This document shows positions 1 through 33,467 of a stretch of 33,467 nt of DNA, one piece after another (within the stretch, counting starts at the first letter, position 1; the number at the start of each line of letters is the position of its first letter). The position numbers and the translations under genes were made by a program. This DNA is from Actinomycetota bacterium (GTDB lineage: Bacteria; Actinomycetota; Acidimicrobiia; Acidimicrobiales; Ilumatobacteraceae). Where the stretch lies: positions 1 to 33,467 of the forward strand of contig JAPKZR010000287.1 in assembly GCA_026393695.1 (NCBI GenBank), given 5' to 3'. The notes under the pieces were generated by a model. The model had not been told where the DNA came from and did not search any database. It saw nothing but the letters and a program-made list of their open reading frames with translations.

Positions 1-2
1 AT

Positions 3-359
3 GTGGTTGTCGCCAAATCGCAAGATGTCTATAAAGACGGCGACCGCGTGATCAACGACGTACTCACGCTGCGCGGATTCGGCACCACCGATCTTGCTGG
101 CGCGCTCACGGCAGCGCGGCTGCAACTGCATCGCTCGCAGGCCGGTCGCCGCATCGCAGTGTTGCTGTCCGATTGCCGTGCCACGGTCGAGGGCGATGTC
201 ATCGCTGCTGCCGCATCGCTCGACGAACTGTTGATCATCGCGCCCGAGGGTGACTCCGACGAGGCCTACAAACTCGCCGCAGCAGTTGGCGCCAAGATCA
301 CCTGTGTCGCCGGACCATCTGGTGTGGCCGAGGCGTTGTCGAAACTGCTCGACGATTGA
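3..359 (+). CDS. VWA-domain protein, C-terminal part (5' end outside window)
   Basis: The reading frame is already open at the left edge, so only the last 118 or so residues are visible. They look like the end of a von Willebrand factor A fold: a TTDLAGAL segment fits the MIDAS threonine region, and VLLSDC followed by alternating hydrophobic strands and helices (DELLIIAPEG, AAAVGAKITCVAG) fits the later strands of the Rossmann-like fold. Such domains bind a divalent metal and often partner MoxR-type AAA ATPases or chelatase subunits, but no partner gene is visible here, so the role is open. The stop lies 54 bases before the next gene on the same strand. Confidence 0.6.
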   Translation: MVVAKSQDVYKDGDRVINDVLTLRGFGTTDLAGALTAARLQLHRSQAGRRIAVLLSDCRATVEGDVIAAAASLDELLIIAPEGDSDEAYKLAAAVGAKITCVAGPSGVAEALSKLLDD

Positions 360-413
360 TGATGGTGTACCCGGCCAATTCGTTGGCTGGCGTCTGGGTC
401 CTAAGCTGAGCCC

Positions 414-1454
414 GTGAGCTTGCTGACTGCCGCCCCATCACTCGAACCTCAGATCTTTCCCGTAGGTCGACGATCTACATTGCTCGTCGATGCCGCGCGT
501 GACAACCGGTTGCTTGGCGTTGACATTTGGTATCCCGCGTCGCTCGCTCGCGAGCCAATAGCAACATATGAACTGTTGCCGGGCATCGCCTTCGAGTCAG
601 CGGGCGCACGCCACGAACCTGCTGTAGCCCCCGGCCAGTTTCCCTTGGTGTTGTTCTCGCACGGTCGTACCGGCATGCGCTTTGCGTATTCGCTGTTGTC
701 TGAGGCGCTCGCGGCGCGTGGCGCCATTGTGGTGTCAGCCGATCACCCCGGCGACGCCTTGGCCGATTGGTTGCTTGGCACCAACGTCGATGACCGAACC
801 AACGAGATGAACCGCGTCGGCGACGCAGGGTTCTTGCTCGACTCAGTGCTTGCGGGTGCCGATCACGTCACCGGGCTTCCCGACGATTTGATCGCGGGTA
901 TCGATGCGCAACGCATCGCTGCAGTTGGACATTCGTATGGTGCGTATACGGCTCTGGCAATGGTGGCGGGCACGCGCGGAATCGCCGCCGATACACGCGT
1001 CGGTGCTGTCGTTGGAATGCAGGCCTACACCCGCACGATGAGCGACGCTGCGCTTGGCCGTGTGCACGCACCCACGCTGTTGGTCGTTGCCGAGCTCGAC
1101 ACGTCGACACCGCCGGCCAGCGACGCAGACCGGCCGTGGGCGTTGTTGCCCGGGGAGCCGGTGTGGCGTGTAGACCTTGCTGCCGCCGCGCATCAGGCCT
1201 CGAGCGACATCGGGCTCTATGCCGAGTTGGCGCATCAGATCCCCGACCTTCCCCAGATCGTGGTCGACTATCTCGAGTCGAGCGCGCGAGACGCGATTGG
1301 CCCTGGGCTTCGGCCGTGGCGCGAAGGCTTGCTGTTGCACACCGAAGCGATTTGGGCGTTTCTCGATGTGGCGTTGAACATCGATCTTCAGCGCGGTGCT
1401 GCTGCAGTAGCTCGTTTGGCTGACAGCGACGGCGTCACTGTGCAACGACGCTGA
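414..1454 (+). CDS. alpha/beta hydrolase (PAF acetylhydrolase / dienelactone hydrolase-like)
   Basis: This is a 346-residue serine hydrolase with a GTG start. The nucleophile elbow GHSYG puts the catalytic Ser at residue 174. An HGRTG motif at about 83-87 forms the oxyanion-hole region. Asp229 (in VVAELDTSTPP) and His260 (in AAAAHQASS) are the likely remaining triad members. The N-terminal part, with its VDIWYPA segment, resembles the platelet-activating-factor acetylhydrolase and dienelactone hydrolase group. No signal peptide is seen, so it is probably cytoplasmic. The substrate cannot be read from the sequence. It converges with the LCP gene, with only 4 bases between the two stops. Confidence 0.75.
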   Translation: MSLLTAAPSLEPQIFPVGRRSTLLVDAARDNRLLGVDIWYPASLAREPIATYELLPGIAFESAGARHEPAVAPGQFPLVLFSHGRTGMRFAYSLLSEALAARGAIVVSADHPGDALADWLLGTNVDDRTNEMNRVGDAGFLLDSVLAGADHVTGLPDDLIAGIDAQRIAAVGHSYGAYTALAMVAGTRGIAADTRVGAVVGMQAYTRTMSDAALGRVHAPTLLVVAELDTSTPPASDADRPWALLPGEPVWRVDLAAAAHQASSDIGLYAELAHQIPDLPQIVVDYLESSARDAIGPGLRPWREGLLLHTEAIWAFLDVALNIDLQRGAAAVARLADSDGVTVQRR

Positions 1455-1458
1455 CTCT

Positions 1459-2691
1459 TCAGCAGCGTACGTCGCGAGGAGGCACGATGCCCTTCACGTT
1501 TTCTTCGGCGCCGTCGCCACCTTGAGGGGCAGCGGTTGTGGCCGTAGTGGCTGCTGGGGCCGGCGCTGCGGCTGGGGCGGCTTGTGCCGTAGCTGGCGCG
1601 TTCGAGGGTTCTTTGGGCGTCTCGAGCAGTGGTGCGCGACCGCGGAACACCGAGATCACTGCTTGCATATTGCCGCTAGTCATCCGAGGGATCAGCACGA
1701 GGTTGGCTCCACGCGTCTCGGACTTCACCTCGATTTGGTAGGTGCGTAGGTTGCCCTGATCGAGCGCCTTGATGACGCCAGCGAACTCGAGCATCTTCTG
1801 CAACGTAAGGTCAGGATCTGTCACCACGTATTGCTGGGCGGTGCGGATGAGCCCTCGCGCAATCGACGGTGTGTACACGCCAGTGGCCAGTGCCTTGGCC
1901 ACAACGCGCCGCAAAAAGTCTTGCTGGCGCGAGATGCGACCGAGGTCGGCGAACCCATCTTCGACCCACTTGCCAGTCTTGGGACTGAGGTACTCGTAGT
2001 GGCGCGAACGCACGTATGCCAGCGCATGATCGCCGCTGAGGTTGAAGCATCCGGGCGCTGGCACGCTGAGGCCCGTATGCGTATCGCGGGTGGGGTACTC
2101 AAACGGGATCGCCACGCCGCCCACTGCATCGACCAATGTTTTGAATGCACAGAAATCGACCTGAATGAAGTGGTCGATGCCGATTCCGAAGTTGTCGTAG
2201 ATGGTGCGGATCAAGGTATTGGGCTTGTTGCGCACGTACGCCGAGTTGATGCGGTTCTCGGTGTCGGTGCCGTGAATTGGAACCCACAGGTCGCGAGGGA
2301 ACGACAACACTGCGGCCTGGCTGGTGGCCGGATCGACCCGCATGATCATGATCGTGTCGCTGCGTTGGCCGGTTGACGAGCGGTCACCGAAGGCGCCAGC
2401 AAACGGCGAGTCGGCGGCGATGCACGCATTGTTGTCGGCTCCGGTGATGAGAAAGTTCATCGCCTTTGCGTCTGCCTCGGGGAATGCTTCGGCGGGACCG
2501 AGGTGCATTGCTTCCGCCTTGGCCAAGTTGACCACAGGGGCCGACTTTTGCTGGCTGCTGACCAATCGTTCGCCCAGCACCAATGCCGTTCCGCCAGCAA
2601 AGCAGGCCACGGCCAAGAGGCAGTTCACAACCACGATCAGCTTCTGCGCTGGCGTATGCCGGCGCTTGAATCGTGCAGCATGGGTTGGCAT
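1459..2691 (-). CDS. LCP (LytR-CpsA-Psr) family cell-wall polymer ligase, copy 1
   Basis: This 410-residue membrane-anchored protein has a short basic N-terminus, one transmembrane helix (about residues 17-40) and an extracellular LCP domain. LCP enzymes transfer undecaprenyl-phosphate-linked glycopolymers such as arabinogalactan or teichoic-acid-like chains to peptidoglycan. Visible family motifs are RSDTIMIMRVD from Arg110, SFPRDLWV, the ENRINSAY helix and ALAYVRSRH. The domain is followed by an Ala/Pro/Thr-rich linker of about 50 residues and the tail KGIVPPRDVRC at the extreme C-terminus. The next gene upstream on the same strand is a paralogue ending 59 bases before this start. The pair is probably a tandem duplication transcribed together. 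Confidence 0.85.
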   Translation of the reverse strand: MPTHAARFKRRHTPAQKLIVVVNCLLAVACFAGGTALVLGERLVSSQQKSAPVVNLAKAEAMHLGPAEAFPEADAKAMNFLITGADNNACIAADSPFAGAFGDRSSTGQRSDTIMIMRVDPATSQAAVLSFPRDLWVPIHGTDTENRINSAYVRNKPNTLIRTIYDNFGIGIDHFIQVDFCAFKTLVDAVGGVAIPFEYPTRDTHTGLSVPAPGCFNLSGDHALAYVRSRHYEYLSPKTGKWVEDGFADLGRISRQQDFLRRVVAKALATGVYTPSIARGLIRTAQQYVVTDPDLTLQKMLEFAGVIKALDQGNLRTYQIEVKSETRGANLVLIPRMTSGNMQAVISVFRGRAPLLETPKEPSNAPATAQAAPAAAPAPAATTATTAAPQGGDGAEENVKGIVPPRDVRC

Positions 2692-2750
2692 GTCAGGTTG
2701 ACGCTAGTTGTCGCGTCGGTGTGATGCGCAGCACCTCTCGCCGTGAGCCG

Positions 2751-4100
2751 TTAGGGGCAGACGACATCCTTGGGCGGCACGATGCCCTTGACGATCTCGG
2801 TGGCTCCCGAATCGGGAAGTGCCACTGTGGTGGTTGTAGGCACCGGCTTGATGGTGGTGGTGGTTGTGGCCGGCGCGATTGAGTCGGGCGATGAGCTGGT
2901 TGATGCGGTCGTGGTGGTGGTCGCAGCAATTGTGGTGGTGGTCTCGAAGACCTGCGCTGGAGCGCCAGCAAGCCGCGCCTTGCCCCGGAAGATCGCCAAG
3001 ATGGCCTTCATGTTCTCGCCCGTGAGGTGTGGCTCGATGACCGCGTTGCCGTTCTTCAAGATGCCGAGACCCTCAACTTGGTAGGTCTGCATCTCGCCGG
3101 GATTGAGTGATTTCATCACTCCGGCAAACTCGAGTTCTTTAGCCAAGGTGAGATCGGGATCGACCACTACGTACTTCTGCGCCACGTTGATCAGCGTGCG
3201 TGCCCGATTGATATTGAACGCGCCCTTGTCCAACACTTTGGTGACGGTGCGACGCAAGAAATCTTGCTGACGCGAGATGCGGCCATAGTCGGCGGCGGGG
3301 TCTTCTTTCCACTTGCCAGTCTTGGGATTGAGGAACTGGTAGTGGCGGCTGCGCACGTATGCCAACCCTGCTTCGCCGCTGAAGTTGAAGCAGCCAGGTG
3401 TGGGCACATCGAGGCCAGTGTTGCGATCGCGCGCCGCAAATTCGAACGGCACGGCGACTCCGCCGACCGAATCGACCAACGACTTGAAGGCACAGAAATC
3501 GATCTGCACGTAGTGCTGAATGGTGATGCCAAAGTTGTTGAAGATGGTGTTGATGAGCCGTTGCGGATCGTTCTTGCTGTAGGCGCTGTTGATACGACTG
3601 GACCCGTTGCTGCCATCGATTTTCACCCACAGGTCTCGGGGGAATGACAACACGGCGGCGCGACTTGAGACAGGGTCGACTCGAATGACCATGATCGTGT
3701 CGCTGCGAGCGCCCAGGCTGGTGCGGTCGCCGAAGGCCGAGTAGTACGGCGAATTCTTCGACACGCAAGCGCCGTTGTCGGCGCCCGTGATGAGAAAGTT
3801 CTGAGCTTTGGGGTCGGCATCAGGAAACGGCCCAGCAGTGGTGGAAGGGCCGCCGGTGTCGCTGGGTCCGCCTGTGGTGACCTCGGGCGCTGCGGTATCA
3901 ACCGTGGGGGTCGTGATGATTGCAGCGGTCTTGTGTAACCCGTTGATCACGCTCTGGCCGAACACCAACCCAGCGGAACCAAGCAAACAAGCGAGGATAA
4001 TGATGCTGTTCACAATGAGCACTGTGTATTGAGCAATGTGACGGTGGCGCGAGTTGCGGCCGGCGTGTTGTGGCTGGTTGCTCTCTGGCTGCTCAGTCAT
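2751..4100 (-). CDS. LCP (LytR-CpsA-Psr) family cell-wall polymer ligase, copy 2
   Basis: This 449-residue paralogue of the downstream LCP gene has the same architecture. It has a basic cytoplasmic N-terminus rich in His, Asn and Arg, one transmembrane helix (about 27-50), a Thr/Gly/Pro-rich stem and an LCP domain with ARSDTIMVIRVD, SFPRDLWVKI, SRINSAYSKN and GLAYVRSRH. A long Thr-rich linker with runs of TTTT follows, then the tail KGIVPPKDVVCP, almost the same as in copy 1. The role is transfer of lipid-linked glycopolymers to peptidoglycan at the outer face of the membrane. The start lies about 90 bases from the divergent MscS-type gene, so a promoter for both is expected there. The two linkers differ strongly in sequence while the domain and final tail are conserved. 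Confidence 0.85.
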   Translation of the reverse strand: MTEQPESNQPQHAGRNSRHRHIAQYTVLIVNSIIILACLLGSAGLVFGQSVINGLHKTAAIITTPTVDTAAPEVTTGGPSDTGGPSTTAGPFPDADPKAQNFLITGADNGACVSKNSPYYSAFGDRTSLGARSDTIMVIRVDPVSSRAAVLSFPRDLWVKIDGSNGSSRINSAYSKNDPQRLINTIFNNFGITIQHYVQIDFCAFKSLVDSVGGVAVPFEFAARDRNTGLDVPTPGCFNFSGEAGLAYVRSRHYQFLNPKTGKWKEDPAADYGRISRQQDFLRRTVTKVLDKGAFNINRARTLINVAQKYVVVDPDLTLAKELEFAGVMKSLNPGEMQTYQVEGLGILKNGNAVIEPHLTGENMKAILAIFRGKARLAGAPAQVFETTTTIAATTTTTASTSSSPDSIAPATTTTTIKPVPTTTTVALPDSGATEIVKGIVPPKDVVCP

Positions 4101-4186
4101 GAAGTCGCAAGGATATCGCTGGCGTATGGGGGTCCGTGGCGCGACCTCACGGCTCGCGGAGAAACACCCGACTAGCGTGCAATCTC

Positions 4187-5062
4187 ATGCGATTGATGGC
4201 GCCTCCTCCTGGCTGGGTCGAACGACTCGACAAGCTGCATCTGCTCACGCCAGTGCGCATCGTCATTATGTTCGCCGTAGCGATCTCGGTGACGATCTTC
4301 ATTCGGCGATTTGTCGTTCGATTGTTGAAGCCGATCTTTGCTCGCACGGCGGCCGCCGATGATCCGCGCGCCGAGGCTCGTCGACGAGCGTTGACCTCTT
4401 CATTGCGGGCCGCGCTGGTGGGCATTGTTTGGTCGGTCACGGTTATCACCGTCATCAGCCAACTCGGTATCGATATCGGAGCGTTCGTGGCCGTCGCCAC
4501 GGTCATTGGTGGTGCCGTTGGTTTCGGTGCGCAGATGTTGGTGCGCGATGTCATCGCCGGTTTCTTCGTGCTGGCCGACGATCAGTTCGGGCCGGGCGAT
4601 GAGGTCGATCTTGGTCATGCTCGGGGCATTGTCGAGCGCGTCACGCTGCGTTCAGCGCGTGTGCGCGATGGCGAGGGCACCATTTGGTATGTGCCTCACG
4701 GAAATGTGGCTCGGGTTGGCAACGCGTCGAAATCGGCCACGGGCCCGCTTGATGTCGAAGTCGACCGATCGATGGACGCCACGGTGGTCACCAGTGTTGT
4801 CACGGCATTGGCGCAACAGCTTGCCGCTGACCCCAACGTGACGTCGATGCTGGCTGGCGAGCCACGAGTGGTGGGAATCATGGACATTCGCGACGACCGA
4901 CTGGTATTTCGCGTTCGTGTGCCTACGCAGCCAGGGCGGCTCGACGAGGTTCGCCGCGCGTGGCGATTGCTGGTTCTCGCCGCCTTCGCGAACGGGGATC
5001 TCGTCGTGCCGGCGCCTGTGACTGCGCTTGCCGCGTTGCGTCCCGACACCTCGCCGGGCTGA
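4187..5062 (+). CDS. MscS-family small-conductance mechanosensitive channel
   Basis: The protein is a compact MscS homologue of about 291 residues. The first hydrophobic helix is at about residues 22-42 (IVIMFAVAISVTIFI), the second covers LRAALVGIVWSVTVITVI, and the third is the Gly/Ala-rich pore helix (VAVATVIGGAVGFGAQMLV) followed by RDVIAGFFVLADDQFGPGDEVDLG, the hallmark MscS beta-domain entry. Channels of this family open under membrane tension and release solutes during hypo-osmotic shock. The frame is open from a GTG at 4136. I prefer ATG 4187 (or ATG 4196) because the extra upstream residues are Arg-rich, unlike a family N-terminus, and would crowd the divergent LCP start. No clear Shine-Dalgarno sequence separates the options. 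Confidence 0.8.
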   Translation: MRLMAPPPGWVERLDKLHLLTPVRIVIMFAVAISVTIFIRRFVVRLLKPIFARTAAADDPRAEARRRALTSSLRAALVGIVWSVTVITVISQLGIDIGAFVAVATVIGGAVGFGAQMLVRDVIAGFFVLADDQFGPGDEVDLGHARGIVERVTLRSARVRDGEGTIWYVPHGNVARVGNASKSATGPLDVEVDRSMDATVVTSVVTALAQQLAADPNVTSMLAGEPRVVGIMDIRDDRLVFRVRVPTQPGRLDEVRRAWRLLVLAAFANGDLVVPAPVTALAALRPDTSPG

Positions 5063-5274
5063 TTGCGGCCGACGCGCGAACAACAAAGGCACCGCCATGT
5101 CCAGACCCATTCAGGAGTGGGCGCTGCACATGACGGTGTCAGTGAGTGGATTGTCCGAGGGGCTGATCGGCCGGGCGGGACAAGGGACCGGCGAGCAGCG
5201 TTGCGGACAACACGAAGGCATTCAGTTGTGGTTGCATCATGACCGCGCCAATGTCACGGCGAGGTCACGTTCTG
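5063..5274. other. intergenic stretch with no supported gene
   Basis: About 210 bases lie between the convergent ends of the MscS-type gene and valS. A plus-strand frame with an ATG at 5097 runs through it into the 3' end of valS, but the peptide has no recognisable motif and no Shine-Dalgarno sequence. The minus strand has several stops here. I see no strong terminator hairpin and no tRNA-like cloverleaf. It may be degraded sequence. Confidence 0.5.
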
Positions 5275-7926
5275 TCAAACAGATGGCAAGGGTTCGCCAA
5301 GGGTGATCGAGCAGCTGAACTCGGCAGCGGTGTGGATTTCGAACTGAGCCACTGAGCCCGCGTCGCATATGTCAGCCTGGCCGGCCTGAATCGCGGCATG
5401 CAGACATTTGCGTGAACCACCAGTAGCTCGACGCCGGCGCGCTGGCTGAGCTTGGCTTCGGTCTTCGAACGGCGCACGAGGGCGACGATCTCGCATACAA
5501 CATCGAGCAGCGCCGGATCTGCTGTGGCATTGGTGTCGTGCGTTGTGTCGAGCGATGGCCACGGCGAGCGATGGATTGACCCGGTCTGCCACCAGCTCCA
5601 GACCTCTTCGGTGGTGAAGGGAATGAATGGGGCGAACAGACGCTGCAGCGTGCTGAGCGCCTCGCGCAAAGCCGCTTGAGCGCTGGCGGCTGCGGCTTCG
5701 CCGTGAGTGGCATAGGCGCGGCTCTTCACGAGTTCTACGTAGTCGTCGCAGAACCACCAAAAGAATGCTTCGGTGCGCTCGAGCGAACGTGCGTAGTCGA
5801 AACCATCGAACGCGCTGGTGCATTCGGCCACCAACGCCGACAGACGCGCCAGCATTGATGTATCAACCGGGTTGGTAGCGACGGCACTGGCGTCGGGGGT
5901 ACCGAACGTGAGCACGAACTTGCTGACGTTGAGCAGTTTCATGGCGAGCTTGCGGCCCACCTTCATCTGGTCTTCGGTGAGCGCTGTGTCGACGCCGGGC
6001 CGAGCCGAGGCTGACCAGTAACGAACGGCGTCGGTGCTGTACTGATCGAGCAACGCCATGGGGGTGACCACGTTGCCCTTCGACTTCGACATCTTCTTGC
6101 GGTCGGGGTCGAGGATCCATCCGCTGAGCGCTGCGTTGCGCCACGGCACGGTGTTGTGCTCCCAGTGGCCGCGAACAGCGGTGGCGAACAGCCATGTGCG
6201 AATGATGTCGTGGCCTTGCGGGCGCATGTCCATTGGGTACACCCGCGAGAACAGATCGGGGTCGTCTTCCCAGCGGCCAGCGATCTCGGGGGTGAGCGAC
6301 GAAGTGGCCCACGTGTCCATCACGTCGGGGTCGCGAGAACAGATCGGGGTCGTCTTCCCAGCGGCCAGCGATCTCGGGGGTGAGCGACGAAGTGGCCCAC
6401 GTGTCCATCACGTCGGGGTCGCCGATGAAGCCGTTTGCCACACCGCGTTGGTCATTGGTGAACCCGGCCGGGCAGTCGGTGGACGGGTCGATCGGTAGGT
6501 CTGATTCGGCGGGCACTAAGGGCGAGTCGTAGTCGGGGTTGCCGTCGGCGTCGAGCGAGTACCACACCGGAACCGGCACGCCAAAGAAGCGTTGACGGCT
6601 AATGAGCCAGTCGCCGTTGAGCCCCTCGACCCAGTTGGCGTAGCGGTGCTGCATGTGCGCTGGGTGCCATGTGATCTCGTCGCCGCGAGCAACGAGCGAA
6701 GCGCGCAGGTCGGCCTCACGGCCGCCGTTGCGGATGTACCACTGGCGGCTGGAAACGATCTCGAGTGGGCGATCGCCGCGCTCGTAGAACTTGACCGGGT
6801 GCATGATGGGCCGAGGCTCGCCAAGCAACTCGCCGGACTCGCGCAACATCTCGACGGTCTGCTTGTGGGCCTGCTTGCTGCTGCGCCCCACGAGTTGCTC
6901 GTAGAGCGCGATGCCTTGGGCATCGGTGATCCACGGCGCGTCGTTGATGAAGCGGCCATCGCGGCCAACGACGGCGCGATTCGAGAGGTTGAGTTCGCGC
7001 CACCAGGTGACGTCGGTGGTGTCGCCAAATGTGCAGATCATTGCGATGCCGGTTCCCTTTTCGGGATCGGCCAACGGATGAGCGAGCACGGGCACTTCAA
7101 CGCCGAACAGCGGTGTCTTCACCGTGACCTTTCCGAACAACGCTTGGTAGCGCTCGTCGGATGGATGTGCCACCAAGGCAACACACGACGGCAGCAGTTC
7201 GGGCCGGGTGGTGTCGATGATGACGTCGCCGGCACCATCGGTGCGATGGAACGCAACGTGGTGATACGCGCCGCCGATTTCGCGGTCTTCCATCTCGGCT
7301 TGAGCAACGGCGGTTTTGTAATCGACGTCCCACAACGTTGGGGCGTCTTGCGTGTATGCCTCGCCGCGCTGCAGGTTGCGCAGAAAGGCGCGCTGGCTGG
7401 CGCGGCGCGAGTGGTCGTCGATGGTTGTGTACAACAGTGACCAGTCGTATGACAGGCCGAGTCGGCGCAGCACTTGCTCGAAGATCTGCTCGTCGTGGGC
7501 TGTGAGCTCCTCGCACAACTCAATGAAGTTGGGGCGCGAAATGGCGATGGCCTGATGATCCTTTGGTGGCTCGCCGCGGAACGGCGGCATGAAGCCAGCG
7601 TCGTAGGCAACGCTTGGGTCGCAACGCACGCCGAAGTAGTTCTGCACACGACGTTCGGTGGCGAGGCCATTGTCATCCCAACCAATGGGGTAGAACACGG
7701 CCTTGCCGGTCATGCGCTGATATCGCGCAATCGTGTCGGTGTGGGTGTAGCTAAACACGTGGCCGATGTGCAGCGAACCGCTGACGGTAGGCGGTGGCGT
7801 GTCGATCGCGAATACCTGATCACGAGTGGCAGTGCGGTCGAAGCGGTAGATGTCGTCGGCATCCCATTGTTCGGCCCAGCGGGCCTCAATACCCTCGAGC
7901 GATGGCTTGTCCGGAATCGTGGTCAT
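5275..7926 (-). pseudogene. valS: valine--tRNA ligase (ValS), interrupted twice as sequenced
   Basis: This class I aminoacyl-tRNA synthetase charges tRNA-Val and edits mischarged Thr. The HIGH motif is at residues 53-56 (SGSLHIGHVF) and KMSKS is at about 582-586 of the repaired protein. The connective editing region and anticodon-binding domain are also recognisable. Two lesions break the frame. An exact 88-bp tandem duplication at 6244-6419 shifts it after DLFSR. A 1-nt loss somewhere in 5398-5411 moves the true C-terminus (AAIQAGQADICDAGS to the stop at 5275) into another frame. Removing 88 bases and restoring one gives 2565 nt, exactly 854 residues plus stop. As written, the reading frames are 5863-7926 and 5265-6323. 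It sits 30 bases after the precorrin-2 dehydrogenase gene, probably in one operon. Sequencing or assembly error is as likely as true inactivation. Confidence 0.9.
6244..6422. repeat. exact 88-bp tandem duplication inside valS
   Basis: Bases 6244-6331 and 6332-6419 are identical. The identity continues for three more bases (CGC) into the flank, so each copy begins and is followed by CGC. This is the pattern left by slipped-strand or microhomology-mediated duplication, or by a mis-assembled overlap. Because 88 is not a multiple of three, the second copy throws valS out of frame after the coding segment for MDTWATSSLTPEIAG. Deleting one copy restores the frame precisely. Confidence 0.97.
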
Positions 7927-7956
7927 AGGTGAGCAAGGCTACCGAGCCGCCTCGCT

Positions 7957-8538
7957 CTATTCGGGGAGAGTTTGTGCCTCGTGGCCTGCGAGGGCGCGGG
8001 TAACCCGATCGGTCCAGTCGATGTCTTCGGTGCTTTCGCCGGCACCTTTGATCTCGTCGCGCTGTCGCGAGAGTTCGATCGCGGCGGCAGCCACGTTGGG
8101 CGTGAGTTCGCGAGCAGCGATGTCGGTGCGTAGTCGACTCGCGAGCGCCGGGCTTGAACCACCCGTGCTAATGGCCATCGTGACAAGCCCCTGACGGGCC
8201 ACGGCGGGCAGGATAAACGAGCAGTTTTTGGGATCGTCGGCGCTGTTCACCCAGACTCCGGCGGCCTTGGCATCGCTGGCCACTTGAGCGTTTACGGCCG
8301 GGTCGCTGGTGGCGGTCATGACCAGTTGATAGCCGCTGGCCTCGCCGTTGCGGTACGGACGTTGCTCGGTATGGGCGGCTAACTCGGCGAGGTCGGGGCG
8401 AATCTCGGGTGCCACCACGGTGATGGCAGCGCCGGCCGCCACCAGGCCTGCGGCCTTACGAAAAGCGATCAATCCGCCGCCCACGAGCAGCACGGGAACA
8501 CCCGTCAAATCGAGGAAAACCGGGTAGCTAAAAGGCAT
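7957..8538 (-). CDS. precorrin-2 dehydrogenase / sirohydrochlorin ferrochelatase (CysG N-terminal-like)
   Basis: This 193-residue protein matches the N-terminal half of CysG and yeast Met8. It oxidises precorrin-2 to sirohydrochlorin with NAD and may insert iron to make siroheme. The Rossmann motif VLLVGGGLIAFRKA lies at about residues 16-29, and the family signature NSADDPKNCSFILPA and the STGGSSPALASRLR segment are clear. The methyltransferase half is absent and is encoded separately by cobA in the divergent operon. The gene starts 71 bases from cysH, so one control region probably serves both sides of the sulfur pathway. valS follows 30 bases downstream. Confidence 0.88.
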   Translation of the reverse strand: MPFSYPVFLDLTGVPVLLVGGGLIAFRKAAGLVAAGAAITVVAPEIRPDLAELAAHTEQRPYRNGEASGYQLVMTATSDPAVNAQVASDAKAAGVWVNSADDPKNCSFILPAVARQGLVTMAISTGGSSPALASRLRTDIAARELTPNVAAAAIELSRQRDEIKGAGESTEDIDWTDRVTRALAGHEAQTLPE

Positions 8539-8609
8539 CTCGGCAACCTACCACGGTGTAATTATTAAATCCCGATCGTTTTTGTCGTATTTATGGTAGA
8601 ACTGTCTGC
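8539..8609. promoter_or_regulatory. AT-rich divergent control region between siroheme gene and cysH
   Basis: The 71 bases between the two divergent starts are markedly AT-rich (8559-8598) against a GC-rich background. They must hold promoters for the precorrin-2 dehydrogenase gene and the cysH operon. CTACCA at 8548-8553 is mirrored by TGGTAG at 8594-8599, and CGATCG occurs at 8573-8578. A GGTAGA stretch 10 bases before the cysH ATG is only a weak Shine-Dalgarno match. No -35/-10 pair can be assigned with confidence. A sulfur-responsive operator is plausible but not shown. Confidence 0.45.
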
Positions 8610-9263
8610 ATGTCATTGGTATCTGTCCCAGACACGCTCAGTGTTGACCGCCCCGCCGACACCATTCGGTGGGCTGCCGACCAGTTCGGAGCCGACGCGT
8701 TGGTGGTTACGGCGAGCTTCGAAGACGCCGTTCTGGTGCACGTTGCCGCTACTGCCGTTCCCGGCATTGAGATCGTGTTGCTCGACACCCAGTACCTGTT
8801 TGCCGAGACCAAGTGGTTGGTCGGCGAACTCACCAAGAAGCTCGATCTCAACCTGCGCATCGTGCATCCGTTGCCCGAGGTTCAGCCCGACAACCTATGG
8901 CAGAGCGATGTCGAGGCGTGCTGTGCCATCCGCAAGGTTGAGCCGCTGCAGCGTTCGCTCACGGGTAAGGCCGGTTGGATCACTGGCGTGCGCCGTGTCG
9001 ATGGCCCTACTCGCGCCAATACGCCCATCGCGAGCTTCGACATTGGCCGCAACATCACCAAGATCAACCCGCTCGCCGGATTCAGCGACGACGACATGTT
9101 GCTGTATGCGCAACTGCACGATCTTCCCGCCAACCCGCTCACCGAGCGCGGCTACCCATCTATTGGTTGCTGGCCATGCACCCGGCCGGTTGCCGAAGGC
9201 GAAGACCGCCGCAACGGTCGTTGGGCCGGCAATGCCAAGACCGAATGTGGGTTGCACGGATGA
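8610..9263 (+). CDS. cysH: APS reductase-type CysH (adenylyl-sulfate reductase, thioredoxin-dependent)
   Basis: This 217-residue cytoplasmic enzyme reduces activated sulfate to sulfite with thioredoxin. The PP-loop-like segment TASFEDAVLVH lies at about residues 34-44. A Cys104-Cys105 pair (EACCAIRK) and Cys187-Cys190 (GCWPCTRP) form the four-cysteine set that ligates a [4Fe-4S] cluster in APS reductases and is missing from E. coli-type PAPS reductases. The catalytic cysteine is Cys213 in the C-terminal KTECGLHG. The same operon contains CysD and CysN but no APS kinase, which supports APS as the substrate. The stop overlaps the cysD start (ATGA), indicating translational coupling. Confidence 0.92.
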   Translation: MSLVSVPDTLSVDRPADTIRWAADQFGADALVVTASFEDAVLVHVAATAVPGIEIVLLDTQYLFAETKWLVGELTKKLDLNLRIVHPLPEVQPDNLWQSDVEACCAIRKVEPLQRSLTGKAGWITGVRRVDGPTRANTPIASFDIGRNITKINPLAGFSDDDMLLYAQLHDLPANPLTERGYPSIGCWPCTRPVAEGEDRRNGRWAGNAKTECGLHG

Positions 9264-10162
9264 GCACCACCACTCACCTCGAGTCACTCACCGACGAGGC
9301 CATCACCATCATTCGTGAGGTGGCCACTGAGTGCCAGAACCCGGTGCTGTTGTTTAGCGGCGGCAAGGACTCAGCCGTGTTGTTGCACCTCGCTGTGCTC
9401 GCTTTTGCGCCAGCACGGTTGCCCTTCCCAGTGATGCACGTAGACACCGGCCACAACTTCGCCGAAGTCATCGAATACCGCGATCAGTTCGTACGCGATG
9501 TCGGCGCACGTCTCGTGGTTGCCAGCGTTCAGGAATCCATCGACAAGGGTCGCGTCGTCGAAGACACCGGCCCGCGCGCCAGCCGCAACCGTTTGCAGTC
9601 GGTCACCTTGCTCGACGCAATGATCGAGCACGGCTTCGATGCAGCGTTCGGCGGCGGTCGTCGCGACGAAGACAAGGCTCGCGCCAAAGAGCGCATCTTG
9701 AGCTTTCGCGATCACCAGGGCCGTTGGGATCCTCGCCAGCAGCGGCCCGAACCGTGGGACGTGCTCAACGCCCGCATCCGCAAGGGCGAGCAGCTGCGTG
9801 CCTTCCCGCTTTCTAACTGGACCGAGCTCGACATCTGGCAGTACATCGCCGTGCACGACCTTGCGCTCCCAACCATCTACTACTCGCACACCCGTACCGT
9901 GGTTGAGCGCGACGGCATGTTGCTCGCTGTGGGCGGCCCCGTTGTTGCTGAGCCCGGCGAAGTGCCGTACGAAGCCGTGGTGCGCTACCGCACCGTTGGC
10001 GACGCCAGTTGCACCGGCGCTGTCGAGTCGACAGCGGCAAACGTGCACGACGTGATTATCGAGGTGGCTGCAGCACGCATCACCGAACGTGGCGCAACCC
10101 GCGCCGACGACACTTTTAGCGAATCCGCAATGGAAGATCGCAAGCGAGAGGGTTACTTCTGA
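9260..10162 (+). CDS. cysD: sulfate adenylyltransferase subunit 2 (CysD)
   Basis: This 300-residue catalytic subunit of ATP sulfurylase makes APS and pyrophosphate from ATP and sulfate. The ATP-binding PP-loop SGGKDS lies at residues 33-38, followed by VMHVDTGHNF and the family segments AFGGGRRDEDKARAKER and PLSNWTELDIWQYI. The C-terminal GDASCTGAVES and MEDRKREGYF are characteristic of CysD. The frame is open well upstream, but ATG 9260 is the real start because it overlaps the cysH stop and gives a family-typical N-terminus. The stop and the cysN start overlap as TGATG, in line with 1:1 synthesis of the two subunits. Confidence 0.95.
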   Translation: MSTTTHLESLTDEAITIIREVATECQNPVLLFSGGKDSAVLLHLAVLAFAPARLPFPVMHVDTGHNFAEVIEYRDQFVRDVGARLVVASVQESIDKGRVVEDTGPRASRNRLQSVTLLDAMIEHGFDAAFGGGRRDEDKARAKERILSFRDHQGRWDPRQQRPEPWDVLNARIRKGEQLRAFPLSNWTELDIWQYIAVHDLALPTIYYSHTRTVVERDGMLLAVGGPVVAEPGEVPYEAVVRYRTVGDASCTGAVESTAANVHDVIIEVAAARITERGATRADDTFSESAMEDRKREGYF

Positions 10163-11451
10163 TGAGCACCACAACCGGAACCGCAGTCGCTCTACGGAGC
10201 ACCCTTCGCGTCGCCACCGCTGGCTCGGTTGACGACGGCAAGAGCACCCTCATTGGTCGCTTGCTGCACGACACGAAGACGGTCTTCGAAGACCAGCTTG
10301 CTGCCGTGGTGAAGGCCAGCCGCCGCTATGGCGATGGCGAGACCAACCTCGCGTTGCTCACCGATGGCTTGCGTGCCGAGCGCGAGCAGGGCATCACTAT
10401 CGATGTTGCGCATCGCTACTTCGCCACTCCGCAGCGCAGCTTCATCGTCGCCGACACACCCGGCCACGCCCAGTACACCCGCAACATGGTTACTGGCGCC
10501 TCAAACGCCGACGTCGCGATTGTGCTTGTCGACGCCCGCCACGGTGTGCTCGAGCAGACCCGCCGCCATGCCTTTATTGCCACGCTGCTCGGCGTGAAAT
10601 CAATCGTGGTTGCTGTCAACAAGATGGACCTCGTCGATTGGGACGAAACAGAGTTCGACCTCATCGCCAAAGAGGTCATCGAATACGTGCAGGCGCTGCC
10701 AACTCCGGTGCCTGTCACCGCAATCCCACTGTCGGCGCTGTTGGGCGACAACGTGGTCGATGCATCGTCGAACACACCTTGGTACGACGGTCCGCCGTTG
10801 CTGCAGTGGCTCGAAGATTTCGATGCCGACCCTCGCACCGAGGTTGGTGGCCGCCTGCATGTGCAGCGCGTGATCCGTCCTCAGGGCGGCGAGTTCGCCG
10901 ACTTCCGTGGCTACGCAGGCGTGGTCAACGGTGGCGGTTTCGCGGTGGGCGACGAGGTCACCATCGAGCCTTCCGGCAATCGCGCCGTCATCAAGGCACT
11001 GCATCGCGCTGGCAAGCCGGTGCACAGCGCCGAGAACGGTCACGCTGTGGTCATTGAGTTGACCACCACCATCGATGTCGCACGCGGCGACGTGCTCGTA
11101 GCCACCGAAGGCACGGTTGTACCTCACATCGGCGAGTCGGTTGAGGCCGAAGTGTGTTGGATGGTCGATCAGCCGCTCACCGTCGGTAGCCGCTGGTGGT
11201 TTAAGCACGGCACCCGCACGGGCCGCGCAACCGTCACTGCAATCGACTACCGCCACGACCTTGCGTCGCTCGACCGTGAGCCAACCGAGTCGCTCGAACT
11301 GAATACGCTTGGCCGGGTGCGCTTGCTCCTCAGCGAACCGATCGTTGCCGATCGCTACATCGACAATCCCGAAGGCGGCCGAATGATCCTCATCGACGAA
11401 GCCACCAACTCAACGGCTGGCGCGTTGATGATCACCGCCGTCAATCGATGA
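10162..11451 (+). CDS. cysN: sulfate adenylyltransferase subunit 1, GTPase (CysN)
   Basis: This 429-residue EF-Tu-like GTPase drives APS synthesis by CysD through GTP hydrolysis. The G1 loop GSVDDGKST is at residues 21-29, the switch segment EREQGITIDVAHRYF follows, G3 is DTPGH and G4 is NKMD. The C-terminal beta-barrel domains include GYAGVVNGGGFAVGDEV. The protein stops at normal CysN length, so the CysC (APS kinase) domain found fused in many actinobacterial CysNC proteins is absent. That agrees with direct APS reduction by the CysH encoded two genes upstream. Its last codons overlap the cobA start by 4 bases. Confidence 0.95.
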   Translation: MSTTTGTAVALRSTLRVATAGSVDDGKSTLIGRLLHDTKTVFEDQLAAVVKASRRYGDGETNLALLTDGLRAEREQGITIDVAHRYFATPQRSFIVADTPGHAQYTRNMVTGASNADVAIVLVDARHGVLEQTRRHAFIATLLGVKSIVVAVNKMDLVDWDETEFDLIAKEVIEYVQALPTPVPVTAIPLSALLGDNVVDASSNTPWYDGPPLLQWLEDFDADPRTEVGGRLHVQRVIRPQGGEFADFRGYAGVVNGGGFAVGDEVTIEPSGNRAVIKALHRAGKPVHSAENGHAVVIELTTTIDVARGDVLVATEGTVVPHIGESVEAEVCWMVDQPLTVGSRWWFKHGTRTGRATVTAIDYRHDLASLDREPTESLELNTLGRVRLLLSEPIVADRYIDNPEGGRMILIDEATNSTAGALMITAVNR

Positions 11452-12194
11452 CAGCTCCTGGCTGGGTGGCACTCGTTGGTGCCGGACCCGGCGACGCTGA
11501 GTTGCTCACCGTGAAAGCGGCGCGCCTGTTGGCCGAGGCCGACGTGGTGGTGCACGACGCATTGGTGAGTAGCGATGTGTTGGCGTTGGCGTCACCCGAT
11601 GCCGAACTGATCGATGTTGGTAAGCGCCCCGGTCAAAGCCCGGCGCAAGGACTCATCAACGTGTTGTTGCTGCGCCTTGCGCGCGAGGGCAAGCGGGTCG
11701 TGCGTCTCAAAGGCGGCGACCCATTCGTGTTCGGTCGCGGTGGCGAAGAAGCATTGGCGTTGGCGCTCGAGGGCATCAGCTGCGAAATCGTTCCCGGCAT
11801 CACCTCGGCAGTTGCTGCTCCGGCCGCTGCCGGAATTCCGGTGACGCAGCGTGGCGTTTCGGCGATGTTCACTGTTGTGACGGGGCATCGCCAGCACGGC
11901 GAAATGCCCGTCAACTGGGCAGCCCTCGCGCAAGCTGGCGGCACCATCGTGGTGCTGATGGGTGTTGCCGAACGCGGCGTCATTGCTCAGGCACTGATAG
12001 CCGGTGGCATGGCTCCCGACACCCCGGTGGCAGCAATCTTGCGAGCCACCACAGTCGAACAATCGGTGACTCGTTGTCGGCTCGACGCCTTGGCCGACAC
12101 AGCTGTGAAGTCGCCGGCCACGCTTGTGATTGGTGCGGTCGCCGCGCTGAATGTATGCGAGGTCGCGGCGGGCGCCGCCTACGCTGTCGGCTGA
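11448..12194 (+). CDS. cobA: uroporphyrinogen-III C-methyltransferase
   Basis: This 248-residue SAM-dependent enzyme methylates uroporphyrinogen III at C2 and C7 to give precorrin-2, the entry to siroheme. The N-terminal VALVGAGPGDAELLTVKAA loop, the VVHDALVS segment, RLKGGDPFVFGRGGEE and GIPVTQRGVS are all textbook SUMT signatures. It corresponds to the C-terminal half of CysG, whose other half is encoded divergently at 7957-8538. Siroheme is the cofactor of assimilatory sulfite reductase, which explains its place between cysN and cysS. It overlaps cysN by 4 bases and cysS by 1 base (TGATG). Confidence 0.93.
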   Translation: MTAPGWVALVGAGPGDAELLTVKAARLLAEADVVVHDALVSSDVLALASPDAELIDVGKRPGQSPAQGLINVLLLRLAREGKRVVRLKGGDPFVFGRGGEEALALALEGISCEIVPGITSAVAAPAAAGIPVTQRGVSAMFTVVTGHRQHGEMPVNWAALAQAGGTIVVLMGVAERGVIAQALIAGGMAPDTPVAAILRATTVEQSVTRCRLDALADTAVKSPATLVIGAVAALNVCEVAAGAAYAVG

Positions 12195-13561
12195 TGCTTC
12201 ACCTCTTCGACACAGCGACCCAAACAGTGCGTCCATTGGCCATGCGCGAGCCTGGCCACCTCAGCATCTATCTCTGCGGCCCCACGGTCTACGGGCCGCC
12301 GCACCTCGGTCACGGCCGCGCCACATTGGTGTACGACGTGTTGCGTCGTTATCTCGAGTGGACAGGCATTCAGGTTCGCCTGGTCAGCAACATCACCGAC
12401 ATCGACGACAAGATCATCAACCGGGCCGAACGCGAGAACCGCCCGTGGCAAGAGATCACTCGCAAATGCGAAGACGTGTGGTTCGACGCAATGAAGGGCC
12501 TCAATGTGGCCCGCCCCACCGATGTCCCGCACGCAACCGAATACGTCGACGAGATGGTCGAGATGATTGGCGAACTGATCGCAATCGATCGCGCCTACAC
12601 CACCACCGATGGCGTATATCTCAGTGTCGAGACCGTGCACGACTACGGACTCTTGGCGAATCAAAATCTCGAGGGCTTGCTTGCCGGTGGCGGCGATCGC
12701 GAAGTCTTCGGCGCCGAGAACAAGCGCCACCCTGCCGACTTTGCGTTGTGGAAAATCAGCAAGCCGGGCGAACCCAGTTGGCCTGCGCCGTGGGGCGATG
12801 GCCGTCCCGGCTGGCACAGCGAGTGTGTAGTCATGAGCCTCGACCTACTCGGCGAAGGTTTCGATCTGCACTGTGGCGGCATGGACCTCAAGTTCCCGCA
12901 CCACGAAAACGAGCGTGCTCAGGCTGTTGCGCTGGGCAAGACCTTTGCCAATCACTGGATGCACAACGGGTTCGTGGTCGATGCCGAGGGCGAGAAGATG
13001 TCGAAGAGCCTCGGCAACGTGGCCAACCTGCTCGACCTCATCGAGCATTACGACGCTCGCGCCTATCGCATGTTGCTGTTGCAGACGCACTACCGCGGTC
13101 CCGTCCGGGTGGGTCAGGACAACATCGATGCCGCGGTCAAATCGCTTGCCGGCCTCGATGCGTTCGCTGCCCGCACCTCTGCAGCGGCTGCCGATGGTTC
13201 AGTAACCGCCGACACCGACGTGTTGGCGCAGTTCGGCGAGCGCATGGACGACGACATCGACACACCAAACGCGATGGCGTTGCTGTTCGACACGGTTCGT
13301 CGAGCCAACGCAGCACTCGATGCGGGCGACCACGCTGGTGCAGGTTCGCTGGCCGCCGCGGTCCATGCGATGTGCACTGCAATCGGCTTGGTGCTCAAGA
13401 CCGAAGGCGATATTCCCGCCGAAATTGCAGAGATGGCAAGCGCCCTCGATGCTGCCCGCGCCGCAAAAGACTTTGCCGCCGCCGATGCCCTGCGCGCTCA
13501 GCTGCAGGGTCTTGGGTGGCTGGTCGAGACCACGAAGCAGGGCACCTCGGTTCGACGCTGA
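12194..13561 (+). CDS. cysS: cysteine--tRNA ligase
   Basis: This 455-residue class I synthetase charges tRNA-Cys. The zinc ligand Cys28 sits in LCGPTVYGPPHLGHGR, whose HLGH at 37-40 is the HIGH motif. The segment WHSECVVMSLDLLGEGFDLHCGGMDLKFPHHENE carries further zinc and substrate residues, and KMSKS is at 268-272. A helical DALR-type domain follows, ending in AAKDFAAADALRAQL and GWLVETT. MshC, the mycothiol ligase paralogue, was considered, but the full DALR domain and the length favour CysS. The frame is open from upstream; ATG 12194 is chosen because it overlaps the cobA stop. Placement directly after the cysteine-supply genes is notable. Confidence 0.92.
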   Translation: MLHLFDTATQTVRPLAMREPGHLSIYLCGPTVYGPPHLGHGRATLVYDVLRRYLEWTGIQVRLVSNITDIDDKIINRAERENRPWQEITRKCEDVWFDAMKGLNVARPTDVPHATEYVDEMVEMIGELIAIDRAYTTTDGVYLSVETVHDYGLLANQNLEGLLAGGGDREVFGAENKRHPADFALWKISKPGEPSWPAPWGDGRPGWHSECVVMSLDLLGEGFDLHCGGMDLKFPHHENERAQAVALGKTFANHWMHNGFVVDAEGEKMSKSLGNVANLLDLIEHYDARAYRMLLLQTHYRGPVRVGQDNIDAAVKSLAGLDAFAARTSAAAADGSVTADTDVLAQFGERMDDDIDTPNAMALLFDTVRRANAALDAGDHAGAGSLAAAVHAMCTAIGLVLKTEGDIPAEIAEMASALDAARAAKDFAAADALRAQLQGLGWLVETTKQGTSVRR

Positions 13562-13604
13562 TCGCTGACTGCCTGGCCGAGCGCCGAGGCATGTTGGGAT
13601 TGCG

Positions 13605-14792
13605 TTGCTGAAGGTGGCAGCATTGGACTCCGTGTCACGTCCTGAGTCCACCCCTCGAGCCCCGCTACCACGCGGGTTCTGGGTCATCTGGACCACGGTC
13701 GCGCTCGACCTCGTTGGCTTCGGCATCGTTGCCCCGATTCTCGGCCGTTACGCCGAGCGCTTTGGCGCCAATCCGTTCACCGTCGGGCTGTTGTTTGCTT
13801 CGTTCTCGTTGGCCCAGTTTGTGTGTGCGCCGCTGCTGGGTCGACTCAGCGACCGCGTTGGCCGCAAACCAATCATCTTGTTGTCGCTGTTCGGCACTGC
13901 GGTCGGAAGTGTGATCACGGGCGCCGCCGGTGCGCTGTGGGTGTTGTTCCTCGGTCGCATTCTTGATGGTGCCTCGGGTGCAAGCGTGTCGGTTGCTCAG
14001 GGCGCTGTGTCTGACGTGGTGGCGCCGAAAGATCGGCCCCGTGCCTTTGGTCTGCTCGGCGCAGCGTTTGGTGTTGGCTTCGTTGTTGGCCCTGCGCTCG
14101 GCGCATTGTCGGCGATTCGTGGCCCGTACCTGCCGTTCTATGTGGCTGGCGCAATCGCGTTTGTCAACGGATGCATCGCCATCTTCCGTCTTCCCGAAAC
14201 TCATGTGAACCGGGGGCCGCGCCAAAAGGCTGAGAAGTCGGTGCACTCGGGCGAACTCTGGCGCCTCGTTTCGGTGGCCTTCATCGCTATCGCCGCGTTC
14301 AGCGGCTTCGAAGCCACGTTTGCGCTGCTCGCTGAACGTCGCTTTTCGCTCAACGAAGGTGGCATCGCTGTTGTCTTCGTGTGCATCGGCGTGTTCCTCG
14401 TGATTGTGCAGGGCGGCGTCATCAGGCCAGTCGGCGAGAAGATCGGCGTGCGCGGGTCGGTGTCTGCCGGCTTGGCGTTCAACGCTGTGGGTTTGCTCAT
14501 ACTTGCGTTTGCAACAAGTTGGGCAGTGCTTGTTCCGGCCCTGGCTCTGCTCACCTTCGGGCAGGGTCTCACATCACCAAACTTCACCACCATGGTCACC
14601 AGCGTGGTGCCGCCTCATCAACGTGGTGAAGCGCTCGGATTTCAACAAAGCGGCAGCGCGCTGGCCCGCGTTGTCGGCCCCGCACTCGCAGGCTTGCTCT
14701 TCCATCACGTCGGCATTCCTGCGCCATATTTGGTTGCTGCCGCAATGTGCGGAATCGGGCTCGCCGTGCTGAGTTGGACACGCACGGCGTGA
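13605..14792 (+). CDS. MFS transporter
   Basis: This integral membrane protein of about 390 residues has some twelve hydrophobic segments. The major-facilitator motif A is clear between helices 2 and 3: GRLSDRVGRKP, about residues 79-89. Helix 5 carries GLLGAAFGVGFVVGPALGA, typical of drug:H+ antiporters of the TetA/MdtG type. The substrate is unknown. The start is uncertain: TTG 13605, TTG 13623 (preceded by AAGGTGG) and GTG 13632 are all in frame, and only about ten residues are at stake. It follows cysS by 43 bases, and its stop overlaps the GTG of the acyltransferase gene, so the two may be co-translated. Confidence 0.85.
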   Translation: MLKVAALDSVSRPESTPRAPLPRGFWVIWTTVALDLVGFGIVAPILGRYAERFGANPFTVGLLFASFSLAQFVCAPLLGRLSDRVGRKPIILLSLFGTAVGSVITGAAGALWVLFLGRILDGASGASVSVAQGAVSDVVAPKDRPRAFGLLGAAFGVGFVVGPALGALSAIRGPYLPFYVAGAIAFVNGCIAIFRLPETHVNRGPRQKAEKSVHSGELWRLVSVAFIAIAAFSGFEATFALLAERRFSLNEGGIAVVFVCIGVFLVIVQGGVIRPVGEKIGVRGSVSAGLAFNAVGLLILAFATSWAVLVPALALLTFGQGLTSPNFTTMVTSVVPPHQRGEALGFQQSGSALARVVGPALAGLLFHHVGIPAPYLVAAAMCGIGLAVLSWTRTA

Positions 14793-16861
14793 GCGACATA
14801 TGCGACGATCCGCCTGCTTTGGGCCGACTCGCCGATCTTGATCGTCGCTGGGTGCCCTCGGGCACTGTTGAGTTCGATGTCACCCGCGTGCGCACGATGG
14901 GTTATCAGCCCGGGCTTGATGGCCTGCGCGCAATCAGCGTGGTCGCTGTCATCTTGTACCACGCCGGGTTCGGCTGGATGCGCGGCGGTTTCTTTGGCGT
15001 CGAGGTGTTCTTCGTTGTCTCGGGATTCCTGATCACCTCGCTGTTGCTCGACGAACGCGAGAAGAACCAGCGGGTGAACCTCGGCCAGTTCTGGGTGAGG
15101 CGGGCGCGACGTTTGCTGCCGGCGCTGTTCACCATGATGTTGGCGGTGGCGTTGTGGGCCAGCATGTTCGGCACCGCCGAGCAGCAGTCCACGCTGAAGC
15201 GCGACCTTCCGTGGTCCATCTTCTACCTCGGTAACTGGGGCCAGATCCTCGGGCATGCGCCGTACTTTGCGTCAGCCGATCCGCCACTGCTTCGCCACCT
15301 CTGGTCGCTTGCCGTCGAAGAGCAGTGGTACCTGATCTGGCCGCTGGTGTTCATCGCCGCGATGTCGGTAGGCACTACTCGCCTCAGCACTCGAGCCAAG
15401 GCGTTTGCTGCCACCGCCTTCGCGCTGATGGTGCTGAACTTCATGTACCTCAGCACGTTCACGCGAGCCAGCGGCTTGCTGCTCGGCGCAGGTGCAGCGT
15501 TCGTCTGGCGACCATGGCGATCCACTCGCAAGATGCTCAAGTTCGGCACACGACTCGATCCATTCGGCGCCGCAACGCTCACGCTGCTCGTGTGCATTAT
15601 GAGCGTGGCCGAACTCACCGCAGGCTATGTGTACCAGTGGTTGCTGGCCCTCGTTTCGGTGTTGTCGATCCTGACCATCATGGTGGTGGTGCATCCGGCG
15701 GCTCTCGGGTTCCGGTCGCTGCTGAGTTGGCGGCCACTTGTCGAGATTGGTCGCCGCTCGTACGGCTTGTACCTGTGGCACTGGCCGATCTTTGTCTTCA
15801 GCCACACGTATCACTCGGGTAGCTACACGCGCTTTGTTGTGGCGACGTTGATCACCGTGGCGGTCTCTGAGGTTTCGTATCGCTTCATTGAGACGCCGAT
15901 TCGAAACGACTTTGTTCACCAGTGGTTCCGCGATCAGCGCGCCGCGATGGGCAGCGATCGGGTTCGTCGTATTCGGCGCACAACCACGGTGCTCGGCGTG
16001 GTCGGCGCGATTGCGGTGGGCATGGTTGGCTTCTATGCGTCGGTCGCTCATTTCGACCCGGCTGTTGGCGGCACCGAGGTGTTTTTCTCAGTGCCCACGA
16101 TTCCGCTTCCCACGACCGTCCCCTTCGACCCGGCAGTAACAACCACTGCGCCCGTTGCGCCGGTTGTGTCGGTGGCTCCTTCGCTGCCGCGACGGGTCAC
16201 CATCGTCGGCGACTCGCAGGCTCATGCGCTGGCCATCAACCTGCCCACCGGCATCGAGTCGACCTTCACGATCAACGATGGCTCAATCGACGGTTGTGGT
16301 GTCTACGACACTGGTCGGGTGGTGTCTACGCGCACCAGTTTCAGGAGGTCGTTCGCCGACTGCTCGGGATGGGCCGCCAAGTGGGGCCGCTCGGCGTCGT
16401 CGGCCAAGGCCGAAGTGGCGTTGGTTGTTCTCGGCGCATGGGATGTGTTCGACCTTCGGCTCGCAGATCGAACCTTGTTGTTCGGCACCCCCGAGGCCGA
16501 TGCGTTCTACCTGGCACAGCTACAGCAAGGCATCGATTCGCTGAAGGCGACCGGGGCGCATGTGGCCTTGCTTGAGGTTGCTTGTATGCGCCCCAAGGAT
16601 GTGAAGGGCGCCGGCGTTCCGGCGTTACCCGAGCGCGGCGACGACACCCGAACGGGTCACGTGAACGATCTCCTCAAGCAGGCAGCGGCCAAAGACCCCA
16701 TCCATGTCAGCTTCGTGGCGGGGCCTCAGGCATGGTGTTCCGATCAGGCCATCAGCGTCGATCTTGCCTATCGCTGGGACGGTGTGCACGTGTACAAAGC
16801 GGGGGCCAATCTGATCTTCCTCATCATCACGCCTGCGTTGCTCAAACTTCCCGTGCAGTAG
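14789..16861 (+). CDS. OafA/YrhL-type acyltransferase with C-terminal SGNH domain
   Basis: This protein of about 690 residues has two parts. The N-terminal half is an acyltransferase-3 membrane domain with around ten helices, including the catalytic-type His58 in LYHAGFGW, then FFGVEVFFVVSGFLIT and the WVRRARRLLPAL loop. After a final helix and a Pro/Thr-rich linker comes an extracytoplasmic SGNH domain: GDSQAHAL with Ser476, the GAWDVF block, and Asp664/His667 in RWDGVHVY. Such fusions O-acylate surface polysaccharides or glycolipids, with the membrane domain passing acyl groups to the SGNH domain. GTG 14789, overlapping the MFS stop, is the preferred start; ATG 14897 is an alternative that begins right before YQPGLDGLRA. 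Confidence 0.87.
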   Translation: MSDICDDPPALGRLADLDRRWVPSGTVEFDVTRVRTMGYQPGLDGLRAISVVAVILYHAGFGWMRGGFFGVEVFFVVSGFLITSLLLDEREKNQRVNLGQFWVRRARRLLPALFTMMLAVALWASMFGTAEQQSTLKRDLPWSIFYLGNWGQILGHAPYFASADPPLLRHLWSLAVEEQWYLIWPLVFIAAMSVGTTRLSTRAKAFAATAFALMVLNFMYLSTFTRASGLLLGAGAAFVWRPWRSTRKMLKFGTRLDPFGAATLTLLVCIMSVAELTAGYVYQWLLALVSVLSILTIMVVVHPAALGFRSLLSWRPLVEIGRRSYGLYLWHWPIFVFSHTYHSGSYTRFVVATLITVAVSEVSYRFIETPIRNDFVHQWFRDQRAAMGSDRVRRIRRTTTVLGVVGAIAVGMVGFYASVAHFDPAVGGTEVFFSVPTIPLPTTVPFDPAVTTTAPVAPVVSVAPSLPRRVTIVGDSQAHALAINLPTGIESTFTINDGSIDGCGVYDTGRVVSTRTSFRRSFADCSGWAAKWGRSASSAKAEVALVVLGAWDVFDLRLADRTLLFGTPEADAFYLAQLQQGIDSLKATGAHVALLEVACMRPKDVKGAGVPALPERGDDTRTGHVNDLLKQAAAKDPIHVSFVAGPQAWCSDQAISVDLAYRWDGVHVYKAGANLIFLIITPALLKLPVQ

Positions 16862-16876
16862 GGGTTGCGACGGCAG

Positions 16877-16892
16877 GTTACCGGCTGGTAAC
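16877..16892. promoter_or_regulatory. inverted repeat GTTACC/GGTAAC upstream of acyl-CoA dehydrogenase
   Basis: GTTACC (16877-16882) and GGTAAC (16887-16892) are perfect inverted repeats separated by GGCT, 8 bases before the ATG of the acyl-CoA dehydrogenase. In RNA the stem could extend by a G-U and an A-U pair. There is no T-run after it. It could be an operator half-site pair, for example for a TetR-type lipid regulator, or a hairpin masking translation initiation. No obvious Shine-Dalgarno sequence lies elsewhere before this gene. Confidence 0.4.
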
Positions 16893-16900
16893 TTCACCAA

Positions 16901-18115
16901 ATGGCTGACTTTTCACTCACGCTCAACGACGACCAACTGCAGATCCAGAAGTGGGTTCACGACTTCGCAGTAGCCGTGATCCGCCCCGCCGCCAGCGAGT
17001 GGGACGAAGCCGAGGAGTTCCCTTGGCCAGTCGTTCAAGAGGCCGCCAAGATCGGTCTCTACGGCTTTGATTTCTTGATGAACGCAATGACCGATACCAC
17101 TGGGCTCACCTTGCCCGTGGCCATCGAAGAACTGTTCTGGGGCGATGCCGGCATCGGTATGGCCATCATGGGTTCGGCTCTCGCCGCCGCCGGTATTTCG
17201 GGCAACGGCACGCCTGAGCAAGTGATGGAGTGGGTGCCCCAGTGTTACGGCACCGCCGACGATGTGAAGCTCGGCGCATTCTGCGTCAGCGAGCCAGACG
17301 CCGGTAGCGATGTTTCGTCGCTGCGCACCCGCGCTGTCTACGACCAAGCCACCGATGAGTGGGTGCTCAACGGCACCAAGGCATGGATCACCAACGGCGG
17401 CATTGCCAACGTTCACGTAATCGTCGCCGCGGTGGAGCCCGAGCTCAAGGGTCGCGGTCAGGCCAGCTTCATCGTGCCACCCAACACCAAGGGCCTCAGC
17501 ATGGGTCAGAAGTACAAAAAGCATGGCATCCGTGCATCGCACACCTCAGAGGTTGTGCTCGACGATGTGCGTATCCCTGGCAACTGCTTGCTCGGTGGCA
17601 AAGAGAAGCTCGACGCCAAGCTCGCCCGTGCTCGTGAGCGCGGCCATAGCGGCGAGAAGCAGCCAGCCATGGCCACATTCGAGGCCACCCGCCCATCCGT
17701 TGGCGCCCAGGCGTTGGGCATCGCTCGCGCTGCCTACGAGTACTCGCTCGAGTACGCCAAAGAGCGTCACGCATTTGGCCGTCCGATCATCATGAACCAG
17801 GCCATCGCATTCAAGCTCGCCAACATGGCCACCGAGATCGACGCATCACGTTTGCTCATCTGGCGTGCCGCTTGGCTCGCTCGCAACGGTGGGTTCAAGA
17901 ACGCCGAAGGCTCAATGAGCAAGTACAAGGCATCAGAGACCGCTGTTCGCGTCACCGAAGAAGCCATCCAGATTCTCGGCGGCTACGGCTACACCCGTGA
18001 ATACCCAGTCGAGCGCTGGCACCGCGACGCCAAGATTCACACCATCTTTGAGGGCACCTCAGAAATCCAGCAACTGGTTATCGCTCGGGCGATTTCTGGT
18101 CTGCGTATCGAGTAA
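16901..18115 (+). CDS. acyl-CoA dehydrogenase
   Basis: This 404-residue FAD enzyme oxidises acyl-CoA to trans-2-enoyl-CoA. The family signatures are complete: CVSEPDAGSDVSSLRTRA and GTKAWITNGG (FAD and substrate binding in the beta domain), then the C-terminal helical domain with QILGGYGYTREYPVERWHRDAKI and TIFEGTSEIQQL. Glu384 in the last motif occupies the usual catalytic-base position. Chain-length preference cannot be read from the sequence. It stands alone between the acyltransferase gene and a convergent ABC transporter, and has a hairpin-like inverted repeat just upstream of its start. Confidence 0.92.
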   Translation: MADFSLTLNDDQLQIQKWVHDFAVAVIRPAASEWDEAEEFPWPVVQEAAKIGLYGFDFLMNAMTDTTGLTLPVAIEELFWGDAGIGMAIMGSALAAAGISGNGTPEQVMEWVPQCYGTADDVKLGAFCVSEPDAGSDVSSLRTRAVYDQATDEWVLNGTKAWITNGGIANVHVIVAAVEPELKGRGQASFIVPPNTKGLSMGQKYKKHGIRASHTSEVVLDDVRIPGNCLLGGKEKLDAKLARARERGHSGEKQPAMATFEATRPSVGAQALGIARAAYEYSLEYAKERHAFGRPIIMNQAIAFKLANMATEIDASRLLIWRAAWLARNGGFKNAEGSMSKYKASETAVRVTEEAIQILGGYGYTREYPVERWHRDAKIHTIFEGTSEIQQLVIARAISGLRIE

Positions 18116-18200
18116 CAGTCGACCTGTGTTTTCGAGGCCACGTCAGTAGCGAGCGCCGGCGTGGCTGAATCTATTCGCGGGTTTGGCTAGGTGTCGCGAC

Positions 18201-18995
18201 TCAACGTTTTCCTGTGCGCTGGTACAGCCGCGTGGCAATCGGTGCGAAGACGACGATCAAGAGGATCGCCCATCCAAGCGAGTACAACATTGCGTTCTGC
18301 AGTGGCCATGCGGTTGGCTTGGGGGTTTCGGCAGGAAGGTTTCCGAACCGAACACGAACTGCGTGCGTCAATGTCGACACCGGATTCCATTCGGCGATGG
18401 TTTTCAACACGCCAGGCAAGGTGTCGGATGGAACGAAGGTGTTGGCGATAAAGGTGAGCGGAAAGAGCACGATGAAGGTTGCGTTGTTCACCACTTCCGG
18501 AGTGGGAACCAACAGGCCAAGGCACGCCATCACCCAAGAGAACGAGTACGAGAAGAAGAGCAGCAACAAGTAGGCGACCACAGCATCGAGAACTGAACCT
18601 CGAATGCGCCATCCCACTGCCAATCCTGCCAACGACATGATGATGATCGACAGCATGTTGTAGACCACGTCGCTGGCTGTGCGACCCGCCACGACTGCGG
18701 AGCGTGACATCGGGAGTGATCTGAATCTATTGATCAACCCTTTTTGCACGTCCTCGGCCAAGCCAGATGCGGTGAACGTCGCGCCGAAAACTACGGTTTG
18801 AGTAAAGATTCCAGCGATGAGGAACTCGCGATAGTTGCCTCCGGGAATGTCGATTGAGCCTCCGAACACGTACGCGAAAAGCAGCACGAACATGAGTGGC
18901 TGAATGATGACGAAGACCATCACTTCGGGCACGCGCCTGATGCGGATCATGTTTCGGCGGGCGATTGTGGTGGCATCGCGAATCATGCTGATCAC
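18201..18995 (-). CDS. ABC-2 type transporter permease (DrrB-like)
   Basis: This 264-residue membrane protein has about six helices: VMVFVIIQPLMFVLLFAYVFGG, an FLIAGIFTQTVVFGATF segment, the pair around MLSIIIMSLAGLAVGW and VVAYLLLLFFSYSFSWV, then FIVLFPLTFIANTFV and a final LGWAILLIVVFAPIA. The loop EDVQKGLINRFRSLPMSRSAV is the DrrB-type conserved motif that contacts the ATPase. With its partner it forms an exporter for drugs or lipids of the daunorubicin-resistance type. It starts with GTG, whose first bases overlap the ATPase stop by 4 (GTGA); an ATG nine bases further in is an alternative. Confidence 0.88.
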   Translation of the reverse strand: MISMIRDATTIARRNMIRIRRVPEVMVFVIIQPLMFVLLFAYVFGGSIDIPGGNYREFLIAGIFTQTVVFGATFTASGLAEDVQKGLINRFRSLPMSRSAVVAGRTASDVVYNMLSIIIMSLAGLAVGWRIRGSVLDAVVAYLLLLFFSYSFSWVMACLGLLVPTPEVVNNATFIVLFPLTFIANTFVPSDTLPGVLKTIAEWNPVSTLTHAVRVRFGNLPAETPKPTAWPLQNAMLYSLGWAILLIVVFAPIATRLYQRTGKR

Positions 18996-19975
18996 GACTG
19001 GTCCTCTTGGCTCTTGTGTCCCGTGAGGTCCATGAAAACGTCGTCGAGGGTTGGTCGTCGCAGGCCGATGTCAACGATCTCAACGTTCTGTGCGGAGAGT
19101 TCAACCATCACCGAGCCGAGAGCCTCCACACCTTTGGCGACCGGAATCGAAACGAGTGCCTCTTGATCGTCGATGCGGATGGCACCTATTGCGAATGGTC
19201 GAACGATCGTCTCCACACGAGAAAGGTCCTCGGGGAACGCGAGATGAATATCGAGATGCTCGCCCCCGATACGCCGTTTCAGTTCTTGTGAGGTGCCCCG
19301 CGCGATTGCGTGACCGTGGTCAATCACGACGATTTCGTGAGCGAGTTGATCGGCTTCCTCAAGGTATTGGGTCGTGAGAACCACGGTGGTGCCAGCTTGA
19401 ACACGTTCGCGGATTACATCCCATAGTTCGCCTCGACTTCGCGGATCGAGTCCGGTTGTCGGCTCATCAAGAAAGAGAACCGGGGGATCGGCCAGCAGTG
19501 CTCCCGCCAAGTCGATGCGACGTCGCATTCCTCCGGAGAAGGTCTTGAGCGGCCGATTTGCGGATTCGCTCAAGCGAAAGCGCTCGATGAGTTCGTTCGC
19601 CTTCTTGCGGGCTGCCCGGCGACGCATCCCGTAAAGACATCCGATCATTTCGAGGTTCTCTGTCGCGGTCAGGTGTTCGTCGACAGCGGCGTATTGCCCA
19701 GACAAGCCGATCAACGACCTCACCCGTTGGGGTTCGCTCAGGACATCGACACCAGCGACTCGTGCCGTTCCGGCATCGGGTGTAAGGAGCGTCGTCAGTA
19801 TGGAAACTGCAGTTGTCTTGCCGGCACCATTCGGACCCAGTAGGCCCAGGACAGAACCGGTCGGGACGGAGAGATTAAGGCCATCGAGTGCGACGACGCC
19901 TCCGTAGCGTTTGGTGAGCCCCCGCGCCTCGACGGCGAACTCCCCCGAATGGGTACTTCTCACTGCATCGTTCAC
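18992..19975 (-). CDS. ABC transporter ATP-binding protein (DrrA-like)
   Basis: This 327-residue ATPase of the daunorubicin-resistance (DrrA) family powers the permease encoded next to it. Walker A GPNGAGKT is at about residues 47-54, the signature motif is FSGGMRRRIDLA, and Walker B with the D-loop is VLFLDEPTTGLDPRSR. Switch residues TTQYLEEADQLAHEI follow. The C-terminal extension of about 90 residues after the core domain is typical of DrrA. The cargo is unknown. The gene is divergent from the FAD monooxygenase at 20169, so a possible role in exporting or resisting that enzyme's substrate is context inference only. Confidence 0.9.
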   Translation of the reverse strand: MNDAVRSTHSGEFAVEARGLTKRYGGVVALDGLNLSVPTGSVLGLLGPNGAGKTTAVSILTTLLTPDAGTARVAGVDVLSEPQRVRSLIGLSGQYAAVDEHLTATENLEMIGCLYGMRRRAARKKANELIERFRLSESANRPLKTFSGGMRRRIDLAGALLADPPVLFLDEPTTGLDPRSRGELWDVIRERVQAGTTVVLTTQYLEEADQLAHEIVVIDHGHAIARGTSQELKRRIGGEHLDIHLAFPEDLSRVETIVRPFAIGAIRIDDQEALVSIPVAKGVEALGSVMVELSAQNVEIVDIGLRRPTLDDVFMDLTGHKSQEDQS

Positions 19976-20154
19976 GTTTTGAGCCTAGTTCTGCACGTGG
20001 AAACCCAACATTCAACTGGGGAACCGCGATGCCAAGATTCGCGGGACCAGCTTGTACGTCTTGCGAACAGGCATTGACCTTTGGCGCTTTGTCGCGTTGC
20101 TGTCTACATTTGCATCAGACGTTGGTCATCGCCTGTGGGATTTCCGGCCTGAGC

Positions 20155-20160
20155 AAGGAG
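20155..20160 (+). promoter_or_regulatory. Shine-Dalgarno AAGGAG deciding the monooxygenase start
   Basis: AAGGAG lies 8 bases before ATG 20169. This fixes the start of the flavin monooxygenase immediately ahead of its FAD-binding strand, although the frame stays open for 39 more codons upstream. Confidence 0.75.
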
Positions 20161-20168
20161 TAACTCTC

Positions 20169-21371
20169 ATGCGGTTCGGAATTGTTGGTGGAGGTATCGG
20201 CGGACTTACAGCGGCGTTGGTTATCGCTCGCCGTGGTCACGAGGTCTCGGTCTTTGAACGATCCTCGGCGTTCCGCGAAGTGGGCGCCGGAGTTCAGATC
20301 AGCCCAAACGCTGGGCGTGTCTTGCATTCGCTCGGATTGGGCGATGCCTTCGACGAGATCTCGGTGCATCCCGAGCGGATGGTGTTTCGCCGTTGGGAAG
20401 ACGACTCGATTATCCGAGCCAACGACTTCGACCAGGCCTTCGCCGATCAGTACGGCATGGCGCTTGCCAGCGTGGCTCGCACCGACCTCATCGAAATCCT
20501 CGCTCAAGCAGTTGCTGCTGTGCCCAACATCAACGTGTCACTTGCGAGCCGCGTGACACACGTTGAGCCGGGCGACGAGACTTCGACGATCTTCTTTGCG
20601 GATGAAACATCGTTGCCGTTCGATGTCGTCATTGGTGCCGACGGAATCCATTCGGTGGTGCGCCCAAGCGTGGGTGGCGTCGACTCGGCGCGCTTCAGCG
20701 GGTCGGTTGCGTACCGCGCGTTGGTGCCACTCGATGCGGTCGAAGACCTGCCGGTTGACTTCACGAATCGCGTCGGACCAGATCGTCACGTGGTGAGTTA
20801 CTTCATTGGCAAAGACCGTCAGTATCTCAACTTGGTTTGCATCTCTCCCGAGGACACTTGGAGCACAGAGTCGTGGACCGAACCCGGCACGCTCGACGAT
20901 CTCCGTGAGCGGTTCGAAGGCTGGTCGCCAGAACTACTTTCAATTCTCGATCGTGTTGAAGAACCCGTTTTCCGTTGGGCCCTCTACGACCGCGAACCGC
21001 TCGAGCAGTGGGGCATCGGCAGCACAACGCTGCTCGGCGATGCATGCCACCCGATGCTTCCGTTCATGGCGCAGGGGTCATGCCAAGCAATCGAAGATGC
21101 AGCGATTCTCGGACGTTGTCTCGACGACGTCGATGGCGTTGATGGCGTCGACGATGTAGCCGGCGTCGTCGCCGCGTTGCGTCGCTACGAAACCGCTCGC
21201 CAAGGCCGAACTGCGCAAGTGCAAACAACGTCGTTCATGAACCGCGATCTGTTCCATATGCCAGACGGAGAGATGCAACAGGGCCGAGATGAGTTCTTGG
21301 CCAGTGGAGTTGCAGGCTTTGGACCCCTCGAGTGGGTGTACAGCTACGACGCACTCACCGCTGCCATCTAG
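20169..21371 (+). CDS. FAD-dependent aromatic monooxygenase (salicylate / 3-hydroxybenzoate hydroxylase-like)
   Basis: This 400-residue class A flavoprotein hydroxylase uses NAD(P)H, FAD and oxygen to hydroxylate an aromatic ring. The dinucleotide motif GIVGGGIGGLTAAL is at residues 4-17 and ends in the acidic VFERS. The DG motif FDVVIGADGIHSVVR and the GD motif TTLLGDACHPMLPFMAQGS, which binds the FAD ribityl chain, are intact. The substrate is not readable, but the closest familiar pattern is salicylate or 3-hydroxybenzoate hydroxylase. A short Asp/Val/Gly repeat (DDVDGVDGVDDV, nt about 21123-21160) interrupts the helix after AILGRCL. The gene converges with a nitroreductase 24 bases downstream. 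Confidence 0.85.
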   Translation: MRFGIVGGGIGGLTAALVIARRGHEVSVFERSSAFREVGAGVQISPNAGRVLHSLGLGDAFDEISVHPERMVFRRWEDDSIIRANDFDQAFADQYGMALASVARTDLIEILAQAVAAVPNINVSLASRVTHVEPGDETSTIFFADETSLPFDVVIGADGIHSVVRPSVGGVDSARFSGSVAYRALVPLDAVEDLPVDFTNRVGPDRHVVSYFIGKDRQYLNLVCISPEDTWSTESWTEPGTLDDLRERFEGWSPELLSILDRVEEPVFRWALYDREPLEQWGIGSTTLLGDACHPMLPFMAQGSCQAIEDAAILGRCLDDVDGVDGVDDVAGVVAALRRYETARQGRTAQVQTTSFMNRDLFHMPDGEMQQGRDEFLASGVAGFGPLEWVYSYDALTAAI

Positions 21372-21395
21372 ACGAGCCCCTGCTTCGCCAGGGCG

Positions 21396-22049
21396 TTACA
21401 CGAAGCGAGCGAAGCCGTCGAATGGCATGCGCTCGGACTTCAGCGTGTTGATCGCTGCCGTCGTGTCGGGGTGGCCGATGGAAACTCCACAGAACAGCAT
21501 TTCGTTTGCGGGTGCGTCGACAAAGCTGGAAATCGCGGCATGGCGAATTGACCAGTACTCCTGAGCGCAGGTGCCAAGGCCTCGCTCGACAGCGAGCAGC
21601 ATGAGGGTCTGCAGGTACATCCCGAGGTCGCTCCACTGGGGCAGACCCATTTGGCGATCGATGTAGCAGAAGATCGCGGCTGGGGCATCGAAGAAGTTGT
21701 TGTTGTGCGCGAACTGCTGGCTGCGACCGGCTTTGTCCTCGCGGGGGATGCCGAGCGTGGCGTACATCTGCTCGCCGATGGTGAATCGGTTGGTGCGGTA
21801 CGGCTCGACGAGACCGGCGGGGTAGATGTCGTACTCGGGCATGTCCATGGGGGCCTGGGTGGGGAGGAACTCGCGAAGCCGTGTCATCGATGCGCCGTTC
21901 ACCACATAAATGCGCCACGGCTGCACGTTGCCGCCGCTTGGCGCGCCGCCTGCGTCTTCAACGAGGCCGCGAAGTAGTTCGTCGCTCACGGGCTCGGAGG
22001 TGAACTGGCGGACGGAGATACGAGTGCCGACGGCGTCAATAACGTTCAT
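21396..22049 (-). CDS. nitroreductase-family FMN oxidoreductase
   Basis: This 217-residue FMN enzyme has the nitroreductase fold. The phosphate-binding segment TRISVRQF is at about residues 9-16, APSGGNVQPWRIYVV at 36-50 contacts the flavin, and AVERGLGTCAQEYW is the usual C-terminal glycine-rich segment. Family members reduce nitro groups, quinones or activated double bonds with NAD(P)H. The frame extends 18 codons upstream, but ATG 22049 gives the standard N-terminus (MNVIDAVGTR). It neighbours a flavin hydroxylase and an amidohydrolase, hinting at aromatic compound metabolism, but it is on the opposite strand and convergent with the hydroxylase. Confidence 0.85.
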   Translation of the reverse strand: MNVIDAVGTRISVRQFTSEPVSDELLRGLVEDAGGAPSGGNVQPWRIYVVNGASMTRLREFLPTQAPMDMPEYDIYPAGLVEPYRTNRFTIGEQMYATLGIPREDKAGRSQQFAHNNNFFDAPAAIFCYIDRQMGLPQWSDLGMYLQTLMLLAVERGLGTCAQEYWSIRHAAISSFVDAPANEMLFCGVSIGHPDTTAAINTLKSERMPFDGFARFV

Positions 22050-22187
22050 ACGAACATAAAAGCCGATAGGGCGGATGAAGGAGAGATCGTGCCGCGCTCG
22101 CATGGGGCACGACCATTAGGATCGCTCTGGTTTCATGGAGCGCTTGATGCATGTGATGCAGAGAGCGCAAGGGTTGAGGGAGTAGCG

Positions 22188-22328
22188 ATGCTTGGCCATG
22201 CCAGCGGTTTTAATTGGGACGAAGCGTTGCTGATGGCATCGCCGTTGGCGGCCGTATGCGTGCTCTTGCTGGTGGTTCGCCGTCGTGGCGCCGCGTCGGC
22301 CGATACCTCGCCTCAAGAGAAGAAGTAG
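22188..22328 (+). CDS. small single-pass membrane protein, 46 aa
   Basis: This short gene has a strong Shine-Dalgarno sequence (GAGGGAG, 22176-22182) five bases before ATG 22188. The peptide has a short polar N-terminus (MLGHASGFNWDEAL), one hydrophobic helix (LMASPLAAVCVLLLVV) and then a basic RRRG stretch and a charged tail ending SPQEKK. The positive-inside rule predicts the C-terminus in the cytoplasm. Its stop is 2 bases before the ATG of the next membrane-protein gene, and both starts sit in the same ten bases (AGTAGCGATG). The two are probably co-translated. I do not recognise a family. Confidence 0.6.
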   Translation: MLGHASGFNWDEALLMASPLAAVCVLLLVVRRRGAASADTSPQEKK

Positions 22329-22330
22329 CG

Positions 22331-22954
22331 ATGACAGCTTCTGTTGAGCAGCCGCTCAATCGGTGGTTCACCGCCCGCGTGGTGGTCGCCCTCATCTGTC
22401 TGGTGGGCGCACAGGTTGTTCACTGGAGCGTCATTGGCCCGCACAACGATGAGTGGGCAGCTTCCGGCACGTTCTTCTTTGTGCTTGCCATTGTCGAGGC
22501 ACTGGCAGCCGTTGCGATGTTGTTCGCGTTGAACCGGTGGGTCGTCACTGCAGTCATCGCGATCAGCGTGTTGCCAGTTGTGGTTTGGGCGTGGGACCGC
22601 GCCTTTGGTCTGCCGTTTGGACCCACGAAGGGTATTCGCGGAACTTTTGGTCGATCAGATGTGCTGTCGGTGCTGCTTGAGGTTGTGGTCGTTATAGCCC
22701 TGTGGCCGTTTCTGCGGGCGGGGTATACCGAGCAAACGCCTGCCAAGCCCGACCTGTCGTCGAAGATCGTCATCGTTGCCACGGTGCTCTACGTGACCGT
22801 GTTTTCGTATTGGGCAGTCATCGGAGACACCGTCGAGGTACACCGAGGTGTCACGAAGACCGAGTCGCCATCCGGCGTGACCACAACCACCTTGGATATC
22901 TCGTCGATTACGCAACCAACCCTGCCAACCTTGCCCCCGGGGTCTACGCCCTAG
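22331..22954 (+). CDS. multi-pass membrane protein of unknown function
   Basis: This 207-residue protein has about five hydrophobic segments: WFTARVVVALICLVGAQVVHW, a second starting at GTFFFVLAIVEALAAVAML, WVVTAVIAISVLPVVVWAW, VLSVLLEVVVVIALWPFL and KIVIVATVLYVTVFSYWAVI. The C-terminal tail is rich in Thr and Pro (VTTTTLD, LPTLPPGSTP). No catalytic or binding motif is recognised. ATG 22331 is chosen over the longer frame because it follows the 46-aa gene by 2 bases. Tight coupling to that peptide suggests the two form one membrane complex. An amidohydrolase follows 57 bases downstream on the same strand. Confidence 0.65.
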   Translation: MTASVEQPLNRWFTARVVVALICLVGAQVVHWSVIGPHNDEWAASGTFFFVLAIVEALAAVAMLFALNRWVVTAVIAISVLPVVVWAWDRAFGLPFGPTKGIRGTFGRSDVLSVLLEVVVVIALWPFLRAGYTEQTPAKPDLSSKIVIVATVLYVTVFSYWAVIGDTVEVHRGVTKTESPSGVTTTTLDISSITQPTLPTLPPGSTP

Positions 22955-23011
22955 CCGTTGCCGAATCGGCGCAACACGAGGTTCGCTTCCGGTGGTGCAG
23001 TACGGTCGGGC

Positions 23012-24187
23012 ATGGCCTACGCACCAGATCATCGGGCGTTTTACGACGCCGACAGCCACATCATGGAACTGCCGAACTTCTTACAGAAGTACGCCGACCC
23101 TGACCTTCGCGATGTGATGCCGGCAGTGAGTTATTCGGCGTCTATCGTCACCGACGAAGAGGTGGCCATCATCATGGATCGAGGTGGTTGCCACAGCGAT
23201 GAGCACCGCGCCGAGTTGTTGGCGATGGGCGATTTGTTGATCGAACGATCGAAAGAGATCCAGGCGCTCGGGGCGTTCGATCGTGACGAACGGTCGCAAG
23301 CTGTAAACCTGTTGGGCTTCACCAAGCAGTTGGTGTTTGCAACGCACAGCGTGGCACTGCCGTTCTCGGCGAGCAACAAGGTTGATCCCCGACTTCGCTA
23401 TGGCGCCGCCCGCGCGCACAACCGGCACATGGTCGACTTCTGCTCCGACGACAGCCGGTTGATGGGCGTTGCCATTGTTCCTCTCGACGATCCAGCGCTC
23501 GCGATGATTGAGCTCGAGTTCGCGATTTCGCAAGGCATCGATGCCGTGTGGGTGCCGCATCGGCCGTGTGGCGATCGTTCGCCGGGCCACGTCGATTTCG
23601 ATTCGTTCTGGGGCTTGCTGGCGCAGACCGCCACACCGTTCGTGCTGCACGTTGGTGGGGCTCCGCTGCAACTCGATAAGGCGTGGGCCAACAATGGTCG
23701 GGCGCCAACAAAAGATTGGTTAGGCGGCGGCGAGAACGTGCGCACCAAAGACATCGCTGTGCTGCATCAGGGACCCGAGACGTTCTTGTCGATGATGTTG
23801 CTCGACGGTGTGTTCGAGCGATTCCCCGCGCTGCGCGGCGCGAGCGTTGAGCTTGGCGCTGGCTGGGTGCCGTCGATGCTCGAGCGGCTCGACTGGGTGG
23901 CCTCGACCTGGGGTCGCAACGACGCCAACCTCGCCGGCTTCACGCGCACTCCCACTGAGCAATTCACACAGCAGTTGGCGTTCACGCCGTTTGTGTTCGA
24001 AGACATCGGCACGTTCATCGATCAGTCGACACCCGATCTGTATTTGTTCTCGAGCGACTACCCGCATATCGAAGGCGGTCGTAATCCAATCGCTCGGTTC
24101 GAAGCATCGCTTGGCACGCGTAGCGAGCAGGTGCGCGACAAGTTCTATGCAGAGAACTTCTTGCGGGTATTTACGCGGGCTGCTTGA
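23012..24187 (+). CDS. amidohydrolase family protein (PF04909 type)
   Basis: This is a metal-dependent hydrolase or decarboxylase of about 391 residues with the amidohydrolase-2 TIM-barrel pattern. The N-terminal metal region is YDADSHIMELP at about residues 11-21, where the usual DxHxH reads DADSH. Further conserved segments are IVPLDDPALAMIELE, VLHVGGAPL, ELGAGWVPSMLERLDW and the late LFSSDYPHIEGG, whose Asp is the expected catalytic residue. Proteins of this type act on aromatic carboxylates or lactones. The substrate is not determined. ATG 23012 is preferred; the frame stays open to about 22958. Its 3' end overlaps the convergent luciferase-like gene by 17 bases. Confidence 0.82.
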   Translation: MAYAPDHRAFYDADSHIMELPNFLQKYADPDLRDVMPAVSYSASIVTDEEVAIIMDRGGCHSDEHRAELLAMGDLLIERSKEIQALGAFDRDERSQAVNLLGFTKQLVFATHSVALPFSASNKVDPRLRYGAARAHNRHMVDFCSDDSRLMGVAIVPLDDPALAMIELEFAISQGIDAVWVPHRPCGDRSPGHVDFDSFWGLLAQTATPFVLHVGGAPLQLDKAWANNGRAPTKDWLGGGENVRTKDIAVLHQGPETFLSMMLLDGVFERFPALRGASVELGAGWVPSMLERLDWVASTWGRNDANLAGFTRTPTEQFTQQLAFTPFVFEDIGTFIDQSTPDLYLFSSDYPHIEGGRNPIARFEASLGTRSEQVRDKFYAENFLRVFTRAA

Positions 24188-25199
24188 TCGGCCATTGCTC
24201 GGCCAAGAGGTCAAGGCTGCGTAGTCGTGCCGACAGATCGAAGGCCACCGCAGTGACCATGATTTCATTGGCTCCGGTGCGCTCGACAAGACCGTGAAGT
24301 TGCTCGACCACCTCGGCGATTGATCCAACAATGCGGTTGCTCGGAAGGCGCTTTGCTTCTTCAATATCGGGGTGCGCCGCAGCAGCGCTTGGCGAGGGCA
24401 GCGGCGTGAAGCGGCCGGTGCGGCGACCAAGTGCGGTGAGGCGACCGGGTGCCGAATGCCAATCGGCTTCTTCGGCTGTGTCGGCGGCGAGCACGTTTGC
24501 GGTGACGATCATGTGTGGCTCGGCGAGCACACTCGATGGTTTGAAGTTGCGGCGATAGAGGTCTACGGCTTGCAACGTGCCGCCCATGTCGAAATGGTGA
24601 GCGAAGGCAAACGGAAGTCCGAGGAACCCGGCTAGCTCGGCGCTGTATCCGCTTGATCCGAGCAGGAAGACGCCTGGCGATGATGCGGCCGCTGGGGTGG
24701 CGCTGAACTTGCTCGCTAGGCCGCTGCCCCACGGAACATCGGCACGAGCATCGCCGAGCAGACCCATCAGGTCGATGAGGTGGCGTGGAAAGTCTTCGGC
24801 GCCGAGCGCATCGGCCGAACGCCGAAGTGCGGCTGCAGTGAGTTGGTCGGTGCCCGGTGCGCGACCGATGCCCACATCAACGCGGCCCGGGTGAAGCGCC
24901 TCGAGCATTGCGAACTGTTCGGCCACAACGAGCGGAGCGTGGTTGGGCAGCATGACCCCGCCGGATCCGACATGGATCTGCTGAGTCAACGCAGCGAGAT
25001 GCGCGATGAGGATGGTGGGCGAGGTGCACGCCACGCTGGGCATGTTGTGATGCTCCGCAACCCAAAAGCGGGTGAAGCCAAGTGCATCGGCATGCACCGC
25101 GAGAGCGGTGGTATCGCTGAGCGCGTCGCTGCTTGATGCGCCCTCGGCGAGGATCGAGAGGTCGAGTACTGACAGTTGCACGGATGGCGACGAAGTCAT
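24171..25199 (-). CDS. LLM-class flavin-dependent oxidoreductase (MsnO8/YhbW-like)
   Basis: This 342-residue luciferase-like monooxygenase begins LSVLDLSILAEG, then has FTRFWVAEHHNMP, IHVGSGGVMLPNHAPLVVAEQFAML and GRVDVGIGRAPGTDQ, the signature run of the MsnO8/YhbW branch. Members use reduced FMN, or F420 in some actinobacteria; the sequence does not settle which. ATG 25199 is chosen because it begins four bases after the stop of the upstream ArsA-like gene and the N-terminus matches the family. The extra 45 upstream codons are out-of-family. It is the last gene of the lipoprotein/ArsA-pair operon and overlaps the convergent amidohydrolase gene at its 3' end. Confidence 0.87.
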   Translation of the reverse strand: MTSSPSVQLSVLDLSILAEGASSSDALSDTTALAVHADALGFTRFWVAEHHNMPSVACTSPTILIAHLAALTQQIHVGSGGVMLPNHAPLVVAEQFAMLEALHPGRVDVGIGRAPGTDQLTAAALRRSADALGAEDFPRHLIDLMGLLGDARADVPWGSGLASKFSATPAAASSPGVFLLGSSGYSAELAGFLGLPFAFAHHFDMGGTLQAVDLYRRNFKPSSVLAEPHMIVTANVLAADTAEEADWHSAPGRLTALGRRTGRFTPLPSPSAAAAHPDIEEAKRLPSNRIVGSIAEVVEQLHGLVERTGANEIMVTAVAFDLSARLRSLDLLAEQWPIKQPA

Positions 25200-25203
25200 G
25201 CCC

Positions 25204-26325
25204 CTACGGTACGGCCGCGGCGGCGCTGCCTGACAGTTTGCGTGAGGGGGTGACGAGCATTTCGGCCAGCGCTTTGAGGCCAGCGACGTCGTGGATGTCG
25301 GCGTCGAGCAACGGCAGTTCGGCTTCGGCTGCACCCTTGGCGAGTGCCATCAACTCGGCCATCTCGCTGCGCTCGGACGTTGCGAGAGCGAAGAGTTCGG
25401 CGTGATACGCAACGTGATCGGCGAGTAGCCCGGGCGCCAGATCGACGAAGGCTTCCGCAGGTGGCGGCAATGGGTGAACGAGGTTCACCACAACGCCGCC
25501 GAGACGGAACCCGCCGTCGCGCAATGCGTTCACGAGATGGGTCGATTCGGCGATGGCCTCGGCGCGGGGACTCGACACCAAGACGAAGGCTGTCTGTTTG
25601 TCGCGCAGCAACACCGACACCTCGGCGGCGCGAGTGCGCAGGCCCTCTTCCATCGTTGCTAACGATCGAAAGAACTCGATGGTGTCTTCGACAATCTTTG
25701 GCCCGGCCAGTTTGCGCACAAGCCACAAGAACGCCGACGACCCAGCGTTGGTGACCTTGGCGAACGAACGTGATGGCAGGGTGAGCACTCGATAGATCGG
25801 GTGGCTGAGAAACGTGACGAGCCGATCGGGGGCTTCAAGCAGATCGATCGCGTGGCGTGACGGTGGCGTGTCGATGACCACGAGGTCGTAAGCGCCGCTT
25901 GAGTGCAACTGGTGCAGACGCTCGATGGCCATGTACTCCTGAGCGCCGCCCAGCGAACCAGCAAGGCTGCGATACACGGGGTTGGCCAATACGGCTGCAG
26001 CGCGTTCGGGATCGCCGGCCCGTTCGGTGATGAGCCGATCGAAGGTGGTCTCGGCATCGAGCATCAACGCCGAGAGCGAGCCGGTGCCGTCGGTTGCCTC
26101 GCTCACTTGATGAGGCTCGTGGGCTCGCGACTCCATGTCGAGCCCGAGCGCATCGGCGAGTCGGCGGGCCGGATCTACGGTGACCACAACGACGCGTCGA
26201 CCCATACGAGCGGCAGCAATCGCGAGCGCCGCAGCAGTAGTTGTCTTGCCCACGCCACCGGGTCCGCACGTGACGATGAGCGACGAGTTGGCGAGCACGT
26301 CGTTCAGAGTTGGCTGAGCGGTCAT
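25204..26325 (-). CDS. ArsA/Get3-type ATPase, second of pair (Rv3680-like)
   Basis: This 373-residue P-loop ATPase resembles mycobacterial Rv3680. Walker A is CGPGGVGKTTTAAAL (Gly21-Thr29): the catalytic Lys27 is present, but the signature lysine that ArsA and Get3 contribute across the dimer is replaced by Pro22. VVVVTVDPARRLADALGLD follows, then a switch region VIDTPPSRHAIDLLEAPDR. The last third carries FVLVSSPRAEAIAEST and GGVVVNLVHP. In mycobacteria this partner pairs with Rv3679 in a complex linked to glycerol and nitric oxide tolerance (from memory). The start ATG overlaps the stop of the partner gene by 4 bases, implying equal synthesis. The real start is 26325 although the frame runs further upstream. 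Confidence 0.88.
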   Translation of the reverse strand: MTAQPTLNDVLANSSLIVTCGPGGVGKTTTAAALAIAAARMGRRVVVVTVDPARRLADALGLDMESRAHEPHQVSEATDGTGSLSALMLDAETTFDRLITERAGDPERAAAVLANPVYRSLAGSLGGAQEYMAIERLHQLHSSGAYDLVVIDTPPSRHAIDLLEAPDRLVTFLSHPIYRVLTLPSRSFAKVTNAGSSAFLWLVRKLAGPKIVEDTIEFFRSLATMEEGLRTRAAEVSVLLRDKQTAFVLVSSPRAEAIAESTHLVNALRDGGFRLGGVVVNLVHPLPPPAEAFVDLAPGLLADHVAYHAELFALATSERSEMAELMALAKGAAEAELPLLDADIHDVAGLKALAEMLVTPSRKLSGSAAAAVP

Positions 26326-27293
26326 CGCGCACCCACTGGTTCGACGGACAACGCATCGGCCAGCACATCGAGCTCGGCGGGTCCGAAGCGAGCCGTTGGC
26401 ACTCGCGGCAGAATCACCCGTGAGAGCGGCAACAGTTCGCCGAGACGAGTGAGCTGCCGGCTCTGTCCCTCGAGTCGTTGACGCCCGAACTCGCCCGAGA
26501 CATCGAGCGCCGCTTTTGCGGCGCGAGACAACTTCACACCCTGAGCGCGCGCTGCGGCGGTGGGCGACATATGCAATCCGGGGCGATCGGGCCAGCACGC
26601 GTTGACCACGAGCGGACCAAGTGTGAGTCCGATCTTTTCTTCGAGGTCGTAGGCGAGTTCGACCACTTCGTTCACCGGAGTCTCCTCGGCAAGGGTGACA
26701 AGCAAGCCTTGGCACCGACGCGGATCGGCGAGCATCGCAGCAACTTCGTCGGCCTGTGTGCGGATGGGCCCGCTGGCGACCACTGCCTGCAGCGCCGACG
26801 CAGACCGCAGAAACGGTGCAGCGAGTCCGGCGGGCGGAGCGTCGACGATGATCAGATCGGCGGCTTTCTCTCGATCGAGTTCTTTGATCTTGCCCAACAC
26901 CAGCAAGTGCTCAAGGCCGGGTGTGGCGGCGGCAATCACGTCGAGCGATGCGGCCGACGCTGCTTTACGCAACAATCCGCTGATGCCCTTCAGCTCGAGG
27001 TAGTCGCTGAACGCTTGGGCCGGCGGAATCGTGCGGCCCCGAATGCGACCCTTGCCTTTGAACGCTCGTAGCACTCGCTCTTCGGGGCCGATGGGCTCAC
27101 CGCCGAGCAATGGTCCCAAGCCTGGCCTGCCATCGACTGCCACGAGAAGTACATCGGCACCTTGGCGAGCGGCCACCAGTGCAAGCGCTGCGGCAACCGT
27201 GCTCGAGCCCACGCCGCCCTTTCCGGCAACGACCGTGACGCTCGCGTTGGCGACCCATGTTGGCGTCAGGCGACGAAGCGCACCACGGTCCAT
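26322..27293 (-). CDS. ArsA/Get3-type ATPase-like protein, first of pair (Rv3679-like), altered Walker A
   Basis: This 323-residue homologue of Rv3679 starts at ATG 27293, directly before the P-loop. The loop reads GKGGVGSST at residues 24-32. The signature Lys25 is kept, but the invariant Walker lysine is Ser30. Later segments fit the family: VLLVAVDGRPGLGPLL, the ELKGISGLLRKAASA helix, TPGLEHLLVLGKIKEL, the switch VDAPPAGLAAPFLRS, and LVVNACWPDRPGL. Loss of the P-loop lysine normally abolishes or strongly reduces ATP hydrolysis, so this chain may be structural or a regulator of its partner. It follows the DUF3089 lipoprotein gene by 48 bases. Confidence 0.85.
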   Translation of the reverse strand: MDRGALRRLTPTWVANASVTVVAGKGGVGSSTVAAALALVAARQGADVLLVAVDGRPGLGPLLGGEPIGPEERVLRAFKGKGRIRGRTIPPAQAFSDYLELKGISGLLRKAASAASLDVIAAATPGLEHLLVLGKIKELDREKAADLIIVDAPPAGLAAPFLRSASALQAVVASGPIRTQADEVAAMLADPRRCQGLLVTLAEETPVNEVVELAYDLEEKIGLTLGPLVVNACWPDRPGLHMSPTAAARAQGVKLSRAAKAALDVSGEFGRQRLEGQSRQLTRLGELLPLSRVILPRVPTARFGPAELDVLADALSVEPVGAR

Positions 27294-27341
27294 GGGGCAA
27301 GGGTAACCCAGCGGCTGCGTGTCTCCTTGCGGCGCCTGAAC

Positions 27342-28697
27342 TCAGCGACTGAGGAATGCAGCGGCTTGCGATCGCACCACCGAGATCAGTGACTCTTGCG
27401 GCAAGTTGAGATCTACGGCGTGCAGACCCCAGTTGGGCGCGCTGTCGCCGCGGATGTCGTCGGTGCGGGCATCGGTTGGATCGGCGTTGATGGTGACCGC
27501 CAGATAGTGGTAGCCGTTGAGCACTTTGCATTCGCCGGTAACGAGGCCCGGCGCGCTCATGAATCGAGAGGTAATCGATGGCCCGGTGTAGCTACTTGCG
27601 AAGATCCACGGGCCCACAGGCGCTGCGGCATCGAGCAAGGCCGGACCGCCCGCGAGGGCCGCTGGATTGGTGCACGCCGAGTCTGTGGTTGCGCCGGGCG
27701 CGCCGAACAATGTGCCGGGTTGGGGTGGCACGTTGTCGCGGAATGTCTGAAAGGTGATGACACAACCAAACTGGATATTCGAACGACACAACGGCATGTT
27801 CTGCGTATCGCCGCCCACGTCGCGACCCGCCGCCACTTGAAACGATGTTCCAGCGACGATGGCCGAGACGACAAGGTTGCGTTGCTCGGGCTTTGGATCG
27901 ACTTCTTCTTTCAGCAGACGAACCACATGAAAGCTGCCTTGCGAATGGGCGATGATCACGACCGGACGGCCGTTGTTGTCGTGAGCGAGATATTGACGCC
28001 ACGCATCGAGCACATCGAGGTACGCCTGGTTCCAAGCGGCTGGGAATTGCGGGTCGCCCGCACTAAACGCTCGGCTGAGTCCGGCAGAGGTAACCGAGCG
28101 GTAGATCGGGGCGAACACTCGACACACTTGGTTGAAACGCGCGGCCTGCATGATGGTGGTGTTGATCTCAGCGCCGGCAGTGAAGTCGCTGGCCATCGTG
28201 GCATCTTCGCTGGTGGTGGGATACACGTAGAAGCAATCGATGGGCGGGTCAACAGCTATGTCTGACGGATTGATGGTCAACGTGCCATCGGCGGCCACAG
28301 CCGTGACGGGATAACTGCTGTCGCACACGTCGTTGGTGACATCGCCGCGACAGATCCAGCGCGCAGGGTCTGCATAGAGAGCGCTGTTGTACGGCCCTGG
28401 CGCAACCGTTGAGGTGGTTGTCGTTGGCGCAGGAGTCTTTGGTTTTGCCTTGGGTTTCGCCGTGGTTGCGGGCGCCGCAGCGGTGGGCACTGTGGGCACG
28501 GTGGGCGTAGCCGTGGTGTTGGTGAGCGCTGTGACGGATGGTGCCGTGGTGGCAAGCGGTGCCGCAGTGGTGGTTGAAACTCCTGCAGATGTCGACGCCG
28601 ATTCGCTTGAGTCGGGTGAAGCGCTGTTCGTTGCTGCGTCAGAACACGCGGCGAGCAGAGCAACGGCAACTACCAGAAGAATCGACCGACTACGCAT
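27342..28697 (-). CDS. DUF3089-family lipoprotein, probable alpha/beta hydrolase
   Basis: This 451-residue exported protein starts MRSRSILLVVAVALLAAC, a lipoprotein signal with a lipobox whose Cys18 would be lipidated. A Ser/Thr/Pro/Ala-rich stalk runs to about residue 100. The globular part has FYVYPTTSEDATMASDF, RVFAPIYRSVT and the nucleophile elbow AHSQGSF with Ser252, the pattern of DUF3089, a lipase-like alpha/beta hydrolase family. It would act at the outer face of the membrane; the substrate is unknown. ATG 28697 is chosen over the longer frame because it gives the complete signal peptide. It heads the probable operon with the two ArsA-like ATPases and the luciferase-like enzyme. Confidence 0.83.
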   Translation of the reverse strand: MRSRSILLVVAVALLAACSDAATNSASPDSSESASTSAGVSTTTAAPLATTAPSVTALTNTTATPTVPTVPTAAAPATTAKPKAKPKTPAPTTTTSTVAPGPYNSALYADPARWICRGDVTNDVCDSSYPVTAVAADGTLTINPSDIAVDPPIDCFYVYPTTSEDATMASDFTAGAEINTTIMQAARFNQVCRVFAPIYRSVTSAGLSRAFSAGDPQFPAAWNQAYLDVLDAWRQYLAHDNNGRPVVIIAHSQGSFHVVRLLKEEVDPKPEQRNLVVSAIVAGTSFQVAAGRDVGGDTQNMPLCRSNIQFGCVITFQTFRDNVPPQPGTLFGAPGATTDSACTNPAALAGGPALLDAAAPVGPWIFASSYTGPSITSRFMSAPGLVTGECKVLNGYHYLAVTINADPTDARTDDIRGDSAPNWGLHAVDLNLPQESLISVVRSQAAAFLSR

Positions 28698-28753
28698 GGT
28701 CACATAGTAAGCCGCGAATTTGGGGTCCGCGTCTGGGATCATTTGTTACCCCC

Positions 28754-28759
28754 AAGGAG
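28754..28759 (+). promoter_or_regulatory. Shine-Dalgarno AAGGAG selecting a GTG start
   Basis: AAGGAG lies 4 bases before GTG 28764 and marks that codon as the start of the DUF4916 gene, although the frame is open for seven more codons upstream. Confidence 0.7.
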
Positions 28760-28763
28760 CAGC

Positions 28764-29300
28764 GTGAGCGATCAGATTGAGACCAAGACCGGCTGGATGA
28801 GTCCAGACCAACTTGCAGAAGTACGAGCCAACGTGCCGATTGTGTACGTAGACGCGGTACCCGTTCGGGTGAACTCGCTCGGACGAGTGACGCACATCGG
28901 ACTCTTGCTGCGCGTGGCTGCCGACGGAACCATTAGTCGCATGGTGGTCAGCGGACGCGTGTTGTTCGGCGAACGAATTCGCGACGCACTCATTCGCCAC
29001 CTCGAGAAAGACCTCGGGCCGGTGGCACTGCCTCGCATCCCACCAAACCCAGCGCCGTTCACCGTGATCGAGTATTTCCCCGACCCTGACCAAAGCGGCT
29101 TCCATGATCCTCGCCATCACGCAGTGAGCCTTGCGTATGTCGTGCCCGTTGATGGCGACTGCACTCCATCGCAAGAGGCCCTCGATCTTGCGTGGTTCAC
29201 GCCCGAAGAAGCGGTTGACGCAAAAGTGCGCGATGAGATGACAGCGGGCCACGATCGCCTGATTCGGTTTGCCCTCGCACACGTGGGCGAGTTGCCCTAG
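28764..29300 (+). CDS. DUF4916 NUDIX-like hydrolase
   Basis: This 178-residue protein follows the actinobacterial DUF4916 pattern: TGWMSPDQLAEVRANVPIVYVDAVPVR near the N-terminus, HIGLLLRVAADGTI, VSGRVLFGERIRDALIRHLEKDLGP and a C-terminal LDLAWFTPEEA. The fold is NUDIX-like, but the canonical NUDIX box (GX5EX7REUXEEXGU) is only partly represented: the expected REUXEE stretch is replaced by IRDALIRHLEKDLG. Catalytic activity is therefore uncertain. It is divergent from the lipoprotein gene, with 66 bases between starts, and convergent with the 119-aa hypothetical gene, with 18 bases between stops. Confidence 0.78.
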   Translation: MSDQIETKTGWMSPDQLAEVRANVPIVYVDAVPVRVNSLGRVTHIGLLLRVAADGTISRMVVSGRVLFGERIRDALIRHLEKDLGPVALPRIPPNPAPFTVIEYFPDPDQSGFHDPRHHAVSLAYVVPVDGDCTPSQEALDLAWFTPEEAVDAKVRDEMTAGHDRLIRFALAHVGELP

Positions 29301-29318
29301 ACCCTTCGCACTGTGTGG

Positions 29319-29678
29319 CTACGAACGCCGCGACTTTCGCTTGCCGACGCCGATTGGCGGGCGTCGCTCGAGGGCGGGCGTGGCCACTGTGGTACTGGCA
29401 TCGATGGGCATCTCGAAGCCGTCGGAGTCGAGGTTTACCGGCTTGCTTGAGGCCTCTTGCACCTGCACCGACTCGGGCTTCTTTTTGAGTCCGAGCGCCA
29501 CGTCGAGACCGAACATTCCGGCCGCCACCGCAGCGCCGCCCTTGCCGTAGCGCTGCCGCGCCGTCTCGACCATGTTGTCGTTCGTCGTATCAATCGGATC
29601 AATGGGCCCGACCTCTTCGTGCAGGTCAACGATCTCATCGCTTGTTTCATCGTCGCCAGGAAGTTGGTTGTCGGTCAC
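29319..29678 (-). CDS. small hypothetical protein, acidic N-terminus and basic C-terminus
   Basis: This 119-residue protein has a GTG start. The first 35 residues are acidic (GDDETSDEIVDLHEEV). A short Gly/Ala-rich segment (KGGAAVAAGMFGLDVALGL) could be a weak membrane-associating helix. The remainder is Pro/Val-rich and ends in a basic KRKSRRS tail. I do not recognise a domain. Correct composition, a tidy fit between two real genes and a Shine-Dalgarno-like AGGGTG ahead of the start support it as coding. It shares a 51-bp divergent control region with the Nei2-like gene. Confidence 0.6.
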   Translation of the reverse strand: MTDNQLPGDDETSDEIVDLHEEVGPIDPIDTTNDNMVETARQRYGKGGAAVAAGMFGLDVALGLKKKPESVQVQEASSKPVNLDSDGFEMPIDASTTVATPALERRPPIGVGKRKSRRS

Positions 29679-29729
29679 TGGCTCACCCTAGGTGCGATCA
29701 CAATCGGGTATCACCTTAGGGGTGTCGAA
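29679..29729. promoter_or_regulatory. 51-bp divergent control region with mirror-image CACCT-AGGG-TG elements
   Basis: The 51 bases between the two divergent starts hold two copies of one element in opposite orientation. CACCTTAGGGGTG (29712-29724, plus strand) ends 5 bases before ATG 29730. CACCTAGGGTG (29694-29684, minus strand) ends 5 bases before GTG 29678. Each contains a purine run that can serve as the Shine-Dalgarno sequence. The symmetry could be a regulator site overlapping both initiation regions. No -10/-35 boxes can be assigned. Confidence 0.5.
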
Positions 29730-30701
29730 ATGCGCACTATTGTGCGTTGCGTGCTCGATGGTGATACAGCCCATCGCACCGCCACGGCGTTGCGAACCGC
29801 GTTGGTCGGTAAGCCAACTGTCGGTTTCTCCGCGCCAACGTTGTCTGGTCCCTCGCCTGTCGTCGGTCGCGTCATCGAACAGGTGCACATCTACGGCAGG
29901 CATCTCGAGATCGTGTGGGACGACGGACTCACCTTGCACACCCAGCATCGGCTCACGGGTTCGTGGCGTCTGTACAGGGTCGGCGAGCACTGGCATAAGC
30001 CCACCAAACAATTGCGCGTCTGCATCGAAGTTGCCGATTGGGTGGCGGTGTGTTTCAACGCTCCAGTCGTCGAGACCTTCCGTCAGTTCGATCGTCATCG
30101 TCACCCTGGCTCGGGCGGCCTCGGCCCCGATCTGTTGCATCCCAACGCGAACCTCGAAGACTGCGTTCGGCGCATCCTCGATTACGCCGACCCATCGGCC
30201 CCGATTGCCGAAGTACTGCTCGATCAACACGTGGCCAGTGGCGTGGGCAACGTGTACCGATGCGAAGCGCTGTGGGACATTGGGCTGAGCCCGTTTGCCA
30301 CTGCTGGTTCGATCACCCAAGACGATGCCCGCAAGTTGGTGCAGACAATCGCACGCATGATGCGCGCCGGCATCACCGATCGCAAGACCCCATTTGCGTC
30401 AACCGAATCGCACGACCACAACGGTCTGTCGGTGTATGGCCGCAATGGTCAACGCTGCGAAATCTGCGGCGACACTATCCGCGTGAAGCGCATCGGCGAC
30501 ATGCACCGCTTGCTCTACTGGTGCTCCGAATGTCAGGCGCGTGGCGATCAGCGAATCGCGCCCACACCGCCGCTCGGCCTTGAGCGCGTGATGGATCCAC
30601 ATCCGGCTGCCGCGCTGTTTCTCGCCGAACTACCGTGGCGGCGCGAGCACGATGATCACACGCGCGATCATCAGCGCGGACCTCGCGCTCGCCCGGCGTA
30701 G
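29730..30701 (+). CDS. Nei2/Fpg-family DNA glycosylase-like protein with altered catalytic residues
   Basis: This 323-residue protein resembles mycobacterial Nei2, which removes oxidised pyrimidines and nicks abasic sites. The helix-two-turn-helix segment IAEVLLDQHVASGVGNVYRCEALW and the C4 zinc finger (Cys243, 246, 265, 268) are intact. The N-terminus is abnormal. Active members begin MPEGDT, with Pro2 as nucleophile and Glu3. Here the matching stretch is VLDGDT, and with the best-supported start (ATG 29730, after AGGGG) it lies at residues 8-13, not at the terminus. The beta-hairpin lysine (GKHL) is Arg57 (GRHL). A GTG at 29751 would give MLDGDT but has no ribosome site. DNA binding is likely; classical lyase chemistry is doubtful. 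Confidence 0.82.
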   Translation: MRTIVRCVLDGDTAHRTATALRTALVGKPTVGFSAPTLSGPSPVVGRVIEQVHIYGRHLEIVWDDGLTLHTQHRLTGSWRLYRVGEHWHKPTKQLRVCIEVADWVAVCFNAPVVETFRQFDRHRHPGSGGLGPDLLHPNANLEDCVRRILDYADPSAPIAEVLLDQHVASGVGNVYRCEALWDIGLSPFATAGSITQDDARKLVQTIARMMRAGITDRKTPFASTESHDHNGLSVYGRNGQRCEICGDTIRVKRIGDMHRLLYWCSECQARGDQRIAPTPPLGLERVMDPHPAAALFLAELPWRREHDDHTRDHQRGPRARPA

Positions 30702-30712
30702 AGAACTACGCC
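30695..30712. terminator. hairpin between convergent genes, possible bidirectional terminator
   Basis: GGCGTAG (30695-30701), loop AGAA, CTACGCC (30706-30712) forms a perfect 7-bp stem. The left arm contains the stop codon of the Nei2-like gene, and the right arm runs into the stop of the opposing oxidoreductase gene (TAG on the minus strand, 30712-30714). No T-tract follows on either side, so termination efficiency is uncertain. Confidence 0.45.
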
Positions 30713-32694
30713 TAGATCGCTAAGCCAGCGCGTTCGCCGTCGACAACTGCTGCGTGCGCACGTCGTGGCGCAAGGCAATCGCCCACTCGTTGCACGCTGA
30801 CGCCTGCATCTTTGAGCGCCTTGTAGAGCCACTCAACGGGGTTCGGCGGCACTGCCAACACCACCCAGTCGGGGGTGCGGGTCACCTGCGAGCCGGTGGG
30901 GTGATGCAACAGGTTCAGCGTTGTGCCTTCGAAGCCCATCGGCACGAGATCGGTGGTCTGGGTAATCGACTTAGCGCTTGCCCGCACCCACCAGTTCTCC
31001 ATGTCGAGGGTGATGCCAAGGTCTTGCCCGACGACCATGCCGTTAGTGATGATCTCTACGTTGCAACCACGGTCGGCCAGCAGCTCACCCACCGAGGTGG
31101 CGTGGTGAAAACCGATCTCGTCGATAACGACGACGTCGCCAAATGGTTCGGCAGTGCCCTCGAGCACATCACGCACATCGCACACGTTTGCGGCCTCGGC
31201 TGGAACCCACCACGGTCGGTTTGGCTCGGCGCCGGTAGCCACGATCACATGATCGGGCTTGCGCTCATCGACAATGCCAGGCCATACCCCAATGCCGTAT
31301 TCGATGGCCACGCCAAGACGTCGGCACTCGGTGAGTTGGTTACGAATCATGTCGCCGAACTCGGCGCGATTCGGAACGCTTGCGGCGAGGCGCACCTGGC
31401 CGCCGGCCTCCGCTTGCTTTTCGTAGACGGTTACCTGATGGCCAGCGCGTGCCGCTGAGATGGCGGCTTGAAGCCCGCCGGGCCCAGCGCCAACGACCAT
31501 CACTTGCTTGCGCGCGGCGACAGACGAACGCCCGAGCGTGACAGCGATCTTGTTGTCGCTGAGTTCGCGCCGCACATATTCGGCTTCGCGACCCGTGCGT
31601 GGATTCTCGATGCATCCGAGCCAACGGTTCATGCCCATCCGGCCGACGCATTCCTGATTGCAGCTCAGGCACAAACGTGTTTCGTCGCTTGACCCGGCGC
31701 GGGCCTTTGCCGCGAAGTCGGCATCGGCGATCTGACCGCGCACAATGCCCACGAGATCGCAGTGGCCTTCGGCTAAGGCGCGCTCGGCTTGCAGCGGATC
31801 CTTGAAGCGACCGACACCCACCACGGGCAGATCTACCGCTTTGCGAATGGCGCTGGGGATGAACATCGCGTAGCCGGGCGGAATGTGCATGCTCGCTTCG
31901 ATCATGAACAGGCTTGCCGTAGCGACACCAATGGAGGTGTTGATGTAATCGACTTGACCGGTTGCTTCGACGATCTGCGCGATCTGCACGGCTTCGTCGA
32001 TGGTGGTGCCGCCGTCGATGAGCTCGTCGCCGCAGATGCGCACTCCGAGTGCGAGGCGATTACCAATGACACGACGAACGGCATGCACGATGTCGACCAA
32101 GAGGCGCGCCCGGTTTTGTAACGAGCCGCCGTAGTCGTCGGTGCGCTTGTTGGTGGCGGGCGACAGGAATCCACGCACGATGGACGAGTGACTGCACTGC
32201 AGCTCGATGCCATCGAAGCCGCCCTCGGCGCAATGCTCGGCCACTAGCGCATAGCCAGCAATGATCTCGTCGATCTCAGCGAGCGACACGGCCTTGGGAA
32301 CCTCGCGGAACAACGGATCGGCCACCGGCGACGGGGCCCACACCGGCAGCCGGCTGAACATGCTGCTGGCTTGCCCACCGTTGTGGTTGATCTGAGCAAA
32401 GATCGGCGTGCGGTGGCGATGCACCGCGTCGGTGATCGTGCGGTAGCCGGGGATCACATCTCGGTGGAAACCGTGGATGAGCTTCTCGTACGGCCAGTCG
32501 GTGGGGTGGGTCGAGTGTTCCTCGGTGATGATCAGGCCGGTTCCACCTGCAGCGCGTGCGGCGTAATACGCAGCGTGTTGCTCAGTGGGCTTGCCGTCGA
32601 GCGCGTAGTTGGTGAGATGCGCGCTGAACACAATGCGGTTCAGTGTGGACACGGGTCCGAGTTGTAGTGGGGTCCACAGATATCGATGCGCCAT
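30712..32694 (-). CDS. OYE-family iron-sulfur flavoprotein (2,4-dienoyl-CoA reductase / mycofactocin-type FadH-like)
   Basis: This 660-residue three-domain enzyme begins with an FMN TIM barrel of about 350 residues that includes TPLQLGPVSTLNRIVFSAHLTNY, IFAQINHNGGQ, GIELQCSHSSIVRGFLSP and the SPATNKRTDDYGG stretch. A [4Fe-4S] motif CLSCNQECVGRMGMNRWLGC follows, then an FAD domain with MVVGAGPGGLQAAISAARAG. The last part reads VVVIDEIGFHHATSVGELLADRG, a form lacking a clear GxGxxG that is shared with the trimethylamine dehydrogenase subgroup. It probably reduces an enoyl or dienoyl substrate, or oxidises an amine. Similarity to mycofactocin-associated FadH/OYE proteins is noted, but no mycofactocin gene lies in the window. 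Confidence 0.85.
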   Translation of the reverse strand: MAHRYLWTPLQLGPVSTLNRIVFSAHLTNYALDGKPTEQHAAYYAARAAGGTGLIITEEHSTHPTDWPYEKLIHGFHRDVIPGYRTITDAVHRHRTPIFAQINHNGGQASSMFSRLPVWAPSPVADPLFREVPKAVSLAEIDEIIAGYALVAEHCAEGGFDGIELQCSHSSIVRGFLSPATNKRTDDYGGSLQNRARLLVDIVHAVRRVIGNRLALGVRICGDELIDGGTTIDEAVQIAQIVEATGQVDYINTSIGVATASLFMIEASMHIPPGYAMFIPSAIRKAVDLPVVGVGRFKDPLQAERALAEGHCDLVGIVRGQIADADFAAKARAGSSDETRLCLSCNQECVGRMGMNRWLGCIENPRTGREAEYVRRELSDNKIAVTLGRSSVAARKQVMVVGAGPGGLQAAISAARAGHQVTVYEKQAEAGGQVRLAASVPNRAEFGDMIRNQLTECRRLGVAIEYGIGVWPGIVDERKPDHVIVATGAEPNRPWWVPAEAANVCDVRDVLEGTAEPFGDVVVIDEIGFHHATSVGELLADRGCNVEIITNGMVVGQDLGITLDMENWWVRASAKSITQTTDLVPMGFEGTTLNLLHHPTGSQVTRTPDWVVLAVPPNPVEWLYKALKDAGVSVQRVGDCLAPRRAHAAVVDGERAGLAI

Positions 32695-32719
32695 CGCCCG
32701 ACACGATAGTGGGGTTGGG

Positions 32720-33467
32720 TCAATCAGCGTCTACGAGACGGCGAGGATCGAAGGTAAGAAGTCCGGCGGCCATCACGAGTTCGGTGAGCTTCTTGCCGGT
32801 GCCGCGCAAGGTCAGCGCAGCGTCGTCGCCTATTTCGAGATAGGGAGCGAGGGCGCTTTGGTCGGTTCGGTCTTCGATCCATTGGCGTTGGGCGCGTCCC
32901 GCATCGGTGAAGGATCCGTCGGGATTCACGAGGCCGCGTGCGGCCATTGCCTGCACACCGGCGTCCCACTCGGCGTCGCTCCATGAGCGGGTGGCCTTGA
33001 GTGCGGCGGCGGGTACATCGCCACTTGCTGCATGCGAGATCAAGGCTTCGAGGCCGCTGAGCCCTTCGAGCATGAGCGCAGCGATGTGGCCATCGCCGCG
33101 GAACTCGCGCAGCAAGGTCTGGCCGTGGAACAGTTCAAGGTGAGGTTCGGTGGGCCACGGCAGCGAGGCATGCGCGGCGAACAATGGTCGGCCCTCAGGG
33201 TGCTCGCACGCAATCAGCGCAGCGCGACGCGTGAGGCCGGCCGCTTCGGCGAGTTCGGCAGAGTTAAGTACCTCGGGCCCGAAGGCTCGCGTGAGTGATG
33301 TGTTCACGGCGTTGAGCCGGGCGCTGAGCATCGCCTCTGGTGTGGTGACGGTCCACGCATCGTGCATGCTCGCCCGAACGAGGCCCGGATGAAAGTTGTA
33401 GAAGGTGGCCATGACTACTTCAACCGGCACTGCTCCCATTGCTGCAACGCGTGATGCGAAGTAGCCC
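32720..33467 (-). CDS. SCO6745-family protein, 5' end outside window
   Basis: About 249 residues are visible, and the frame remains open to the right edge. Before ATG 33439 it reads GYFASRVAA, which continues the family pattern GAVPVEVVMATFYNFHPGLVRASM, so the true start lies outside. Further recognisable segments are PEAMLSARLNAV, LFAAHASLPWPTEPHLELFHGQTLLREFRGDGH and SDAEWDAGVQAMAARGLV, followed by a winged-helix-like end (FTDAGRAQRQWIEDRTD). The family is widespread in actinobacteria and lacks an assigned function; the end of the protein suggests a DNA- or protein-binding helical domain. It ends 25 bases before the OYE-like gene and is on the same strand, so the two may form an operon. Confidence 0.75.
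   Translation of the reverse strand, partial: GYFASRVAAMGAVPVEVVMATFYNFHPGLVRASMHDAWTVTTPEAMLSARLNAVNTSLTRAFGPEVLNSAELAEAAGLTRRAALIACEHPEGRPLFAAHASLPWPTEPHLELFHGQTLLREFRGDGHIAALMLEGLSGLEALISHAASGDVPAAALKATRSWSDAEWDAGVQAMAARGLVNPDGSFTDAGRAQRQWIEDRTDQSALAPYLEIGDDAALTLRGTGKKLTELVMAAGLLTFDPRRLVDAD

Follow-up and report, generated by a model that had tools for sequence, protein, structure and literature searches.

Within the window, the 33,467-nucleotide stretch of DNA analyzed here, two adjacent genes encode proteins of the Get3/ArsA fold, hereafter subunits A and B (Table 1). The stop codon of A and the start codon of B overlap in an ATGA, which suggests that the two may be translationally coupled. 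Both proteins match the Pfam family PF02374 (ArsA_ATPase) above its curated cut-off of 24.3 bits (A, 52.8 bits; B, 106.2 bits). The Walker A motif of A is AGKGGVGSSTV, with the signature lysine (Lys25) present and Ser30 at the position of the P-loop lysine, followed by Ser31 and Thr32; that of B is CGPGGVGKTTT, with Pro22 at the signature lysine position and Lys27 present. An earlier note on this DNA had read GKGGVGSST in the first protein and GPGGVGKTT in the second; both readings hold, and the motif recurs in 33 genomes of the family and two others of the order.

Table 1. Positions of the A/B gene pair and of selected residues within the window.
Feature	Coordinates	Strand	Details
Subunit A, BagA-like Get3/ArsA-fold protein	26322..27293	-	323 aa
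Subunit B, BagB-like Get3/ArsA-fold ATPase	25204..26325	-	373 aa
ATGA overlap, A stop and B start	26322..26325	-	read from the sequence
A Lys25, signature lysine	27219..27221	-	K in 174/174 paired A subunits; predicted to extend across into site B
A Ser30, P-loop lysine position	27204..27206	-	S/T in 34/34 clade members
B Pro22, signature lysine position	26260..26262	-	P in 34/34 clade partners
B Lys27, P-loop lysine, predicted active site	26245..26247	-	K in 174/174 partners
B Asp51, counterpart of yeast Get3 catalytic Asp57	26173..26175	-	D throughout partners in three groups compared
A Cys233-Trp234	26592..26597	-	C in 35/35 and W in 34/35 of the Ser/Thr set; elsewhere V/L and Y/L
A Arg297, basic, presumed A-loop	26403..26405	-	R/K in 35/35 of the Ser/Thr set; elsewhere mostly F/Y/H

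The neighboring genes in the window encode a DUF3089 protein, a luciferase-like monooxygenase, a NUDIX-like DUF4916 protein, an H2TH DNA glycosylase and an FMN oxidoreductase, and no ars genes were found among the neighbors scanned. These neighbors do not recur in G020 and G024, the two genomes from outside the genus that were read, so gene context gives no function; G020 and G024 have a downstream beta-lactamase-fold gene in common. Elsewhere in the window, the valine--tRNA ligase gene (5265-7926, minus strand) contains a perfect 88-base tandem duplication (6244-6419) that shifts the frame after about residue 532 and leaves the remainder in another frame; this is either an assembly error or a recent mutation.

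The two proteins are relatives of mycobacterial BagA and BagB (Rv3679 and Rv3680). The best NCBIfam models were the BagA equivalog NF053622 for A (139.5 bits, below its 400-bit cut-off) and the BagB equivalog NF053621 for B (297.5 bits, below its 521-bit cut-off), and the top sequence matches among solved structures were Rv3679 and Rv3680, respectively, in entry 6BS3. AF2 monomer models of A (pLDDT 88.9) and B (pLDDT 83.1) were best matched by 6bs3_A (Z 29.7, rmsd 2.9, 305 residues) and 6bs3_B (Z 32.6, rmsd 3.2, 342 residues). In keeping with a wider definition of BagAB-like pairs, A is followed by an adjacent B, each is best matched by its own 6BS3 chain, and B lacks the signature lysine and has the P-loop lysine (Pro22, Lys27). 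This definition also includes an A subunit with both lysines, and here the window protein departs from it through Ser30, as do the 43 of 174 paired A subunits that have likewise lost the P-loop lysine. Adjacent A and B genes are also found in M. tuberculosis (PDB 6BS3, 6BS4, 6BS5), where BagB similarly lacks the signature lysine (Rv3680, GAGGVGKTT); BagA, however, retains the P-loop lysine (Rv3679, GKGGTGKST), so that Rv3679 has both lysines in the alignment, as the earlier note had stated.

Get3 and ArsA are usually described as having two equivalent or near-equivalent ATP sites. The window pair shares with Get3/TRC40 the fold, the deviant Walker A motif and, in B, the switch residues, but Get3 is a homodimer in which each chain has the two lysines, whereas here they are divided between A and B. 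The CXXC zinc motif that Get3/TRC40 has at its dimer interface was not seen in the sequences of either subunit (none in A, and a single cysteine in B), and neither window protein gave a Pfam match to the C-terminal alpha-crystallin domain of Get3d. ArsA likewise shares the fold and the pairing of two ATPase halves, although these lie in a single chain rather than in two separate genes. Tandem ArsA genes from the loci examined carry the two lysines in each half; the asymmetry therefore belongs to the A/B pairs rather than to the fold.

To examine the lysines across A/B pairs, A and B frames of fetched loci were told apart by profile searches and neighbors were paired, yielding 174 unique pairs. 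The signature residue of A is lysine in all 174, as is the P-loop residue of B, and the signature residue of B is Ser, Thr, Ala, Pro or Val and in no partner (0/174) lysine. At the P-loop position of A, lysine occurs in 131 pairs (one with a Val-bearing partner counted among these), Ser in 29, Arg in 8 and Thr in 6. Part of this sample was found with a pattern demanding the A signature lysine, and for that part Lys25 is no independent evidence; in a recount of the 126 pairs found by homology only, the signature lysine of A and the P-loop lysine of B are again present in all 126, and the P-loop residue of A is Lys in 112, Ser in 12 and Arg in 2. The P-loop lysine is also present in 260/260 B-type frames, paired or unpaired; eleven B-type frames bear the signature lysine, all from distant genome-scan loci and none from A/B pairs. 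This asymmetry suggests one composite catalytic site, made of the B P-loop and A Lys25, with site A dispensable. In other families of the order, A and B also occur as natural fusions in one open frame (L256, 813 aa; L261, 828 aa; L292, 660 aa), with both P-loops present in the single frame, and at one locus (L237) they are adjacent yet on opposite strands rather than in tandem.

The earlier note had proposed that, with one lysine of each kind left, a heterodimer could hold one complete site, and the conservation across the 174 pairs is consistent with this. It had also treated the losses in A and B as a matched pair, which does not survive the survey: the signature lysine is absent in every BagB-like partner found, including those beside a GKT-bearing A and those of M. 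tuberculosis and Myxococcus. The asymmetric partnership is therefore the older feature. Ser30, which the note took for a derived move toward an obligate heterodimer, is from these comparisons better described as the apparent closure of a second site, itself incomplete beforehand.

In B, Asp51 and Asp152 are invariant across the three groups compared, and the counterpart of Asn281 is Asn wherever it was read. In A, the counterpart of Get3 Asp57 is Glu in 68/97 near lysine-bearing relatives and Asp in 34/35 of the Ser/Thr set, which also retains Asp151 and Asn231 (the counterpart of Get3 Asn272); Asp54 is likewise retained in site A of the Ser clade. Residues near-fixed only in the Ser/Thr set include Pro154, Cys233, Trp234 and Arg/Lys297 of A, whose presumed placement near the nucleotide pocket comes from the Get3 alignment; Cys233-Trp234 adjoins Asn231.

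The window genome has three A/B pairs, one in the window and one each on contigs C342 and C14, and in the latter two A carries GKTT and B carries GSGG. Scanning 221 genomes of the family with a DNA pattern in which GKGGVG precedes Ser/Thr/Arg-type codons gave matches in 34, of which 33 are A subunits of the window kind and one (L056) is unrelated. A GPGGVGKT partner follows all 33 family A subunits wherever the partner was read; three relatives (G020, G135, G271) have the Ser form plus two other A-type matches each. A search of 397 order genomes added two window-type pairs from beyond the family (L100, L106), a Thr form partnered by GTGG (L093) and several Arg forms whose partners read GSGG, GAGG or GPGG. 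In the phylum at large, 246 genomes were scanned, among them some from the family and the order; outside the family, the motif matched just two proteins, neither of the window kind. The co-occurrence survey that the earlier note had called for thus finds the Ser form always with a GPGG partner within its own clade. GPGG is nevertheless ruled out as a hallmark of the Ser form, as Pro also occurs in 25/131 pairs with GKT in A. Arg at the P-loop lysine position of A was observed in both paralogue types (L095-L099, L092, L103, L104, L268, L271).

To place these losses, a tree of A was built without the nine P-loop columns. The 34 window-kind Ser/Thr sequences form one clade with a support of 100 (SH-aLRT, quick tree); all 34 members, from several genera and in open frames that retain Lys25, read KGGVG[ST][ST]T. 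Ser-form pairs of two other families (L100 in G271; L106/L319 in G385) are nested within the clade of the window family, and this nesting may reflect transfer between lineages. The tree supports the earlier view that the loss in A is derived, and parsimony places five changes of the lysine state on it; a single origin of all P-loop lysine losses was rejected (p-AU 2.8e-39). A Thr sequence of family f40 (L321) lies apart from the clade in the free tree, but its grouping with the Ser/Thr clade was not rejected (p-AU 0.68) and it is therefore not counted as an independent loss. By this cautious count, the P-loop lysine of A was lost independently at least three times (in the Ser/Thr group, in the Arg group of family f61 and in Arg forms of the C14-type paralogue), on a tree whose deeper branching order is unsure owing to long branches. 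The Arg forms carry less evidential weight than the Ser/Thr form, since NosGet3d, the Nostoc Get3d (8EGK), has Arg at its P-loop and reported ATPase activity (PMC10248533).

Comparison with genus members gave dN/dS values of 0.05-0.18 for A, indicating that this subunit is under purifying selection. For B, dN/dS in that comparison is inflated because open frames run upstream over A, and the sole comparison of near-true length gave 0.08. A sequencing error or pseudogene as the source of Ser30 is ruled out by the 34-member clade and the dN/dS values.

We consider it likely that the two genes encode a BagA/BagB-like heterodimer of the Get3 fold with only one catalytic ATP site. The motif of Get3 is GKGGhGK[ST]; its second lysine crosses the dimer interface and assists catalysis, and its P-loop lysine contacts the beta-phosphate of ATP in its own chain (PMC10248533). 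In the proposed mechanism, ATP would be gripped by the P-loop of B (Lys27 and Thr28) and hydrolyzed with the aid of B Asp51 and Asp152, and A Lys25 would cross the interface and complete site B. The mirror site on A would be unable to work in the usual way, with Ser30 in place of the P-loop lysine and B Pro22 in place of the crossing lysine, so that opening and closing of the dimer would be driven by one site and A would serve as activator and structural half. The direct observations are the two sequences, how they are conserved, the clade and the predicted folds of the monomers. We infer the heterodimer in the window organism from homology to 6BS3, constant pairing and the fusions (L256, L261, L292), and single-site catalysis is likewise our inference; by default, the pair would be taken for a Get3-type carrier or a stress-protection ATPase. 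Constancy of both site-B lysines and repeated loss of the site-A lysine are expected under a single-site model. Against it, site A, with Asp151, Asn231 and Asp54, may still hold nucleotide, B might act without Lys25 much as McdA-type proteins may, and conservation is not proof of catalysis. Altered lysines have precedents in Nostoc Get3d, in BcsQ (RGGVGTT; PMC10248533, PMC9178275) and in McdA, which lacks the signature lysine (SGGQGKT, Table 1 of PMC9178275), but neither source presents these proteins as A/B gene pairs that split the two lysines between unlike chains.

Site A could instead have been repurposed, binding nucleotide tightly without hydrolysis, or binding another ligand, and so regulating the dimer; the clade-specific Cys233, Trp234, Arg297 and Pro154 would then balance the lost lysine. 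We regard this as possible, though on balance improbable. Within the Ser/Thr clade these four hardly vary, and other residues replace them elsewhere, while Asp151 and Asn231 stay, and near-fixation of new residues speaks for constraint rather than drift. Their position in the pocket, however, is taken from the Get3 alignment, and other parts of the chain also hold clade-specific residues that are nearly fixed, so the pattern may be a sign that the subunit diverged as a whole. That site A is a distinct regulatory pocket that senses something besides ATP turnover, leaving the other half as the sole motor, seems to us unlikely.

A further reading, to which we give little credence, is that B is a homodimeric ATPase that works without a signature lysine, with A as a partner that neither catalyzes nor contributes Lys25. 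All cis residues are present in B and McdA provides a precedent, yet the invariant signature lysine of A over all pairs would be left unexplained, A-B fusions and constant pairing favor contact between A and B, and the solved M. tuberculosis relatives, Get3-like A and B, share one structure entry. It is very improbable that Ser30 arose by drift in an A copy that is decaying after duplication: the two other GKT pairs kept in the genome speak for this, but the purifying selection indicated for A argues against it, as do the 34 clade members, spread over several genera, whose frames are open and whose Lys25 is retained.

If the single-site heterodimer is correct, a dispensable site that has been lost repeatedly, paired with a composite site that has been kept, would amount to a natural experiment on whether the Get3/ArsA fold needs one ATP or two. 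For mycobacterial BagAB, the same model predicts that the BagB site alone would be needed, completed by the signature lysine of BagA.
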